From NCBI RefSeq assembly GCF_014200575.1, contig NZ_JACHBZ010000001.1:124001-188000 (forward strand): a stretch of 64,000 bases of DNA. The letters are read 5' to 3'. Made by a program: the position numbers and the translations under genes. Source of the DNA: Mucilaginibacter saanensis. GTDB taxonomy: Bacteria; Bacteroidota; Bacteroidia; Sphingobacteriales; Sphingobacteriaceae. The first letter of the stretch is position 1. Every line of letters begins with the position of its first letter. The notes beneath the pieces are model-generated. The model made no database searches and was not told the origin of the DNA. It saw only the letters and a program-made list of their open reading frames with translations. Below are positions 1 through 64,000 of this stretch, in pieces.

Positions 1-1160
1 ATTACATTAGTGATGGCCCGTGCTTCGGACATAAAGCGGTCGACCCCCAGCAGGATGGCCACGCCCTCCACCGGAATCACCTTGATGGCCGCCAGCGTAC
101 TGGTGAGCACAATAAAACCGCTGCCGGTTACTCCTGCTGCGCCCTTGGAGGTAATCATGAGGATACCAATAATGGTAAGCTCCTGGAACAGCGTTAGCGG
201 AATATGGAAAACCTGCGCCAGAAATATTACCGACATGGACAAATAAATGGTAGTGCCATCCAGGTTAAAGGAATAGCCGGTGGGGATTACCAAACCTACT
301 ACTGATTTGGAGCAGCCAAATTTCTCCAGTTTATCCATCATTCCCGGCAGTGCCGATTCTGAGGAGGAAGTTCCCAGCACAATCAGGATTTCCTCCTTAA
401 TATGTTTGAGGTATTGCCACAGGCTAAATTTAAACAGGTAGCAAATAATGTTGAGTATCACAAAAATAAACAGGAACATGGTAAGGTAAACCGAGCCCAT
501 AAGCATAGCCAGGGGCTGTAATGTTTTTATGCCATACTTACTGATGGTGAAGGCCATACCGCCAAATGCGCCTATAGGAGCCACCTTCATTACTATTTTC
601 ATGATATTGAAGAAAACTTTTGACAGCTTATCAAACAACTGGATAACGGATTGCCCGGCCTCGCCCATACGGCTCAGCCCAAAACCAAACAGGATGGCAA
701 AAAACAGGATCTGTAAAATATCGCCTTTGGCAAAGGCATCAAATGCGTTGGCTGGTATAATGTGGGTGAAAAAGTCGCCCCAGTGCATTTCTGAGGCTGC
801 TTTTTGATAGGTAGCCAGTTTGCTGGTATCAACCGCAGTGTGGTTTACAAAGCCTTCGCCGGGTTTAATGATGTTGGCAACGGTAACGCCAATTATCAAG
901 GCAAAGGTGGTTACCACTTCAAAGTAAAGCAGGGCCTTGCCGCCCACGCGCCCCACCTTTTTCATATCGCTCATGCCCGCAATGCCCAGCACTATGGTGA
1001 AAAATATGATAGGCGCTATCAGCATGGTAATAAGGCTGATGAACATTTTGCTGATCATCTCCGCTGTTGGTCCAAATTGTTTAAAATTCAGTCCTACAAC
1101 TACACCTAAGGCAATGGCAACAAGAACCTGGAAGGTAAGGTTTGATAAAAGGCGTTTCAT
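1..1160 (-). CDS. dctA: Cation:dicarboxylate symporter (DctA/GltP family), C-terminus off the left edge
   Basis: Reading the minus strand from the ATG at 1158-1160 gives about 386 residues with no stop before the window edge. Family members are about 420-450 residues, so only the C-terminal part is missing. The N-terminus begins MKRLLSNLTFQVLVAIALG and several hydrophobic segments follow. The family signature is clear: a serine-rich TSSSESALPGMM hairpin, then PTGYSFNLDGTTIYL, and finally SEARAITNV at the edge. It should import C4-dicarboxylates (or glutamate/aspartate) with Na+ or H+ across the inner membrane. The exact substrate cannot be told from sequence. It is transcribed away from the rest of the window. 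Confidence 0.9.
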   Translation of the reverse strand, partial: MKRLLSNLTFQVLVAIALGVVVGLNFKQFGPTAEMISKMFISLITMLIAPIIFFTIVLGIAGMSDMKKVGRVGGKALLYFEVVTTFALIIGVTVANIIKPGEGFVNHTAVDTSKLATYQKAASEMHWGDFFTHIIPANAFDAFAKGDILQILFFAILFGFGLSRMGEAGQSVIQLFDKLSKVFFNIMKIVMKVAPIGAFGGMAFTISKYGIKTLQPLAMLMGSVYLTMFLFIFVILNIICYLFKFSLWQYLKHIKEEILIVLGTSSSESALPGMMDKLEKFGCSKSVVGLVIPTGYSFNLDGTTIYLSMSVIFLAQVFHIPLTLFQELTIIGILMITSKGAAGVTGSGFIVLTSTLAAIKVIPVEGVAILLGVDRFMSEARAITNV

Positions 1161-1390
1161 TATTCAATGATACGGTTTTAGATACAAAAAAGGTATTCTT
1201 ATGCCTGTGTCAAATTACAATCATTTCATTTTGCACTACTATACTTTGGTTAAACAGGTGAATCGTTCTCCGGTAAAAATTTCAACCCCCTGTTTTCTGC
1301 CGTTTACCGAAAGTTTCAAAAGCTTCGCCAAAAAGCCCTGTTAATAGTTTGGCCTGCACTGCAATTTTGAAGAAAAAACAACATTGCTCT

Positions 1391-1486
1391 ATGAAAACTT
1401 TATTTACTCCACTGGTATCGCTGATAGTTTACTTACAGGAACATTCGCCCTTATTTACGCAGTTGATTGGTAACCTGGTTACTTAA
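1391..1486 (+). CDS. Predicted 31-aa hydrophobic peptide, copy 1 of the tandem module
   Basis: This short ORF starts MKTLFTPLVSLIVYLQ and ends at TAA. It is hydrophobic and could form one helix. It shares its first codons (ATGAAAACTTT) and its upstream layout with the ORF at 1651, and a CAnnTTTG box lies about 21 bp before the ATG. I do not recognise a family. Membrane-active peptides, type I toxins or leader peptides have this size and character, but nothing here decides among these. Support comes only from the duplicated layout. Confidence 0.4.
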   Translation: MKTLFTPLVSLIVYLQEHSPLFTQLIGNLVT

Positions 1487-1650
1487 AAAAGGAATCGCCA
1501 GATTTATGCTTAAAACCAACAGGTTTAAATAAGCCGGCTCATTTCATCGGTATTTTCAGGCCGTTTACCGGAAGTTTAGCTGTATTCGCCTAAAACCATT
1601 ACTTAAAAAAACATTCTGTTAGCACATTTGAACTATAAATCACAAACACT

Positions 1651-1749
1651 ATGAAAACTTTACTTGCCGTACAAATTATTCATCTGCTCATGAAAGCGGC
1701 AGATCATGCCGGGGCACTGCTCCATTCTATCGGTCACCTCATAAAATAG
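1651..1749 (+). CDS. Predicted 32-aa amphipathic peptide, copy 2 of the tandem module
   Basis: The ORF starts MKTLLAVQIIHLLMKAAD and ends HSIGHLIK before TAG. Histidines and lysines alternate with leucine/isoleucine, as in an amphipathic helix. It lies 260 bp after its partner at 1391 and has the same CCGTTTACCG-R-AAGTTT motif 90 bp upstream. The two peptides share MKTL and general character but little else, so they would be diverged duplicates. The function is unknown. Confidence 0.42.
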   Translation: MKTLLAVQIIHLLMKAADHAGALLHSIGHLIK

Positions 1750-1809
1750 TGCTCTCCATCAATCATTATAGCAGATATTTTGTTGTTATGATACATAACC
1801 TACTTTAAT

Positions 1810-2022
1810 ATGAAAAAGGGAGATACTGTAAACTGGAAATGGGGCGAATCAACTGCCGAAGGCAAAATAGTTAAGACATATCAGGAGCCTGTAACCAAGG
1901 TTATAAAAGGCGCTAAGGTAAAGCGTAACGCCAATAAAGATAAACCTGCCTTTGAAATTGAACAAGACAACGGCAACAAGGTGCTAAAATCAGCAAGCGA
2001 ACTAAAAAAAGGTGGTAAATAG
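1810..2022 (+). CDS. DUF2945 (HVA1/Tudor-like) small protein
   Basis: A 70-residue, lysine-rich, soluble protein beginning MKKGDTVNWKWGESTAEGKI. The KGDTV-W-WG start, the central turn with two basic strands and the D-G-K-L-ASEL ending match the DUF2945 'hypervirulence associated protein, TUDOR domain' family, whose bacterial members are about 60-75 residues. The biochemical role of the family is not established. It stands alone, 60 bp after the second tiny ORF and before the ABC transporter genes. Confidence 0.75.
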   Translation: MKKGDTVNWKWGESTAEGKIVKTYQEPVTKVIKGAKVKRNANKDKPAFEIEQDNGNKVLKSASELKKGGK

Positions 2023-2109
2023 TATTTCGACACCTAATCTGGTTCGTAAAAATTCTGCAATACAAATAAAACTCATGGTTATTTCATTAATCTGATGCAT
2101 TTTTACCCT

Positions 2110-2874
2110 ATGACAAAACAACCCATCATCACTGTAAAAGACCTTGTAAAAAACTATGGCGATTTTGCAGCAGTTAAAGGTATTAGTTTTGAAGTATATG
2201 AGGGCGAAATTTTTGGGTTGCTTGGTCCAAACGGCGCCGGCAAAACCACTACCCTCGAAATTATTGAAACCCTGCGCCAAAAAACATCCGGAAGCATCAC
2301 TGTTGATGGGTTTGATATTGAAAGCGATACCGATAGCATAAAAAAGCGTATAGGGGTGCAGCTACAGGCAGCGGGTTACTATCCAAATTTGAACCTGTCT
2401 GAATTGATTGTGCTGTTTTCTGGTCTGTATGGTGTGGATAAAAGCCCCACGGAAATGTTGGAAAAAGTGGCACTGACCGATAAGGCTAAGGCAAAATATA
2501 AAGACCTATCCGGTGGGCAAAAACAGCGTTTCTCCATAGCTACCACGCTGATCAATAATCCCAGGATTATTTTTTTGGATGAGCCTACCACCGGGCTTGA
2601 TCCACAGGCCCGCCGTAATTTATGGGATCTGATTCGCGAAATTCGTGACCAGGGCACTACGGTTGTAATTACCACCCATTATATGGACGAAGCCGAGGTA
2701 CTGTGTGACCGTGTTGCCTTTGTTGATGGCGGTTATATTATTGGTATTGACACCCCTGATCATTTTATTGACGAGCTGGTATCATCAGGCTTTGAACGCA
2801 AAAAACAGGTAAAGCTTGCCAACCTGGAGGATGTTTTTATTAACCTGACCGGTAAGGAATGGCGCGAGGGGTAG
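2110..2874 (+). CDS. ABC-2 type transporter ATP-binding protein
   Basis: A 254-residue ATPase with Walker A GPNGAGKT, signature LSGGQKQR and Walker B IIFLDEPTTGLDP, followed by the H-loop histidine in TTHYMDEAE. These are all the motifs needed to hydrolyse ATP. It most resembles the CcmA/DrrA-like ATPases of ABC-2 exporters. An in-frame ATG at 2095 exists, but MTKQPIITVKDLVKNYG is the usual family start. The permease gene follows on the same strand after about 100 bp that contain a hairpin repeat. The pair likely exports a drug, lipid or polysaccharide; the substrate is unknown. Confidence 0.9.
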   Translation: MTKQPIITVKDLVKNYGDFAAVKGISFEVYEGEIFGLLGPNGAGKTTTLEIIETLRQKTSGSITVDGFDIESDTDSIKKRIGVQLQAAGYYPNLNLSELIVLFSGLYGVDKSPTEMLEKVALTDKAKAKYKDLSGGQKQRFSIATTLINNPRIIFLDEPTTGLDPQARRNLWDLIREIRDQGTTVVITTHYMDEAEVLCDRVAFVDGGYIIGIDTPDHFIDELVSSGFERKKQVKLANLEDVFINLTGKEWREG

Positions 2875-2875
2875 G

Positions 2876-2956
2876 GCCCCAGCCCTCTAAAGGGCCTTTA
2901 GTATAATTGTTTATAGAATAAGAAAATAGAAGCTTTACTCCCTCTCGATTGGAGAG
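2876..2956. repeat. Inverted-repeat element, CCTCTCC/GGAGAGG family, copy 1
   Basis: The spacer between the ABC ATPase and permease holds two hairpins: GCCCTCTAAAGGGC and CCCTCTCGATTGGAGAGG. The layout resembles the element inside the enolase terminator near 6468-6547. It is a dispersed non-coding repeat; whether it is mobile cannot be judged from two copies. Confidence 0.5.
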
Positions 2957-2978
2957 GCGCGGCAAAACAACCCAACCG

Positions 2979-4076
2979 ATGAACCCAAAACCATACAGCA
3001 ATATAAAAGCAACATTGGCTATTGCCAAAGCCAGTTTCCGTTCTATACTGCGCAGCCCATCGGCGGTAGTATTTACCCTGGCGTTCCCGTTAATATTCAT
3101 TATTGTTTTTGCTAATATTGGCGGGGGCGGTGTCACGGTTGACGTGGGCGTTGCTAAAACCTGCGATACCATTAGCCCGGTTTACCAGGCGCTCAGAAAT
3201 ACCAAGGTTGTACATTTGGTACAGGATCAGTCGGCCGAGGAAATGAATACCAATCTGTCAAAAGGCAGCATTGATGCCATTCTCGATATCAGAAAAAATA
3301 ACAGCAAGCCACCATTTACTGTTAATGTGGAATATACCAAAGCATCGGCCGAAAAAGGAAACATCCTGCGGTCGATATTGAGTAACATCTATTATAATAT
3401 AAACAATAGCGCCAATGTAGGCACCCCGCCCGTTGCCGAAATAAAAGAAACCACTATACAGGGCCGCGAATATAAATACATTGATTTTATACTGCCGGGA
3501 CAGTTGGGTTTCTCGTTGTTAAGCAGCGGTGTGTTCGGTACGGCATTTGTGTTTCTAAGCCTTCGTTTAACGCTGGTTATCAAACGTTTTTTTGCCACCC
3601 CGGTTAAGCGCTACAGTATTGTGCTGGGCGAGGCCATAGCCCGTATGGCATTCTCGTTATTGGGGGCATTGTTTATCATATTGGTGGGGCATTATATGTT
3701 TGGATTTACCCTGGTGCATGGCATAACTACGGTACTCAATATGCTGGTACTATCGGCCATAGGGCTTATTATTTTTATGGGATTTGGCTTTACCGTATCG
3801 GGCATTGCCAAAAACGAGAGTACGGTACCGCCATTGTCCAATATCATTACCCTGCCGCAATTTCTGTTATCAGGCACGTTTTTTTCGGTAACAGCGTTCC
3901 CCAAATGGCTGCAGACTATCAGCTATGCGCTGCCGCTAACCCACCTTAATAATGCCATGCGTAAAGTGGCCTTTGAAGGAGCCGGTTTAGGCGATATTAC
4001 CCATCAGCTGCTGATATTAGGGGTGTGGTTCATTATCATCTATGCGGTAGCCATTAAAACCTTTAAATGGGAGTAG
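2979..4076 (+). CDS. ABC-2 type transporter permease
   Basis: A 365-residue membrane protein. One N-terminal membrane segment (SAVVFTLAFPLIFIIVFANI) is followed by an extracytoplasmic region of about 120 residues, then five hydrophobic segments near the C-terminus. This is the ABC2_membrane_3/YhgE-like layout. A TTG at 2949 would extend the frame by 10 residues, but that part lies in the upstream repeat, so ATG 2979 (MNPKPYSN) is preferred. It pairs with the ATPase upstream to form an exporter. The substrate is unknown. Confidence 0.88.
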   Translation: MNPKPYSNIKATLAIAKASFRSILRSPSAVVFTLAFPLIFIIVFANIGGGGVTVDVGVAKTCDTISPVYQALRNTKVVHLVQDQSAEEMNTNLSKGSIDAILDIRKNNSKPPFTVNVEYTKASAEKGNILRSILSNIYYNINNSANVGTPPVAEIKETTIQGREYKYIDFILPGQLGFSLLSSGVFGTAFVFLSLRLTLVIKRFFATPVKRYSIVLGEAIARMAFSLLGALFIILVGHYMFGFTLVHGITTVLNMLVLSAIGLIIFMGFGFTVSGIAKNESTVPPLSNIITLPQFLLSGTFFSVTAFPKWLQTISYALPLTHLNNAMRKVAFEGAGLGDITHQLLILGVWFIIIYAVAIKTFKWE

Positions 4077-4091
4077 GGGGGCTTGTTCGGA

Positions 4092-4218
4092 GTGCGTGTT
4101 GTGGGATTCGGGTTTATGGTGTTTATAGCTCTAATGTGAAATACGATTCCTGCATCCTGAGTCTGAACCCGGCAAAACATAGCTCCAAACCCCGAACCCC
4201 ACAACGCGAATCTCGCAC
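4092..4218. repeat. Long imperfect inverted repeat
   Basis: The left arm GTGCGTGTTGTGGGATTCGG (from 4092) pairs with the right arm reading CCCCGAACCCCACAAC then TCTCGCAC (to 4218). About 20 pairs form around a loop of about 70 nt. It lies just after the ABC permease gene and may end its transcript or be a REP-like element. Confidence 0.5.
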
Positions 4219-4285
4219 CTCATATACTTAACATTATATTAACATTAACTCTCTCAGAATTAACATATAGGTAACATTAGGGAAA

Positions 4286-4293
4286 TATCTTTG
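4286..4293 (+). promoter_or_regulatory. Promoter -7 box of the DUF2490 gene
   Basis: TATCTTTG matches the Bacteroidota consensus TAnnTTTG exactly. It lies 20 bp before the ATG at 4314, so the leader would be about 14 nt. Confidence 0.65.
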
Positions 4294-4313
4294 CGGCATT
4301 AAACCCCTAAATT

Positions 4314-5048
4314 ATGTTCAAAGGCTTTAAAAGCGCAGTTGTATTACTGATATTGTTAAATCTATATTCATTTACTGTTAAGGCGCAGGATTCCAAATTG
4401 GGTACCTGGGGCATTGCTACAGTAGTATTACCCGGCGATAGCAGTCATAAATGGGGTGGGTACTCCGAATTACAAACTCGTACTAACACCGCTTTTAGTC
4501 AGTTTCAATATTACGAAGCCAAAGCCGGTGTAAGTTATGATATTGATAAAAACTTCATCGCCTTATTAGGTACCGGTACTTACCATACCTATGATTATAC
4601 AGATCTGAGCAAAGGGCCAACCATCAATGAATATCGTTTTTGGGAGCAAATGACGGTTAATCAGTTTTTGTACCGTATTAAGTTTGAACATCGTTACCGG
4701 GTTGAGCAACGCTGGGTTAATGGCGATTACCGAAACCGTTTCCGCTACAGGCTAAATATGTTTGTGCCGTTAAACAATACCCAGATTACGGCTAAAACCT
4801 TGTTCATATCTGTTTTTGACGAAGTGTTCTTTAATAATAAAGCACCCAATTTTGAACGTAACCGAGTATCGGCCGCTTTGGGTTACCAGTTTGACAAAAA
4901 ATGGATAGTACAGGCAGGCTGGATAAACCAACGAAATTATACCGCTACGCAAAGCAGTGGTAAAAATAATATTATGCTTATGTTAATGTATCGTATACAA
5001 CGCAAAAATGCAGTTCAACGTGAGCAGGTTCCAACAACAACAGATTAA
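4314..5048 (+). CDS. DUF2490 outer-membrane-type protein
   Basis: A 244-residue protein with a signal peptide (MFKGFKSAVVLLILLNLYSF, cut after TVKAQ). The mature part alternates aromatic and polar residues, with strand pairs such as FKFEHRYRVEQRW and YRNRFRYRLN, and ends in a terminal strand, as in small outer-membrane barrels. The W-x-HRYRVEQR-W and NRFRYRL pattern is typical of DUF2490. The function of the family is not established. It is a single gene with its own consensus promoter, directly upstream of enolase. Confidence 0.75.
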   Translation: MFKGFKSAVVLLILLNLYSFTVKAQDSKLGTWGIATVVLPGDSSHKWGGYSELQTRTNTAFSQFQYYEAKAGVSYDIDKNFIALLGTGTYHTYDYTDLSKGPTINEYRFWEQMTVNQFLYRIKFEHRYRVEQRWVNGDYRNRFRYRLNMFVPLNNTQITAKTLFISVFDEVFFNNKAPNFERNRVSAALGYQFDKKWIVQAGWINQRNYTATQSSGKNNIMLMLMYRIQRKNAVQREQVPTTTD

Positions 5049-5080
5049 GAATCATAACAAATACTAAATTTCAATTGTGA

Positions 5081-6439
<1,359 letters not shown>

Positions 6440-6448
6440 TTCAACGCT

Positions 6449-6566
6449 AAAAGAGCCATCTGCTTGGCCTCACCCTGCCCTCTCCAAAAGAGAGGGTTAA
6501 AAAGCAAGAAATTAAAGTCCTCTCCTTTGGAGAGGATTTAGGTGAGGTTTAACAGGTGGCTCTTTT
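6449..6566 (+). terminator. Enolase terminator whose loop carries a 90-bp repeat insert
   Basis: The outer arms AAAAGAGCCATCTG (6449-6462) and CAGGTGGCTCTTTT (6553-6566) pair over 14 positions with one wobble, and a T-run follows. The 90 nt between them form a separate inverted repeat with two further hairpins. Confidence 0.7.
6468..6547. repeat. Inverted-repeat element, CCTCTCC/GGAGAGG family, copy 2
   Basis: The ends CCTCACC and GGTGAGG (6541-6547) are complementary. Inside are CCCTCTCCAAAAGAGAGGG (6478-6496) and CCTCTCCTTTGGAGAGG (6519-6535). It occupies the loop of the enolase terminator and resembles the element at 2876. Confidence 0.55.
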
Positions 6567-6580
6567 TTTATTTTATATAA

Positions 6581-6901
6581 ATGGGGAAAGGCAAACAGCC
6601 AGAATGGCTAAAGCGAGAAATACAGTACTTTAATAAGGCAGATGAGTCCTTAGAGGGCGAAGCTGAACTTGCCCCCATTGAACTATCCATACTTCAAAAC
6701 TATTTTGAGGTTGACCAGGACGACCCCATATTTGATACCTACCAGATTGAGCTTGTTGATGCCACCTTTTTAAAGCCATACACCAGCCTGGAGTTTGACT
6801 TTGAAAAATACGACTACTGGCTTGCCGCCTTTACCGATAACTGGGAGCAAACCAAACGCGATAAGGGGTTTATGGGGCAGTACCCGCCGCCAAAACAATA
6901 A
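6581..6901 (+). CDS. Hypothetical 106-aa acidic protein
   Basis: I do not recognise a named family. The protein starts MGKGKQPEWLKREIQYFNK, has no signal peptide or membrane segment, and is rich in acidic and aromatic residues (LEFDFEKYDYWLAAF). It ends in a proline-rich GQYPPPKQ tail. It starts 15 bp after the enolase terminator, so it is probably transcribed separately. Composition is like its neighbours, with no sign of transfer. Confidence 0.7.
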   Translation: MGKGKQPEWLKREIQYFNKADESLEGEAELAPIELSILQNYFEVDQDDPIFDTYQIELVDATFLKPYTSLEFDFEKYDYWLAAFTDNWEQTKRDKGFMGQYPPPKQ

Positions 6902-6985
6902 TTGCGATAGGCTACCGTACAGCACCTGAATAATTAAACCATATCAACCACGTTATTGTACAATAACAACCGAAAAATTATATCG

Positions 6986-7528
6986 ATGAATAGAAAAGGG
7001 ATTTTGAGGGGCCTGGCGATACTGCTGATTTTAATTATTGATATTGGACTGGACAGAGTTTCCAAAATATATATCCGCAACAACTTTCGGTATTACGAAG
7101 AGATACTGCCTTTTAAATACAATTACCATTTCCTGATAACCCGTACAGAAAATACCGGGGCCTTTTTAAGTCTTGGCGATTCGCTTGGCAACCCCTGGCG
7201 GTTTATGCTGCTTACGCTGATGCCCGCAGTGGTACTTTTGTTTGGGCTGGGTTATGTTTTAGTAAAAACAAATCTGCACAAATTAAGTGCGCTGGGAATA
7301 GTACTAATACTTGCCGGTGGTATGGGCAACCTGTATGACCGATGGGTATACAAGGGCGTTACTGATTTTATGCTTATCAAATTTAAATGGTTCCAGACCG
7401 GTGTATTCAATGTGGCCGATATGTCAATTATGGCCGGTGTTGGTATATTACTGATACAATCATTTTTAAATGACAGCAAGCCTAAAGCCAAAACGCCGGA
7501 AGATAACAGGGAAGAAGTAATAGGATAG
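6986..7528 (+). CDS. lspA: Signal peptidase II (lipoprotein signal peptidase)
   Basis: A 180-residue membrane protein with four hydrophobic segments. It carries the family blocks NTGAFLSLG, GGMGNLYDRW and FNVADMSIM, which contain the two catalytic aspartates. It should cleave the signal peptide of prolipoproteins at the lipobox cysteine, in the inner membrane. The ATG at 6986 gives the usual short cytoplasmic start (MNRKGILRG); an in-frame TTG at 6956 is possible but would add an unusual tail. The first membrane segment has D-I-G-L-D-R-V-S-K, where the family has an Asp and Lys. Confidence 0.9.
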   Translation: MNRKGILRGLAILLILIIDIGLDRVSKIYIRNNFRYYEEILPFKYNYHFLITRTENTGAFLSLGDSLGNPWRFMLLTLMPAVVLLFGLGYVLVKTNLHKLSALGIVLILAGGMGNLYDRWVYKGVTDFMLIKFKWFQTGVFNVADMSIMAGVGILLIQSFLNDSKPKAKTPEDNREEVIG

Positions 7529-7548
7529 GCTTAAAACTCCTGCAAGCT

Positions 7549-7625
7549 CGTACCCTTAGGAACGAAGGATCTGTTAGTGATATGTCTATAGCAGAATAGA
7601 TGCTTTACTATCGTTCGGCATAATA
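7549..7625. repeat. REP-like element, degenerate copy A
   Basis: The block AACGAAGGATCTGTTAGTGA, then GCAGAATAGATGCTTTAC, closely follows copy B at 9752, but the outer TGTCAT/ATGACA ends have decayed. It lies in the spacer before the DEAD-box helicase gene. Confidence 0.6.
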
Positions 7626-7682
7626 AAATAGCATATATTTCCCCTCCATCTGCACATTTAGTCACATCTGATATAAAAAGCA

Positions 7683-7690
7683 TATCTTTG
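7683..7690 (+). promoter_or_regulatory. Promoter -7 box of the DEAD-box helicase gene
   Basis: TATCTTTG is an exact TAnnTTTG box 97 bp before the ATG. The leader would be about 90 nt. Long leaders are common for cold-responsive helicase genes; that link here is inference. Confidence 0.6.
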
Positions 7691-7786
7691 CAGAAAAAAT
7701 ACTCAATCGCTTACGGGTTTTGATCACCGAAACTCTTCAGATCCGCTTATGCTTTGGCGATAGCACAATAATATTACAGTCAATAC

Positions 7787-9160
7787 ATGTCATTCGAAAA
7801 TTTAAAATTAATTGAGCCCTTACTCAAGGCCTTAAAAACTGAGGGATATACCACACCTACTCCAATACAGGCGCAAGCCATCCCTATTATATTACAACAT
7901 CAGGATTTGTTGGGTTGTGCCCAAACCGGTACGGGTAAAACCGCCGCTTTTGCACTGCCTATTTTACAGTTATTGTATCAGGACAGGATGGCTCATAAAG
8001 AGCAAAAAACCATTAAGGCGTTAATATTAACACCTACCCGCGAGCTGGCTATACAAATTGCCGAAAGCTTTACCGCTTATGGTAAACATACCGGTTTAAA
8101 AAACCTGGTCATTTTTGGTGGTGTATCACAAAACCCGCAGGTTGATGCCTTAAGGCGCGGTGTGGATATTTTGATAGCAACGCCAGGGCGTTTGCTTGAT
8201 TTAATGAACCAGCGCTTTGTACACCTGGAGCATGTTAAAATGCTGATACTGGACGAGGCCGACCGCATGCTGGACATGGGCTTTGTTAACGATGTTAAAA
8301 AGGTAATAGCTAAAGTGCCTGCTAAAAGACAAACGCTGTTTTTTTCGGCAACTATGCCTAAGGAGATACAACACCTGGCCGATACCATATTAACCAATCC
8401 TGAAAAGGTGGAGGTTACCCCGGTATCGTCAACTGCCGATACCATACAGCAATCGCTTTTTTATGTGGATAAAAACGATAAAAAATCGTTGCTGATACAC
8501 ATATTAAAAGACAAAAACATAAAAACCGCGCTGGTATTTACCCGTACCAAACACGGTGCCGATAAAGTAGTGAAGGACTTGGTACGTGTAGGCATTACTG
8601 CCGAGGCCATCCACGGTAACAAATCACAGAATGCGCGCCAACGTGCATTAACTAACTTTAAAAACCGCACAACCCGCGTGCTGATAGCTACTGATATAGC
8701 TGCCCGCGGTATTGATATTGATGAGCTTACACACGTAATTAATTACGAGATCCCTAATATTCCTGAAACCTATGTACACCGTATTGGTCGTACTGGCCGC
8801 GCAGGTGCAAATGGTATAGCGTTGTCTTTTTGCGATGAGGAAGAAATTGAATTTTTAAAGGATATCCACAAGTTGATTGCCAAGGAGATTCCGGTAGAAG
8901 AAGGACATCCTTACCCGCTTAGCCCGGTTGCTATTGCAGCTGGTATGAACGCCAAAAAAGGCAGTGCCAATGCAAGCCTGCGCACCAACTCAGGCAGGGG
9001 CGGTGGTAACAGACGCTCAGGTGGCAGTGGTGGTGGCAGCAGGTCTGGCGGTAACAAATCGCGGTCAGGCGGTGGCAGCAGCCGTGCCGGTGGCAACAAA
9101 AGCGGTGGCGGTAGCGGCCTAAGCGGAGCCAGCCGTTCATCAGGTGGTAACAGGCATTAA
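7787..9160 (+). CDS. DEAD-box ATP-dependent RNA helicase (RhlE-like)
   Basis: A 457-residue helicase. The Q-motif region [10 protein letters not shown] precedes motif I AQTGTGKT, Ia [38 protein letters not shown] and [12 protein letters not shown], so both RecA-like domains are complete. From about residue 390 a low-complexity tail of Gly, Ser, Arg and Asn ([19 protein letters not shown]) extends to the end, as in RhlE-type proteins where it binds RNA. Likely roles are ribosome assembly and unwinding of RNA in the cold. It is preceded by a long leader and followed by a perfect inverted repeat. Confidence 0.93.
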
Positions 9161-9163
9161 TGG

Positions 9164-9232
9164 TATGAGTTGATTGGGGTAGGTCAGGTTGGTTTTTTTA
9201 AGCATCCTATAATTTACCCCAATCAACTCATA
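9164..9232. repeat. Perfect 18-bp inverted repeat after the helicase gene
   Basis: The arms TATGAGTTGATTGGGGTA (9164-9181) and TACCCCAATCAACTCATA (9215-9232) are perfectly complementary around a 33-nt loop. No T-run follows the right arm, so it is not a classical terminator. It could stabilise the 3' end of the mRNA. Confidence 0.6.
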
Positions 9233-9261
9233 ACTAATTTTAGTGTTAATAAGTTAATAAG

Positions 9262-9269
9262 CATATTTG
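9262..9269 (+). promoter_or_regulatory. Probable -7 box of the DivIC/FtsB-like gene
   Basis: CATATTTG differs at one position from TAnnTTTG and lies 37 bp before the ATG at 9299. Confidence 0.4.
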
Positions 9270-9298
9270 TGCCTCTCAAAATTTTTAAATAGCTTTAA

Positions 9299-9622
9299 AT
9301 GAAATTCAAAGAGCCAATATCAATGAAACGCCTCCTTAACCTTTTAAAGAACAAATTCTTTCTGGTTACCATGGCATTTTTAGTGTGGATGATCTTCTTT
9401 GATAAGAATGATCTTTTTTCGCAATATGAATACCGTAAGCAGGTAAATAAGTTAGAGAAGGAACGTGACTTTTATAAAGCCCAAACAGATCAGGTTACCA
9501 AGGAGCTCGATGAGCTAAGCTCAAATCCGCAAAAGCTGGAAAAATTTGCCCGTGAAAAATACCTCATGAAAAAAGATAATGAGGATGTTTTTGTAATAGT
9601 TCCGGAAAAAAAGGACAAATAA
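9299..9622 (+). CDS. Septum formation initiator family protein (DivIC/FtsB-like)
   Basis: A 107-residue bitopic membrane protein. A short basic cytoplasmic start is followed by one membrane segment (FFLVTMAFLVWMIFF), a coiled coil of about 40 residues (EYRKQVNKLEKERDFYKAQ and following) and the family end with LEKFAREKYLMKKDNEDVFVI. It likely joins FtsL and FtsQ-type proteins at the division site. A second in-frame ATG at 9323 (MKRLLNLL) is an equally plausible start. A strong terminator follows. Confidence 0.88.
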   Translation: MKFKEPISMKRLLNLLKNKFFLVTMAFLVWMIFFDKNDLFSQYEYRKQVNKLEKERDFYKAQTDQVTKELDELSSNPQKLEKFAREKYLMKKDNEDVFVIVPEKKDK

Positions 9623-9668
9623 GAGAATCAAGACTATTAGCGTCAGAATACAAGATAGAAGATACAGG

Positions 9669-9698
9669 AAAGCGATGGGTCAACCCATCGCTTTTTTT
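9669..9698 (+). terminator. Rho-independent terminator after the DivIC-like gene
   Basis: AAAGCGATGGGT, a short CA-rich loop and ACCCATCGCTTTTTTT form a 12-bp stem with a T-run. Confidence 0.85.
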
Positions 9699-9751
9699 AT
9701 GTCTCAACGCGTCATTGAGGTAGTACCGAGTAATAGCTATAAATAACAACC

Positions 9752-9829
9752 TGTCATCCTGAGGCACGAAGGATCTGTTAGTGAACATGCATGAAGCAGA
9801 ATAGATGCTTCACTGCGTTCAGCATGACA
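9752..9829. repeat. REP-like element, copy B (spacer 9623-9937)
   Basis: The outer ends TGTCATCCTGAGGCACGAAG and CACTGCGTTCAGCATGACA are complementary in their terminal parts, and AGGATCTGTTAGTG lies between. Apart from this and the terminator at 9669, nothing else is visible in the spacer 9623-9937. Confidence 0.7.
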
Positions 9830-9937
9830 AATTCATATCCCACAATTGTTAATGGCCTCTACGTGCTATCGTTCTACTAAGCTTAGCATTACAGCCATCA
9901 AACACGCTGCGCTCAAAACGATAAGATTCGGGTTTGT

Positions 9938-11116
9938 TTATACCCCTGCTTCTGCAAGTACCTCCACCTTCTTATTTTTCCAATGCTGCAATACTTTATC
10001 CCGTAGTTTTAATGATGGTTTTTCAATGGCATATCTTAAAACCAGAGCGCCTGCAATGCTGCTCATGATACAGCAAAGCATCATCAGGTTGCTGTTTTTG
10101 TCGAGGCCTGCTTTTTCAAGCAAATTTTGCGTCAGGTGGATCATTAATTTGTGGACAAGATATATACCGTATGATAGTGTTGCCAGCTGCGAGGTGATTT
10201 TTGATTTTAGATTATAAAATATACCCGCCGGACAAACAATGGCCGCTACAACTAATCCGTACCCTAAAGAAATTAGCGGGAAGCCCCAAACCGTAGTAGC
10301 ATAACTTGCCTGTGGTGTACACGCAAAATAAGCCGCTATTAAGGTTATTATGCCTGCCAGCATCAGTAGGTTACTATAGCGGTTTGCCTGTGCTTTAATA
10401 TGCGGATAAAAGGTATACATACCGGCAATGCTAACCCCTATCAGCAAACCGTCTAACCGGTTATAGGTTGGGTAATAAATAAACATGTTCCACAAAGCTC
10501 CCCAGTTATCTGATGATAGGTGCGGTTGGATGCCGTGCGTCCAACCCAGGTGTCGTATTACAAAACCGCCAACAAACAAGACCGAAAGCAGGTATACAGC
10601 TTTTTTGCCAATTTTAAAGTAATTAAAGCCCCAGAATGCTAAAGGCACTATCAAATAAAACTGCTCCTCTACACATAGCGACCATGCGTGGGTAAACGTG
10701 CCGGTTTGGTGCAAATCAAGCCCGAAATTGAGCGTAAAGGTTAAATACCGCCAAAGGGCTGCCATGTGTTCTCGTTCGCGTAAAAAAGGCAGGGTAGCGT
10801 ACAGGGTAAGTACAACCAGGTAAGGGGGAATTATCCTGAAAAAGCGTTTGGCAAAAAACTCCTTTACAGATATGGTTTTACCTTTTGCAATGGCGTCAAA
10901 AAGCTGCCCCGATATCAGGAACCCGCTTAAAACAAAAAACAGATCAACACCCGTCCAGCCGAACCCGCCAATTTTGTTTTCCCAGGTGGGGTGTCCAAAC
11001 ATCTGGTAATGAAATAAAAGAACATATACAATGGCAAACGCCCTGAGATGATCTAACCCCAATAGTTTATGTTTTTCAACCTTGTTTACCGGATTGTGAA
11101 AGGTGGGCGATGACAT
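9938..11116 (-). CDS. Acyltransferase family 3 membrane protein (OafA/YrhL-like)
   Basis: A 392-residue protein with about ten hydrophobic segments. The N-terminal signature LGLDHLRAFAIVYVLLFHY carries the Arg and His typical of Acyltransferase_3, and GWTGVDLFFVLSGFLISG follows. Such enzymes transfer acetyl or other acyl groups to sugars on polysaccharides, O-antigen or exported molecules, across or within the inner membrane. The short basic tail ends at residue 392, without the SGNH domain that some relatives carry. It has no operon partner; the substrate is unknown. Confidence 0.88.
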   Translation of the reverse strand: MSSPTFHNPVNKVEKHKLLGLDHLRAFAIVYVLLFHYQMFGHPTWENKIGGFGWTGVDLFFVLSGFLISGQLFDAIAKGKTISVKEFFAKRFFRIIPPYLVVLTLYATLPFLREREHMAALWRYLTFTLNFGLDLHQTGTFTHAWSLCVEEQFYLIVPLAFWGFNYFKIGKKAVYLLSVLFVGGFVIRHLGWTHGIQPHLSSDNWGALWNMFIYYPTYNRLDGLLIGVSIAGMYTFYPHIKAQANRYSNLLMLAGIITLIAAYFACTPQASYATTVWGFPLISLGYGLVVAAIVCPAGIFYNLKSKITSQLATLSYGIYLVHKLMIHLTQNLLEKAGLDKNSNLMMLCCIMSSIAGALVLRYAIEKPSLKLRDKVLQHWKNKKVEVLAEAGV

Positions 11117-11265
11117 TTGTTGTGTGATGATTTGTCTGTAATTTATCGAAATTTATCGTTAAAAATTAAGGTGATTTTATCTTATTCGCGTAGATTTTGA
11201 AACCAAAAACTTTGGGAATCACACCAGGCTTTGCTTCCTTGATTTTTATTTCTTACCCCAGTCGT

Positions 11266-13347
11266 CTAAACCTCTCCCTCACGTTTTCTTAAAAACCATT
11301 CGCTGCTTAATAGTAGCACTATCAGCACAAACAGCCACTTGGCATCAACTAAATCGCTGTAATGTTTGTCTTCGTACACTACGGTTTTAACATTGTCGTT
11401 CTTGCGGATGATGTCGGCAAGTTTACTGAGCTGCGCAGGGTATAATAATTGGCCGCCGCTTTGTTTGGCAATGGTATTTAACAGCATATGATTGGCGGCG
11501 CTTTGGCGGGTTTCCAGGTTAAGGGGTTTTATGGTTAACTGTCCGCCGGCTTTAAATAAGTGTGTCCCATTCTGCGTATTGGCGGTGTAGGTGTATTCGC
11601 CAACGGGGAGTGTACCTGCATCTAACTGGTAGCTTTGTCCGCTGCGGCTGAAAAGAAAACTGTAGTTTTTCCCATCCTGGCTTTTCAGGTCTATTTTTAC
11701 ATCAGGTGTGTTAATCAGTTCCAGGGCATCATTATAGAGTTCGGCATTAAATATCACGTTTTCGCCTTCGTCAAAAATATTACGGGCGGGGTATACCCTG
11801 AAACGCTGGCGATTGGCATTAGCAGTTAAATACTGAACAGTTTGGCTCAGCAGTTCGTCGGTTGCGTTGCGGTTGCCGTAGTTCTGGTACTCGGCCAATT
11901 GCCAGCGCCACAAGCCCTCGCCGGTTAATATGCCTGTACGCCTGCCGGCCTCATCGCCAAAAGCAAGCAGAGGATAAGCGGTAGCAACGGAGCCTATTTT
12001 TTGTTTTAATAGTACGGTGGTACCGGTTGCTGTGCCGTAACTGCCAAACGGGGCCAGCAGTGGTGGCAACGTGCTGATTTTTTTGCGCGATGAATCAGAC
12101 AATGTAAAAGCAGAAAATCCGGCATCGGGTAGGGCAAAGGCCTCCTGCGATTCTGCACGCCCCGCACTTATTTTTACATTGCTTTGTTCTGCATTAAATG
12201 CCTGCAGATCGGTTTGCGAACCCAGGATATACCAAACCGGTGTTTTACTATTGGTAATAAAACTTTTTACCGGTGCAGCGCTGCCTGCCGAAACCTGGTA
12301 AAGTATAATTAAACTGTAGTCGGCCAGTTTAATGCCCGTTATTTCGGAAAGGAGGCTTGTTTTTACTTCAAAATTCCGGTTAGTTTCAATAGCTTGTTTA
12401 ATAACCGTAATATCCGGATGCGGACTCTGGTACAGTACCAACACTTTTTGACGGGCATCCAGCACATCTACATAAATAGTTTCGGTGTTGTTTTGGGTGA
12501 ATAGTTCGTTTTTTACCGGGGTAATGCTGATGTTGTATTTTCTTAATCCTTTTTTACCGGCGGTTAATTTTATGGGGATCACCTTTTTAAAATCGCCGGT
12601 AGTTACCTGGATGTTTTGGGTGTATACCTGCCTGCCATCTTCAGTAACGGTTAAATGCATGTTTTCGCCTTTGCTCTGGTAGGCGGCTACCAATACCTCG
12701 GTTTCAAAATCGTTGCCTAAAAAGGCTGTTTTATTATAGTTCACATTGCCAATCACGAGGTCGCGTTTGGCTACGGTATCGCCGAGGGCTATGGTGTATA
12801 TGCTGGCTTTGATGTTTTTGGCTTCGTACTGCGGATCGGTGCCCTGGTTATACAGGCCATCGGAGGCTAAAACCACCGCGCCGATATTCTGGTTTATAAA
12901 GCGATTGTTAAGCTGACGCAGGGCATTGGATATATCGGTTTGTTTACCGGCGAAGGTAGCTGAAAGTCCGTTACTCAGGTCTTTACTAAAGTTAAACTCC
13001 TGCACATCATATTGATCGCCAAGCTCCTGTTTTAATTGATGCAGGCTATTAATAAAGCCGGTTGCATTAAAGCCTGCGGGTTTAAAAGTATTGATAGACG
13101 ATGAATTGTCCTGTGCAACTAAAATCAAAGGCTTTTGCGGATCATACTTTACCGATTTTATCAACGGCGAAACCAGCAGCAAAGCAATCAGAAAAACGAC
13201 TATAGCCCGCATCAGGGCTAGCCACAGCCTGAAGTTTTTACCAATGTTTACCGGTTGCCGGTACAATACCCAGGCATAAACAACCCCCAGTATTAAGCAA
13301 ACAGGTAACCACCATCCGGAAACTGACCCCCAGGTTATTGAAGACAT
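11266..13347 (-). CDS. Large membrane-anchored VWA-like protein
   Basis: A 693-residue protein with two N-terminal membrane segments (WWLPVCLILGVVYAWVLY and an adjacent one ending ALLLVSPLI), a long extracytoplasmic part and a final C-terminal membrane segment (WLFVLIVLLLSSEWFLRKR). After the second segment, ILVAQDNSSSI resembles the D-x-S-x-S metal site of a von Willebrand A domain, and AVVLASDGLYNQGTDP fits its later strand. The C-terminal half looks like beta-sandwich and glutamine-amidotransferase-like folds of the BatA/VWA family. The function is not known. It is a single gene with a possible TAATTTTG -7 box on the minus strand at 13403-13410. Confidence 0.7.
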   Translation of the reverse strand: MSSITWGSVSGWWLPVCLILGVVYAWVLYRQPVNIGKNFRLWLALMRAIVVFLIALLLVSPLIKSVKYDPQKPLILVAQDNSSSINTFKPAGFNATGFINSLHQLKQELGDQYDVQEFNFSKDLSNGLSATFAGKQTDISNALRQLNNRFINQNIGAVVLASDGLYNQGTDPQYEAKNIKASIYTIALGDTVAKRDLVIGNVNYNKTAFLGNDFETEVLVAAYQSKGENMHLTVTEDGRQVYTQNIQVTTGDFKKVIPIKLTAGKKGLRKYNISITPVKNELFTQNNTETIYVDVLDARQKVLVLYQSPHPDITVIKQAIETNRNFEVKTSLLSEITGIKLADYSLIILYQVSAGSAAPVKSFITNSKTPVWYILGSQTDLQAFNAEQSNVKISAGRAESQEAFALPDAGFSAFTLSDSSRKKISTLPPLLAPFGSYGTATGTTVLLKQKIGSVATAYPLLAFGDEAGRRTGILTGEGLWRWQLAEYQNYGNRNATDELLSQTVQYLTANANRQRFRVYPARNIFDEGENVIFNAELYNDALELINTPDVKIDLKSQDGKNYSFLFSRSGQSYQLDAGTLPVGEYTYTANTQNGTHLFKAGGQLTIKPLNLETRQSAANHMLLNTIAKQSGGQLLYPAQLSKLADIIRKNDNVKTVVYEDKHYSDLVDAKWLFVLIVLLLSSEWFLRKREGEV

Positions 13348-13483
13348 TTTTTGTATAAGTTATACGTAGTATGCTATACATATTACGTTCAGCTGCAAAA
13401 TGCAAAATTATTGTGAAATGAGGGAGGGAATAAGAAAAGAAGATGCTGAAGTTTTAAAACCCCGTTTATAATTGTTGCAAAAC

Positions 13484-13513
13484 AACCAAGGCCAGCGAAA
13501 GCTGGCCTTGGTT
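13484..13513 (-). terminator. Hairpin after fabG, likely its terminator
   Basis: A perfect 13-bp stem, AACCAAGGCCAGC with GCTGGCCTTGGTT, closes on a four-base loop. On the minus strand it is followed by GTTTTGC, so it likely ends the fabG transcript. Confidence 0.7.
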
Positions 13514-13525
13514 ACAAATATACTT

Positions 13526-13637
13526 TGTCATGCTGAACGAAGTGAAGCATCTATTAGTCGGACTTGTAAGATTTACGAAGTTTTTAAAACTTCGTAAATC
13601 TTATCTGCGGATAGATCCTTCGTCCCTCAGGATGACA
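13526..13637. repeat. REP-like element, copy C, with a nested 37-bp palindrome (spacer 13348-13655)
   Basis: The outer ends TGTCATGCTGAACGAAGTGA and GATCCTTCGTCCCTCAGGAT then GACA match copies B, D and E. Inside, 13567-13603 is a perfect palindrome: TAAGATTTACGAAGTTTT, one T, then the reverse complement. Only this, the terminator at 13484 and a possible -7 box at 13403 are visible in the spacer. Confidence 0.7.
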
Positions 13638-13655
13638 AATTGGAAATGCTTTCAA

Positions 13656-14399
13656 CTACAACATACCACCGTCAACAGGTATAACCTGGCCGGTAATGTA
13701 GGTTGCCATGTCTGATGCCAGAAAAACGCAGGCGTTGGCCACATCTTCGGCTTCGCCGGCGCGTTTAAGCGGAATGGCAGCTGCCCAGCCTTCAACCACT
13801 TTAGGGTCAAGTACCTCGGTCATTTCGGTTTTAATAAAACCCGGAGCAACCACATTGGTACGTATGTTACGTGAGCCTAATTCTTTAGCTATTGATTTGG
13901 AGAAACCGATGATTCCTGCTTTAGAAGCTGCATAATTGGCTTGCCCTGCATTACCCTGTACACCCACTACCGAGCTCATGTTGATGAACACACCCTGGCG
14001 GTTTTTCATCATGATTTTGGAAGCGGCTTTGGTAACGTTAAATATCGATTTCAGGTTTACCTCTAAAACGGCATCCCATTGCTCTTCGGTCATGCGCATC
14101 AGTAAGCCATCTTTGGTAATACCTGCATTGTTAACTACGATATGCAAGGTGCCAAAATCAGCAACAATATCATTGATCAGTTTTTCAGCTTCATCAAATT
14201 TAGAGGCGTCAGAGCGGTAACCCTTAACCTGCGTACCAAAACTCTGCAGTTCCTGCTCCAGGGCCTGGCCTTTTTCAACCGATGATAAATAGGTGAATGC
14301 TACATTAGCGCCGTGCTCGGCAAATTTTTCTGCTATTTTACGGCCTATGCCTTTTGATGCACCGGTGATCAGCGCGGTTTTTCCTTCTAATAATTTCAT
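13656..14399 (-). CDS. fabG: 3-oxoacyl-[acyl-carrier-protein] reductase
   Basis: A 247-residue short-chain dehydrogenase that reduces 3-oxoacyl-ACP with NADPH in fatty-acid elongation. The cofactor motif TGASKGIGRKIA is near the N-terminus, NNAG is present as VVNNAGITKDGLLMRM, and the catalytic Ser and YxxxK are seen in NMSSVVGVQGNAGQANYAASK. The stretch NAGITKDGLLMRMTEEQWD is characteristic of FabG rather than of a generic SDR. The ending TGQVIPVDGGML is complete. A terminator-like hairpin lies downstream at 13484. Confidence 0.94.
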   Translation of the reverse strand: MKLLEGKTALITGASKGIGRKIAEKFAEHGANVAFTYLSSVEKGQALEQELQSFGTQVKGYRSDASKFDEAEKLINDIVADFGTLHIVVNNAGITKDGLLMRMTEEQWDAVLEVNLKSIFNVTKAASKIMMKNRQGVFINMSSVVGVQGNAGQANYAASKAGIIGFSKSIAKELGSRNIRTNVVAPGFIKTEMTEVLDPKVVEGWAAAIPLKRAGEAEDVANACVFLASDMATYITGQVIPVDGGML

Positions 14400-14500
14400 A
14401 AAGTGAGTATATGATTTCGGGCGGTGAAGTTACTTAATTACTAAGTTTTTATGGTAATTAATATTAAAAACCGCCAATCAAATATCGCTTTATATTTTAG

Positions 14501-14893
14501 TTAAGGTACTTTAACAAACTGTATAGCACAGCCTTCTATGCAAAATATCGGACCGTTAGGGCTCATGGTTAGGGAGTCGCCTTTTATCTTATAGCGGAAA
14601 TTCTGGTATTTGGCTTTGTCGGCAGTGGTGAAAGTAAGTGTTACACTATCTTTAATAGTATATAGTTTATAATCAGTAAAAGCTGTTCCGCCAAGAGCGC
14701 CGTCATCATTAAATAATACATAAGAGGTATTGGTAGCTTTTACCCAATACTGGGGGCCTCCGCTACTTATTAAACTTCGTGATAGTTTCCATTGTCCGGT
14801 CAATGATGTATTGACAACACTGGTATTGCTCTTTTTACAGGCACTTGTTTGAATGATAATTGCTACCAGCAGGGCAGGGATAAGGTATTTCAT
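14501..14893 (-). CDS. Small lipoprotein, lipocalin-like
   Basis: A 130-residue protein with a lipoprotein signal peptide: MKYLIPALLVAIIIQTSAC, with lipobox T-S-A-C. The mature part is beta-rich (GQWKLSRSLIS, YVLFNDDGAL, YKIKGDSLTMSP) and contains two late cysteines in FCIEGCAI. The W-x-L-S start and the KGDSL strand are common in lipocalin-like lipoproteins of Bacteroidota. It should be anchored in the outer or inner membrane. It lies upstream of fabG on the same strand with a 100-bp gap. The ligand is unknown. Confidence 0.75.
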   Translation of the reverse strand: MKYLIPALLVAIIIQTSACKKSNTSVVNTSLTGQWKLSRSLISSGGPQYWVKATNTSYVLFNDDGALGGTAFTDYKLYTIKDSVTLTFTTADKAKYQNFRYKIKGDSLTMSPNGPIFCIEGCAIQFVKVP

Positions 14894-15000
14894 AATGTTG
14901 TTTTTTAATCATTACGCAGCTCATTACCATTGTGCTACATCATCAATGTTTTTTATGAAACTATATCCAATTATCTAATCATCAATTAACTAAATATCAC

Positions 15001-15008
15001 TACCTTTG
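15001..15008 (+). promoter_or_regulatory. Promoter -7 box of purH
   Basis: TACCTTTG matches TAnnTTTG exactly and lies 30 bp before the purH ATG at 15031. The expected start point near 15015 leaves a leader of about 16 nt, which contains a three-codon ORF (ATG TGT TCA TGA at 15023-15034). Confidence 0.65.
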
Positions 15009-15030
15009 CGGCTCAAAAAAATATGTGTTC

Positions 15031-16560
15031 ATGAGCCAGTCTGTTCAAATAAAAAACGCTTTAATTTCTGTTTATTATAAAGACAATTTAGAGCCTATTA
15101 TTCATGAGTTAAACCGCCTTGGGGTTAATATTTATTCAACCGGTGGTACAGAAACTTTTATCCGCAATTTAGGCGTTGAGGTGATACCTGTTGAGGACCT
15201 TACATCATACCCATCTATTTTAGGAGGCCGCGTTAAAACACTGCATCCCAAGGTGTTTGGGGGTATTTTGGCCCGCAGGAATTTTGATGGTGATGAACAG
15301 CAACTGGCCCAGTATGAGATACCAGAAATTGATCTGGTAATTGTTGATCTGTATCCTTTTGAGGAAACAGTAAAATCAGGAGCTGGCGAAGAGGATGTGA
15401 TTGAGAAGATAGATATCGGCGGTATTTCGCTGATCCGCGCGGCAGCTAAAAACTTTAAAGATGTAGTGATCGTTGCTTCAAAAAATGATTACGGAACACT
15501 TGAAAATATCCTGAAAACACAGGAAGGTGCAACCACGCTTGATCAGCGCCGTTCATTTGCACACAAAGCATTCAATATTTCATCGCACTATGATAGTGCC
15601 ATATTTCAGTATTTTAACCAGGAAGAGCCGCTGCCAGTTTTTAAACAAAGTATACAAAGCAGCCAGGTTTTGCGCTATGGCGAAAACCCGCACCAAAAAG
15701 GTGTTTTTTATGGTGATCTGGATGCCATGTTCACCAAACTACACGGTAAGGAGTTATCATACAACAACCTGGTTGATGTGGATGCTGCCGTTGCCCTGAT
15801 TGATGAGTTTACAGGCGAGCCAACCATTGCTATATTAAAACATACCAATGCCTGTGGTATTGCTTCGCGCTCATTTATTAAAGAGGCCTGGATAGATGCC
15901 CTGGCCTGCGACCCGGTTTCGGCTTTTGGTGGTGTTATTATTGCCAATGACGAAATTGATGCAGAAACAGCTACCGAAATAAGCAAAATATTTTACGAAG
16001 TACTTATTGCCCCGGCTTATACCGATGAGGCGGTAAAAATATTGCAAGAAAAAAAGAACCGTATTATTTTGGTTCGCCAGCCTGTTGCCCTACCCGAAAA
16101 ACAATTTAAAACATTGTTGAACGGTGTTATTGAGCAGGATAAAGATGCCGTTATTGAAGGCCCTGCACAAATGACCCCGGTTACCAACAGGAAACCAACA
16201 GAGCACGAGCTTAAAGATTTACATTTTGCCAATAAGGTGGTGAAACATACCAAATCAAACACCATTGTATTTGCTAAAAACAACCAGCTGATGTCAAGCG
16301 GTGTTGGTCAAACATCAAGGGTTGATTCATTAAGGCAGGCAGTTATTAAAGCTGAAAGCTTTGGGTTTGATCTTAAAGGTGCGGTAATGGCATCTGATGC
16401 GTTTTTCCCGTTCCCTGATTGTGTGGAGCTGGCTGCCGAGGCAGGTATCACCGCCGTATTGCAACCCGGCGGATCAATAAATGATAAGCTTTCAGTGGCC
16501 ATGTGCGATGAGAAAAACATATCAATGGTTACTACAGGTGTTCGTCATTTTAAACATTGA
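15031..16560 (+). CDS. purH: Bifunctional AICAR formyltransferase / IMP cyclohydrolase
   Basis: A 509-residue enzyme for the last two steps of IMP synthesis. The N-terminal cyclohydrolase (MGS-like) domain spans about residues 1-200 (YSTGGTETFIRNLGV, SYPSILGGRVKTLHPKVFGG, DLVIVDLYPFEE). The formyltransferase domain follows, with LRYGENPHQKG, KHTNACGIA and SDAFFPFPD, and the end GVRHFKH is complete. GTG at 15025 is in frame, but ATG at 15031 (MSQSVQIKNALISVY) fits the family. It is a single transcription unit with its own consensus promoter. Confidence 0.97.
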   Translation: MSQSVQIKNALISVYYKDNLEPIIHELNRLGVNIYSTGGTETFIRNLGVEVIPVEDLTSYPSILGGRVKTLHPKVFGGILARRNFDGDEQQLAQYEIPEIDLVIVDLYPFEETVKSGAGEEDVIEKIDIGGISLIRAAAKNFKDVVIVASKNDYGTLENILKTQEGATTLDQRRSFAHKAFNISSHYDSAIFQYFNQEEPLPVFKQSIQSSQVLRYGENPHQKGVFYGDLDAMFTKLHGKELSYNNLVDVDAAVALIDEFTGEPTIAILKHTNACGIASRSFIKEAWIDALACDPVSAFGGVIIANDEIDAETATEISKIFYEVLIAPAYTDEAVKILQEKKNRIILVRQPVALPEKQFKTLLNGVIEQDKDAVIEGPAQMTPVTNRKPTEHELKDLHFANKVVKHTKSNTIVFAKNNQLMSSGVGQTSRVDSLRQAVIKAESFGFDLKGAVMASDAFFPFPDCVELAAEAGITAVLQPGGSINDKLSVAMCDEKNISMVTTGVRHFKH

Positions 16561-16580
16561 TTTTGATTGTTTAGCGAATG

Positions 16581-16677
16581 GTTGATTGAGTTGATTAAAT
16601 AAGCGGTTATTTAGGGAGAAGGGGTGATTTGGATGACAAGGAAGATAAAATAACTTAATTCATTCAGCTCAATCAAC
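16581..16677. repeat. Inverted repeat between purH and mreB
   Basis: GTTGATTGAGTTGA (16581-16594) pairs with TCAGCTCAATCAAC (16664-16677), with one G-T pair over 14 positions. It is similar in wording to the repeat at 9164. It may be the end of the purH transcript. Confidence 0.45.
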
Positions 16678-16810
16678 TTAATAAACCTAATCAACTAAAT
16701 CTAACCTGTCCGTACAATAAATATGAAATTTAAACGCTTTTAATTGCAACTATGTAATTTTATTAAGCGTATTTTTATAAACTTTGCAGATTATTTGAAA
16801 GAAACATTAG

Positions 16811-17833
16811 ATGGGTTTATTTAACTTTTTTACACAAGAAATTGCTATCGATTTAGGTACCGCAAATACCCTCATTATACATAATGACAAAGTTGTTGTC
16901 GATGAACCGTCTATCGTGGCGTTTGACAGAACTACCAATAAAGTTATCGCCATTGGCCGGCAGGCCATGCAAATGGAGGGTAAAACACATGATAATATCC
17001 GTACCGTACGTCCGCTTAAGGATGGTGTAATTGCCGACTTTAACGCTGCCGAGCACATGATACGTGGTATGATCAAGATGATTAACCAGGGTAAAGGCTG
17101 GTTTTTCCCGTCATTGCGTATGGTGATCTGTATCCCCTCAGGTATTACGGAGGTTGAGAAACGCGCCGTGCGTGACTCGGCTGAGATTGCCGGAGCTAAA
17201 GAGGTTTACCTGATACATGAGCCAATGGCCGCTGCGGTAGGTATTGGTATTGATGTGGAGGAGCCTATGGGTAACATGATCATTGATATTGGTGGTGGTA
17301 CAACAGAAATTGCCGTTATTGCTTTATCGGGTATTGTTTGCGACCAGTCTATCCGCGTAGCGGGAGATAACTTTGACTCTGATATAGTGCAATATATCCG
17401 CCGCCAGCATAATATTATGATTGGTGACCGTACTGCCGAAAAAATTAAGATTGAGGTAGGCGCGGCATTGCCTGAACTGGCAGATCCACCGGCTGATTTT
17501 GCCGTGCAGGGTCGTGACCTGATGACCGGTGTGCCAAAACAGATCATGGTATCCTATACAGAAATTGCGCATTGCCTTGATAAATCTATCTCGAAGATTG
17601 AGGAAGCTATTTTAAAGGCGCTTGAAATTACTCCGCCGGAGCTATCAGCCGATATCTACCAAACCGGTATTTACTTAACCGGTGGCGGCGCTTTGCTGCG
17701 CGGCTTAGATAAGCGTGTTGCAGCCAAAACCAAACTACCCGTTCACGTAGCCGAAGATCCGTTACGTGCCGTGGTACGCGGAACTGGAACCGCCCTTAAA
17801 AACATAGGTAATTTTAAATTTTTAATGCAATAG
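16811..17833 (+). CDS. mreB: Rod shape-determining protein MreB
   Basis: A 340-residue bacterial actin. The phosphate-1 loop IDLGTANTLI, the adenosine and phosphate-2 region MIIDIGGGTTEIAVIAL, and GIYLTGGGALLRGLDKR near the C-terminus are all present. It polymerises under the inner membrane and positions the wall-elongation machinery. It is the first gene of an operon with mreC, mreD, a PBP2 and rodA. A hairpin lies between mreB and mreC. Confidence 0.97.
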   Translation: MGLFNFFTQEIAIDLGTANTLIIHNDKVVVDEPSIVAFDRTTNKVIAIGRQAMQMEGKTHDNIRTVRPLKDGVIADFNAAEHMIRGMIKMINQGKGWFFPSLRMVICIPSGITEVEKRAVRDSAEIAGAKEVYLIHEPMAAAVGIGIDVEEPMGNMIIDIGGGTTEIAVIALSGIVCDQSIRVAGDNFDSDIVQYIRRQHNIMIGDRTAEKIKIEVGAALPELADPPADFAVQGRDLMTGVPKQIMVSYTEIAHCLDKSISKIEEAILKALEITPPELSADIYQTGIYLTGGGALLRGLDKRVAAKTKLPVHVAEDPLRAVVRGTGTALKNIGNFKFLMQ

Positions 17834-17850
17834 TTTAGTGATTGGCGGGC

Positions 17851-17884
17851 AGTGAATGGAGATTAGTTAATATCTGCATTCACT
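17851..17884 (+). other. Hairpin in the mreB-mreC spacer
   Basis: AGTGAATG (17851-17858) pairs with CATTCACT (17877-17884), and GAT/ATC extend the stem inward. No T-run follows. Hairpins here can stabilise the mreB part of the transcript and keep MreB in excess over the membrane proteins; that role is inferred. Confidence 0.45.
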
Positions 17885-17917
17885 AATCGCCACTTACCAT
17901 TCACAACTCACTACCCG

Positions 17918-18748
17918 ATGCGTAACCTCTTGATTTTTATCACTAAGTATAACGCGTTTTTTTTATTCCTGATTTTTGAGGTAAGCTCGCTGCTTATTTA
18001 TATCAAATACAACTCGTTTCAAAAGGCTTCTTTTATTAACTCCACCAATAAGGTTACCGGTAGTTTGTATACACAGGTTAGCCAGTTTAATGGTTATTTG
18101 TCACTGCGCGAAGTAAATGACAGCCTGGCCCGCGAAAATGCACAATTGCGTGGGATGCTTAAATCAGCCTATTATGTTGATACGGTTGAAAAGCACAAGG
18201 TGATTGATACCAATTACAAGCAGCAGTATACCTACATTGTAGCCAGGGTGATCAATAACTCCACCAACAGGCGCAGCAATTACATCACCATAAACCGGGG
18301 CAGTAAAGAGGGGATAGCCAAAGATATGGGCGTTATTTGCGGCTCAGGCGTGGTAGGGCAGGTAATAGATGTTTCTGACCATTTGGCTATCATACAATCG
18401 GTGCTTCATAAAAACACCAGGTTTAGCGCCATGCTGGCTGATAATAAGGAGATAGGCTCATTTGTATGGGGTGTTGATCTTGACCCAACAAAGGGGATGC
18501 TGACAGATATACAAAACAATGCCCAGCCAAAACTGGGCGAGCTGGTGGTTACTTCGGGTTATTCGCTTTTCCCGACAGGGATACCATTTGGTAAAATAGT
18601 AAACCTGCATGCTAAAGGCGGCGGGTTGTTGCTTAATGTTGATGTAGCGTTATCTGTTGATTTTAGTAAACTGCAATACGTTTATGTGGTAAACGATAAG
18701 TTTGCCCTGGAACAATCGGGACTGGAGGCCGTACAAAAAAATGAGTAG
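17918..18748 (+). CDS. mreC: Rod shape-determining protein MreC
   Basis: A 276-residue bitopic protein. One membrane segment near residues 12-30 (NAFFLFLIFEVSSLLIYI) is followed by a coiled coil (about 60-90) and the beta-rich MreC core (ARVINNSTNRRSNYITINRG, GVVGQVIDVSDHLAIIQS). It links MreB to the periplasmic wall enzymes. Its stop overlaps the mreD start by 8 bp, so the two are translationally coupled. Confidence 0.93.
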   Translation: MRNLLIFITKYNAFFLFLIFEVSSLLIYIKYNSFQKASFINSTNKVTGSLYTQVSQFNGYLSLREVNDSLARENAQLRGMLKSAYYVDTVEKHKVIDTNYKQQYTYIVARVINNSTNRRSNYITINRGSKEGIAKDMGVICGSGVVGQVIDVSDHLAIIQSVLHKNTRFSAMLADNKEIGSFVWGVDLDPTKGMLTDIQNNAQPKLGELVVTSGYSLFPTGIPFGKIVNLHAKGGGLLLNVDVALSVDFSKLQYVYVVNDKFALEQSGLEAVQKNE

Positions 18749-19259
18749 GACTATCCTAATTAACGTCATCAGGTTTTTGGTTTTGGTTTTTATGCAGGTA
18801 TTTTTGTTGAAAAACATTACCTTTTATAACCTGGCCACACCTTACCTGTATATACTGTTTATTTTACTGCTGCCTTTTGAAATACCCAACATATTATTGT
18901 TTGTATTATCATTTGTGCTGGGCATAACCATTGATGCATTTTATGATACCCCCGGCCTGCATGCTGCTGCATGTGTGGTGCTGGCATTGGTACGGATACT
19001 GTTTATCAGCATCACCGTACAAAAAGAAGGGTTTGACAATGAGCCCGAGCCTACTTTAAGTATCATGGGTTTCAGGTGGTTTTTTACCTACGCCCTTATA
19101 CTCACTTTATTCCACCACTTTTTCCTGCTTAATTTAGAGGTTTTTAGTTTTTCTGAAATACAATACACACTAAGCCGTGTTGTTTTGAGTTCATTATTTA
19201 CAGTATTTTTGATGCTGATTTCGGGGCTGCTATTTTTCAGAAGGAAAGAACGTAAATGA
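18741..19259 (+). CDS. mreD: Rod shape-determining protein MreD
   Basis: A 172-residue protein that is almost entirely hydrophobic, with about five membrane segments (VIRFLVLVFMQVFLL, LYILFILLLPFEIP, ILLFVLSFVLGITIDAFYDT). The ATG at 18741 overlaps the end of mreC; an upstream TTG at 18702 would only lengthen the cytoplasmic start inside mreC. The stop overlaps the next gene as ATGA. Sequence identity within this family is low, so the call rests on length, topology and position. Confidence 0.88.
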   Translation: MSRTILINVIRFLVLVFMQVFLLKNITFYNLATPYLYILFILLLPFEIPNILLFVLSFVLGITIDAFYDTPGLHAAACVVLALVRILFISITVQKEGFDNEPEPTLSIMGFRWFFTYALILTLFHHFFLLNLEVFSFSEIQYTLSRVVLSSLFTVFLMLISGLLFFRRKERK

Positions 19260-21265
19260 ATAAGTTTTTTGAGCGACGCTACGTTGTAACCGGTATTTTC
19301 ATGGTAATTATCCTCACTCTTTTAGGGCGGCTTTACTATATCCAGATAGTTGATGACCGGTATACCATATACGCCAACAGTAATGTAAGGCGCACGCAAA
19401 TCGTATATCCGTCGCGCGGGCCAATACTTGACCGTAACGGGAAAATTCTGGTCCAGAATGTACCCATTTACGATATCATGGTAAACCCCAAGGAGGTAAA
19501 AGCCTTTGATACGGCGGCATTTTGTAAACTGGTTGGTATTGATAAAGAAGGCTTTGATAAGCGATTAGCCAAAGCCATCAAATATTCGCCCAACCGCGAA
19601 TCTATTTTTGAAAAACAGTTATCGGTTGAGCTTTATGCATCGTTCCAGGAAAGGCTGTTTGAGTTTCCCGGATTTTATGTGCAGCCGCGTACCGTACGTA
19701 CTTACCCCGACTCCACCGCGGCGCAGTTTCTGGGCTTTATTGGTGAGGCGCAGGAGCGGGACATTAAACGCTCAAACGGCTATTACCGCCCCGGCGACTA
19801 TATCGGTGTTACCGGCGTTGAAAAGGCTTACGAACCTGTTTTGCGCGGGCAACGTGGTGTAAAAATACAGATGGTTGACTCCCGCGGGGTGCCCAAAGGT
19901 TCTTTTGCCAATGGCGCTTTTGATACCGTGGCCCGGTCGGGCGAGCGGCTTACTTCATCGCTTGATATTACCTTGCAAAAACTGGGCGAAAAGCTCATGA
20001 AAAATAAACTGGGCAGTATTGTGGCCATTGAACCATCAACCGGCGAAATATTGTGTTATGTAAGCAGTCCTACTTATGATCCTAACCTGATGGTTGGGCG
20101 CGAGCGCGGTAACAATGCGGCTAAGATGTATAATGATCCGTACAAGCCTTTCTTCATCAGGCCCATCCAGGCGCAATACCCGCCGGGTTCGTCATTTAAG
20201 CCATTGAGCGCTTTGATAGGCCTACAGGAGGGGATTATATCGCCGGAGCTTACTTACTATTGTACCGGGCATTATTGGGCAGGTAACCACATGGTACCCT
20301 GTAATAAGGGCGAAGCGCATGGCTCGGTGAACCTGAGCCGTGCAGTTGCAGAATCATGCAACGGGTACTTCTCTATGGTTTTTCAAAAGATCATTGATCG
20401 CCAGGGAGGGAAATTTACTGAGGCCACTTTTGAGGATTGGCGTAATAATGTGATGAAATTTGGTTTAGGCTCGCGCCTTGATCTGGATATGCCTGCCGAA
20501 AGCAGGGGTAACGTGCCGACCCCGTTACACTATGATAATGTTTATAAAAAAGGCAGGTGGCGTTCAAGTACCATTGTTTCATTGGCTATTGGGCAGGGAG
20601 AGCTTTTAGCTACGCCATTGCAGATGGCCAACCTGGAATGCACCATCGCTAACCGGGGGTTCTTTTATAAACCCCATCTGATTAAAGCCATCGGAACAGA
20701 AAACGTCATTAAAAAGGAGTATACCCAAAGAAATTATGTGGGTATAGATCCCAAGTATTTTGAGCCCGTAATTGACGGGATGCAGGCCGTGGTTGATAAC
20801 GGTACCGGCCGAAGATCAAAGATCCCGGATATTGTGATGTGTGGTAAAACCGGAACTGCACAAAACCCGCACGGCGAGGATAATTCGGTATTTGTTGCCT
20901 TTGCTCCGCGCGATAATCCTAAAATAGCCATAGCTGTGGTGGTTGAAAACTCTGGCGAGGGTGCTCACTGGGCTGCCCCTATTGCCAGTTTTATAGTTGA
21001 AAAATATTTGAAGGGTAAGATCACGCCGCGTGAGTCGGGAATAACGGTAGATTACTTTGCTAATGCCAACCGCCTGCCCGATCTTAATCTTTACGCGCTC
21101 GATTTGAAAAAAGAACGGATGCGTGACAGTATCAGAAGCGCAAGGGCCGATTCGGTCAGGAAGCTTAAGGCCGATTCCGCAAAGAAAGCTGCTCAAATGA
21201 AAACAACAAAAAATAACAAGCCAGGCAGCTGGAGCTTGTTAGCAGGCAGGGGGGCAGGTAAATAG
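19256..21265 (+). CDS. mrdA: Penicillin-binding protein 2 (elongation transpeptidase)
   Basis: A 669-residue bitopic enzyme that cross-links peptidoglycan during elongation. One membrane segment lies near residues 9-29, followed by the dimerisation domain (SRGPILDRNGKILVQN) and the transpeptidase domain. The active-site motifs are SxxK in PGSSFKPL, SxN in AESCNGYF and KTG in MCGKTGTAQ. After the domain ends, a basic low-complexity tail (about residues 620-669, with repeated RADSVRKLKADS) extends the protein, a common feature in this phylum. It overlaps mreD by 4 bp and precedes rodA by 1 bp. Confidence 0.95.
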   Translation: MNKFFERRYVVTGIFMVIILTLLGRLYYIQIVDDRYTIYANSNVRRTQIVYPSRGPILDRNGKILVQNVPIYDIMVNPKEVKAFDTAAFCKLVGIDKEGFDKRLAKAIKYSPNRESIFEKQLSVELYASFQERLFEFPGFYVQPRTVRTYPDSTAAQFLGFIGEAQERDIKRSNGYYRPGDYIGVTGVEKAYEPVLRGQRGVKIQMVDSRGVPKGSFANGAFDTVARSGERLTSSLDITLQKLGEKLMKNKLGSIVAIEPSTGEILCYVSSPTYDPNLMVGRERGNNAAKMYNDPYKPFFIRPIQAQYPPGSSFKPLSALIGLQEGIISPELTYYCTGHYWAGNHMVPCNKGEAHGSVNLSRAVAESCNGYFSMVFQKIIDRQGGKFTEATFEDWRNNVMKFGLGSRLDLDMPAESRGNVPTPLHYDNVYKKGRWRSSTIVSLAIGQGELLATPLQMANLECTIANRGFFYKPHLIKAIGTENVIKKEYTQRNYVGIDPKYFEPVIDGMQAVVDNGTGRRSKIPDIVMCGKTGTAQNPHGEDNSVFVAFAPRDNPKIAIAVVVENSGEGAHWAAPIASFIVEKYLKGKITPRESGITVDYFANANRLPDLNLYALDLKKERMRDSIRSARADSVRKLKADSAKKAAQMKTTKNNKPGSWSLLAGRGAGK

Positions 21266-21266
21266 G

Positions 21267-22535
21267 ATGAACATGAACAATCAGCGTAGTTTCTTTTTTA
21301 ATGTTGATTGGATAACTGTGCTTATCTACCTGGCACTATGCATCATTGGCTGGTTTAATATCCATGCCGCTGTGTTTGATGACAAGCACCCCAGCATTGT
21401 TGATACCGCCACCAATTATGGTAAGCAGTTTATTTATATCAACGTAGCTATTGTAGTTGCCATTATTATATTACTGCTCGAGAGCCGTTTTCTTACGGCA
21501 CTTGCCCCGGCATTTTACGCCATAACGGTTTTGCTGTTGGTGGTGGTGCTGGTTGTTGGCCGTAATGTGGGCGGTAACCAGGCCTGGATAAATATTGGCG
21601 GCGGCTTTAGGCTGCAGCCATCGGAGTTTGCCAAATTTGCTACCTGTTTGCTGCTTGCCCGGTATTTAAGTTCGGTAAATATTAAGGTTACTGAGTTAAA
21701 ATCATTTGTGTTTGCTGCGGGTATCATACTGCTGCCCATGCTGCTGATCAAACTACAGCCCGATGATGGATCAACACTGGTGTTTTGCTCACTGATATTT
21801 GTATTGTACCGCGAAGGGCTATCGCCTTATTTTTTAATTGTTACAGGGTTGTTTATTACGCTGTTCATCGGATCGTTACTGATGAACCACTGGTATTTAA
21901 TTGGCGCGCTGGTAGCCGTTACTGCCCTGCTGGTATATGTGTTTAAGCGTAACCGTAAGTTTACCATGCAGATGATCATAGGCATGGTTATTTGTATAGC
22001 CTTTGTTTTTAGTGTTCCGCCTATTTATCAGCACGTGCTGAAAGAGCACCAGCGTACCCGTATTGACGAAATGCTTGGTCTTTCGAACGATTTGAGGGGG
22101 AAGGGTTATAACGTAAACCAATCAAAAATTGCCATAGGCTCCGGCAAAATGTGGGGTAAGGGCTATTTGAAAGGTACGCAAACCAAATATGCGTTTGTAC
22201 CGGAACAAAGCACCGATTTTATTTTTTGTACCGTGGGCGAGGAGTGGGGCTTTGCAGGCTCCATAGTAGTACTGGGGCTTTACCTCTTTTTACTGTTAAG
22301 ATTAATATATATATCAGAAAGGCAGCGGTCGCCATTCTCCAGGATATATGGTTATGGCGTGGCTTCTATCCTGTTTTTTCACGTGGTGATCAACATTGCC
22401 ATGACTATAGGCTTTATGCCCGTTATTGGTATTCCCTTGCCATTTATCAGCTACGGAGGGTCATCGTTATTAAGCTTTACTATACTGTTATTTATCCTCA
22501 TCAAGCTTGACTCCAACAGGATGGGGATTGTTTAA
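21267..22535 (+). CDS. rodA: Rod shape-determining protein RodA (SEDS glycosyltransferase)
   Basis: A 422-residue polytopic SEDS protein with about ten membrane segments. Signatures include GGNQAWINIGGGFRLQPSEFAKF (split over the first third), KLQPDDGSTLVF with the conserved Asp, and the C-terminal GIPLPFISYGGSSLL. It polymerises glycan strands from lipid II together with the PBP2 encoded directly upstream. MNMN at the start allows ATG 21267 or 21273. It is the last gene of the mre operon; the spacer after it holds two hairpins. Confidence 0.95.
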   Translation: MNMNNQRSFFFNVDWITVLIYLALCIIGWFNIHAAVFDDKHPSIVDTATNYGKQFIYINVAIVVAIIILLLESRFLTALAPAFYAITVLLLVVVLVVGRNVGGNQAWINIGGGFRLQPSEFAKFATCLLLARYLSSVNIKVTELKSFVFAAGIILLPMLLIKLQPDDGSTLVFCSLIFVLYREGLSPYFLIVTGLFITLFIGSLLMNHWYLIGALVAVTALLVYVFKRNRKFTMQMIIGMVICIAFVFSVPPIYQHVLKEHQRTRIDEMLGLSNDLRGKGYNVNQSKIAIGSGKMWGKGYLKGTQTKYAFVPEQSTDFIFCTVGEEWGFAGSIVVLGLYLFLLLRLIYISERQRSPFSRIYGYGVASILFFHVVINIAMTIGFMPVIGIPLPFISYGGSSLLSFTILLFILIKLDSNRMGIV

Positions 22536-22592
22536 GCTTGGCAGCGACAAGATTTTCAGACTTTAATTTTTATGCCTTAAAATGAAATACCG

Positions 22593-22662
22593 TAGAGACG
22601 AATATTTTCGTCTCTCATTTGAAGGTTTTTGTAAAGTAGGAGACACAAGTATGTGTCTCTAC
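22593..22662. repeat. Pair of hairpins after rodA
   Basis: AGAGACGAA (22594-22602) pairs with TTCGTCTCT (22607-22615) around TATT, and GTAGGAGACACA (22636-22647) pairs with TGTGTCTCTAC (22652-22662) around AGTA. The AGAGACG- and AGACACA-type hairpins resemble small dispersed repeats. They also separate rodA from the convergent gene at 22735. Confidence 0.55.
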
Positions 22663-22734
22663 CACAAGTTATTAAAAGTTAAACAGCCTGTAAGAATCTA
22701 CAAGCCATTTTACCACTAAAAACAAAATTATCCT

Positions 22735-23763
22735 TTAATTCGCCGGATACCTTCTTTTCAATAACTCGTAAAATTTTTGTGTAGTTGTAGGTTTACTGTC
22801 CCAGTTATTTTTTACCACATAATTGGTTTTCAAAAAGCGTTCGGCTTCTTCAAAAGAGTTAAAGCGGTTCACTATTTCAACAGCCTCACTGTATGCCAGG
22901 CTGTAGCCATTAAAAAGATCTTTGATATACAATAGTTTATCATTCAGATTTATGGCCGACTTAAGATCGGTAATGGGCAGTAAGTTGGTAGGCGATACGG
23001 GAGCCTTTTCTTTTTCGGCCTTTAGTGCCGATATTTTTTGGTTGATGGTAAGCACCTTGTCTTCGCTATCGGTTTTGTGATCGTCCTCAACCACAGTGTT
23101 GGTAGCTATTGCCGCAACCGGGGTAAATGGCAATTCCTCAGCCTTAATAGCCTCAGCAGTTACCGGTGGCAGCTGTTCGGTTAATTCTTCCTGCTCAAAC
23201 TGATCGTCTTCGTCTTCCCATTCTGCTATATCATTTATCACCAATTCCTCTTTTACAGGTTCTGGAATTTGCTGTTCAAATGAGTAGGAATCTATTTTAC
23301 TTTCAGATGCAAGGTCAATTTGCGGAACAGGCGCTTCACTTTCATCAATGGGAATAATGGTTTCAATCGTTGCCGGATTATTATAGGGCGCCTGAACAGG
23401 GGTTTCGGCCTCCGGAGTTAATTCCAACTGGCTGATCACCGCCGGTTTTTGCTGTACAACAGGCTCAAAATATCGTGGCTCGTGAGTTAATTCCGGCTTT
23501 TTTTCGGGTTCAACCGGTACAGGGTTGCTTTTTTCTAACAGAAGCTCGGGCTTTTCTGCAACAGGTAGCTGCGGAGCGGGTGTGCCGCGTTCATGCAACC
23601 TGCGCAATATTTCGGCATGATCTTTTAAAAAATGAGCGTTGGCAACAAACAGCTCCAACTCAAGCTCATTTAAATCGCTGCTTTCAGCTTCAAGATAATC
23701 ATATTGGTCATTAAGCTCTTTTAAAATACCACCTATCTTTTTAAATACATCCAATTGCTTCAT
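22735..23763 (-). CDS. Conserved hypothetical protein with a long disordered centre
   Basis: A 342-residue protein of unknown function. Residues 1-60 are a helical, probably coiled-coil region (MKQLDVFKKIGGILKELNDQ; LNELELELFVANAHFLKDH). A proline- and glutamate-rich disordered stretch covers about 70-240, and the last 90 residues form a compact domain (LPITDLKSAINLNDKLLYIK, then a C-terminal helix pair ending ELLKRRYPAN). This layout is common in Bacteroidota. The open frame runs on to 24276, but that part is the antisense shadow of thymidine kinase; ATG at 23763 is the real start. It is divergent from tdk. Confidence 0.8.
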   Translation of the reverse strand: MKQLDVFKKIGGILKELNDQYDYLEAESSDLNELELELFVANAHFLKDHAEILRRLHERGTPAPQLPVAEKPELLLEKSNPVPVEPEKKPELTHEPRYFEPVVQQKPAVISQLELTPEAETPVQAPYNNPATIETIIPIDESEAPVPQIDLASESKIDSYSFEQQIPEPVKEELVINDIAEWEDEDDQFEQEELTEQLPPVTAEAIKAEELPFTPVAAIATNTVVEDDHKTDSEDKVLTINQKISALKAEKEKAPVSPTNLLPITDLKSAINLNDKLLYIKDLFNGYSLAYSEAVEIVNRFNSFEEAERFLKTNYVVKNNWDSKPTTTQKFYELLKRRYPAN

Positions 23764-23790
23764 GGCTTCAACGTTGTGAAAAATGCTTAC

Positions 23791-23798
23791 CAAAAATA
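23791..23798 (-). promoter_or_regulatory. Promoter -7 box of the 22735-23763 gene
   Basis: On the minus strand this reads TATTTTTG, a TAnnTTTG match 28 bp before the ATG. A weaker box for the divergent tdk (GATATTTG) is at 23811-23818. Confidence 0.5.
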
Positions 23799-23836
23799 GG
23801 ATTAAATTCTGATATTTGCCCTCCATAATAGTTAGA

Positions 23837-24409
23837 ATGGTATATAGCGAGGATGTTTTTAGAAGGAAAAGTGAATTTGGCGGCAGCATTGAACTGGTCT
23901 GCGGATCAATGTTTTCAGGCAAAACGGAAGAATTGATAAGAAGGCTTAACCGGGCTCGTATTGCCAAGTTAAAGGTGGAGATATTTAGCCCCAAAGCTGA
24001 TACCCGCTTTGTTGAAGACGCCCTAGTATCCCATAATGCTAACTCTATCCCATCAACCCCGGTTGACAATGCTTCGGCCATATTGTTGCTGAGCAATGAT
24101 GCCCATGTAATTGGTATTGATGAGGCCCAGTTTTTTGATGATGAATTGCCGGAGGTATGCAACATATTGGCCAATAAGGGTATACGTGTAATTGTTGCCG
24201 GTCTGGATATGGACTTTAAAGGGCGCCCGTTTGGCCCGATGCCGGCCATAATGGCTATTGCCGAATCGGTTACCAAGCTTCATGCAGTATGCGTTAAGTG
24301 CGGCAATCCGGCGCTTTATTCCTACAGGCTGGTGCCAGATGGCGCTAAAATATTATTGGGCGAAAAGGAAAGCTACGAGCCCCGTTGCCGCATTTGCTAT
24401 AACAGCTAA
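23837..24409 (+). CDS. tdk: Thymidine kinase (type II)
   Basis: A 190-residue enzyme that phosphorylates thymidine with ATP in nucleotide salvage. The P-loop [15 protein letters not shown], the lasso/lid region with catalytic Glu in DEAQFFDDE, and four zinc cysteines in CVKCGNPA and CRIC near the C-terminus are visible. ATG at 23837 ([11 protein letters not shown]) is preferred over an upstream TTG at 23816, because a -7-like box covers 23811-23818. The gene is complete and monocistronic. Confidence 0.95.
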
Positions 24410-24579
24410 GTTTATTTACTGTAAAATTTCTGTATAAATATTAGTTTGCCAAAACAAAAGGTAGTGTGTTGTATGTTATCCTGCTGAACGTATAATATAC
24501 TTTTGGTTTATAATTAATTTAAATATTTAATTAGAAATTAAAACTTTACGCTATATTCGTTCTTAACTTGAAAGACTTT

Positions 24580-24948
24580 ATGGCTAAGAAAATTTTAGTA
24601 ATTGAGGATGATAGGGATATCAGGGAAACCATTGTGTATGTGCTGGAAGAAGAGCACTATGAGGTAACCGCGTCTGAAGATGCCAAAATACTCCGAAGAC
24701 TGAATGATATTGATCCTGATTTAATATTGCTTGATAACTGGCTTACCGATTGGTCAAGTGACGCAAACGGGCAACAGTTGAGCAAAGGATTAAAAAATGA
24801 TCCGGCTACGAGCCATATCCCGGTAGTTATTATCTCGGCTGTTAGCAACATCAAGGAAATTGCCGCCGCCGGTAATGCTAATGGTTATTTAAGAAAACCG
24901 TTTGACTTAACCGAGTTGATTGACATTGTTAAGCGGCATGTTAAATAG
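24580..24948 (+). CDS. Receiver-only response regulator (CheY-like)
   Basis: A 122-residue single receiver domain. The acidic pair is in ILVIEDDRD, the phospho-acceptor Asp in DLILLDNWL, the switch Ser/Thr in PVVIISAVS, and the conserved Lys in GYLRKPFDL. There is no output domain, so it must act by contacting a partner, for example in a phosphorelay. No histidine kinase lies nearby. ATG at 24580 (MAKKILVIEDD) fits the family; an in-frame TTG lies 12 bp upstream. Confidence 0.9.
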   Translation: MAKKILVIEDDRDIRETIVYVLEEEHYEVTASEDAKILRRLNDIDPDLILLDNWLTDWSSDANGQQLSKGLKNDPATSHIPVVIISAVSNIKEIAAAGNANGYLRKPFDLTELIDIVKRHVK

Positions 24949-24965
24949 ATAAAGCACATTATAAA

Positions 24966-24999
24966 AAAAGGCCTCTCCATTATTACGGAGAGGCCTTTT
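24966..24999. terminator. Bidirectional terminator
   Basis: AAAAGGCCTCTCC and GGAGAGGCCTTTT form a 13-bp stem between the response regulator and the convergent TonB-dependent receptor, with A- and T-runs on the two sides. Confidence 0.85.
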
Positions 25000-25004
25000 C
25001 TGAT

Positions 25005-27188
25005 TTATAGCCTTAATCCAAAGCCTATATTAAATGTACGGCCATCGGCAGGTAAAATGCCGGGGCCGGGGTACATGTTAATCCTGCGGGTAAAGTATTT
25101 AGCGTTTAACACGTTATTCACATTAGCGCTGATATGATAATTTTTCAGGAAGGTATAATTAAAAGCCCAGTCAACCACGTGATAAGCGGGTACAATACCG
25201 CTGGCACCGGTGGGGTTAAATACAGTGTTGTTGGCATCGCTAAAACTTTTGCTGGTATAGCTCAGTTGTAATGTACTGCTTACATGCCCGGTTAAAAAGG
25301 TTAAGCCGGTACGGTTTATCCACTCCGGGGTGTTTTCTGTCTGGTTATTTTTCAGGCTGATATTTTTGCCGTTTTGATTAATGGAGCCGCTGGTATAACG
25401 GCCATGGGTGTAAGCCAGTGAGTTAAACAAACGGATATCGCTGCCAGAGTGTTCATCAAATGATCTGAGTAAGGATACTTCGGTATAAGCTTCAACCCCT
25501 TTGGCTACTGCATTACCAATATTGGTGGCAAACAGGTGAGTTACGTTGTTGGCATCAGTTTGGGTTAATGTTCCGGCGCGGTTACCGTAATACACATAAA
25601 AGCCGTTAACATCAAAATTAAACACAGTACTGATATGCCCGCGATAACCCAGATCGGCATCATAACCACGGCTATCCTTAATATTAGGGTCAATAATGGT
25701 AAGCTGATCTGCCGGGGTAACGGCGGCATACAGATACGGGCGGTAAGCCTGCGAAAAGTTACCATACAGCTGGCTTCCGTTTTTAAACTGATATTGCAGG
25801 CCGGTGCCAAACAGGGGGTAATTGCGGTTGCCTTTATAACCTATGTTATAAGTGGCATTGTTGATAACGCCCGCAGTGGTGGTTTTAATAACCTCATACC
25901 TTACACCTGGAGTTATGGTAAATGCAGGCGTAACCTGGAATATGTTTTCGGCAAAGGCGGCGTAGTTTAGGCTGTGCAGTCTTAAATCTATACCATAAGG
26001 CTTAACCAGGCTCAGGTCAAAATCAGAGCCGGTGGTGCCAGTGCCTTTTTGCTTGCGCTTGGTGGTTTCCTCAAAGTAACGTACGCCTGTGGTAAAGGTG
26101 CTTTTCAGATCGCCTAATTTATAGCTGTGCAGCAAGCGGGCCTCGGTTGTAAAACCGGCATAGTAATCACGATCAACCTGGCGCGGGTTATAGGAGTTGG
26201 TTTTGGTGTTAACGGTATCGGCTATGTTGGCGGTATTGATGAACTGCACACTGTTACGCTGCCCAAACAATACATTAGTGGTAACCTCCAGTTTGGTATC
26301 GTTATTAAACGCATAATTGAACAGCAGGGCCGGAATATTTATTTCGGGGTTAAAGAAGTTACGGAACCGGGTGGCTTGCCTGTTGTTGGCATCAAACTGG
26401 CCATCGGTTAAGCCCCCGGCAATTTGCTGCCTGTAGTCTGACCGGGAAAACTGCAGGGCAATGCTTCCCTTGCTGTTAAACTGGTATTTAATATTGGCAT
26501 AATAGGCCCGGTAATTAAAAGCAGCATCAGGGCGCCAACCGTCGCCGCTACGGCTTGAGTAAAAGGCGTAATAGCTGATCTTGCCAACTTTACCGCCTAC
26601 GGCATTATACGAGTTTAAAAAACGGTTTGAGCCTGCGGTTTGTTCGGTTTCAACTCCAAACACTTTGGTACTGTCGCCCTCCTTAATTTTAAAGTTCACC
26701 ATGCCGCCAAACTGGCTGCCAAACTGTAAAGCGGCCGAGCCGCGTACATACTGAATTTCGCTGATGGCCTGGTAGGGTACATTATAATGATTTTCGGGAT
26801 AGCCAAATACATCAGAGTTGGTGTTGTAACCGTTCTGACGCATGTTTACTTCTATTGACCGGTGTGCATCGGTGCCTCGTGTACCAATGTTAATTTGTAA
26901 ACCGGCGCCATCCATTTCCCAAACGTTAACTCCCGGAACCTGGGCAAAGGCCATGCGTGCGGTATTGTTGGCCAAATTTATTTTGCCCGCATCGGGATAT
27001 ATAAGGTTTGTTTTTTTACCTGCAAAAATATAGGTGCCGCTTACATTAGGTAAATGCTTGGGGCGGCTTTCCTTAATTATTACACTATCAAGCTGCAGGG
27101 TGTCTTTTACACTTTTTTGTTGCGCGTGCAGGTAGCCTGAGCTTAAAATAAGCAGCGCAACCAGAAATATCTTATAAAAATTATTCAT
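25005..27188 (-). CDS. TonB-dependent outer-membrane receptor (FecA-like)
   Basis: A 727-residue receptor. After the signal peptide (cut near YLHAQ) comes a short linker, then the plug domain with MAFAQVPGVNVWEMDGAG, NIGTRGTDAH and IQYVRGSAALQFGSQFGG, then a 22-strand barrel ending in GRTFNIGFGLRL with the terminal aromatic/Leu pattern. There is no N-terminal STN domain and no carboxypeptidase-like domain, so it does not signal through a sigma/anti-sigma pair. Its relatives take up ferric dicitrate or other metal chelates; the substrate here is inferred only. The upstream 27297 gene is probably in the same operon. Confidence 0.9.
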   Translation of the reverse strand: MNNFYKIFLVALLILSSGYLHAQQKSVKDTLQLDSVIIKESRPKHLPNVSGTYIFAGKKTNLIYPDAGKINLANNTARMAFAQVPGVNVWEMDGAGLQINIGTRGTDAHRSIEVNMRQNGYNTNSDVFGYPENHYNVPYQAISEIQYVRGSAALQFGSQFGGMVNFKIKEGDSTKVFGVETEQTAGSNRFLNSYNAVGGKVGKISYYAFYSSRSGDGWRPDAAFNYRAYYANIKYQFNSKGSIALQFSRSDYRQQIAGGLTDGQFDANNRQATRFRNFFNPEINIPALLFNYAFNNDTKLEVTTNVLFGQRNSVQFINTANIADTVNTKTNSYNPRQVDRDYYAGFTTEARLLHSYKLGDLKSTFTTGVRYFEETTKRKQKGTGTTGSDFDLSLVKPYGIDLRLHSLNYAAFAENIFQVTPAFTITPGVRYEVIKTTTAGVINNATYNIGYKGNRNYPLFGTGLQYQFKNGSQLYGNFSQAYRPYLYAAVTPADQLTIIDPNIKDSRGYDADLGYRGHISTVFNFDVNGFYVYYGNRAGTLTQTDANNVTHLFATNIGNAVAKGVEAYTEVSLLRSFDEHSGSDIRLFNSLAYTHGRYTSGSINQNGKNISLKNNQTENTPEWINRTGLTFLTGHVSSTLQLSYTSKSFSDANNTVFNPTGASGIVPAYHVVDWAFNYTFLKNYHISANVNNVLNAKYFTRRINMYPGPGILPADGRTFNIGFGLRL

Positions 27189-27296
27189 GGGTTTTATTTA
27201 TAGACTAAACGAGGGATTGATCAGTATCATTTTTTGCGACATAAGAAGTAGAATACGCCACTATTATAATTTGATCGTTAATAAGTAAGTGCAGGG

Positions 27297-27848
27297 TCAG
27301 GTAGTTATTTCTGGTGGCCTGCCGGCTACTGAAACCAAGGGATGATTAATGCTGATGTAGATAAAGGTACTAAGCTTTTGAATAACCGGCGGAGCGGTAA
27401 AAAAAGCAAACGTAGTTATTGGGAAACTGTATTTATTATCAACTCCTGTTTTTTTAGCTGCCGACTCATGCGCTTTTTTACTGATGGGCACATCATTAAT
27501 TTGTTTGGCGCATATAATGTTTTCATCTAAGAGCTTGGTGGTTTGATAGTTTGGGATACATTGCACAAACATGGTATCGCGCGTCATTTTAAGTTTAACG
27601 TAGTTATAAGCGACTCCCTTGAGCTGTATTTGTCCCGACACCCTGATGTAAGTTTTCCAATCGCGTATCTGGGGCAGGTGTTGTTTAATTTTTATTTCGA
27701 TAAGATTATTGACATCGTACTTGCCCTTGCTTATTTGCCTGGTTATAAATTTATCTGACTGGTAAACCAGATATTGATTTAACAGCAGATAACCACCCAT
27801 GTTAAACAAGTGTACAACGAGCATGATGGTGGCAAATATCCGGTTCAA
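27297..27848 (-). CDS. Hypothetical membrane-anchored partner of the TonB-dependent receptor
   Basis: A 183-residue protein with one N-terminal hydrophobic segment (MNRIFATIMLVVHLFNMGGY), then a soluble region with strands (VSGQIQLKGVAYNYVKLKM, DTMFVQCIPNYQTTKLLD). I do not recognise a named domain. It lies 108 bp upstream of the receptor on the same strand with no terminator between them, so a shared role in substrate uptake is likely. The C-terminal third has low complexity. Confidence 0.65.
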   Translation of the reverse strand: MNRIFATIMLVVHLFNMGGYLLLNQYLVYQSDKFITRQISKGKYDVNNLIEIKIKQHLPQIRDWKTYIRVSGQIQLKGVAYNYVKLKMTRDTMFVQCIPNYQTTKLLDENIICAKQINDVPISKKAHESAAKKTGVDNKYSFPITTFAFFTAPPVIQKLSTFIYISINHPLVSVAGRPPEITT

Positions 27849-28171
27849 TTGATAATCAATCTAAATAATAATCAATACTAAGCATAATTTTACTCAGTTT
27901 GTAATGTAATGGTAAAATAAGTACTGAAATTTTTACCACAATTGATCTAAATAAGGATGGAGGAAGTTTCACCGGCAACTGAATTTTAATGGTGTTATTT
28001 TTACACTATCTACCTGGCTAAAGCGCTTAAGGTAAGCCACTCTGGTTAATTACTTCTGTGTTTTTTGCTGGTTGGTTTTAAGGTTATATATTGGTATAAA
28101 AACTTAATTGCCTTATTTATAGTTAATTGTTAATTATTAACTGTATCTTTACGTAATTAAATAAAAATATA
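27849..28171 (+). other. Gene-free spacer with the promoter of the cold-shock gene
   Basis: The only motif seen is TATCTTTA at 28144-28151 (TAnnTTTG with one mismatch), 21-28 bp before the csp ATG. The rest is AT-rich with no convincing hairpin or ORF. It also contains the start region of the divergent 27848 gene. Confidence 0.5.
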
Positions 28172-28360
28172 ATGCAAGGAACAGTAAAATTTTTCAATGA
28201 AAGCAAAGGTTTTGGATTTATTACACCAAGTAATGGTGGTGCCGAAGTTTTTGTACACGCCTCAGGCCTTATTGACACTATCCGTGAAAACGACAGTGTT
28301 ACCTACGATGTAGAGCAAGGTAAAAAAGGCTTAAATGCGGTAAATGTAAAAGTAGGTTAA
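28172..28360 (+). CDS. Cold-shock protein (CspA family)
   Basis: A 62-residue single cold-shock domain. RNP1 is seen in SKGFGFITP and RNP2 in EVFVHASGL. It binds single-stranded RNA and DNA and melts RNA structure, mainly in the cold or in rapid growth. It starts [15 protein letters not shown], as in the family, and is slightly shorter than E. coli CspA (70). It is monocistronic with a strong terminator. Confidence 0.95.
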
Positions 28361-28382
28361 ATAACTATTATTATAATCGTAC

Positions 28383-28415
28383 AAGCATCTGCACATTGTG
28401 CAGATGCTTTTTTTT
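28383..28415 (+). terminator. Terminator of the cold-shock gene
   Basis: AAGCATCTGCAC and GTGCAGATGCTT form a 12-bp stem around ATT, followed by a T-run. Confidence 0.9.
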
Positions 28416-28435
28416 GTGCCAGGATTTTTTCAGCT

Positions 28436-28518
28436 TGTCATTCTGAGCGATAGCGAAGAATCCATCCTACTCAATACATAGTTCACGAATAGATCCTTCG
28501 CTATCGCTCAGGATGACA
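28436..28518. repeat. REP-like element, copy D
   Basis: TGTCATTCTGAGCGATAGCG at one end and CGCTATCGCTCAGGATGACA at the other are almost perfectly complementary, making this the best-paired copy. It lies between the terminators of csp and the sigma-factor gene. Confidence 0.75.
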
Positions 28519-28540
28519 ATAAGGCACTTGGCGGGTTGTA

Positions 28541-28583
28541 AACAAAAAGAGCGATGAAGGTTAACTTCATCGCTCTTTTTGTT
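28541..28583. terminator. Terminator of the primary sigma-factor gene
   Basis: A 19-bp perfect stem: AACAAAAAGAGCGATGAAG pairs with CTTCATCGCTCTTTTTGTT around GTTAA. It has A-runs and T-runs on both sides and can work in both directions. Confidence 0.88.
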
Positions 28584-28611
28584 ATGATATGGGCGCTGTG
28601 CGCCGATAGTA

Positions 28612-29472
28612 TTAGTTCAAATACGATTGTAAAAGATTTGATTTTGAATTGTGACGTAAACGCATCAAAGCCTTGTCTTTTAACTGACGTACACGCTCGC
28701 GGGTAAGGTTAAATTTCTCACCAATTTCTTCTAATGAATGTGCGGCATAACCACCCAGGCCAAAGAATAAAATGATCACCTCACGGTCGCGTTCAGCCAG
28801 GATACCTAATGAACGTTTGATCTCCTGTGACAAAGAATCAATCATCAGTTCAGTGTCGGTTGCTGCATCAGTACTTTGCAATACATCAAGCAGGGTGTTT
28901 TCTTCGCCTTGTATAAACGGTGCGTCCATTGATATCTGACGACCAGCATTACTCAACGAGTCAGAGATTTTATCAACAGATACTTCCAGATCATCTGCAA
29001 GTTCTTCCGGCGTTGGCTGTCTTTCGTACTGCTGCTCTAATTTTGAAGCGGCTTTATGTATTTTGCTTAATGAACCAATTTGGTTTAAAGGTAAACGTAC
29101 AATACGTGACTGCTCGGCTACGGCTGATAATATAGACTGGCGAATCCACCATACTGCGTATGATATGAATTTAAAGCCTTTTGTTTCATCAAAACGTCTG
29201 GCTGCTTTAATCAACCCTAAGTTTCCTTCGTTTATAAGATCGCCCAGTGTAAGGCCTTGATTTTGGTATTGTTTTGCAACCGATACCACAAAGCGAAGGT
29301 TAGTTTTTGTTAACCTTTCCAATGCAGCCTGGTCACCCTCGCGAATCTTTTGTGCCAGGATCACTTCTTCCTGCGCAGTAATTAAATCTACTTTACCTAT
29401 TTCATGCAGGTACTTTTCAAGCGACTGAGATTCACGGTTGGTAATGGATTGGGATATTTTGAGTTGTCTCAT
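28612..29472 (-). CDS. rpoD: Primary RNA polymerase sigma factor (short sigma-70)
   Basis: A 286-residue sigma factor without region 1.1, as is normal for the primary sigma of Bacteroidota. Region 1.2 is near residues 17-50 ([20 protein letters not shown]), region 2 near 55-125 ([32 protein letters not shown]), region 3 near 130-200 and region 4 near 225-280 ([18 protein letters not shown]). It directs the polymerase to the TAnnTTTG promoters found across this window. Its own promoter lies more than 200 bp upstream of the gene. Confidence 0.93.
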
Positions 29473-29782
29473 TTTTTGAATAGATTTTTTCAGCTAATAA
29501 ACAGTCCGATAAGATTTTGTCCGATTGGTTTAACCGGGCAGTGTTAAATAATAAATTAAATTAAACTTTGCTTCTTTGATTTGTCTATACCCGGGATAGT
29601 TATAAAACTTGGGTTGGCACTTTGTGTTATTGCAGTAAGAAGCGTGGTGTTGATAACCAATAAATGTTTAATCAATATATGATCTCTTAAATGGATTTAC
29701 AAAGATACTTAAAGAATTGCTATTATTGTGTCACAAATACATGTAATTATTATTAAAAAATAAAACATGAATTTGCCCTTTT
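29473..29782 (-). other. Long leader region of the sigma-factor gene
   Basis: No ORF is convincing here. The nearest good promoter on the minus strand is at 29700-29707, which would give a leader of about 220 nt. ACCGGGCAGTG and CCCGGGAT are the only G/C-rich islands, and I see no strong paired structure. Confidence 0.45.
29700..29707 (-). promoter_or_regulatory. Promoter -7 box of the sigma-factor gene
   Basis: On the minus strand this reads TATCTTTG, an exact TAnnTTTG box, about 230 bp before the start codon. No other such box lies closer to the gene. Confidence 0.55.
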
Positions 29783-32251
29783 TTAAGGTTTTGAGTCAGC
29801 AACTTCGGCAGTTGTTTCTTGCTTTTTTGCCCTGTTTTTGTTCCATTTTATTTTTATTTTACCGTCATCACCGTCTGTAGCTAATATATGTAAAACTATG
29901 CCGCGCATACGTTTTTTATTTCGTTCAGTTTGGTCAACTATGGCCGTGTCATTTTTAGGATTACGGAGCGGAATATCCAAGGCGATGTTTGTCCCTTTTG
30001 ATAAGGAGTAAACACCCGCAATATCCATATTAAGCACGCTGGAGTTAATTTGCATAGGACTGATGGTTATTTTATCGCCATTGATGTCAAATTTACCCTT
30101 CAGATTGGAGAAGGTGATATTATCCAGATTGCGGAACGGAAAGGCAAATTTACCTACACTTTTAATGGGGCTGAAATTAACTAATGCCCCTTTCTGCAGA
30201 TCAATGGTGGCCACCCCGTTTATTGATCGCGGCACCAGATTTCCCTCGCTGTTTATGCTCCCCGTAATATGGGCCTGCGACGACAGGAACCCCCGCAGGT
30301 TTTTATAACTAAAACTCGTTAACCCAAAATCATTAAACGAGTAAAAGAAGTTACTGGTATTTACATTGTCAATTTGAGTGTTGAGCAAAAAGTTATTTAC
30401 GGCCCCGTTCTGCACAATATTGCCTGCTAATTTTAGTGATCCGCCGGCATGTTTTACGCTTACGTTTTGCACCCGTATGCTGTTATCGGCCAGGAGCAGG
30501 TCGGCAGTGGCATCGGTAGCCAGAAATTTTTTATAGTAAACCTTTGCAACACGCAGATGAAGCTCGGCCTTGCCCTTATCAAAAGCCGTATTCAGCTTAT
30601 TGTTTAAATTGGTTTTACCACCCCTGCTTTTAACGGGTGCTTCGGTTTTGCGGGCGTTCAAAAATCCTAAAAACTCAGCTATATGTAACTGCGGGCTATG
30701 TATTTGCCATGTTATCAGTATTTTTTCGGGAGCGGTATAGTACAGGTTTAAAAAGTTATTTACACGCCCTTCCATATACACCACGCTATTGCCGGTTTGC
30801 AGGCGTATATTATTCATCAGTAAATCATTCCCCGCAAACTTGAGCGAAATTCCTGTATTTTTAAAGTTAAGGTTTCGGGGCAGGTAGCTTACATCGGCAT
30901 TTTTAATATTAACCGTTCCGCTTAATTCAGGTTTGGTTAGCTTGTAGTTCACCAGGTCGGCTTTATAGGCCATTTTAATATCGGCGGTGCCTTTGGTAAA
31001 CTGAAGGCTCTGGTCGCCAATTACCTGGTTAAGCTTTTCCACATCAAAGTGCGATTTAAAAATGCCCGTTGCCACAGGAACATCCAGGTTATTGATAAAG
31101 GCGGTATCTACCGTAAAGGGTATTTGCTTGTAGTTGCCGTTTAAATGGTACAGCTTGATAACGGAATTTTCATCGCCCAAACCTTTGCCGTTAATGTAAT
31201 TATTGGAGAACACACCGTTAAAGCTGCAATTATCAATTTTACCGCCGGGTGTAGTAAGTGTATTGTTTTTTGCCTTGGCCGTTACGTAAATCAGGGGATC
31301 GCTGCTACCGCCAAAACTGCCGTTTAAATCGCAGGTTACGGCAATAGGGTCATCGAGATTAAACATGCTGAGGCTTTGGGTAATGTTTGGCGCCAGCAGG
31401 TTGGCGGCGCTTTTCCACAGGATCTCATCGTCGGCAATGTTTAATGTAAAGTCAACAGGATCTTTGGCCAGGTTAAATTTACCGCCAATGGTAAAAGCAT
31501 CATCGCCTATGTTTAAGGTATTGGGTGCCACGGCAATAAGCTTGGTTTTGTTATTGTAACTGATATCAAAAGGGCCCTGCAACAGTTTATCCTTCATAAA
31601 GCTGCCTCTTTTAGTGTTAAAGGAAAAGCTTTTAACCAGTGTTTTTAATTTAAGATTAGCCTGCCAGCCCGTAGCGGGGTAATCCATTTTTCCGTTTACG
31701 CCCTGTACCTCAAACTGAAATAATTTAAAGGCTTTACGGTCATCAACTACAAAATTAACGTTGTTTAGCTCAAAGCGCTTAATTTGGGTTGATGAGCTGC
31801 TTTTGTTGTCGGGTTTGTTATCGGTTTTAGGCTTGCTTTTAAAAACGGCTGTATTGCTGTAACCCGTGCTATCGGTAAACAGGTCAATACTGGCATTGTT
31901 AATTTCAATTTTATCAATGTCAACAATACCTTTGATTAATTGCATGGCATTTACCGATACATAAAAATCTTTGGCATCCAACAAGGTATGGTGGTGCACA
32001 GGCCAAAGCTTATCCTTAATGACCACGTTTTTTAATACAACGGATACGCCGGGAAATCCCTTGAAAAAGGTAGGGTCAAGTGTACCGATGGTTAAGGTGC
32101 CATTGAGGTTTTTATTAAGCTCGGTAGTAATTAAGTTAAGTACCTTTTGCTTATTAAAAATAACATAAACGGTAATGGCAATAAAAGCAATTACAACCAA
32201 AGCTATAATACCGCTAAGTACCTTTAATATTATTTTAATCCACTTTGGCAT
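29783..32251 (-). CDS. AsmA-like inner-membrane-anchored protein
   Basis: An 822-residue protein. One N-terminal membrane anchor (IILKVLSGIIALVVIAFIAI) is followed by the AsmA pattern: LNKNLNGTLTIGTLDPTFFKGFPGVSV-type blocks near residues 40-75, long runs of beta-strands in the centre and a C-terminal AsmA-like domain (FPFRNLDNITFSNLKGKFDI). Relatives span the periplasm and move or regulate phospholipids on the way to the outer membrane. It ends in a basic tail. It is a single gene on the minus strand. Confidence 0.85.
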   Translation of the reverse strand: MPKWIKIILKVLSGIIALVVIAFIAITVYVIFNKQKVLNLITTELNKNLNGTLTIGTLDPTFFKGFPGVSVVLKNVVIKDKLWPVHHHTLLDAKDFYVSVNAMQLIKGIVDIDKIEINNASIDLFTDSTGYSNTAVFKSKPKTDNKPDNKSSSSTQIKRFELNNVNFVVDDRKAFKLFQFEVQGVNGKMDYPATGWQANLKLKTLVKSFSFNTKRGSFMKDKLLQGPFDISYNNKTKLIAVAPNTLNIGDDAFTIGGKFNLAKDPVDFTLNIADDEILWKSAANLLAPNITQSLSMFNLDDPIAVTCDLNGSFGGSSDPLIYVTAKAKNNTLTTPGGKIDNCSFNGVFSNNYINGKGLGDENSVIKLYHLNGNYKQIPFTVDTAFINNLDVPVATGIFKSHFDVEKLNQVIGDQSLQFTKGTADIKMAYKADLVNYKLTKPELSGTVNIKNADVSYLPRNLNFKNTGISLKFAGNDLLMNNIRLQTGNSVVYMEGRVNNFLNLYYTAPEKILITWQIHSPQLHIAEFLGFLNARKTEAPVKSRGGKTNLNNKLNTAFDKGKAELHLRVAKVYYKKFLATDATADLLLADNSIRVQNVSVKHAGGSLKLAGNIVQNGAVNNFLLNTQIDNVNTSNFFYSFNDFGLTSFSYKNLRGFLSSQAHITGSINSEGNLVPRSINGVATIDLQKGALVNFSPIKSVGKFAFPFRNLDNITFSNLKGKFDINGDKITISPMQINSSVLNMDIAGVYSLSKGTNIALDIPLRNPKNDTAIVDQTERNKKRMRGIVLHILATDGDDGKIKIKWNKNRAKKQETTAEVADSKP

Positions 32252-32370
32252 ATTATTAATTTAATAATAAAGGTTTAGGCTGCCTAATTGTTTGTATGTA
32301 AAGCCTGTAGTTGTACGATGTATGTAAATTGTTACCGATGTTGAGTTAACTTACGTTTAACAAAAATGCA

Positions 32371-32961
32371 TTAACCGGTAATAAGTTTTAAGGCCTCCTG
32401 TATATAATGCAGGCCTTGTTCAGAATAGGTTAATCCCAGGGCAAACGCATGCCCGTGCGCATCCATTTTTAACAGTGACTTTTTAAGGATGTTGATCACC
32501 TTTTTGGCCTCGTATTTGGGATGAAAATCCTCGTACTGAAACTGAAGGAAAACCAGGCATAAAGCGTTTTCCATGGTTTGCACATCATCATCAACCTTGA
32601 TTTTTTGTTTAAGCAAAATTTGTTTGGTCCGGGCAATCTGATCGGGCTGATAACCGACCTGCTCCATGATGGCCGCAGCTTTTTCGGCATGATATTGGGC
32701 CAGGTCCTTACGCCATTTTAAATAAGCCTCGCGGCCTTCGGGGTAGGTGTTACGGGGAATTTCCCAGCGCCCTATATGCTGGCTTCGTGAGGCCAATAGT
32801 AACTCTTCGCTGGCATCGGGAGCCAGCTGATTTACCCAGTCATACAGTTTTAAAGCCAAAAAGTATTCCTGGGGATAGGTTAAACCGTCCCAGGTAAAAG
32901 TGTTAGGGTCCTTTTTATTGTAGGCATCAAATAGCTCAAAGGCGGCGCTTAATTTATTCAT
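32371..32961 (-). CDS. DUF4202 protein, last gene of the nitrate operon
   Basis: A 196-residue soluble, mostly helical protein starting MNKLSAAFELFDAYNKKDPN. The segments SRSQHIGRWEIPRNTYPEGREAYLKWR and ENALCLVFLQFQYEDF (positions about 60-150) match the DUF4202 family, which has an HD-domain-like arrangement of His and Asp. The biochemical activity is not established. It lies 25 bp after the rubredoxin-containing gene, so it is co-transcribed with nitrate assimilation and may act in cofactor or nitrogen control (inference). Confidence 0.8.
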   Translation of the reverse strand: MNKLSAAFELFDAYNKKDPNTFTWDGLTYPQEYFLALKLYDWVNQLAPDASEELLLASRSQHIGRWEIPRNTYPEGREAYLKWRKDLAQYHAEKAAAIMEQVGYQPDQIARTKQILLKQKIKVDDDVQTMENALCLVFLQFQYEDFHPKYEAKKVINILKKSLLKMDAHGHAFALGLTYSEQGLHYIQEALKLITG

Positions 32962-32986
32962 AGTTATAAATTAGCGTAAATATAAC

Positions 32987-34453
32987 TTATTTAATACTGG
33001 TTAATCTGTTTTCGAGCAGTATAAAACTATCTTTTCCCGACTCGCAAACCGGGCAGCTATAGGTATCCAGGCTTTCAAAATCGGTACCGGCAGCAATTCC
33101 GTTAACAATGTCGCCATAGGTTTTATCATAAATACTGAAACAGCTTTTGCACTGATAAATATAATCCACCTCCTTATCGGCTTGCTTATCATCCTTCTTG
33201 TCCGCAGTCTGGCTCAGTAAAACGTTATCGTCAATTAAAATGCCATAAAAATGGTTGCAAAGCTCCATAATGCACGGGCCCAGATCGGCCCGCTTTACCT
33301 TGGTTTTATAGCTAACATAATTGCGCGAGTTTGGATTAAAATCATGGGTGTGCAGTATATCAAACACATCCTGTTTATGCTTTTTAATAATGATGGAACC
33401 GGGCAGCCCGGTTTTGGGCTGCATTTTTATGGCAAAGCAAAGGCGGTAAGTGCGCAGGTCATATTCCTCAAACTCCCGTACCAGCTCCTGTTTCAATTGC
33501 AGGCTTTCGCTGTTCAGGTTTTCCAGCTGCCAGTTTAGCTCGTTGGAGGCGTGCCTTACATTTACCCGGTATTTGTTTAGTATAATGCCCCATTCTTTAC
33601 GGTCGGGCTCATTGATGCCTTTGATCAACAGCGATTTCCAGGGGGTAGTATATAGCTGGCCAACCCTGTTTTTGAGGCAGATGGTGCAAATATCCTTCAT
33701 GAACGTTATGGGGAAAAGCTCATTACGGCGATAAATGCCCAGCCAGTATTTATTATTCAGGTACCGGTTAAAACCCTCGTAGTAGGGGAGCTGAAAATCG
33801 GGTAGTTTTAATGCCTCGGTTATGGGTTGATTTACAAGATCACTCCCGGCGGTAACCAATTCATGAAATTTGAGATGATCTGTTTGCTGCTGATCATAAA
33901 ACAGTTCTTTATGATCAATGATTACCTTTTCGGCTATTTTGCTGATTAGCGGGATATCATCAGAGTAAATTAAAGACGGCCAGCAGTATATATCGCCGGT
34001 TTTTGGGAAACGTACATACAGGTACCAATAGTTGCTTACATCAGAAGTAATGAAATTGAAGTTGCCGCTAAAAAATGGGACAAAGGTCTGTTGCCTGTCA
34101 ACCAGGTTAATTTTTAAACGGGGCTTAAAGTTAAACAGGTCAAAAATATCTTTATAAACACCTTCCTTTATCCAGCTTTCTGTATTAAATATGGCATCGG
34201 TAACGTATGAGCTGATGATGTTCGGAAACTCCTCCTCATTTATTTCATAGCTGATCTCGGCACTGAGCATGTCCGTTTCCATATCTTCCAGCTGGCTGGC
34301 TTCAATATGAAAAAACAGCTGCTGGCGGTTACCGATCTGGATATTTGTGGCGCCTGCATTTTCTGCAATCAGCAAAAGCTCATATAAGTCACCGGCAGAT
34401 ACTACGCCTCCCGGTAAATTTATCTTGATACAATAGGTTGCTTTTTCGTCCAT
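32987..34453 (-). CDS. Sirohaem-reductase-like protein with C-terminal rubredoxin domain
   Basis: A 488-residue protein. The N-terminus (LPGGVVSAGDLYELLLIAENA, then GNRQQLFFHI) matches the ferredoxin-like half-domain of nitrite/sulfite reductases. The C-terminal 55 residues are a rubredoxin domain: CKSC, GTDFESL and CPVC supply the four iron ligands. In between I find no C-x5-C plus C-x3-C set, so a 4Fe-4S/sirohaem centre like that of NirB appears to be absent. It probably carries electrons for the nitrate reductase encoded 9 bp upstream. Direct nitrite reduction is unlikely. It is an operon member. Confidence 0.8.
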   Translation of the reverse strand: MDEKATYCIKINLPGGVVSAGDLYELLLIAENAGATNIQIGNRQQLFFHIEASQLEDMETDMLSAEISYEINEEEFPNIISSYVTDAIFNTESWIKEGVYKDIFDLFNFKPRLKINLVDRQQTFVPFFSGNFNFITSDVSNYWYLYVRFPKTGDIYCWPSLIYSDDIPLISKIAEKVIIDHKELFYDQQQTDHLKFHELVTAGSDLVNQPITEALKLPDFQLPYYEGFNRYLNNKYWLGIYRRNELFPITFMKDICTICLKNRVGQLYTTPWKSLLIKGINEPDRKEWGIILNKYRVNVRHASNELNWQLENLNSESLQLKQELVREFEEYDLRTYRLCFAIKMQPKTGLPGSIIIKKHKQDVFDILHTHDFNPNSRNYVSYKTKVKRADLGPCIMELCNHFYGILIDDNVLLSQTADKKDDKQADKEVDYIYQCKSCFSIYDKTYGDIVNGIAAGTDFESLDTYSCPVCESGKDSFILLENRLTSIK

Positions 34454-34462
34454 GGCTATCTT

Positions 34463-37400
34463 TTATTTTGCTAAAACCTCAGCTTTAAGCATTTCTTCCA
34501 GTATACGTTTTACTTCGGGCCGGCATGATCCGCAGCCGGTACCCGCCCCGGTAGTTGTACACAGGTCTTTAAGGTTATTACAGCCGGATGCTATCTTGTT
34601 CTGGATGTTTTCGCTGCCTACATTGTTGCAGCTGCATACTAACTTCCCGAGTACAGGTTCGGCCGTGTTACCGCTGCGTAGCAACTGGATGCGTTTTTCG
34701 CTCAGTTCGGTTTTATTGGCTATCAACTCCCTGAACTCCTGAAATTCGCCTTTGTCGCCTATCAGTATCGTGCCTACTAAGCGGTCTTCGTGAATGATAC
34801 ACTTTTTATAGTAGCGCTTAGCTTTGTCAATAAACACAATTTCCTCGTAGTTGATATTGTCCGGGCACTCTGACAGGCCAATGCTGCACAAATCAAAACC
34901 ATGAATTTTAATGATGTTCATGAACAGCGTGCCTTTGTAATAGCTGGCAATATCGCCGTTCATGTATTTGGCCATTACCTCGGCCTGTTGCTCTGCTGCT
35001 GCAGTAATGCCATACATGGTGCCCTGAAACTCGGCTATTTCGCCTATGGCGTATATGTCAGGATCGCTGGTTTGCATGCGCTCGTTTACAATAACACCAC
35101 GTTTGCACTCCAGGCCGCAATCCCGGGCAATTTCAAGGTTGGGGGTAGTGCCTATAGCCAGGATCATGGCGTCGCAATCAATTTTGTTGCCGCTTTTTAA
35201 ACCCACACCGGTTAATTTCGACCGCCCATAAAACAACTGCACTTCATCGTCATAATAAATATCACAACCTTGATCAACCATTTCTTCGGCAAGCAGCTGG
35301 CTGCCTAATACATCAAGCTGGCGGTTTAAAAAGCGCGATACCCGCTGTACAATGGTTATCCTCATGCCAATTTCGCGCAGGGATGCTGCCATTTCCAGCC
35401 CCAATAAACCACCGCCAACAATTACCACGTGGCCGCCCTGCGGTACATGTTTTATAAAGCCGTCGGCATCGTTACGGCTGCGCATGGTGAATATACCCGG
35501 TAATGATGGCACGTTTTTAGGCACCGATGCCCGGCTGCCGGTGGCCAGCAGCAACACGTCATAAGGCGTTTTTACACCACGCGAATCAGTAACAGTTTTG
35601 TTGGTGCGGTCAACTTTTTCAATACTTACGCCCCGCAGCATCTTTATTTTATAGGCAGGTTCTTCCGAGTCCTTCATTTTTACCAGCTGTTCCCATGACT
35701 GCTCGCCGCTAATGTAATCCGGCAGCATAACGCGGTTGTAAAAAGGGTGGTTCTCCTTGCTGAATATCGTGATCTCATCATCGGGGTTCAGCTCCCGGTA
35801 TGATTTTACAAAGCCATAGGCTCCCGCGCCGGCGCCCACTACCACAATACGCTGAAAAGGCTTTTTATATTTTTGCAGATGAACGGCACAAAATTTAAAG
35901 TCGGGCTCTTTTGATATTGGGTCAACCAGTGTGCTGGTCAGGTTGTTGGCGCGGTTAAGGTCGTTGTTTAAAATTTTGCCCCAGTGCATGGGCAAAAACA
36001 CCACACCCTGTTTTATTTGAGCGGTAATTTTGGCCTGTACCCTTACTTCGCCACGCCTGGAGGTAATGGTGGTAATATCGCCTTCGTTTAAGCTCAGGCT
36101 GGCGGCATCATTGGGGTGAATCTCTAAAAATGCCTGTTTATAGTGCTGATTAAGCTTATTTACCTTGCTTGTTTTACTCATGGTATGCCACTGATCGCGG
36201 ATGCGGCCGGTGGTGAGGATAAAAGGGAAATCCTCATCGGGCATTTCGCTGGTCAGGGTATCCGGAACTGCGCTGATTATGGCCTTTTTTGACGGGGTGT
36301 AAAACTGCTTATCAATAAATAAACGGGGTGTGCCTTTTGGCGGGCTTTTCTTTTTATAGGGCCATTGTACCGTTTTTTGTTCCTTTAAAACCGCATAGCT
36401 CAAGCCGCTGATATCAATATTGGTTTTAGCGGTAAGCTTTACGTGCTCGTCATAAATGGCTGCGGCATTTTCAAAATCAAAACCTTTATAACCCATTTTA
36501 CGGGCAAACCGGCAAATGATCTCTGAGTCGGGGAGGGCCTCGCCCGGCGGATCAAGGATCTTGTTCAGGTAGCTGATGCGCCGCTCAGAGTTGGTCATGG
36601 TGCCTTCCTTTTCTGCCCAGGCTGCTGCGGGTAGTATAACGTCGGCATAAGCCAGGGTTTCGGGCTTATTGCTGATTTCCTGTACCACTACAAACTTTGC
36701 TTTTTGCAGAGCCTTTTCGGCCAGGCGTACGTTGGGCAGGCTGGTTAAGGGGTTGGTACACATGATCCAGATGGCCTTTAGGCGGCCATCATCCAATGCC
36801 TCAAACATTTCGGTAGCCGTTAGGCCCGGTTTGGCTTGTATGGTAGTGCCACCCCAGAATTTTTGTACCTCTTCCCGGTGCAGCGGATTACCCATATTGC
36901 GATGGGCCGGGAGTATGTTGGACAATCCACCAACTTCCCTGCCGCCCATAGCATTGGGCTGCCCTGTTAATGATAACGGGCCAGAGCCGGGTTTACCAAT
37001 ATGCCCGGTGATCAGATTAAGGTTGATGAGGCTCAGGTTTTTGTTTACCCCGATGACGCTTTGGTTAAGACCCATAGTCCACATAGTGATAAAGCCCTTA
37101 GCCTCGCCTATATATTTTGCCGCAAGGCGGATGTCGTTTTCGTTTAATCCACAAATTTGAGCGGCTTCGGTCAGTGTTCTTTGAAAAACAATGGTGCTGT
37201 ATTGCTCAAAACCTTCGGCATGGTTATTAATAAAGTCGATGTCTATATCGCCGTTTTCAATAAGCAGGCGACCTATGGCATGGTTGAGCGTAATATCGGT
37301 ACCCGGGTTAATCTGCAAATGCAGATCGGCAATGGCGCAGGTATCCGTAACCCGCGGGTCAACCACAATAATTTTTGTGTCGGGATTGGCGGCTTTGTGC

Positions 37401-37999
37401 GCTTCAACCCTGCGCCATAAAATAGGATGGCACCAGGCAGGGTTGCCGCCCATAATATAAAAGCAATCGGCCAGTTCAATATCGTCATAACAAAGCGGAA
37501 CGCTATCCTCACCAAGCGATATTTTATAGGCGGCAACGGCGCTGCTCATGCACAGGCGCGAGTTGGTATCAATGTTATTGCTGCCAATAAATCCCTTGAT
37601 CAGTTTGTTAACTACATAATACTCTTCGGTAAGGCATTGTCCTGATGCGTAAAAGGCTACAGAATCTGGTCCGTATTTATCAATAAAGGTTTTAAAAACA
37701 GCAGCAGTACGGTCAAGTGCCTCATCCCAGCTTACCCGTTGCAGGGGCATACTTTTGTTATAACGCATCTGCGGGTAATAGAGCCGGTCGCTTTTGTCAT
37801 TGGCGGTATGGTGCAGGTTCATTCCCTTGCTGCAAAGCATACCTTTATTAACCGGGTGCTCTTTATCGCCCTGGAGCGTAATTGTTCCGTTTTTTTCCTT
37901 GTTCACCACAATACCGCAACCCACCCCGCAATAACAGCAGGTGGAGGTTACGGCATTGGCGGTTAACCTGTTTTTAGATGTTGATACTTTTACGCTCAT
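34463..37999 (-). CDS. nasC: Assimilatory nitrate reductase fused to an FAD/NAD(P)H reductase and BFD domain
   Basis: A 1178-residue fusion protein. Residues 1-700 are a molybdopterin nitrate reductase: 4Fe-4S ligands C21, C24, C28 and C56, the molybdenum-type Cys150 in NSRLCMSS, and the dinucleotide-binding C-terminal domain (LTTGRIRDQWHTMSKT). Residues about 715-1060 are a NirB-like FAD/NAD(P)H oxidoreductase (VVVGAGAGAYGFV and VVIVGGGLLGLEMAASL). Residues 1120-1160 are a BFD-type 2Fe-2S domain with C1122, C1124, C1156 and C1159. The protein can therefore pass electrons from NAD(P)H to nitrate in one chain. It is fourth from last in the operon, 5 bp after the transporter gene. The symbol follows function only. 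Confidence 0.9.
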   Translation of the reverse strand: MSVKVSTSKNRLTANAVTSTCCYCGVGCGIVVNKEKNGTITLQGDKEHPVNKGMLCSKGMNLHHTANDKSDRLYYPQMRYNKSMPLQRVSWDEALDRTAAVFKTFIDKYGPDSVAFYASGQCLTEEYYVVNKLIKGFIGSNNIDTNSRLCMSSAVAAYKISLGEDSVPLCYDDIELADCFYIMGGNPAWCHPILWRRVEAHKAANPDTKIIVVDPRVTDTCAIADLHLQINPGTDITLNHAIGRLLIENGDIDIDFINNHAEGFEQYSTIVFQRTLTEAAQICGLNENDIRLAAKYIGEAKGFITMWTMGLNQSVIGVNKNLSLINLNLITGHIGKPGSGPLSLTGQPNAMGGREVGGLSNILPAHRNMGNPLHREEVQKFWGGTTIQAKPGLTATEMFEALDDGRLKAIWIMCTNPLTSLPNVRLAEKALQKAKFVVVQEISNKPETLAYADVILPAAAWAEKEGTMTNSERRISYLNKILDPPGEALPDSEIICRFARKMGYKGFDFENAAAIYDEHVKLTAKTNIDISGLSYAVLKEQKTVQWPYKKKSPPKGTPRLFIDKQFYTPSKKAIISAVPDTLTSEMPDEDFPFILTTGRIRDQWHTMSKTSKVNKLNQHYKQAFLEIHPNDAASLSLNEGDITTITSRRGEVRVQAKITAQIKQGVVFLPMHWGKILNNDLNRANNLTSTLVDPISKEPDFKFCAVHLQKYKKPFQRIVVVGAGAGAYGFVKSYRELNPDDEITIFSKENHPFYNRVMLPDYISGEQSWEQLVKMKDSEEPAYKIKMLRGVSIEKVDRTNKTVTDSRGVKTPYDVLLLATGSRASVPKNVPSLPGIFTMRSRNDADGFIKHVPQGGHVVIVGGGLLGLEMAASLREIGMRITIVQRVSRFLNRQLDVLGSQLLAEEMVDQGCDIYYDDEVQLFYGRSKLTGVGLKSGNKIDCDAMILAIGTTPNLEIARDCGLECKRGVIVNERMQTSDPDIYAIGEIAEFQGTMYGITAAAEQQAEVMAKYMNGDIASYYKGTLFMNIIKIHGFDLCSIGLSECPDNINYEEIVFIDKAKRYYKKCIIHEDRLVGTILIGDKGEFQEFRELIANKTELSEKRIQLLRSGNTAEPVLGKLVCSCNNVGSENIQNKIASGCNNLKDLCTTTGAGTGCGSCRPEVKRILEEMLKAEVLAK

Positions 38000-38004
38000 T
38001 ATAA

Positions 38005-39300
38005 TTATGCCATGCTGCCTGCTATTACCGCATCGGTTTTATTGGTCGAAACCGGTTGCCTGTAAAAGCGGGTTATAAGAACTATTAATGATACCGCCAT
38101 AACGGTGTAGCCTATATAAGTAAATGCCTGTACGTAAGTAATGGAGTCAGACTTGAACAGGAAGCCAAATAACATGCCCCCAAAGTTGCCGCCGGCTCCA
38201 ACTATGCCGCTTACCAGACCCACATTTTTGGTGTTTACAAATGGTACAATGCCGTAGGTAGCACCGTTTGCCATTTTAAGGAAAAGTGCAAATGACAGCA
38301 TGGAAACAATAGCTGCCAGCAATGAACCCGATTGTGCAAATAATATCAGCAATGCGCCTTCGCACAGTAAAACGCCGGCAAGTAATAATCCTTTGCCGCG
38401 CATGCCAAACCGCTTGCCTACCTTGTCAGACACGATGCCGCCCAGCGCGCGCGCAAACAAATTCATGAACCCGAATATGCCTGCCCAAAAACCAGCCTGG
38501 CTTTGTGATAAGTGGAACGAATCAACAAAATGTAGAGAAGCCACGTTATCAAAAGTGATCTCCATACCAAAACACATGGCATAGGCCATGGTTAAGGCCC
38601 ATATTCTCCAGTCGGCTAATATGCTCCAGTCTGTTTTTGACGATTTTCCTTTGGTGTACCCGATCTCGTCATAGTTACCGTTGGGGGTGTCCTTGGTGTA
38701 TTTAGCGTACAGGAAAGCAATCACCAGCATCATTACACCCGGAACAATCATGGCATAGCGCCATGCCTCGGCCTTGGTATAGCCGAAGCCGACAATAGCT
38801 GCAAATATTAAGGGCATTACCATATTGGTTACCCCGCCGCCCAGGTTGCCCCAGCCGCCGGTAACCGCATTGGCTGTACCTTTAAGGTTAGGCGCAAACA
38901 TCATTGAGGTATGAAACTGTGTAATTACAAATGATGCGCCAATAACGCCAATGGCCAGCCTGAACAACAAAAAGGTGGTATAGTCATGTGCCAGGCCAAC
39001 AAAAAATACGGGCAGCGAGCCTACCAATAACAGCCTGATAGCTGTTTTGCGCGGCCCCCAGGTATCACAAAGCTTACCAATAATGAGGCGGGCTATAATG
39101 GTTGCCGATACTGAGGCTATAATAATATTACCTACCTGTCCTTTAGTTAGGTGTAATTCTGTACGGATGGTAGGCATTAAAGGCGCCAGGCCAAACCAGC
39201 CAAAAAAACATACAAAGAACATAAGCCAGGTAATGTGAAATGTGCGCATTTGAACACCCTTCAGCGAAAATATATTGAGTTTGGTTAGTTGATTTTCCAT
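38005..39300 (-). CDS. Nitrate/nitrite transporter (NarK/NasA family MFS)
   Basis: A 431-residue major-facilitator protein with 12 hydrophobic segments. The nitrate-porter signatures are present: GWFGLAPLMPTIRTEL near the N-terminus, FVITQFHTSMMF, GGWGNLGGGVTNMVMP in the fifth helix, and GIVGAGGNFGGMLFGF in the eleventh. It should import nitrate into the cytoplasm for the reductase encoded 5 bp downstream. The porin gene lies 28 bp upstream. Confidence 0.93.
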   Translation of the reverse strand: MENQLTKLNIFSLKGVQMRTFHITWLMFFVCFFGWFGLAPLMPTIRTELHLTKGQVGNIIIASVSATIIARLIIGKLCDTWGPRKTAIRLLLVGSLPVFFVGLAHDYTTFLLFRLAIGVIGASFVITQFHTSMMFAPNLKGTANAVTGGWGNLGGGVTNMVMPLIFAAIVGFGYTKAEAWRYAMIVPGVMMLVIAFLYAKYTKDTPNGNYDEIGYTKGKSSKTDWSILADWRIWALTMAYAMCFGMEITFDNVASLHFVDSFHLSQSQAGFWAGIFGFMNLFARALGGIVSDKVGKRFGMRGKGLLLAGVLLCEGALLILFAQSGSLLAAIVSMLSFALFLKMANGATYGIVPFVNTKNVGLVSGIVGAGGNFGGMLFGFLFKSDSITYVQAFTYIGYTVMAVSLIVLITRFYRQPVSTNKTDAVIAGSMA

Positions 39301-39328
39301 AGTTCTAAATTTTTTAATGTCAGGGAAA

Positions 39329-40870
39329 TTATTTGTTTAGAAATTCGGGCTTGATATTGATTTGCAGGTAAGCCCATACCGGTTTTAAATTGGCAGTGCC
39401 GGGCGTAATATTTTTAGCATACTCCATACTGCGGGTTGCCGCCATGTATGACAAGCCAAGATCAACCGCGGTAAACTTATTGAGCTTATAGCCTGTGGTA
39501 AGGTCAAACTCTGTACCCAGGTATTTGCTTACCGGCTCGCCGCCGGTATCTTTCTGGTTTTGGGCCAGGAAGAAATAATGATTGGCCAGCTCGGTTGTGA
39601 AGCGGTTGTTGGCCGATGTGTATTTTATTTTTAAATAAGGGTTGCTTAAGCCGCCTGTTGGCGAGCCGCTTACTGCATAAAAATAATCCATGTATCCCCA
39701 AAACTTATGGGGCGTACCATATAGCGGATCAAAACGATGATCGGTTTTTGAAGCAGAAAAAGCATCATTGCCTGACAGGTAATCCCAGCCGGCGGCATAA
39801 CTTAACTGGTTGGGTTTGAATGTTACCGAGGTAGTTATAGTATATGCGCTTAATGATGAGCCATCGCGGTCATGGCCTCCCTGGTAGTAAAAGCCGCCGG
39901 TTAAGGCCAGCTGGTTTTTATCGCCAAAAACAGGGTTTATTAATAAACCGGTGGTATAGCGGGTATTGATGCCCGTTTGGTTGAACCGTTTGCCATAAAC
40001 GTACCCAACATCGGTGCCCGAAGTATTTTTAACCGAGTCAAGTATGTATTTACTAAACTGATCGGCCAGGAACAAGCCTGTTATTTTTGTTTTGTTGAAT
40101 TTTTTGGCGGCGTACAAATACTCTAAAGCCTTATAGTTTTGAGTTGCCGCGTTGCTGCCCGGGGCGTTTAAATAAACCGGATTGCCATTTTTTGCACTTA
40201 TACCCGCAGCATTAACTAGGGGGATCAGGTTTGCGGGGGTATTTACGAGGTTGCCTTTACTGTCCTTTACAGTAGCGGGTATATTGGCAGGCGTATAATA
40301 GGTGCCATTATAATTAATAGCATCGGAGTTTTGGTTAAATGCTGCACCCAGGTCAAGCTGCCATCCGCTTTGGAGCATCTTGAATACAATGGCATCGTGG
40401 CGGCGGCCTTGCTGTGTCCAGTCAAGGTTACCAAGCAGGCGTTCGTCGTCATAAACTAACTCCTGGCGGCCTATCTTAACGGCAAAGTAATCAAGGGGTG
40501 ATGATTTAAAGGAAGTATCTTTTTTGTTCGACAGGATAATCTCGGCCCAGGCTTCATGTACTTCTAATTTGTTGCCGTCGGCAATGGTGGTGGTGGATGC
40601 ATCTTGTCCCCAAAGCCTTACGTCCTGAATGGTGGTGTGAAAAATGAGCTTGCTTGATTTGTAATCAAGTGTTAAACGCGTTCGTTGTGAAATGAACGCC
40701 GCATCCTTGTAACCCGTGGTTTGCAAGGTGCCGTAACCATCCCTTAGCTCGCCCCTTGTTCTTAACTGGCCAGAAAAAGAGAGTTGTGCATTTACGTTTA
40801 AGCTGGAAAAACATATAATAATAAATGCAATAGCAGGAATAGTGTATTGGTTTAATACATTTTTGTACAT
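39329..40870 (-). CDS. Alginate-export-type outer-membrane porin, first gene of the nitrate operon
   Basis: A 513-residue protein with a signal peptide (AIAFIIICFSSLNVNAQ). The barrel starts LSFSGQLRTRGELRDGYG and contains RLTLDYKSSKLIFHTTIQDV and YFAVKIGRQELVYDDERLLG, which is typical of the alginate-export/AlgE-like porin family. It ends in YLQINIKPEF. As the first gene before nitrate transporter and reductase it probably lets nitrate or nitrite through the outer membrane. This substrate comes from context only. Its start codon follows a structured leader. Confidence 0.8.
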   Translation of the reverse strand: MYKNVLNQYTIPAIAFIIICFSSLNVNAQLSFSGQLRTRGELRDGYGTLQTTGYKDAAFISQRTRLTLDYKSSKLIFHTTIQDVRLWGQDASTTTIADGNKLEVHEAWAEIILSNKKDTSFKSSPLDYFAVKIGRQELVYDDERLLGNLDWTQQGRRHDAIVFKMLQSGWQLDLGAAFNQNSDAINYNGTYYTPANIPATVKDSKGNLVNTPANLIPLVNAAGISAKNGNPVYLNAPGSNAATQNYKALEYLYAAKKFNKTKITGLFLADQFSKYILDSVKNTSGTDVGYVYGKRFNQTGINTRYTTGLLINPVFGDKNQLALTGGFYYQGGHDRDGSSLSAYTITTSVTFKPNQLSYAAGWDYLSGNDAFSASKTDHRFDPLYGTPHKFWGYMDYFYAVSGSPTGGLSNPYLKIKYTSANNRFTTELANHYFFLAQNQKDTGGEPVSKYLGTEFDLTTGYKLNKFTAVDLGLSYMAATRSMEYAKNITPGTANLKPVWAYLQINIKPEFLNK

Positions 40871-40889
40871 TTGAGATAGTTTTTTATTT

Positions 40890-40946
40890 GTTAAAGCAAT
40901 GAAAACTGTTTAACCCTGTCTGGGAATGCGACCTCCCGGCAGGGCT
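40890..40946 (-). ncRNA. Structured 5' leader element of the nitrate operon
   Basis: On the minus strand AGCCCTG (40946-40940) pairs with CAGGGTT (40918-40912), enclosing 21 nt that contain AGGTCGCA (40934-40927). Directly after the stem comes AAACAGTTTT, two bases, then TTGCTTTAAC (40911-40890), and the porin start codon follows 20 bp later. The same order and sizes occur before nirB with another stem sequence (45057-45110). It looks like a cis-acting RNA; the ligand or partner is unknown. Confidence 0.6.
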
Positions 40947-41079
40947 TTTTTATGTTTCGTAATTAGTTATTTGCATCCATAGGCGTTTATTTTTTAAAGT
41001 TTCTTTATTAATGTATTTTTATTGTTATAAATATATCCAAATTGGGGTTGTTTATCAATAATTGCATGAGTATTTTCCA

Positions 41080-41105
41080 ATTTTTATGATTTAAATCATA
41101 AAAAT
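41080..41105. promoter_or_regulatory. 26-bp perfect palindrome, candidate Crp/Fnr operator
   Basis: The arms ATTTTTATGATTT and AAATCATAAAAAT are perfectly complementary. The centre reads TGAT-TTAA-ATCA, which matches the core of the FNR box TTGAT-N4-ATCAA. It lies between the nitrate operon and the Crp/Fnr gene at 41374. Confidence 0.6.
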
Positions 41106-41373
41106 CTTTTTTATTGTCAAATTATTAAATTTTAACTCCTTAAAAACTGATTAAATAGCATTTTTATAATGTAAAAAATAAACTTATGTGAATTTTAACT
41201 GATTGTATTTTACTAATTGCCTATTTTTTATGTTTAAATTACTTTATTTTTTGAGTTTTTTGATTTTGTGTCGTAAATAATGACATTTATCATGTAATAA
41301 TTGCTGATGATTTGTTGTATTTATTAATTAATATTGCAAATACTGTTATCTGTATCGAATAAAATTGCTGTTA

Positions 41374-42072
41374 ATGAAAAAAAGTCAAAATATTTGTGAT
41401 TTAAAGAGCTGTTTTTTGTGTAAAAACACTTTAAAAGAATGGCATCCGGCAATTTCTGCCAATAAAGTAAATTTAAAAGTAAAAAAGGGTGAGGTTATTT
41501 TTAAGGAGGGTGATCCGGTAACTGGTATTTACTTTGTTAACTCCGGAAGTGTAAAAGTTTATAAAAAATGGGATAAGGATAAAGAGCTTATTGTGCGTTT
41601 TGCCAGGGAGGGGTCGCTTTTTGGTCATAGAGGTTTGGGGGTAGGTGGTACTTATCCAATATCGGCGGCGGCGCTGGAGCCTACCATTGTTTGTTATGTT
41701 GATGTGGCTTTTTTTGAAGCCTCTATAAAAGTTAATTCTGATTTTACCTATCAGTTATTGATGTTTTTAACAGAAGAGCTAAAGCAATCTGAAAGAAAAA
41801 TGCGCAACCTGGCACACATGTCTGTTAAGGGGCGTGTTGCCGAAGCGCTGATATCGTTGCAAAACCAGTTTGGTGTAACTGCTGATGGTTTTATTAATAT
41901 TGATCTGAGCCGGCAGGATCTGTCATCATACGCCGGGGCTACTTACGAAACTGTTTTCCGGATGATGAATGAGCTGGTAAGTGAAAAGCTGATCAGTTTA
42001 TCCGGAAAAAGTATTCGTCTTGTAAACCGCGAGGAGCTGCTGAAGCTGGCTCAGGATATTGTTTTTCTGTAA
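41374..42072 (+). CDS. Crp/Fnr-family regulator with conserved cysteines (paralogue 1)
   Basis: A 232-residue regulator. Cysteines C8, C13 and C16 precede the cyclic-nucleotide-type sensor barrel (KKGEVIFKEGDPVTGIYFVNSG), and a fourth, C107, lies in it. A dimerisation helix (FLTEELKQSERKMRNLAHM) leads to a winged helix whose recognition helix has YETVFRMM. Glu and Arg at the FNR-specific positions fit binding to TGA half-sites. Four such cysteines suggest an iron-sulfur cluster for oxygen or NO sensing. It is divergent from the nitrate operon, with the palindrome at 41080 between them. ATG 41374 is chosen over TTG 41365. Confidence 0.87.
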   Translation: MKKSQNICDLKSCFLCKNTLKEWHPAISANKVNLKVKKGEVIFKEGDPVTGIYFVNSGSVKVYKKWDKDKELIVRFAREGSLFGHRGLGVGGTYPISAAALEPTIVCYVDVAFFEASIKVNSDFTYQLLMFLTEELKQSERKMRNLAHMSVKGRVAEALISLQNQFGVTADGFINIDLSRQDLSSYAGATYETVFRMMNELVSEKLISLSGKSIRLVNREELLKLAQDIVFL

Positions 42073-42080
42073 ATCTCCCA

Positions 42081-42431
42081 TTAAACTATACCTATATATA
42101 CTTTACCATCGGTAACTTTTACTGGGTAGGTTTTTATTTGGTAGTCATCTCCATCAAGGCATTCTCCGCTTAACAGCGAGAATGCTTTTTTGTGAAACGG
42201 GCAGGCAACTTTTGGGGTGCAATCGTCGCCGGTGCTGCCAATCATTCCGCGCGAAAGTACCATTTGTTGTTTATGCGGGCAGAGGTTCTGGGTTGCATAC
42301 CATTCACCGCGTCTTGAAAAATTGTATAGCGCTATTTGTTCGTCGCCATGTTTTACACAGGCGCCGCCGTTTTCGGGTACATCATCTGTATAACAAGCTA
42401 ATACCCATTCAATGTCTGCTACTGTTTCCAT
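42081..42431 (-). CDS. nirD: Nitrite reductase small subunit (Rieske type)
   Basis: A 116-residue Rieske-like protein. The 2Fe-2S ligands are CPHK and CPFHKK, spaced as in assimilatory NirD and Rieske ferredoxins, and all four are present. It forms NAD(P)H-dependent nitrite reductase with NirB, encoded upstream on the same strand. The gap between them is 118 bp and holds REP-like copy E. Its end lies 8 bp from the convergent Crp/Fnr gene. Confidence 0.92.
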   Translation of the reverse strand: METVADIEWVLACYTDDVPENGGACVKHGDEQIALYNFSRRGEWYATQNLCPHKQQMVLSRGMIGSTGDDCTPKVACPFHKKAFSLLSGECLDGDDYQIKTYPVKVTDGKVYIGIV

Positions 42432-42465
42432 GTTTATATATTTTAAGAGAATGATGTTTAAAATT

Positions 42466-42526
42466 TGTTATTCTGAACGGAGTGGGCTTAGTGGTTAACA
42501 GATGCTTCACTGCGTTCAGCATGACA
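42466..42526. repeat. REP-like element, copy E, between nirB and nirD
   Basis: TGTTATTCTGAACGGAGTG at one end and CACTGCGTTCAGCATGACA at the other are complementary. The core GATGCTTCACTGCG matches copy B. It separates two genes of one enzyme complex. Confidence 0.65.
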
Positions 42527-42549
42527 AGAGGTTTTTATTGTTGATTATA

Positions 42550-45039
42550 TTACCATTTGGCTTTTACCTGCTCGCGCATGGTTTCAAATTTCACCGAAGG
42601 GTCTTTTTCGGCAGGGGCGTTTACAAAATGGGCAAAGCGTTTGCGCAAGTCTGGATTTTCTACCACTTCTTTCCACTCGCAATGGTAGGTATCAACAAGT
42701 TGCTGCATTTCCTCGTCCAGTTTTTCGGCAATGCCCAGGCTGTCATTAATAATTACGTTTTTAAGGTAGCTCATGCCGCCCTCCATTTTATTTAACCAGG
42801 TTGCGGTGCGGGTTAAAGGATCGGCAGTTTTAATGTAAAACATCAGGAATCTGTCAATGTATCTGATGCAGGTTGCATTGTCAATATCGTTGGCCAGCAG
42901 TTGGGCATGTTGTGGTTTTGAGCCGCCGTTACCGCATATATACAGGTTCCAGCCTTTTTCGGTAGCAATAATTCCAAAATCCTTTGATTGTGCTTCGGCG
43001 CATTCGCGGACGCAGCCGCTTACACCGCCTTTTAATTTATGCGGCGAGCGGATCCCTTTGTACCTGTCTTCTATCTCAATAGCAAATGATACGCTGTCAT
43101 GTAGCCCAAAGCGGCACCAGGTGCTGCCCACGCAGCTTTTAACGGTACGCAGGGCTTTACCATAGGCGTGTCCGCTCTCAAAACCCGCTTCTATTAATTC
43201 TTCCCAAATTAGGGGCAGGTCATTTACGTGGGCCCCAAACAGGTCAATACGCTGGCCGCCGGTTATTTTGGTATATAAGCCATACTTTTTAGCTACCTGG
43301 CCTATCACAATCAGTTTATCAGGGGTTATTTCGCCGCCCGGTATGCGCGGTACAACGGAGTAGGTGCCGCCTTTTTGTATGTTGGCGAGGTAGCGGTCGT
43401 TACTGTCCTGTATGGTGTCTTGTTTAACAATTACGTCGTTCCATAAGCTTGATAGTATGCTGGCTACTGCAGGTTTGCAAACTTCGCAGCCATCGCCTTT
43501 GCCAAAGTGGTCAAGCACCAGATCGTAGTTTTTAACCTTGTTTATTTTTACCAGGTCAAACAGTTCTTGTCTGGAGTAGTCAAAATGCTCGCATATTACA
43601 TTTTTAACATACTGGCCGTTGGCTTTCATGGTGCCGGCAATTAAATCCTTAACCAGTGGTACGCAACCTCCGCAGCCTGTGCCGGCCTTGGTGCATTTCT
43701 TTATCTCGTCAATAGTGCATGCGCCCTCATTAACTGCCGAGCAGATACTTGATTTGCTAACCGCTTCGCATGAGCAGATCAGTGCATCATCGGGAAGGTT
43801 CATTACGCCGGCGCCTTCGCTGGCTTCGCCTCCTCTTGAACCTAATATCAGGTCCTCGGGGTTGGGTGGTAAAACTATTTTATTGTTAACGGTTTGTAGT
43901 AATATATTGTAGGCGTCAGCATCGCCAATTAAAATACCGCCCAGCAGGTATTTGCCATCGTTGCTGATGTTGATGCGTTTATACACGCCTTTGTGGGTGT
44001 CTTCAAATACAATAGTGCGGCAATCTGGTTCGGTGATAAAGGCATCTCCAAAGCTGGCTACATCAACACCTATTAGTTTAAGCTTGGTGCTCATGTCGTA
44101 ACCGTAAAAGCCTTTTTCGTTGCCTGAGAGGTAGGAGGCCACAATGTCGGCCATTTCATAACCCGGTGCTACCAGTCCGTATATCATACCTTCGTAAAGG
44201 GCGCACTCGCCAATGGCGAAGATGGATTCATCGCTGGTTTGCATTTTTTCATTCACGATGATGCCCCCGCGGGTTCCGGTATGCAGGCCCGCCAGTTTTG
44301 CCAGTTCATCGCGCGGACGGATACCTGCCGATATAACCATCATGTCAATAGCCAGGCTGGTGTCGTCATTAAAGCGTAGGGCTTCAATTTTGTGTTCGCC
44401 AACAAAGGCTGCCGTGTTTTTATTAAGGTGGATATTTAATCCGAGGCTTTTTAATTTAGACAGGAGCATGCCGCTGCCTGCTGAGTCAATTTGCCGTGGC
44501 ATCAGGCGGGGCGCAAATTCAATTACGTGGGTTTCCTGTATGCCCAGGTCAATGAGTGCTTTAGCTGCTTCCAGGCCTAAAAGTCCGCCGCCCATTACGG
44601 CGCCCACTTTGGCATTGGCTGCGTATGTTTTGATCAGGTCCAGGTCATCAATGGTGCGATAAACAAATACGCCGTCTTTTTCAACTCCCGGAATATCAGG
44701 CACAAAAGCCGATGAGCCGGTGGCTAATACCAGGTAGTCGTACTTTAAGGTAACTCCTTTTAAAGAGTGGATTGTTTTTTCGGTGCGGTTTATTTCCTGA
44801 ACGGGATCATTAAGATGTAACTTTATGCCGTTGTCAGCGTACCATGAATAAGTGGAGAGTGATAGGTCACTTGCTGATTTGCCGTTAAAATATTCGCTAA
44901 GGTGAACCCGGTCATAAGCTATGCGTGGTTCTTCGCCAAAAACAATAATATTGAAATGTGATGATCTGGCTATTAGTTTTTCACAAAACTTATATCCTAC
45001 CATTCCATTGCCAACAACGATGATAGTTGGTTGAAACAT
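42550..45039 (-). CDS. nirB: NAD(P)H-dependent nitrite reductase, large subunit
   Basis: An 829-residue enzyme that reduces nitrite to ammonium in the cytoplasm. The order of domains is FAD-binding (IIVVGNGMVGYKFCEKL), NAD(P)-binding (VGAVMGGGLLGLEAAKAL), a BFD 2Fe-2S domain (LICSCEAV and GTGCGGC), a second BFD-like region (GDGCEVCKP), the ferredoxin-like half-domain and the sirohaem/4Fe-4S domain. The cluster ligands are in CVGSTWC and CVRECA. All are intact. A leader element like that of the nitrate operon precedes the start codon. Confidence 0.95.
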   Translation of the reverse strand: MFQPTIIVVGNGMVGYKFCEKLIARSSHFNIIVFGEEPRIAYDRVHLSEYFNGKSASDLSLSTYSWYADNGIKLHLNDPVQEINRTEKTIHSLKGVTLKYDYLVLATGSSAFVPDIPGVEKDGVFVYRTIDDLDLIKTYAANAKVGAVMGGGLLGLEAAKALIDLGIQETHVIEFAPRLMPRQIDSAGSGMLLSKLKSLGLNIHLNKNTAAFVGEHKIEALRFNDDTSLAIDMMVISAGIRPRDELAKLAGLHTGTRGGIIVNEKMQTSDESIFAIGECALYEGMIYGLVAPGYEMADIVASYLSGNEKGFYGYDMSTKLKLIGVDVASFGDAFITEPDCRTIVFEDTHKGVYKRINISNDGKYLLGGILIGDADAYNILLQTVNNKIVLPPNPEDLILGSRGGEASEGAGVMNLPDDALICSCEAVSKSSICSAVNEGACTIDEIKKCTKAGTGCGGCVPLVKDLIAGTMKANGQYVKNVICEHFDYSRQELFDLVKINKVKNYDLVLDHFGKGDGCEVCKPAVASILSSLWNDVIVKQDTIQDSNDRYLANIQKGGTYSVVPRIPGGEITPDKLIVIGQVAKKYGLYTKITGGQRIDLFGAHVNDLPLIWEELIEAGFESGHAYGKALRTVKSCVGSTWCRFGLHDSVSFAIEIEDRYKGIRSPHKLKGGVSGCVRECAEAQSKDFGIIATEKGWNLYICGNGGSKPQHAQLLANDIDNATCIRYIDRFLMFYIKTADPLTRTATWLNKMEGGMSYLKNVIINDSLGIAEKLDEEMQQLVDTYHCEWKEVVENPDLRKRFAHFVNAPAEKDPSVKFETMREQVKAKW

Positions 45040-45056
45040 ATTGATTTTTTTTAAAT

Positions 45057-45110
45057 GTTAAAGCAAAAACTGTTTTATAATGCATTTTAGTTGCGACCTT
45101 CAAGCATTAT
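45057..45110 (-). ncRNA. Structured 5' leader element of nirB
   Basis: On the minus strand ATAATGC (45110-45104) pairs with GCATTAT (45083-45077), enclosing 20 nt with AGGTCGCA (45099-45092). Right after the stem comes AAAACAGTTTT, then TTGCTTTAAC, as in the nitrate operon leader. Six of seven stem positions differ from that leader, yet all seven pairs are kept. Confidence 0.6.
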
Positions 45111-45179
45111 GATAACAATATTAACTAATTAAATCAGTATTTCAATTTTTTAGTCGAATAAAAATTTAATTTTTGGTGA

Positions 45180-45253
45180 TTTTTATGATATTGGTAATAT
45201 TTTAATGTTTGATAGTGTAATTTTTTAGACTTTTTTATGATATATGTAATTTA
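45180..45253. promoter_or_regulatory. Two Crp/Fnr-like half-palindromes between nirB and cobA
   Basis: TTTTTATGATATTGGTAAT (from 45180) and TTTTTATGATATATGTAAT (from 45232) share TTTTTATGAT with the 26-bp palindrome at 41080 and have a GTAA second half. They probably bind the same regulator and control nirB, cobA or both. Confidence 0.45.
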
Positions 45254-45317
45254 TAAGTGCTAAAAATTGTCTATAATTGATGGTGAATGAAGATTTTTAA
45301 GTTTTTTTATTTAATAT

Positions 45318-46046
45318 ATGGAATATAAGGCCCCATTTCCCGAATTATTTGTTTTAGGTGCCGGTCCCGGTGATCCAGAATTGATAACTGTTAAGGGATA
45401 TAAGATTTTGCAGCAGGCTGATGTGATATTGTATGATAACCTGGCCAATAAAGCACTGTTAGATATTGCAAAAGCCGATTGCGAAAAAATTTACGTGGGT
45501 AAGCATCCTTATGGCAGTTATACGCCACAGGAAACCATTCATGAAATGATTAAACACTACGCCTTTACTAAAGGTGTTGTGGTGAGGTTAAAAGGCGGCG
45601 ACCCTTTTATATTCGGCCGTGGGTTTGAAGAAATTATATATGCCCGTGAACAAGGCATTAAAACTCATTTTATACCAGGCATCAGCAGTATGCAGGCTTC
45701 GGGCTTTTTGGATATTCCCTTAACCCACCGGGCCATGAGCGAGGGGGTTTGGATAATAACCGGCACAAAAAAGGATGGTACTTTATCTGCCGATTTAAAA
45801 CTGGCTATGCAAAGTAATGCCACGGTGGTAGTATACATGGGAATGAAACAAATTGACTCCATTGCCGAAACTTATATGTTGCAGGGAAAAGGAGCAACGC
45901 CGGCGGCAATTATTCAACATGCATCGTTACCGCAACAAAAAGTAGTAAAGGGGTTGGTTAAAGATCTGCGCCAAATGGCCGATAGTAACCAAATGGCCCA
46001 CCCGGCCCTTATTATTATTGGCGAGGTAGTGGGTTTAGCTAAATAA
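45318..46046 (+). CDS. cobA: Uroporphyrinogen-III C-methyltransferase
   Basis: A 242-residue enzyme that uses SAM to make precorrin-2, the first committed step to sirohaem. The SAM-binding and family motifs LGAGPGDPELITVKG, VRLKGGDPFIFGRG and GISSMQASG are present. It supplies the sirohaem for NirB, which is divergently transcribed from the same spacer. No precorrin-2 dehydrogenase/ferrochelatase domain is fused, so that activity must be encoded elsewhere. Confidence 0.95.
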   Translation: MEYKAPFPELFVLGAGPGDPELITVKGYKILQQADVILYDNLANKALLDIAKADCEKIYVGKHPYGSYTPQETIHEMIKHYAFTKGVVVRLKGGDPFIFGRGFEEIIYAREQGIKTHFIPGISSMQASGFLDIPLTHRAMSEGVWIITGTKKDGTLSADLKLAMQSNATVVVYMGMKQIDSIAETYMLQGKGATPAAIIQHASLPQQKVVKGLVKDLRQMADSNQMAHPALIIIGEVVGLAK

Positions 46047-46070
46047 ATTACACCATATAATATATAGTAT

Positions 46071-46433
46071 ATGAAAATCAGGATAAAAGGGAACTCCCTG
46101 CGTTACCGCCTTACCAAAACTGATGTGGAGCGTTTTTCGAGCGAGGGTTATTTGGAAGAGCAAACAATTTTTGGCGCTGGCTTATTAACCTATGCCTTAC
46201 AGGTTTATGCTTCAGATCAGCTTACGGCCAATTTTGAAAATAATAAAATCACTCTTTTTATGCCCGAGGCCATGGCTGATAGCTGGGCCGCAACAGATAA
46301 GGTAGGTTTTGAGGAAAGTACAGGGCCGCTTTATTTGCTGATTGAAAAAGATTTTAAGTGTTTGGATAACGTAGCCGAAGATCAAAGCGACAATTATCCA
46401 AACCCTTTGTTAAATAAGCAGCTTGTTGGGTAG
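46071..46433 (+). CDS. Conserved hypothetical protein downstream of cobA (DUF7009-like)
   Basis: A 120-residue soluble protein starting MKIRIKGNSLRYRLTKTDVE. It is beta-rich, with GLLTYALQVYAS and KITLFMPEAMADSWA, and ends in an acidic segment. It recalls small proteins of Bacteroidota nitrite clusters that I associate with DUF7009, but I am not sure of that name. It starts 24 bp after cobA and is surely co-transcribed. A link to nitrite reduction or sirohaem use is inferred from position. Confidence 0.7.
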   Translation: MKIRIKGNSLRYRLTKTDVERFSSEGYLEEQTIFGAGLLTYALQVYASDQLTANFENNKITLFMPEAMADSWAATDKVGFEESTGPLYLLIEKDFKCLDNVAEDQSDNYPNPLLNKQLVG

Positions 46434-46448
46434 GGTATTGGACAAGTC

Positions 46449-48296
46449 TTATCTCGAATACTCTTTTAGTAACTGTCTGTATTGGTTCAGGATGCTCGAT
46501 TTGGAGATAAAACCAACAAATTGATGGCCGTCAACCACGGGCAGGTTCCAGGTATTGGTTTCATCAAATTTCGTCACTATCTGGCGCACATCGTCATTAA
46601 TATCAATGGTGGCCGTTGGGGTAACCATTACCTTTTGAACGCTTAGCTCGTCATACAGTTCCTTGTTGAACATAACCGGCCTGATATCATCAAGCATGAT
46701 GATGCCTTCCAGCACCTTTTCGTTATTGGTTACCGCTATAAAGTTTTTCTTGCCTGTGCTGATGAGTGCTATCAGTTCGGGAAAAGAAGCGTAGATGCTG
46801 ATCTGTTGTATGTCCCTGTCAATCAGATCAGGTGTATGCAGTAACGATAGCAGGTTCTGGTCATGTTCGCGGGTAAATATTTTACCTTCCTGAGCCAGTT
46901 GCTTCAGATCGGGCGAGATGGCCGAAAAACGCTTGGCAATCAGGAATGATATTACAGAAACAATCATGAGTGGCAAAAACAGGTCATATCCCGAGCTTGA
47001 TTCTGCAATCAGGAATATAGCGGTGAGCGGGGCATATAATACGCCGCTCATTACACCGGCCATACCCACAATCACCATATTGGTTACAGGTACATTGGGT
47101 ATACCCATCTGGGTGCACACGGTAGCAATAAAATAGCCCAAAGTGCCGCCTGCAAATAATGCAGGTGCAAAATTACCGCCATTGCCGCCGCCATAAATGG
47201 TAATGGAAGTTGCAAAAGCTTTTAAAAGACATATAAACCCTAAAAACAACAGTATAAACCATTGGTGAAAGGTAAAATATTTGAAAAAGCTAACGGCTAT
47301 AATAGCCTCTACCTGCCCGCCTGCCCAGCCTTTAACGGTGGTGTAACCCTCGCCAAACAAGGGTGGGAATAACACGCAAAGTATAGAGAGCAGCGCGCCG
47401 GCTATCAACGCTTTTTGTAAGCGGCTTCTTTTTAAATGTTTAAACTGGTGCTCAACCCATTGTGATATTACTACAAAGTAGCGTGCATACAACCCGCATG
47501 CAATACCCAATACAATGTAAAACGGGATGTTTTTATAGTTAAAGGGATTCCGGGAAGTGAACTGGAAAAGCGCTTCTTCATTGAGTACGATCCTGGATAC
47601 CAGGCTACCGCAAACGGCCGCAACCACCAGCGGGATAAAATCAGTAAATACAACTCCGGTAAGTAGTATCTCAAACGCAAACATCATACCGGCTATAGGT
47701 GCATTAAAGGCCGATGCTATACCAGCGGTGGCACCGGCGGCTAATAAAAGGGTACGGTCTTTATAATCTAACTTATAGGTTTTTGCAAAATTGGAACCAA
47801 TGGCCGATCCGGTAACCGCTATAGGGCTTTCTAAACCGGCAGAGCCACCCAGGCCCACGGTAATGGCACTTTGCACAATTTGCGAATACATTTTTACGGG
47901 CGACACCAGGCTGGAGTTTTGGGCAATTTCATATAATATGGCAGGGATGCCCTTGCGATCGTTACCCCGGTATATGTATAGTACAACCAATGTGGTAAGC
48001 ACAATGCCAAGTAACGGAAATACAAGGTAAAAATATATTTGCTGCTCAAACTGAAATTTGGAGGTAATCAGGTAATGGATGTAGTGTACCAGCATTTTTA
48101 AAACTACCCCTGCAAAACCGGCAGTGCAGCCAACCAGAATACCCGATAGTATCAGAAAATGACTGTGTGAAATATTATTACGTACCCAAAGCAGGATAAT
48201 TTCATAGCTTCTTACCGTGCGTACGCTGTTGGCCCTGAAATCTCTTTTGAATTTTAAAAAGTTGTGAAAACGTTTTAATCTGTTGTAATTACTCAC
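46449..48296 (-). CDS. ClC-type anion channel/transporter with CBS pair (1)
   Basis: A 615-residue ClC protein. Helices span residues about 45-440, and two CBS domains follow at about 480-610. The gating glutamate is E156 in GLESP, and GGNFAP keeps the third filter motif. The first filter, GSGIP in E. coli ClC, reads RKGIP here (K115 at the Ser position). The internal proton glutamate position is hydrophobic (FAFEILLTG). It may therefore move an anion other than chloride, or act as a channel. It sits in the nitrate/nitrite island between cobA and a Crp/Fnr gene. Confidence 0.88.
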   Translation of the reverse strand: MSNYNRLKRFHNFLKFKRDFRANSVRTVRSYEIILLWVRNNISHSHFLILSGILVGCTAGFAGVVLKMLVHYIHYLITSKFQFEQQIYFYLVFPLLGIVLTTLVVLYIYRGNDRKGIPAILYEIAQNSSLVSPVKMYSQIVQSAITVGLGGSAGLESPIAVTGSAIGSNFAKTYKLDYKDRTLLLAAGATAGIASAFNAPIAGMMFAFEILLTGVVFTDFIPLVVAAVCGSLVSRIVLNEEALFQFTSRNPFNYKNIPFYIVLGIACGLYARYFVVISQWVEHQFKHLKRSRLQKALIAGALLSILCVLFPPLFGEGYTTVKGWAGGQVEAIIAVSFFKYFTFHQWFILLFLGFICLLKAFATSITIYGGGNGGNFAPALFAGGTLGYFIATVCTQMGIPNVPVTNMVIVGMAGVMSGVLYAPLTAIFLIAESSSGYDLFLPLMIVSVISFLIAKRFSAISPDLKQLAQEGKIFTREHDQNLLSLLHTPDLIDRDIQQISIYASFPELIALISTGKKNFIAVTNNEKVLEGIIMLDDIRPVMFNKELYDELSVQKVMVTPTATIDINDDVRQIVTKFDETNTWNLPVVDGHQFVGFISKSSILNQYRQLLKEYSR

Positions 48297-48378
48297 TTTA
48301 TACCTCCGGCTGCAATTTAAGCATTAAATAAACGCGATGGTTTAAAAAAAGCTAATACGGAATTGTTAAAAGGTAAGA

Positions 48379-49074
48379 TTACTTTTTACGACCGAGGGTC
48401 ATTTCCTTTAAGGCTTCCTCGTTTAGCAGTTTAAAACTTTTTCCGTCGAGTGTAATCAGATTGTTTTGTATAAACTCCTGTGTTACCTTAAAGAAGGTTT
48501 CATACACTACGCTTGCATAGGATGATATGTCCTGCCGGGTTAATTCGATATCAACATAGCCATCGGCATTTAAGCCAAATTGGTTACGTAATGATAATAG
48601 TGCCTGGGCAATACGCTCTTTTACGGGCATGTGGGCCAGGTTGCGCATTCTTTTTTCAGACTCCTGTAGTTCGTTGGCAAAAAACTTCATCAGCTTGTAG
48701 GTAAGCTGGCTGTTTACATTTAATGACGATTCAAAGAAGTCCATTTTAACAAAACAAACTATTCCTGACTCTACAGCTGTTGCCGATACGGGATAGGTAG
48801 AGGTGTCCCCCAAACCCAGATGACCAAAAATATCACCCTGTTTGGCAAACCGCAATATGAGGTCTTTTTCCTGGTCCCATTGTTTGTGCACCTTTACAAC
48901 ACCCTTATACATAAAGTATATGCCGGTAACATCATCACCCTCCTTAAACAACTGCTGTCCTTTTTTTAGTATATAGTTTACTTTATTGGCGCCTATGGCA
49001 GGCAGCCAGTCCTTTAAACAGTTTCTGCACAAAAAACAGGTGCTCAGATTGCATGATTGTGTGGTTTTTGTCAT
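48379..49074 (-). CDS. Crp/Fnr-family regulator with conserved cysteines (paralogue 2)
   Basis: A 231-residue regulator that aligns without gaps over its first 110 residues with the regulator encoded at 41374, including C8, C13, C16 and C107; it has one more cysteine, C19. The recognition helix reads YETFFKVT, with Lys where paralogue 1 has Arg, so its operator may differ. An iron-sulfur or thiol sensor is likely. It lies between two ClC genes and is divergent from the second, with a 44-bp palindrome in the spacer. Confidence 0.87.
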   Translation of the reverse strand: MTKTTQSCNLSTCFLCRNCLKDWLPAIGANKVNYILKKGQQLFKEGDDVTGIYFMYKGVVKVHKQWDQEKDLILRFAKQGDIFGHLGLGDTSTYPVSATAVESGIVCFVKMDFFESSLNVNSQLTYKLMKFFANELQESEKRMRNLAHMPVKERIAQALLSLRNQFGLNADGYVDIELTRQDISSYASVVYETFFKVTQEFIQNNLITLDGKSFKLLNEEALKEMTLGRKK

Positions 49075-49215
49075 AGATATCCGTTACGTAATATTAATTA
49101 TTAAGGGTTAACATGGTTTATCAGTATGTAAAGTTACCATTAATACGGCAATTTGGTATTGGTTGTTTTGATAATTTATTGTTTATATAATATAATTGTG
49201 ACATATAAATGCATT

Positions 49216-49259
49216 AATTTCTTAATTTATATTGTTTGTGCAATATAAATTAAGAAATT
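49216..49259. promoter_or_regulatory. 44-bp palindrome upstream of the second ClC gene
   Basis: A 19-bp arm (AATTTCTTAATTTATATTG, 49216-49234), a 6-bp centre TTTGTG and a perfect complementary arm (to 49259). The core TTG-N6-CAA could be a Crp/Fnr-type site. Its centre is about 60 bp upstream of the start point expected from the -7 box at 49287, a usual position for an activator. Confidence 0.5.
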
Positions 49260-49286
49260 TTACTTTATTTAAACATGAATAATTCC

Positions 49287-49294
49287 TACTTTTG
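49287..49294 (+). promoter_or_regulatory. Promoter -7 box of the second ClC gene
   Basis: TACTTTTG matches TAnnTTTG exactly, 59 bp before the ATG at 49353. Confidence 0.6.
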
Positions 49295-49352
49295 CGATAT
49301 AAGAAACCGGGCTCATTACACACATCCTTAACAAGCAGCCCTATCAAAAAAA

Positions 49353-51236
49353 ATGAAAAAAACGATCAATAAAATCGGGATACCTATTTCACCATCATTA
49401 AATTATGTGGAATCTTCTGTTGGCAACTCTAAGAATCATGTTTTTTTTAAAAAACGGCTGATAGTTATCTCTTGTTTATCAGTAGTGGTAGCAATGGCCA
49501 TCAGTATTATTGCTAAAATTTTAGTTTACCTGATTAACCTGGTTACCAATATTTCTTTTTACGGAACGTTTGCATTGGGTTTTCATTCGCCTGCCGGTAA
49601 TCATTTAGGACCGTGGGTTATTGTTGTGCCTGCAATAGGCGGTATCCTGGTGGGTATTATGGCCTTTTATGGTTCAAAGGCCATCAGGGGGCATGGTATA
49701 CCGGAGGCTATGGAGCAAATATTGGTTAACGAAAGTAATATTAAGCCATCCATCACTTTTTTAAAGCCTATATCATCGGCCATTGCTATTGGTACCGGCG
49801 GCCCGTTTGGTGCCGAAGGGCCTATCATTGCAACAGGTGGTGCATTAGGATCAACCCTGGGGCAGTTGTTTAAGATAACGGCCAATGAGCGTAAAATTAT
49901 TTTAGCTGCGGGTGCCACTGCGGGTATGTCGGCTATTTTTGGTACACCTATAGCGGCTGTGTTTCTGGCTATTGAGTTATTGTTGTTTGAATTTTCGCCC
50001 AAATCAATACTGCCGGTGGCTTTGGCCTGTATTACCGGAGCCGCAGGGCACCATTTGCTGTTTGAGTCGGGGCCGGTATTTGCCATGCCTGATCTGGTTA
50101 CCCCATCTAACATGGCTTTGGGTATTTATAGCTTTATGGGAATCATCATCGGGTTTTTATCCCTGGGGGTTACCAAAATAGTATATGTTATTGAGGATGG
50201 CTTTGAAAAACTGCCTATTCACTGGATCTGGTGGCCGGCCATAGGCGGCTTGGCCGTGGGGTTAATTGGTTATTTTGCACCGCATACACTGGGTGTAGGG
50301 TACGACAATATAACCGGCCTTTTATCGGGTAAGTGGCCGTTAACCCTGATATGTACCCTATGCCTTTGCAAGTTTTTGTCATGGGCCATTGCCCTGGGCA
50401 GCGGAACATCAGGCGGAACCCTGGCTCCCTTGCTAACCATAGGCGGTGCCACAGGTGCCATTATAGGTAGCGTTACATTAATGCTGTTCCCGAACTCAGG
50501 GGTTAGTATACCCATGGCTGCTTTAATAGGTATGTCGGCCATGTTTGCCGGGGCATCAAGGGCTTACTTAACCAGTATCACCTTTGCATTAGAAGCCACC
50601 ATGCAATCGCACGCGTTGCTGCCTTTATTGGGCGCGTGTACGGCATCCTACATGATCTCGTTTTTCCTGATGGAGAATACCATCATGACCGAAAAAATTG
50701 CCCGCCGCGGAATTTTTACTCCTGATTCCTTTGAACCTGATCTTTTACAGAAAATGGTGGTATCGCAGGTGATCAGCGAAGAAGGTACGGTGATTAATGT
50801 GAACAGCAGCATTGCCGATGTAAGGAGCTGGGTTAATGCCAACAGCGTTCATGACAACTACTTTATAGTAGTTAATAACGATGGCGAGTTCAGCGGCACT
50901 TTAAAGCTGACCGATATTTACAGCACGGAGCTTAACCCTGAATTATCAATACAAGAGATGCTGAAGAAAGAATTAAATGCCTCTGTTAACAGTACGGATA
51001 CGCTGCGGTACGCCATGGAAACCATGTCTGAAACCGAGGTTGAGGTATTGCCGGTATTATCATCAGCAGATCATAAAGTAGTAGGGATATTATCCTACCG
51101 CGATATTATATCGGCATTTAAAATAGAGGCCGGTAAAAGCGAGCATCCGTATGTGAAAATTTCATTAAAGCGCCAGCGCATGAAAATGCTGATCCGCGGC
51201 AAAAAACTCATCAATGTTGACACGGACATAAAATAG
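49353..51236 (+). CDS. ClC-type anion channel/transporter with CBS pair (2)
   Basis: A 627-residue ClC protein with two C-terminal CBS domains (about residues 455-595). The gating glutamate E155 is in FGAEGP. The first filter motif reads GHGIPE (H114 at the Ser position of E. coli ClC), and the third reads GGTLAP, with Leu for Phe. The proton-glutamate position is Leu (LAIELLLFEF). It differs from the neighbouring ClC at all these sites, so the two are not recent duplicates. The anion is unknown; nitrate or nitrite is suggested by context only. Confidence 0.88.
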   Translation: MKKTINKIGIPISPSLNYVESSVGNSKNHVFFKKRLIVISCLSVVVAMAISIIAKILVYLINLVTNISFYGTFALGFHSPAGNHLGPWVIVVPAIGGILVGIMAFYGSKAIRGHGIPEAMEQILVNESNIKPSITFLKPISSAIAIGTGGPFGAEGPIIATGGALGSTLGQLFKITANERKIILAAGATAGMSAIFGTPIAAVFLAIELLLFEFSPKSILPVALACITGAAGHHLLFESGPVFAMPDLVTPSNMALGIYSFMGIIIGFLSLGVTKIVYVIEDGFEKLPIHWIWWPAIGGLAVGLIGYFAPHTLGVGYDNITGLLSGKWPLTLICTLCLCKFLSWAIALGSGTSGGTLAPLLTIGGATGAIIGSVTLMLFPNSGVSIPMAALIGMSAMFAGASRAYLTSITFALEATMQSHALLPLLGACTASYMISFFLMENTIMTEKIARRGIFTPDSFEPDLLQKMVVSQVISEEGTVINVNSSIADVRSWVNANSVHDNYFIVVNNDGEFSGTLKLTDIYSTELNPELSIQEMLKKELNASVNSTDTLRYAMETMSETEVEVLPVLSSADHKVVGILSYRDIISAFKIEAGKSEHPYVKISLKRQRMKMLIRGKKLINVDTDIK

Positions 51237-51240
51237 CCGG

Positions 51241-51627
51241 TCACTCCTCAGGTATTCCGGAACCGTTATCGCTTTTTAATACCGAAAGCAGAAACTGCTG
51301 CAAAACCCTGGCATGATTATATTCATGACTGCTGGTTGCGTATAGTAAGGTAACGGTTTCATTATTTTGTATACATTGAATAAGCTCCTTTACACTTTTA
51401 CGGTAGGTAAGCTCAGAAATATATTCCTGTTGAAACATGGGCCATTTTTGCGGGTCATGGTTAAACCATTTGCGTAAAGTGGTTGACGGCGCTACATCTT
51501 TCATCCATTGGTCAATGGCAGCCTGTTCCTTTTTTAGTCCGCGGGGCCACAAGCGGTCAACTAAAATTCTCACCCCATCTGCCTTATCCACAGGCTCATA
51601 TATTCGTTTGATAAGTAAGTTGCCCAT
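51241..51627 (-). CDS. DUF488 family protein
   Basis: A 128-residue soluble protein. The signature ILVDRLWPRGLKKEQAAIDQW with the D-R-x-W-P-R-G core, WFNHDPQKWPMF and LLYATSSHEYNHA (with TLLY in place of the more usual LLCYEK) identify DUF488. The family is thought to be enzymatic, with a conserved Asp/Arg/His set, but the reaction is not established. It is convergent with the ClC gene and overlaps nothing. No operon partner. Confidence 0.85.
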   Translation of the reverse strand: MGNLLIKRIYEPVDKADGVRILVDRLWPRGLKKEQAAIDQWMKDVAPSTTLRKWFNHDPQKWPMFQQEYISELTYRKSVKELIQCIQNNETVTLLYATSSHEYNHARVLQQFLLSVLKSDNGSGIPEE

Positions 51628-51778
51628 TTAAATAGTTGCTTAGCTGGTTTCCAATTATCAATTGATGGTAATATAGCCATTTTATTTTACTCCTTTAAAG
51701 AATATCTGCCATTATTAATATTAATACCGGGCCAGATATTTAATAGAAAAAATAATAATATGCTTTTTTAAAATGGGA

Positions 51779-51807
51779 GTAAGGGTAAAGTTCACATAAG
51801 GTGTTAT
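51779..51807 (+). promoter_or_regulatory. ECF-type promoter P1 (before the 51840 repeat protein)
   Basis: GTAAGGGTAAA (51779-51789), 11 nt, then GTGTTAT (51801-51807), 33 bp before the ATG. The same 11-mer and spacing recur at 52949 and, on the minus strand, at 57183. Confidence 0.7.
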
Positions 51808-51839
51808 AGCTGCAAATACAGTAAAAATAACACACAGAT

Positions 51840-52907
51840 ATGAACTTTAAATTGTACTTAAACAACATGATGCTGCCTGTTTTAAAGGCCTCGTCGCTTT
51901 TTTTAATGGTAGCTGCAAGCACCAATATTTACGCCCAAAGTAATGGCAGTGCCAGAACCAACGTTGGCCTGGTTTATCCGCTAAGCAGCAACTGGACACA
52001 TGCGGCAAAAGATACCAACAGCTTCTCCTTAAATTTTATAGCCGGGGTATCTGCCGCGGAACGCGGCGCAAGCTTTGCCGGGATATCAAACATTATACAT
52101 CATGATGCCAAAGGGCTGCAGGTGGCCGGTTTTTCGAACCATGTAGGTGGCACTGCTGACGGAACTATGTTTGCCGGTTTTTTAAACACTTACGGCAGTG
52201 GTAACGGAGTGGCTGTTGCCGGGTTTGCCAATATAGCCGGTAGTGGCACCGGTGCGCAGATTGCCGGTTTTATGAACAAGGGTGGCGACGTTGCATCAAT
52301 ACAAATTGCCGGATTTTCAAACTTTGCCCGTAATGTAAAAGGTACCCAGATAGCCGGTTTTATGAACGTAGCCAAAAAGGTTAAAGGCACCCAACTGGCC
52401 TTTATAAATATCGCCGATAGCGCGGGTACACAAATAGGCATCATTAACCTGGCTAAAAATGGCGAAAAAGGCATCGGTGTAACCATTGATGAAAATCAAA
52501 CTACGCTGTTAACCTTTCGGTCTGGAGGTAAGGTGCTTTACGGCATTGTTGGGCTTGGCTATAATTTTAATAACAGAAAAGAAAAATATGCCTATGAGGC
52601 TGGCCTGGGCGCACATGTATTTACCTCAAATACATTTCGCCTGAATACGGAATTGGTTAGCGGTTCATTGGAAAGCTTTAAAAACGGCGACTATTTTAAA
52701 TCCTCATTCAGGTTAATGCCCGCTTTCAAAATTACCCCATCGCTTGAGCTGTTTGCTGGTCCATCCATCAATTATGTAAATACCGATACCGAAGAAGGTA
52801 AAAGCCTGATTACAAAATATCTATCAAGCTGGGGCGGTAAAGATGGCCGCGATCTCCACGGCTTTTATTTTGGTTACACCGCAGGCGTACAGGTGCTTTT
52901 TAAATAG
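51840..52907 (+). CDS. Outer-membrane protein with AGF-N surface repeats (LA_2272-like)
   Basis: A 355-residue secreted protein with signal peptide ending NIYAQ. Residues about 70-210 are some eight repeats of 14-20 residues with the core (I/V)AGF-x-N, for example GAQIAGFMNKGGDVASIQ and KGTQIAGFMNVAKKVKG. This matches the LA_2272-type surface repeat. The end is a barrel-like region with FRSGGKVLYGIVGLGYNF, which is shared with the protein encoded at 55299-57080. The promoter P1 links it to the sigma/FecR pair. The role is unknown; the repeats may form a surface-exposed or membrane-spanning solenoid. Confidence 0.8.
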   Translation: MNFKLYLNNMMLPVLKASSLFLMVAASTNIYAQSNGSARTNVGLVYPLSSNWTHAAKDTNSFSLNFIAGVSAAERGASFAGISNIIHHDAKGLQVAGFSNHVGGTADGTMFAGFLNTYGSGNGVAVAGFANIAGSGTGAQIAGFMNKGGDVASIQIAGFSNFARNVKGTQIAGFMNVAKKVKGTQLAFINIADSAGTQIGIINLAKNGEKGIGVTIDENQTTLLTFRSGGKVLYGIVGLGYNFNNRKEKYAYEAGLGAHVFTSNTFRLNTELVSGSLESFKNGDYFKSSFRLMPAFKITPSLELFAGPSINYVNTDTEEGKSLITKYLSSWGGKDGRDLHGFYFGYTAGVQVLFK

Positions 52908-52948
52908 GTAACCGATTATAAGTAAATCATAAACTATTTAAAAAGGCG

Positions 52949-52977
52949 GTAAGGGTAAAGCTTACCCAGCGTGTATT
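52949..52977 (+). promoter_or_regulatory. ECF-type promoter P2 (before the 53027 barrel protein)
   Basis: GTAAGGGTAAA (52949-52959), 11 nt, then GTGTATT (52971-52977), 50 bp before the ATG. Confidence 0.7.
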
Positions 52978-53026
52978 AATACAGAACAATAAATAACAAT
53001 TATATAAAACAATCAAACATCAAAAA

Positions 53027-53596
53027 ATGAAAACAATTAAATTACTTGTAACGGCCGTTTTATTTACACTGGGGGTAAACGCAGTACAAGCCCAAACGTC
53101 TGACATTGACTTTGGGATTAAGGCCGGTATCAACTTTTCAACCTTAAAAACGGGTTTAAATGCGGTTTCTGATAAATCGGGCAAAATAGGTTTTAATGCA
53201 GGTGTATTTGCCAGGATAGGTAAAGACCTATACTTTCAGCCCGAAATTAATTATGTAACTTTTAGCGACAAGTATCGCTTTAATTCAACCTCGTACGATG
53301 CCAAATTCAGACAGTTAAACGTGCCGCTAATGGTGGGTTACAAATTAGTAAATACCGAAGATCTGGTTTTCCGTTTATCAGCCGGACCTGATCTGTATTA
53401 CAATCTTAAAAAGCCAATTGCTCCCGGTGGTTTTAAATATAAAGATGTGAGTGCCGGCGGGGTTATTAATGCCGGTGTTGATATTGGCAGCTTAACCTTT
53501 GATGCCCGCTATAGCTTAGGCCTGAGCAAGTTTAATAAGGATCTTGGGCAAAAAGCCAACATCTTTAGCCTGGGGGTTGGTTTTAAATTTCAATAA
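53027..53596 (+). CDS. Outer-membrane beta-barrel protein (PorT-like family)
   Basis: A 189-residue protein with signal peptide ending VQAQ. It starts DFGIKAGINFSTLKTG, and FNAGVFARIGKDLYFQPEINYV, LNVPLMVGYKLV and FDARYSLGLSKFN are typical strands of the PorT/outer-membrane beta-barrel family (eight strands). The terminal GVGFKFQ ends in an aromatic-polar pair. It lies between the repeat protein and the sigma factor and has promoter P2, so it belongs to the same regulon. Function unknown. Confidence 0.82.
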   Translation: MKTIKLLVTAVLFTLGVNAVQAQTSDIDFGIKAGINFSTLKTGLNAVSDKSGKIGFNAGVFARIGKDLYFQPEINYVTFSDKYRFNSTSYDAKFRQLNVPLMVGYKLVNTEDLVFRLSAGPDLYYNLKKPIAPGGFKYKDVSAGGVINAGVDIGSLTFDARYSLGLSKFNKDLGQKANIFSLGVGFKFQ

Positions 53597-53702
53597 TTTT
53601 AAGTTTGATGATGCGGATGGTTACCTCATAGGGCAACTATCCGCCTGTCAAGCACTTTTGAGTCAATTATATCACTTACTTTGCTGAACTCTATAGCTTA
53701 TA

Positions 53703-54278
53703 ATGAATAATACGCAAGCGGCGGTCAACTTGATTAATGCAAATGAAGATGTTTTTGAGCAGCTGTTCAAAAAGCATTTCAGGGAGCTACATGCTTATGC
53801 TTTTTCTTTATTGAAAGACTGGGATGCTGCCGAAGAAATTGTGCAAGGGCTATTTCTGAAACTTTGGGAAAAAAATGATTGGGTGCGTATACAAACGTCC
53901 ATTAAATCATACCTGTACAAATCAGTATATCACGATAGTCTTAATTACATCAGGCGGCAGAAAGTTCAATTAAAATATCAAACCACCACTGCATACGCCA
54001 TGAAAAACCATACCGATGATGCTGCCGGCAAATTAAAACTGAGCGAACTGGAGCAGCAGCTGAACAATGCACTGAGTAAATTACCTGAAAAATGCCGTGC
54101 CATATTTCACTTAAGCAGGTTTGAGGAATTAAAGTACCAGGAAATTGCCACCCAGCTTGATATATCTATCAAAACTGTTGAAACCCACATGGGCAAGGCA
54201 TTGCGGATACTGAGAAGAGAAATGAAAGAGTTTTTACCATTAATTACATTGATGCTATTTAATATGTTTAGATCATGA
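53703..54278 (+). CDS. ECF-family RNA polymerase sigma factor (FecI-like)
   Basis: A 191-residue sigma factor. Region 2 lies near residues 18-85 (FKKHFRELHAYAFSLLKDWD, AAEEIVQGLFLKLWEK) and region 4 near 125-180 (LPEKCRAIFHLSRFEELKYQ, then a helix-turn-helix ending in KTVETHMGKAL). It should be held inactive by the FecR-like protein whose gene overlaps its stop as ATGA. It probably recognises the GTAAGGGTAAA-N11-GTGT motif. Its own upstream region lacks that motif and has a TTACTTTG near-match to a housekeeping -7 box. Confidence 0.93.
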   Translation: MNNTQAAVNLINANEDVFEQLFKKHFRELHAYAFSLLKDWDAAEEIVQGLFLKLWEKNDWVRIQTSIKSYLYKSVYHDSLNYIRRQKVQLKYQTTTAYAMKNHTDDAAGKLKLSELEQQLNNALSKLPEKCRAIFHLSRFEELKYQEIATQLDISIKTVETHMGKALRILRREMKEFLPLITLMLFNMFRS

Positions 54279-55261
54279 AACAGGATATGAGCGAAGATAT
54301 ACTGATCAAATATATTCTGGGAGAGGCAACCGTACCCGAAAAGCGGGCCATTGAAACCTGGATAGTTGCCAATGATGCTAATGCCCGGAAATTTGAGCAG
54401 GTAAAAATTATCCTGGAAACCAGCAAGCGTTTGGCACAGGTTAGTCCGCTGGATGAAACCGAGGCCTGGGAAAAGTTTAAAGAGAAACGGGCAACCAGGC
54501 AGGAGCCCGCCCAGGTCAGATCCATCAATACCGGCAATACCAACTGGCTGCGTATAGCTGCCGCCGCTATATTTTTAATAGGTGGCGGATGGATAGGCTA
54601 TTACCTGCTTGAAAAGCAAAAGGGCAACCCTAATGATTTGGTGAGCATTAAAACAACCAATACGGTGAGCGTGGATACTTTGCCCGATGGTTCTGTAGTG
54701 CACATCAATAAAAACTCGGGCATTACCTATGCAGGCGATTTTAAATCGCGGAGGGAGATTAAGCTTACCGGCGAGGCCTTTTTTGAGGTAAAGCACAATG
54801 AGCAGGCGCCTTTTACCGTGCACGTAAATGATGTTGATGTAAGGGATATAGGTACCGCCTTTAATGTAAAAAGCAAGCAGCACAACACCGAGGTAATTGT
54901 TGAAAGCGGTATTGTACAAGTGAGTAAAGCCGCTAATTCGGTAAGGTTAATACCCCATGAAATGGTACTGATAAAAGCAGGCGACAAGCAGCTCCACGTT
55001 GAAAAAAGTACCGATATGTTATACAACTATTACCGGAGCAATACCTTTATAGCCAACAGTACCCCATTATGGCGCCTGGTTGATATGTTAAATGAAGCTT
55101 ATGGCGCTGATATTAAAATTAACAATGAGGTCTTGCGCAATGCTCCAATTACCGTTACTATCAGGTATGAAGACTCGCTTGATAAAATATTAGCTGTAAT
55201 AAAAGGTACAACTCCCGAGATGCGTGTAAGCAAAACCGGTAACAGTATCATCCTTAAATAA
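54275..55261 (+). CDS. FecR-like anti-sigma factor with DUF4974 domain
   Basis: A 328-residue inner-membrane protein. Residues 1-85 are the cytoplasmic anti-sigma part, a membrane segment lies near 90-110 (WLRIAAAAIFLIGGGWIGYY), a periplasmic FecR domain covers about 125-225 (TLPDGSVVHINKNSGITYAG, LTGEAFFEVKHNEQAPFTVH) and a DUF4974 domain ends the protein. It binds the ECF sigma factor and releases it on a signal from an outer-membrane partner. The likely partner is the STN-domain protein encoded convergently just after it. Confidence 0.92.
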   Translation: MKQDMSEDILIKYILGEATVPEKRAIETWIVANDANARKFEQVKIILETSKRLAQVSPLDETEAWEKFKEKRATRQEPAQVRSINTGNTNWLRIAAAAIFLIGGGWIGYYLLEKQKGNPNDLVSIKTTNTVSVDTLPDGSVVHINKNSGITYAGDFKSRREIKLTGEAFFEVKHNEQAPFTVHVNDVDVRDIGTAFNVKSKQHNTEVIVESGIVQVSKAANSVRLIPHEMVLIKAGDKQLHVEKSTDMLYNYYRSNTFIANSTPLWRLVDMLNEAYGADIKINNEVLRNAPITVTIRYEDSLDKILAVIKGTTPEMRVSKTGNSIILK

Positions 55262-55262
55262 C

Positions 55263-55300
55263 ACCAACAAGGACACCTGTTCAAGGTGTCTTGTTGGGTT
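55263..55300. terminator. Bidirectional terminator between fecR-like and STN genes
   Basis: ACCAACAAGGACACCT pairs with AGGTGTCTTGTTGGGT around GTTCA with one bulged base. It touches the stop codon of the convergent gene. Confidence 0.7.
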
Positions 55301-57080
55301 ACCATACCAATTGCAGCCCGCCTGTTAAGCCCACATTAACAGCGGTTAGCTTTGCATCGCTGCTGATATGCCTGCTCAACACCCATCCCTTAACCGGGGC
55401 ATTATCGCCAGCATCTGCTGAGGTAATATGGAGAGCAGGGCCTGCGAATAAGCGTAAATGGCGGCTTAGCTTATAACCGGGTAAAATTCTGAAGGCGTTT
55501 GTTTGATAAGATTTCTTTTTAGTATCGGTAATCAACTGGGTCACGTATTCGCCGTTTAAGGAAAATTTATTGTTATTGATGATATGTACCCCAAAACCAA
55601 GGTCAAGCGTGTAATCAGTTTCATGGTCAACAGATTTATATCCTGCACCGATCAGCCCGTACAATACCCTGCCGCCCGACCGGAAGTCAAGGTGGGTAAA
55701 CAAGGTTTCGTCGGTACTCAGGGCAAGGCTTTTCTCGCCGTTTTTAATAAAATTAATAAGGCCGATAGGGTAGTCGCTGCTGTCGGCTATATTGACCAAA
55801 CCTGCAAACTGAAAGCCTTTTACCTTTTTTGCAACATTAAAAACCCCTGCAAACTGCGACCCGGCTTCACCCGCCGACCAATTGCATACACTGGCCAACT
55901 GAAAACCTTTTGATTGGCCCGTGGTATTAAACAACCCGGCAATTTGTACGCCGCTGTTCAGGCTTTTTGCCCTGTTAACCAAACCGGCAATAAAAAAGCC
56001 ATTAGCCTGCTGGTCTATATTCATTGCCCCGGCTATTTGCATACCTCCGGTAAAATTCTGGGTTCTGTTAATGATGCCTGCCGCCTGCATGCCATAAGCA
56101 TTATTTAATACGTTATTATAAACGGCGGTTGCCTGAAAGCCGCGCATACTCCCACCAACAACATTAAACAGACCTGCTGCTTGAAAAAAGCTCACATCCT
56201 TGCGGTTAATATTAAACAATCCGGCCAACTCAATGCCTTTAACGCCTGCGGTGTAGCCACCTAACATGTTCAACGAAAGATGATCAATGATCTGGCTGTT
56301 GTACATCCCATGCGAGCTCAGGCCAGGGGTAAGCGAAACCTGGTATGGCGCTAAGGTGAAAAAGTTACCCAGGTTTATGCCCTGTATCAGTTGTTTTGAG
56401 CTGATAAAGAAACGGGCAAAGCGGCTATGCTCCACACCATTGCCACCATATTCATCAGGGTAATATTTATAATAGGTATTGGCGTGTTTGGAGTCAACAT
56501 TAACTACGGGTAAAACATACAGGGATGTGTCGCGATAATTTTCTTTGCTTACGGTAAGTAGGAGCGAGCTGCTCCAGCTTTTTAACGTCAGTTCAAAATA
56601 TCCCTTATCATCGGTAAGGGTTGATGCCAGTAAGTTTTTTTCATAAACACTGGCCCTGGTTATACCTTGCTGGCTCGAAGCATCTTTTACATAGCCCCTA
56701 ACCACCGTTTGCCTGCCCTGGTCCTTATCAACCTCGGCGGTTAAGTATAATTTGCCGGGGGCGTGCCTTAATACAATGTAGCCGGGCACTTCCTTAAATT
56801 CATAGCTATCGCCCAGTAATTTATCTAACAGGCTAAAAAGTGTTCCGCGATAGCCCGATACTGATACCAAACTGTCGGCCGGAATGGTTTTATTATTATA
56901 GGCAAAATAAAAATTGCCTTTGCTGGCAATTTTATCCAGCACCTTGCCTATGCGTTGTTGTTTAATATCGCCTATGGTTACCTCCTTCATGAGGTTGCTT
57001 TGTGCATGCAGCCGGGTACAAAATGTTATGGAAATTAAAAGTAAAAGGATGTGCGTTATTGGTTTCCGGTTTAAAGTCAT
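55299..57080 (-). CDS. STN-domain protein fused to AGL-N surface repeats
   Basis: A 593-residue secreted protein. After a signal peptide (cut near RLHAQ), residues about 30-110 are an STN domain (GDIKQQRIGKVLDKIASKG, NFYFAYNNKTIPADSLVSVS), 125-200 a carboxypeptidase-like regulatory domain (VRGYVKDASSQQGITRASVY), and 260-460 about ten surface repeats (core AGL-x-N, for example SGVQIAGLFNTTGQ). A barrel-like end with FRSGGRVLYGLIGAGY is shared with the 51840 protein. No plug or 22-strand receptor barrel is present. It likely signals to FecR and has promoter P3. Confidence 0.85.
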   Translation of the reverse strand: MTLNRKPITHILLLLISITFCTRLHAQSNLMKEVTIGDIKQQRIGKVLDKIASKGNFYFAYNNKTIPADSLVSVSGYRGTLFSLLDKLLGDSYEFKEVPGYIVLRHAPGKLYLTAEVDKDQGRQTVVRGYVKDASSQQGITRASVYEKNLLASTLTDDKGYFELTLKSWSSSLLLTVSKENYRDTSLYVLPVVNVDSKHANTYYKYYPDEYGGNGVEHSRFARFFISSKQLIQGINLGNFFTLAPYQVSLTPGLSSHGMYNSQIIDHLSLNMLGGYTAGVKGIELAGLFNINRKDVSFFQAAGLFNVVGGSMRGFQATAVYNNVLNNAYGMQAAGIINRTQNFTGGMQIAGAMNIDQQANGFFIAGLVNRAKSLNSGVQIAGLFNTTGQSKGFQLASVCNWSAGEAGSQFAGVFNVAKKVKGFQFAGLVNIADSSDYPIGLINFIKNGEKSLALSTDETLFTHLDFRSGGRVLYGLIGAGYKSVDHETDYTLDLGFGVHIINNNKFSLNGEYVTQLITDTKKKSYQTNAFRILPGYKLSRHLRLFAGPALHITSADAGDNAPVKGWVLSRHISSDAKLTAVNVGLTGGLQLVW

Positions 57081-57154
57081 CAGGCTTTATATGTTTTTAT
57101 AATCAACAGGTAATGCGTCATCAAAATTATGGATTAAATAATATGATGCGTATG

Positions 57155-57183
57155 ATAACACGCAACCCTTATTTTACCCTTAC
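57155..57183 (-). promoter_or_regulatory. ECF-type promoter P3 (before the STN gene)
   Basis: On the minus strand, GTAAGGGTAAA (57183-57173), 11 nt, then GTGTTAT (57161-57155), 75 bp before the ATG at 57080. Confidence 0.7.
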
Positions 57184-57416
57184 CCAGTTTTTAATTATTT
57201 TTAGTTAGATGCCGGTTTTGTTAAATAGTGACAAAAAAGTTTTGAATGCACTTTCCGGCTTAATAAGTTCAAAAGTAGGATCACTAAAGGGCGTTGATGA
57301 TATAGGAGCTTAAATGCGCTTTTTGGAGCAATAGTAGGCAAATGAACCTTACTACATAAAATACTGGAAAATGCTTTATCATCTGATTGTCAATTAGATT
57401 AATAAAATTAAAAACA

Positions 57417-57438
57417 TTTTGAAATGATCGTTTCAAAA
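57417..57438. promoter_or_regulatory. Operator-like inverted repeat before the SDR gene
   Basis: TTTTGAAA and TTTCAAAA flank TGATCG. It covers the -33 region of the SDR promoter (-7 box at 57443). A related sequence lies before the TetR gene at 58260, so it is probably the TetR operator. Confidence 0.55.
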
Positions 57439-57442
57439 TTAT

Positions 57443-57450
57443 TATCTTTG
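57443..57450 (+). promoter_or_regulatory. Promoter -7 box of the SDR gene
   Basis: TATCTTTG, an exact TAnnTTTG box, with TTTG at 57418-57421 as a -33 candidate 21 nt upstream. It places the start point after the ATG at 57424 and so favours ATG 57490 as the real start. Confidence 0.65.
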
Positions 57451-57489
57451 ATTCATCATTTCAAAACAACAATCTTTAATATTAAAAAA

Positions 57490-58245
57490 ATGAATAATTT
57501 ATCAAACAAAGTAGCAGTAGTTACAGGGGGTAATAGCGGTATTGGTTATGCAGCCGCAAAAGAATTAATAGCACAGGGTGCACAAGTTGTTATTACCGGT
57601 CGTAACAAACAATCTGTAGAAACTGCTGCAACAGAACTTGGCGCAACAGGTATTGTAGCCGATCAAAGTAAAATAGATCAGATAGATCAACTGGCGTTGG
57701 CAGTGAAAGAAAAATTTGGCAAGGTTGACGTGCTATTTTTAAATGCAGGTTTGGCAGCTTTTAGTCCGGTTGAAACGGCTACAGAGGAGCATTATGATGC
57801 CCTGATGAACTTGAATGTAAAAGGTGTTTATTTTACTGTTCAAAAGTTTTTACCAATATTGAATGATGGCGGTTCAATTATTTTTAACGCATCAGTTAAT
57901 GCCGTTTTGGGCATGCCCGATAGCAGTGTTTATGCTGCCAGTAAAGCCGCCGTGTTATCATTAAATAAGGTATTGGCCCGTGAACTTGCCACCCGTAAAA
58001 TTCGCGTTAATGCAATTTCTCCAGGTCCGGTTGCAACACCTTTGTATGGTAAACTTGGTTTAGAACAGGAGCAGGTAGATGGTTTTGGTACCGTTTTGGG
58101 TCAGCGGATATTACTTAACCGTTTTGGAAGGCCGGAAGAAATAGCCAACGTGGTAAGGTTCCTGGCCTCTGATGATGCCTCATTTATTACCGGTACCGAA
58201 ATTACTGTTGATGGTGGCTTAACTGTAAATGCGGTTATATATTAA
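57490..58245 (+). CDS. Short-chain dehydrogenase/reductase
   Basis: A 251-residue classical SDR. The cofactor motif VVTGGNSGIGYAAAKEL, the stability motif NAGLAAFSP, the catalytic Ser in NASVNAVLG, YAASK and the ending GTEITVDGGLTVN are complete. The Arg after the second strand (ITGRNKQS) suggests NADP(H). It reduces an unknown carbonyl substrate. The frame opens at 57424, but the promoter box lies inside that part, so ATG 57490 (MNNLSNKVAVVTGG) is used. A TetR-family gene follows and probably represses it. Confidence 0.9.
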   Translation: MNNLSNKVAVVTGGNSGIGYAAAKELIAQGAQVVITGRNKQSVETAATELGATGIVADQSKIDQIDQLALAVKEKFGKVDVLFLNAGLAAFSPVETATEEHYDALMNLNVKGVYFTVQKFLPILNDGGSIIFNASVNAVLGMPDSSVYAASKAAVLSLNKVLARELATRKIRVNAISPGPVATPLYGKLGLEQEQVDGFGTVLGQRILLNRFGRPEEIANVVRFLASDDASFITGTEITVDGGLTVNAVIY

Positions 58246-58259
58246 AAAAATTTGCTACT

Positions 58260-58281
58260 ATTTGGAACAATCGTTTCAGAT
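58260..58281. promoter_or_regulatory. Second operator-like site before the TetR gene
   Basis: TTTGGAACAATCGTTTCAGA resembles the inverted repeat at 57417, with ATCGTTTCA identical. It lies between the SDR and TetR genes. Confidence 0.45.
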
Positions 58282-58383
58282 ATTGGTTTTTATTGGATGT
58301 GTATTATTGCCCGGTTTATTATCCCCCAGGATAAACAGATCAGGCAATAGGCATTTCACGTTATCTGTTTAATTTTGCATAGT

Positions 58384-58962
58384 ATGGCACGGAAAAAAGA
58401 GTTTGATGAGGATACATTGCTCGGGAAAGCGGTAGAGTTGTTCTGGAAAAAGGGATATAATGCTACCTCTGCGCAGGATCTGGTGGATGGTTTGGGAATC
58501 AACAGGTCGAGTTTATACAATACCTACACCGATAAAAGAACCCTGTTTAAAAAGGCGCTCCTGCAATACCAGTTAACAGAAACAGGTGCAATGCTGAACA
58601 TGCTGGCTACAGCGGAGGACCCAAAGGCAACAGTAGAACAAATTTTTGCGGGCCTTATTAAGGAAAGTGTGGAGGATAATTTATTAAAAGGCTGTTTTAT
58701 GGTAAATACAGCCGTTGAACTTGCCGGTTGCGACAAAGAGATTGGGGAGATAGTTAACAAAAACAACCAGAGCGTAGAAGATGGCTTGACCAGACTGATT
58801 GAAAAAGGTCAGCAGAATGTCCAGTTTTCAAATAGAAATACAGCGCGGGCATTGGCCCGGTTTGTTTTTGGCAATATTACCGCCATAAAAGTTGCCGCCC
58901 GCACAGGGGCCGCCGAAAGCGTGCTTCAGGATATTGCTGATGTTGTATTATCTGCATTATAA
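58384..58962 (+). CDS. TetR/AcrR-family repressor
   Basis: A 192-residue regulator. The N-terminal helix-turn-helix spans about residues 10-55 (AVELFWKKGYNATSAQDLVD, GLGINRSSLYNTYTDKRTLF). The C-terminal ligand-binding part has GCFMVNTAVELAG and one late Cys-free helix bundle. ATG at 58384 (MARKKEFDED) is preferred to the TTG at 58375. It lies 138 bp after the SDR gene on the same strand, with an operator-like site before each gene, so it probably controls the SDR and itself. The ligand is unknown. Confidence 0.9.
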   Translation: MARKKEFDEDTLLGKAVELFWKKGYNATSAQDLVDGLGINRSSLYNTYTDKRTLFKKALLQYQLTETGAMLNMLATAEDPKATVEQIFAGLIKESVEDNLLKGCFMVNTAVELAGCDKEIGEIVNKNNQSVEDGLTRLIEKGQQNVQFSNRNTARALARFVFGNITAIKVAARTGAAESVLQDIADVVLSAL

Positions 58963-59070
58963 TAAAAGCAAGTCGCCGTAAAGTGTATAAAGCGTTGCCA
59001 TGGTAACGCTTTTATTGTTAGCAGCAAATCAGGAAATAACAGTTTCCATCTTGTTTAAGATACCTCCAAT

Positions 59071-59118
59071 TAAGAATAAATAATAAAAGATATTTTTGTC
59101 TTTTATTGTTTATTCTTA
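59071..59118. promoter_or_regulatory. Operator/promoter of hmp: 20-bp inverted repeat around the -7 box
   Basis: The arm AAGAATAAATAATAAAAGA pairs with TCTTTTATTGTTTATTCTT (one mismatch), and the outermost T-A pair extends it. The 8-nt centre TATTTTTG (59091-59098) is an exact TAnnTTTG box, so a bound protein would block the promoter. The inner 20-mer recurs before the Rrf2-family gene. Confidence 0.6.
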
Positions 59119-59196
59119 TAGATTTGTCTTGTTGAATGGGTGGGACAGGAAAACTACCATTTCAATTTAAGATAAAAAGGTATTAATATATTTATT

Positions 59197-60408
59197 ATGA
59201 CAACTGAACAAAAAAATCTGATTCTTGCAACGGTTCCTATTTTAAAAGAACACGGCGTTTTATTGACCACCCACTTTTACGCCCGAATGTTTAAACACAA
59301 TCCTGAATTGAAGAATGTATTTAATATCGGCAATCAGCAAGCCGGGAAACAACAAACAGCCCTTGCCATGGCCGTGCTGGCCTATGCCGAAAATATTGCA
59401 GATCCAATGGTACTGTTACCGGTGGTTGACAGGATTGGGCATAAACACACCAGCTTGGACATCAGACCCGAGCATTACATTATTGTAGGTAATCATTTAC
59501 TGGCATCTATTCAGGAGGTTTTGGGCGAGGCTGCAACACCGGCAATACTTGACGCCTGGAAGGTTGCCTATAATCAGCTTGCCGCGCTGATGTCTGGCTA
59601 TGAAGCCACATTGTATAAACAACAAACGGTAAAGCAAAACGGCTGGACAGGCTGGCGCTTGTTTAAGGTTGGCCTTAAACAAATGGAGTCGGCAGAGATA
59701 TGCTCTTTTTATCTTTACCCGGCAGACGGCGGCAAAGTAACATCACATGAGCCCGGGCAGTATCTGAGCATCAAACTTTTTTTGCCCGAATTAAAGATGA
59801 ACCAGATCAGGCAGTACAGCATTTCAAATGTGCCAACTGATGAGTATTATCGCATATCCGTTAAACGGGAAACGGGTACCGATCTTGATGCTAATGGCTT
59901 GATCAGCAATCGCCTGCATGACGAAATTCAAGAGGGTGATCTGGTTGAGCTTACTTCGCCGGCAGGTAGCTTCACCTTACCTGATAATTTAAATGCGCCG
60001 GTAACATTTATTAGTGGTGGCGTTGGGCTAACGCCGTTTGTGAGCATGGTACACCATTTAGCTCAGAAGCAAACAGGGCATCCAATTACCTGGCTTCATG
60101 GCTGCCGCAGTCAGGAAGTGCATGCTTTTAAACACAACCTGGATAAACTGGTTGCCGAAAACAAAAATTTACAGCAGCATATATTTTATAATAATTGCAC
60201 CCCGGCCAATCGCGAAGACGGGATTTATGAAGGTTACCTGGATATAAACCACATTGATAATTTATTACACGAGCCGCAAACACATTACTTTATTTGCGGG
60301 CCATCTGTTTTTATCAAAAAGCAATTTAATGATCTGAAAGCTTTGGGGGTAGATAGCCAGTATATCTTTTTTGAAGAGTTTGGGCCGCAATTGCTAAACT
60401 TAAATTAG
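59197..60408 (+). CDS. hmp: Nitric-oxide dioxygenase (flavohaemoglobin)
   Basis: A 403-residue protein that turns NO and O2 into nitrate using NAD(P)H. The globin domain covers residues 1-140, with the distal B10 Tyr in THFYARMF (Y28) and the proximal His in GHKHTSL (H84). The FAD domain follows (RQYSISN, motif for flavin binding) and then the NAD domain (FISGGVGLTPFVSM, YFICGPSVF). All three are complete. It detoxifies NO, which also arises from nitrite metabolism. Its promoter has an operator shared with the NsrR-like gene at 62998. Confidence 0.95.
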   Translation: MTTEQKNLILATVPILKEHGVLLTTHFYARMFKHNPELKNVFNIGNQQAGKQQTALAMAVLAYAENIADPMVLLPVVDRIGHKHTSLDIRPEHYIIVGNHLLASIQEVLGEAATPAILDAWKVAYNQLAALMSGYEATLYKQQTVKQNGWTGWRLFKVGLKQMESAEICSFYLYPADGGKVTSHEPGQYLSIKLFLPELKMNQIRQYSISNVPTDEYYRISVKRETGTDLDANGLISNRLHDEIQEGDLVELTSPAGSFTLPDNLNAPVTFISGGVGLTPFVSMVHHLAQKQTGHPITWLHGCRSQEVHAFKHNLDKLVAENKNLQQHIFYNNCTPANREDGIYEGYLDINHIDNLLHEPQTHYFICGPSVFIKKQFNDLKALGVDSQYIFFEEFGPQLLNLN

Positions 60409-60424
60409 TAACAAAATGTGCTGA

Positions 60425-60468
60425 AACCAATAGAAGCTCTTCATGATCATGAAGAGCCTTTATTGGTT
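60425..60468. terminator. Bidirectional terminator between hmp and the GNAT gene
   Basis: The inner 22-bp palindrome has arms GCTCTTCATGA and TCATGAAGAGC. The flanks AACCAATA and TATTGGTT extend it to a 22-bp stem with two mismatches. Confidence 0.8.
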
Positions 60469-60489
60469 ATTACTGTTTATCCTGATTAT

Positions 60490-60921
60490 TTAGTGCTGTA
60501 AATTATTGGCAAAGTGAAAGCACTCTAAAATGTATCCTTTATTTAAATATAGCCGGTGGGCATCATGTTTGGCATAGCCGCTATCGAGGTGAACGCTTTT
60601 GACACCGGTTTCTGCGGCCAGCTTGTGTACATGGTTAAGTAAGGTGCGCGCATAGCCCCGGCCGCGATACTCAGGCAGTGTAAACAGGTCATCAATGTAA
60701 ATTATTTTGCCTGTGCGCAGCATGTGCAGGCTTCTGTAACCAATAAAACAGGCAGCTTTGCGGTCACTATCATCTGCAATATAACATATCTGATAATTTT
60801 CGTTCATGATCTCTGCTATTTGAGGTACCAATGTTTCTGTATCCAGGTGGGGGCGCAGGCCTGTCAAAACATCCCTGCAAAAATCAATGTCGGCTGTTGT
60901 TTTAACTGTTTGTATATTCAT
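60490..60921 (-). CDS. GNAT-family N-acetyltransferase
   Basis: A 143-residue acetyltransferase. Motif A is in LFTLPEYRGRGYARTLLNHV, which supplies the acetyl-CoA pyrophosphate loop (R-G-R-G-Y-A), and HLDSGYAKHDAHRLYLNKGY is the usual motif B region. It acetylates an unknown amine. It is convergent with hmp and 15 bp downstream of the DoxX gene on the same strand, so the two are probably an operon. Confidence 0.88.
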   Translation of the reverse strand: MNIQTVKTTADIDFCRDVLTGLRPHLDTETLVPQIAEIMNENYQICYIADDSDRKAACFIGYRSLHMLRTGKIIYIDDLFTLPEYRGRGYARTLLNHVHKLAAETGVKSVHLDSGYAKHDAHRLYLNKGYILECFHFANNLQH

Positions 60922-60936
60922 TGTTTAAATTAGTAT

Positions 60937-61386
60937 TTAACGCTTTTTAGCCAACAGGTAGTTATCTATGCTCCATTGATAAACCGGTACGGTAGCCAGT
61001 AAAAGTCCTGCGGCGCTGTCAGTAAAAACAGAATAATTGAATGGCGCCCTGGGGCTTAAAAAAATACCCATACATAAGGCAAAAGTTAGGGTGAGCAGAA
61101 AAGAGCCAAGGGCAGCCCACTTTATTTTATAACCTACAATAAGCATTATCCCAAACAACATCTCGGCAATGGTTGCTATTAAGGCCATTACACCAGCCAA
61201 TTGAGCATTTAAAAATGGAACCAGCGTGTTGGTATAACTTACAAAACTGCTCCAGTTGCCCCAGGCTACGCCCGGTGCGCCTGCCGCGCCCAGCCAGCCC
61301 AACCTGTCCATTACCGGGAGTATAAAACCTATACCCAACGCCATACGAAGAAATAACTGTGGTATTTTGGATGCATTAGTCATCAT
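60937..61386 (-). CDS. DoxX-family membrane protein
   Basis: A 149-residue protein with four membrane segments (LRMALGIGFILPVMDRLG, VMALIATIAEMLFGIMLIVG, AALGSFLLTLTFALCMGIFL, AAGLLLATVPVYQWSI). The DoxX family includes subunits of terminal oxidases and thiosulfate:quinone reductases as well as many uncharacterised members. The frame opens at a TTG (61410), but ATG at 61386 (MMTNASKIPQLFLRM) fits better. It is divergent from the MocR-type regulator, which may control it. Confidence 0.85.
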   Translation of the reverse strand: MMTNASKIPQLFLRMALGIGFILPVMDRLGWLGAAGAPGVAWGNWSSFVSYTNTLVPFLNAQLAGVMALIATIAEMLFGIMLIVGYKIKWAALGSFLLTLTFALCMGIFLSPRAPFNYSVFTDSAAGLLLATVPVYQWSIDNYLLAKKR

Positions 61387-61423
61387 AAATCTGTTTATTT
61401 GATGATACAAAATTAAGTGCCTG

Positions 61424-61489
61424 CTGGACTATATTCGGGTACCAGATAATTTTATTTAGGTAGTCCAGTAAGTTATCAGGTATCCTGAT
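61424..61489. promoter_or_regulatory. Inverted repeats between doxX and the MocR gene
   Basis: CTGGACTA (61424-61431) and TAGTCCAG (61461-61468) are inverted. ATCAGG-TAT-CCTGAT (61475-61489) is a perfect short palindrome. They are candidate binding sites for the MocR-family protein. Confidence 0.45.
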
Positions 61490-61515
61490 TATGATGATTT
61501 GTAATTGTAGTTAAT

Positions 61516-62985
61516 ATGCTTCCTTTTAAAACATTAATAATTGTTGAGGAAAATAGCCCGGTTGCCATATACAGGCAAATAGCTAACAAACTGATAGGGC
61601 TTATACAACAAGGCTTGCTGCAGCCCGGAGTCTTTTTTCCGGGTAGTAGGGAACTGGCCGCCATATTAGGTGTGCACCGTAAAACAATTATTGCGGCCTA
61701 CCAGGAATTAGCCATACAAAACTGGGTTGAAACATTACCGCGCAAAGGCATCAGGGTAGCCGCTGATTTGCCGGTTATTAAGCCGCGGTCGTTTAAACGG
61801 GCGGGGCAAAGCCTGCCTTATCATGAGCCAGCCAGATTTTCATTTTTGAATGATGTAACTGGAATAGATGCTAACCCGGAGCTGCGCCGGTCAGACATTG
61901 TTGTAAATGACGGTTTCCCGGATACCGACCTGGCCCCGTTTGACCTCCTTATGCGGGAGTATCGTAAACAGTTGCAGGGCGTTTATCTGAAGCGATTGAT
62001 GTCAATGCGTGATTTTGGCGGTACCCCGGCTCTTAAAGACGCTACCAGTTTATTTTTGAATGATTCAAGAGGGCTCAATATATCAAACGAACATATTTTA
62101 ATAACCCGCGGTGCACAAATGGCCATTTATATTGCAGCGTCGTTAATACTCAAGCCCGGCGATAAGGTGCTGGTGAGCGACCCAAACTATTTTATTGCCG
62201 ATGCAGTGTTCACCAAAATGGGTGCCCGGCTTGTGCGTATCCCGGTTGGTGCCGAGGGCATGGATGTTGATGCGATAGAAAACGCCTTAAAGAAAACCAA
62301 AATTAAGCTGCTGTATATCATCCCGCACCATCATCATCCTACAACGGTAACCATGAGTTCATCAAGGCGTATTAAGCTGCTTCAGCTTATCAAGCAATAC
62401 CAGCTGCCGGTTATTGAGGATGATTATGACTATGATTTTCATTACAGGAATAGTCCGGTTTTACCATTGGCCAGCGCCAGTCATGGTGGTAATGTAATAT
62501 ATATAGGCTCGTTCACCAAACTACTGGCACCATCGTTCAGGTTGGGCTATATGATTGGCCCGGCAAACTTTATTGCACAAGCCATTAATTTAAAAAGACT
62601 GATTGATTTACGGGGCGATACCTTGATGGAGGAAGCCCTGGCTAACATGATAACCACCGGCGATTTAGGCCGGCATATCAAGAAATCAAATAAAATTTAC
62701 AGCCAGCGCTGCGATCTTATCTGCCAGCTTTTTAATGAACATCTTAATCATGCCGTTACCTTTAGCAAGCCACAGGGCGGGATGGCGTTATGGCTAAAGT
62801 TTCATAAGGAATATCCCTTAGCTACTATTATCCCTAAAGCATTATCGGCTGGACTGGTATTGCTGGGCAGCGCCTATTATAAAGGCGAAAATGAAAAGCA
62901 TAATGGCCTGCGCTTTGGTTTTGCATCGTTAAAAGAAAAAGATATGCAACAGGTGGTTGATATCCTTAGCCTGATTACCAAATAA
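61516..62985 (+). CDS. MocR-family regulator (GntR wing fused to aminotransferase-like domain)
   Basis: A 489-residue fusion. Residues about 12-80 are a GntR winged helix (YRQIANKLIGLIQQGLLQPG; FPGSRELAAILGVHRKTI). Residues about 120-489 are a class-I aminotransferase fold that binds PLP; the Schiff-base Lys is K335 in GSFTKLLAPSF. The sequence is close to the GabR/PdxR type. It probably senses PLP or an amino compound and controls the divergent doxX operon. The start MLPFKTLIIV precedes the first helix normally. Confidence 0.9.
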   Translation: MLPFKTLIIVEENSPVAIYRQIANKLIGLIQQGLLQPGVFFPGSRELAAILGVHRKTIIAAYQELAIQNWVETLPRKGIRVAADLPVIKPRSFKRAGQSLPYHEPARFSFLNDVTGIDANPELRRSDIVVNDGFPDTDLAPFDLLMREYRKQLQGVYLKRLMSMRDFGGTPALKDATSLFLNDSRGLNISNEHILITRGAQMAIYIAASLILKPGDKVLVSDPNYFIADAVFTKMGARLVRIPVGAEGMDVDAIENALKKTKIKLLYIIPHHHHPTTVTMSSSRRIKLLQLIKQYQLPVIEDDYDYDFHYRNSPVLPLASASHGGNVIYIGSFTKLLAPSFRLGYMIGPANFIAQAINLKRLIDLRGDTLMEEALANMITTGDLGRHIKKSNKIYSQRCDLICQLFNEHLNHAVTFSKPQGGMALWLKFHKEYPLATIIPKALSAGLVLLGSAYYKGENEKHNGLRFGFASLKEKDMQQVVDILSLITK

Positions 62986-62997
62986 GCGGAGCAGACT

Positions 62998-63435
62998 TTA
63001 TTTTTTTAATACAGCTGCTCCCGATATCAGGTCTTCATTAAACTCGCCTATAGTTACATCATGCAGCATGGCTGATAGCTGGTTACGTATCGCTTTAAAT
63101 TCATGGTGCAGGGGGCAGGGGTTAGTTTCTGAACATTGCTTTAAACCTAAACCGCAGCCAGTAAAAATACCGTCGCCGTCTACAACTTCAACAATATCGC
63201 TTAGCGGGCGGTTTAAGGTGGCGCCGTCAACAAAAAAACCGCCATTGGGCCCTTTGGCCGACTGTATGATGCCGCGTCTGCTCAGGTCCTGTAGTATCTT
63301 GGCCAAAAAAGGTTCAGGAGAGTCTATCCCGTTTGAAATTTCCTTAATTCCCACGCGTGTACCTGCTGTAGTTTTGTGGGCAATAAAAAATACGGCCCGC
63401 ATGGCATACTCGCATGTCTTTGAAAACATTCCCAT
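62998..63435 (-). CDS. nsrR: Rrf2-family regulator (NsrR/IscR-like)
   Basis: A 145-residue regulator. The winged helix spans about residues 2-65 (TCEYAMRAVFFIAHKTTAGT; GIKEISNGIDSPEPFLAKIL). Cysteines in CGLGLKQC and ETNPC (spacing x6 and x5) match the iron-sulfur ligands of NsrR and IscR. The AAAGA-type site before it is shared with hmp, which points to NsrR: a repressor released by NO. The -7 box at 63443-63450 puts the start point about at 63436, so translation may start at Met3 (63429) or be nearly leaderless. The name is inferred. Confidence 0.83.
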   Translation of the reverse strand: MGMFSKTCEYAMRAVFFIAHKTTAGTRVGIKEISNGIDSPEPFLAKILQDLSRRGIIQSAKGPNGGFFVDGATLNRPLSDIVEVVDGDGIFTGCGLGLKQCSETNPCPLHHEFKAIRNQLSAMLHDVTIGEFNEDLISGAAVLKK

Positions 63436-63442
63436 TGTAAAA

Positions 63443-63450
63443 CAAAGATA
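63443..63450 (-). promoter_or_regulatory. Promoter -7 box of the Rrf2-family gene
   Basis: On the minus strand TATCTTTG is an exact TAnnTTTG box, only 8 bp before the annotated ATG. Confidence 0.6.
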
Positions 63451-63458
63451 AACATATT

Positions 63459-63478
63459 AAAGAGTTTTTTATCTCTTA
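63459..63478. promoter_or_regulatory. Operator-like site shared with hmp
   Basis: AAAGAGTTTTTTATCTCTTA matches AAAGATATTTTTGTCTTTTA at 59086-59105 (hmp) in 16 of 20 positions. It lies just upstream of the -7 box, as expected for self-repression. Confidence 0.55.
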
Positions 63479-63679
63479 TAAGGCAGTCCGGTTGCTAACC
63501 AATGATGATAGGGGCCGAAAAAGTGTTTTCTGTAAGAAAGGATCTGACTGAGCTACTTCAACGATGTAGTAAATAATCATTTTCAAAGTTGTTAAACTTG
63601 TTTATCCACAATACATTTGATACTCCAATTGATGCCGGGGAGTTACTGAAATTCAACCGGGTATAAAAATCTAAAAACT

Positions 63680-64000
63680 ATGGGCAATCGGGTGTTTTTT
63701 AAGCGTAGCATTTTATTAGTTGTTTTATTGGTGGTTGTTGCCTGTGGTGCAAATGCCCAAACGGTTAAACTCGACTATTTTTTTAACCGCGAAGTACATA
63801 ACGTAAACGGACAGCCGGTTCGCTTTCATTATTTGTGGGACGAGCAGGAAAATACTGGGTTTTCCATATTTGGCAACGCTTTTAAAAAGCAGGGAGCTAC
63901 TCTTGACTCTTTGGCTACTGCCCCAACTGAAGCCAATTTAAAAGGCACTGCTATATATATTATAGTTGATCCCGATACCAAAAAAGAAAGTCCGAAGCCT
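63680..64000 (+). CDS. Secreted protein with DUF4350-like N-terminus (C-terminus off the right edge)
   Basis: The visible 107 residues start MGNRVFFKRSILLVVLLVVV, with a signal peptide ending GANAQ, then VKLDYFFNREVHNVNG, YLWDEQENTGFSIFGNAF and IYIIVDPDTKKESPKP. I recall this beginning from DUF4350-type proteins, some of which are fused to unsaturated rhamnogalacturonyl hydrolases in Bacteroidota. The edge hides the rest. ATG at 63680 follows a spacer with no clear TAnnTTTG box. Confidence 0.65.
   Translation, partial: MGNRVFFKRSILLVVLLVVVACGANAQTVKLDYFFNREVHNVNGQPVRFHYLWDEQENTGFSIFGNAFKKQGATLDSLATAPTEANLKGTAIYIIVDPDTKKESPKP

What the first reader, a model, noticed from the sequence alone, without database searches (positions are those of the whole stretch)
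40890..45110. Shared leader element with covarying stem before the nitrate operon and nirB
On the minus strand both leaders contain a 7-bp stem (AGCCCTG/CAGGGTT and ATAATGC/GCATTAT), a 20-21-nt loop with AGGTCGCA at the same place, and directly after the stem AAACAGTTTT then TTGCTTTAAC, 20 or fewer bases before the start codon. Six of seven stem positions differ, yet pairing holds at every position. That pattern is typical of a conserved RNA structure. A nitrate-, nitrite- or cofactor-responsive leader or a protein-bound RNA would fit. I know no described motif with these features.
Basis: partly seen in the sequence, partly recalled or inferred. Interest (0 to 1): 0.8.

Follow-up and report, generated by a model that had tools for sequence, protein, structure and literature searches.

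The report
Leader RNA hairpin of nitrate genes
Soil bacteria related to Mucilaginibacter carry an undescribed RNA hairpin just before the start codons of their nitrate- and nitrite-using genes; its stem changes freely while staying paired and its loop and tail stay fixed, which points to a hidden RNA switch for nitrogen use.

Summary
On the minus strand of a Mucilaginibacter-type genome, the nitrate operon leader (40888-40953) and the nirB leader (45055-45118) share a hairpin with loop GGUCGC(A) and a tail GCUUUAACA. The model finds no third copy in that genome. Of the genus leaders examined, 62 of 63 nirB and 46 of 48 nitrate-porin leaders carry it. Loop-to-tail (30-38 nt) and tail-to-AUG (13-21 nt, one exception) spacings are near-constant, while distance to the predicted promoter differs: 17-20 nt for nirB, 79-96 nt for the nitrate operon, where one was found. 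nirB stems pair with their own partner far better than with swapped partners (0 of 10000 permutations); disjoint sister pairs agree more weakly (8 for, 1 against, 7 ties). Diverged copies with other stems precede the nitrate porin in Desertivirga-, Paradesertivirga- and Pedobacter-like genera. No Rfam family matches. Best reading: a cis-acting mRNA leader, probably bound by a protein that controls translation start; the factor and signal are unknown. A riboswitch is the main rival. ANTAR-type antitermination, a terminator and a simple two-site small RNA are not supported.

The parts
40888..40953 (-). Leader RNA element of the nitrate operon (whole covariance-model match)
   Evidence: R1 match 52.4 bits; R2 65.1 bits; this copy is in both models' alignments
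40940..40946 (-). 5' arm AGCCCTG of the nar hairpin (pairs with 40912-40918)
   Evidence: sequence; fold
40912..40918 (-). 3' arm CAGGGTT
   Evidence: sequence
40927..40933 (-). Conserved loop GGTCGCA
   Evidence: GGTCGCA in 46 of 46 nar elements
40889..40897 (-). Conserved tail GCTTTAACA
   Evidence: 46 of 46 nar elements
45055..45118 (-). Leader RNA element of nirB (whole covariance-model match)
   Evidence: R1 match 42.4 bits; this copy is in the model's alignment
45104..45110 (-). 5' arm ATAATGC of the nirB hairpin
   Evidence: sequence
45077..45083 (-). 3' arm GCATTAT
   Evidence: sequence
45092..45098 (-). Conserved loop GGTCGCA
   Evidence: GGTCG in 62 of 62 (by selection), next C in 61 of 62 nirB elements
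45056..45064 (-). Conserved tail GCTTTAACA
   Evidence: 61 of 62 exact in nirB elements
45116..45145 (-). Predicted Bacteroidota-type promoter of nirB: TTG-N19-TAATATTG, just 5' of the hairpin (promoter type recalled)
   Evidence: overlaps promoter-like sites, which are not above chance as a set
41028..41058 (-). Predicted promoter of the nitrate operon: TTG-N20-TATATTTA
   Evidence: overlaps a promoter-like site
41086..41099 (-). Palindrome ATGATTTAAATCAT, likely Crp/Fnr-type operator
   Evidence: sequence; function inferred
40963..40980 (-). Short upstream ORF MDANN-stop in the nar leader; its ATG position is conserved
42550..45039 (-). nirB, assimilatory nitrite reductase large subunit
   Evidence: TIGR02374, NF011565
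42081..42431 (-). nirD
   Evidence: TIGR02378
41365..42072 (+). Crp/Fnr-family regulator between nirD and the nitrate operon
   Evidence: PF00027, PF13545, PF00325
39329..40870 (-). Porin-like first gene of the nitrate operon (Alginate_exp)
   Evidence: PF13372
38005..39300 (-). NarK-type nitrate/nitrite transporter (TIGR00886, just under its cut-off)
34463..37999 (-). Molybdopterin oxidoreductase (probable nitrate reductase) fused to a NirB-like NAD(P)H reductase part
   Evidence: no equivalog cut-off reached
32987..34453 (-). Rubredoxin plus NIR_SIR ferredoxin-like half-domain protein

Best explanation
It is a structured cis-regulatory mRNA leader of the nitrate-assimilation genes of Mucilaginibacter and related Sphingobacteriaceae. 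The stem serves only to present a fixed loop, GGUCGC(A); a fixed single-stranded tail, GCUUUAACA, begins 30-38 nt after the loop motif begins and ends 13-21 nt before the start codon. The most likely mechanism is that one trans-acting factor, probably an RNA-binding protein answering to nitrate, nitrite or nitrogen status, reads loop and tail together and so sets translation initiation of nirB and of the first gene of the nitrate operon, while the adjacent Crp/Fnr-family regulator controls transcription. Shown here: a conserved, covarying RNA element, nearly always beside these genes and anchored to the start codon. Inferred: translation as the regulated step, the protein factor, the signal, and the role of the Crp-family protein.
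For: Presence in 62 of 63 nirB and 46 of 48 porin leaders examined. Arm-swap test on 41 non-redundant nirB hairpins: own 20.7, swapped 14.8, 0 of 10000 permutations reach it. Pair counts on 58 sequences: 72.3% of cells paired against 56.1 shuffled, covariation score 0.451 against 0.220 (0 of 500), slid registers at most 0.176; similar on 36 sequences with other genera. Disjoint sister pairs on a nirB tree: 8 own above cross, 1 below, 7 ties, one-sided p 0.02. Loop and tail almost invariant. Loop-tail and tail-AUG spacings near constant, while the predicted promoter lies 17-20 nt before GGTCG in nirB (57 of 62) but 79-96 nt in nar (41 of 46), so the element follows the start codon and not the promoter. 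Stem strength varies widely (-5 to -25 kcal/mol), which suits a scaffold better than a stability-set switch. In other genera quite different stems keep pairing around a GUCG loop.
Against: No binding protein or ligand was identified and there are no expression data. nar hairpins alone show no covariation beyond swaps (z 1.3) because they are nearly invariant. RNAalifold predicted no structure on the MAFFT alignment, so the structure was set by hand. The number of pairs with any double change does not exceed shuffles (253 of 500). The window's nirB leader does not fold better than shuffles (z -0.29). Three genus leaders lack the element (L131, L144, L145). One Desertivirga-like nirB leader (L288) has the tail but no GUCG loop. 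A copy beside a non-nitrogen gene (L169) is unexplained. Seven of 16 sister pairs are ties.
Confidence: 0.5

Rival explanations
1. Riboswitch: hairpin loop and tail fold into one pocket that binds a small molecule (nitrate, nitrite, glutamine, a cofactor) and changes access to the start codon.
For: Loop and tail are both invariant and unpaired and lie at near-constant spacing; in porin leaders of other genera both differ together.
Against: No conserved alternative pairing: the tail's longest complement upstream is at chance in nirB (5.0 against 5.15 shuffled); in nar it is 5.5 against 4.9, and 23 of 46 have 6 or more complementary bases, so it is not general. Few paired elements for an aptamer; stem length and strength vary widely.
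Confidence: 0.22
2. mRNA stability or processing element: the hairpin shields the 5' end (nirB) or is a processing site, and loop and tail bind an RNase or a protector.
For: The nirB hairpin is predicted to sit at the extreme 5' end of the transcript.
Against: The nar hairpin is predicted tens of nt inside its transcript; invariant loop and tail are not needed for simple shielding.
Confidence: 0.13
3. Target of a trans-acting small RNA that pairs with the loop and the tail.
For: Two fixed single-stranded segments with a flexible link.
Against: Exact two-site complements, summed over 37 genomes, number 44 (control 65) in one order and 42 (control 59) in the other. Some matches recur in several genomes (for example GTTAAAGCNCCNGGNTTNGGCGACC), and look like coding sequence, but the window's genome, which has both elements, has no match in that order and 2 in the other. 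Only exact, closely spaced sites were tested.
Confidence: 0.08
4. DNA-level operator or promoter part rather than RNA.
For: Some nirB arms are palindromic (AAATGCATTT).
Against: Arms change while keeping pairing; the element keeps its place to the start codon and not to the predicted promoter.
Confidence: 0.04
5. Transcription attenuation or antitermination, as in ANTAR systems.
For: NasR-type systems use leader hairpins of nitrate genes (passages of PMC3369931).
Against: No terminator-like site at either element; no second hexaloop hairpin; ANTAR family PF03861 over its cut-off in 0 of 31 genomes, with one weaker match in G017 (whose 14 control genomes were also silent).
Confidence: 0.03

Closest known systems
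ANTAR substrate leader RNAs (NasR/NasT, EutV)
   Same: Hairpin with conserved loop in leaders of nitrate-assimilation operons in some bacteria.
   Different: Those are two hairpins with hexanucleotide loops (A at 1, G at 4) next to a terminator (passages of PMC3369931); here one hairpin, another loop, a single-stranded tail, no terminator, no ANTAR match over cut-off.
preQ1-I-like small riboswitches (recalled)
   Same: One hairpin plus a conserved downstream single strand near the start codon.
   Different: No Rfam match; loop and tail sequences differ; the link between hairpin and tail is longer; no ligand known.
CsrA-type or phage coat-type translational operators (recalled)
   Same: A variable stem presents a fixed loop close to the start codon.
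   Different: Loop motif differs, plus a second fixed single-stranded motif; no partner identified.
Candidate RNA motifs of Weinberg et al. 2010 (PMC2864571)
   Same: Same kind of evidence: covarying RNA found by comparison. Its Table 1 names a GUCCY-hairpin in Bacteroidetes and Proteobacteria, doubtful as RNA and without an Rfam number.
   Different: 'Nitrite' and 'nitrate' occur 0 times in its main text, and GUCCY only in that table row, so its structure could not be compared; by name GUCCY does not fit GUCGC. The 2017 motif list was not held.

Membership tests
Rfam 15 RNA families | Covariance-model score at or above gathering threshold | tested here: not met
   0 hits in the whole window; at E up to 10 in 40000-45500 none overlaps either element
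ANTAR substrate RNA | Two adjacent hairpins with hexanucleotide loops, A1 and G4 | tested here: not met
   Single hairpin, loop GGUCGC(A); definition
ANTAR substrate RNA | Overlapping intrinsic terminator | tested here: not met
   No terminator-like site at the elements
ANTAR substrate RNA | ANTAR-domain protein in the genome | tested here: inconclusive
   0 of 31 genomes over cut-off, one weaker match in G017; the 14 control genomes gave none either
Riboswitch | Specific ligand binding by the RNA alone | not testable with these tools
   needs probing
Riboswitch | Conserved alternative structure (expression platform) | tested here: inconclusive
   Only tail and loop complements in the leader were tested: at chance in nirB; 6 or more bases in 23 of 46 nar
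Covarying cis-regulatory leader RNA (general kind) | Covariation and consistent gene context across species | tested here: met

The most novel reading that the evidence does not exclude
Probability: 0.35. Interest if true: 0.8.

Novelty: new variant of a known kind. Interest (0 to 1): 0.62.

Why it matters
RNA-level control of nitrate assimilation is known from ANTAR systems in other phyla. Here a different leader RNA, absent from Rfam and not found in the papers searched, marks both transcription units of the pathway in a group of soil bacteria. It gives a ready handle (loop and tail as bait) to find an RNA-binding regulator or a ligand in a phylum where, to my knowledge, few such systems are understood.

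Tried and rejected
Rfam scan at gathering and permissive thresholds: nothing at the elements. RNAalifold on A2 predicted no pairs, so the structure was set by hand from the arms and then counted. Loop-to-tail pseudoknot: only two possible pairs that never vary, so untestable (by eye). A second hairpin GUUAAA/UUUAAC: 6 or more complementary bases in 23 of 46 nar leaders, at chance in nirB. Two-site small RNA: fewer matches than the control. A peptide read through the nirB hairpin: the frame is not kept (by eye). DUF7009 as partner: beside nirB/cobA in 25 of 26 loci L203-L228 and in none of L229-L282 within the fetched range, but element-bearing loci such as L231 and L232 lack it there, so it is not a general partner. 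Weak model hits judged chance: G008 C42 inside a gene and L326-L329. L169 (G106) has a good element well 5' of a hotdog-fold-like gene (named by eye) and stays unexplained.

The G206 case, which first looked like a move of the element to narK, is weaker than it seemed: 19 nt after its tail lies the ATG of a 39-codon remnant that begins like the porin, and narK starts 162 nt after the tail. It may be a relic.

Strict coupling of loop and tail is not borne out: two Desertivirga-like nirB leaders (L287, L289) have AGUCGC in the loop but the usual tail.

Rows dropped: three NirB matches without 5' end (G249, G250, G292) and two porin matches without 5' end (G250, G258) gave no leader. L131, L144 and L145 lack the motif and are counted as misses. 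The loop and tail frequencies are over the 108 leaders picked for GGTCG and GCTT(T/A)AAC. L287 was left out of A4 after a trial alignment, and L288 was never aligned.
Full report
What is there. The two leaders were read on the minus strand. Both have a 7-bp stem, a 20-21-nt loop with AGGTCGCA, and after the stem a block ending in TGCTTTAACA; GCTTTAAC ends 17 nt (nirB) or 19 nt (nar) before ATG. Six of seven stem positions differ and all pair. The genes are nirB and nirD, and an operon of a porin-like protein, a NarK-type transporter, a probable nitrate reductase fused to a NirB-like part, a rubredoxin protein and a DUF4202 protein. Between them lies a Crp-family gene on the other strand.

Spread in the genus. 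The nirB protein was found in 66 of 120 genus genomes and the porin in 50 of 120. I had a leader for 63 and 48 of these; 62 of 63 and 46 of 48 have GGTCG followed within 60 nt by GCTT(T/A)AAC. The misses are L131 (a 70% identical NirB), L144 and L145. L144 is the porin of G206, which lies elsewhere; in that genome an element remains between nirD and narK, 19 nt before a 39-codon remnant that begins like the porin and 162 nt before narK. In the window's own genome the models found only the two copies in the window. The named scan puts the closest relatives in Mucilaginibacter.

Is it RNA? Arms pair with their own partner better than with others: 41 non-redundant nirB hairpins score 20.7 against 14.8 for swapped arms, and none of 10000 permutations reaches that; the 15 nar hairpins alone give z 1.3, since they hardly vary. 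On 58 aligned sequences 72.3% of cells pair (56.1 shuffled), covariation score 0.451 (0.220 shuffled, 0 of 500), slid registers 0.061-0.176; the count of pairs with any double change does not exceed shuffles. With other genera added the result stands (67.1% against 53.9; 0.429 against 0.240). To allow for relatedness I built a nirB tree of 42 distinct sequences and took 16 sister pairs on disjoint paths: own arms beat crossed arms in 8, lose in 1, tie in 7 (one-sided p 0.02). Against: RNAalifold gave no structure, and single-sequence folding is better than shuffles for nar (z -2.93) but not for the window's nirB leader (z -0.29) nor clearly for G034's nar leader (z -0.85).

What is fixed. Over the 108 elements, which were picked for GGTCG and GCTT(T/A)AAC, the tail is GCTTTAACA in 107 and the base after GGTCG is C in 107. 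From the start of GGTCG to the start of the tail is 30-36 nt (nirB) and 33-38 nt (nar); from GCTTTAAC to ATG 13-18 nt (nirB, one case of 3) and 17-21 nt (nar). A Bacteroidota-type -7 box (TAnnATTG; type recalled) lies 17-20 nt before GGTCG in 57 of 62 nirB leaders as the script picked it, in 33 of them with TTG 19-22 nt further up; in the other five the script picked another box. In nar, TATATTTA or TATGTTTA lies 79-96 nt before GGTCG in 41 of 46. So the element keeps its distance to the start codon while the promoter moves, which argues for a role after transcription has begun, most simply at translation start. The terminator scan shows no terminator-like site at the elements.

Beyond the genus. 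With R1 the family sample gave matches at E up to 0.1 in 26 of 201 genomes, several of them weak, and the phylum sample at 0.01 in 2 of 395, both of the same genus (strict filters). Thirteen NirB leaders from other families lack it (L196, first misread inside its gene, was read again). Diverged copies appeared before the nitrate porin of genus g30, Desertivirga-like by an identical leader (L167, L171, L199), and before nirB in two of its three genomes (L287, L289, with quite different stems and AGUCGC in the loop), while the third (L288) has the tail without a GUCG loop. Porin leaders of Paradesertivirga (L237, and L234) and of Pedobacter puniceum and P. glucosidilyticus (L232, L250) also have it. 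R2, built with L232, L237 and L250 included, gave 50 of 331 family genomes at E up to 0.02, in 6 of 25 genera. In porin leaders loop and tail differ together: GGUCGCA/GCUUUAACA, AGUCGCA/GCUCACACA, GGUCGAA/GCUUUUCACA, AGUCGAA/GCGUUCACA. That is four types only, and the g30 nirB leaders (AGUCGC with GCUUUAACA) break the rule.

Mechanism. A stem free in sequence, length and strength that presents a fixed loop, plus a fixed unpaired tail close to the start codon, is what one expects of a protein-bound leader. It would also fit a small riboswitch. No general alternative pairing was seen. The factor and signal are unknown.

Known systems. ANTAR leader RNAs, the known RNA-level nitrate control, have two hexaloop hairpins and a terminator (passages of PMC3369931), not met here; PF03861 was over cut-off in 0 of 31 genomes, with silent controls. 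Nothing matched Rfam. Paper searches listed no description of such a leader; of the papers I saw passages of PMC3369931 and PMC2864571 and only listings of the rest, and most subscription journals and the 2017 motif list are not held.

Noticed in passing
window 40963-40980 (-), and nar leaders L073-L153: 45 of 46 nar leaders with the element have an ATG 39-56 nt before GGTCG, mostly in one alignment column (often GCCTATG), opening an ORF that is mostly 3-10 codons and stops before the hairpin; the peptide sequence is not conserved. In nirB leaders the predicted promoter leaves no room for one.
   Followed up: partly
L255, L256, L260, L262, L263, L267, L275, L277-L279 (Chitinophagaceae-type loci), before the porin: A GC-rich hairpin stands before the nitrate porin, in some right after what looks like the nirD stop codon, with a six-base loop, mostly UGGCAG or GUGCAA, and in some a second A/U-rich hairpin. 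It may be a diverged or analogous form of the same leader.
   Followed up: partly
nirB leaders L256, L262, L263, L271, L275, L276, L278, L279; porin leaders L243, L247, L248: A shared motif resembling CGATTGCYTGCC stands before nirB or the porin in Chitinophagaceae-type loci; unexplained.
   Followed up: no
window 46071-46433 (+): A DUF7009 gene lies beside cobA and nirB in 25 of 26 loci L203-L228 and in none of L229-L282 within the fetched range.
   Followed up: partly
L169 (G106, near C14:247526): A good copy of the element, with a plausible stem, lies about 140 nt before a hotdog-fold-like gene (named by eye) and on another contig than that genome's nitrate genes; possibly a relic.
   Followed up: partly
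L149, L152 (nar leaders): A second GCTTTAACA stands upstream of the hairpin as well as downstream.
   Followed up: no
window 41086-41099 (-): Palindrome ATGATTTAAATCAT upstream of the predicted nar promoter, a probable Crp/Fnr-type site; a loose pattern found similar sites in 27 of 46 nar and 22 of 62 nirB leaders at varying distances, without a chance control.
   Followed up: partly
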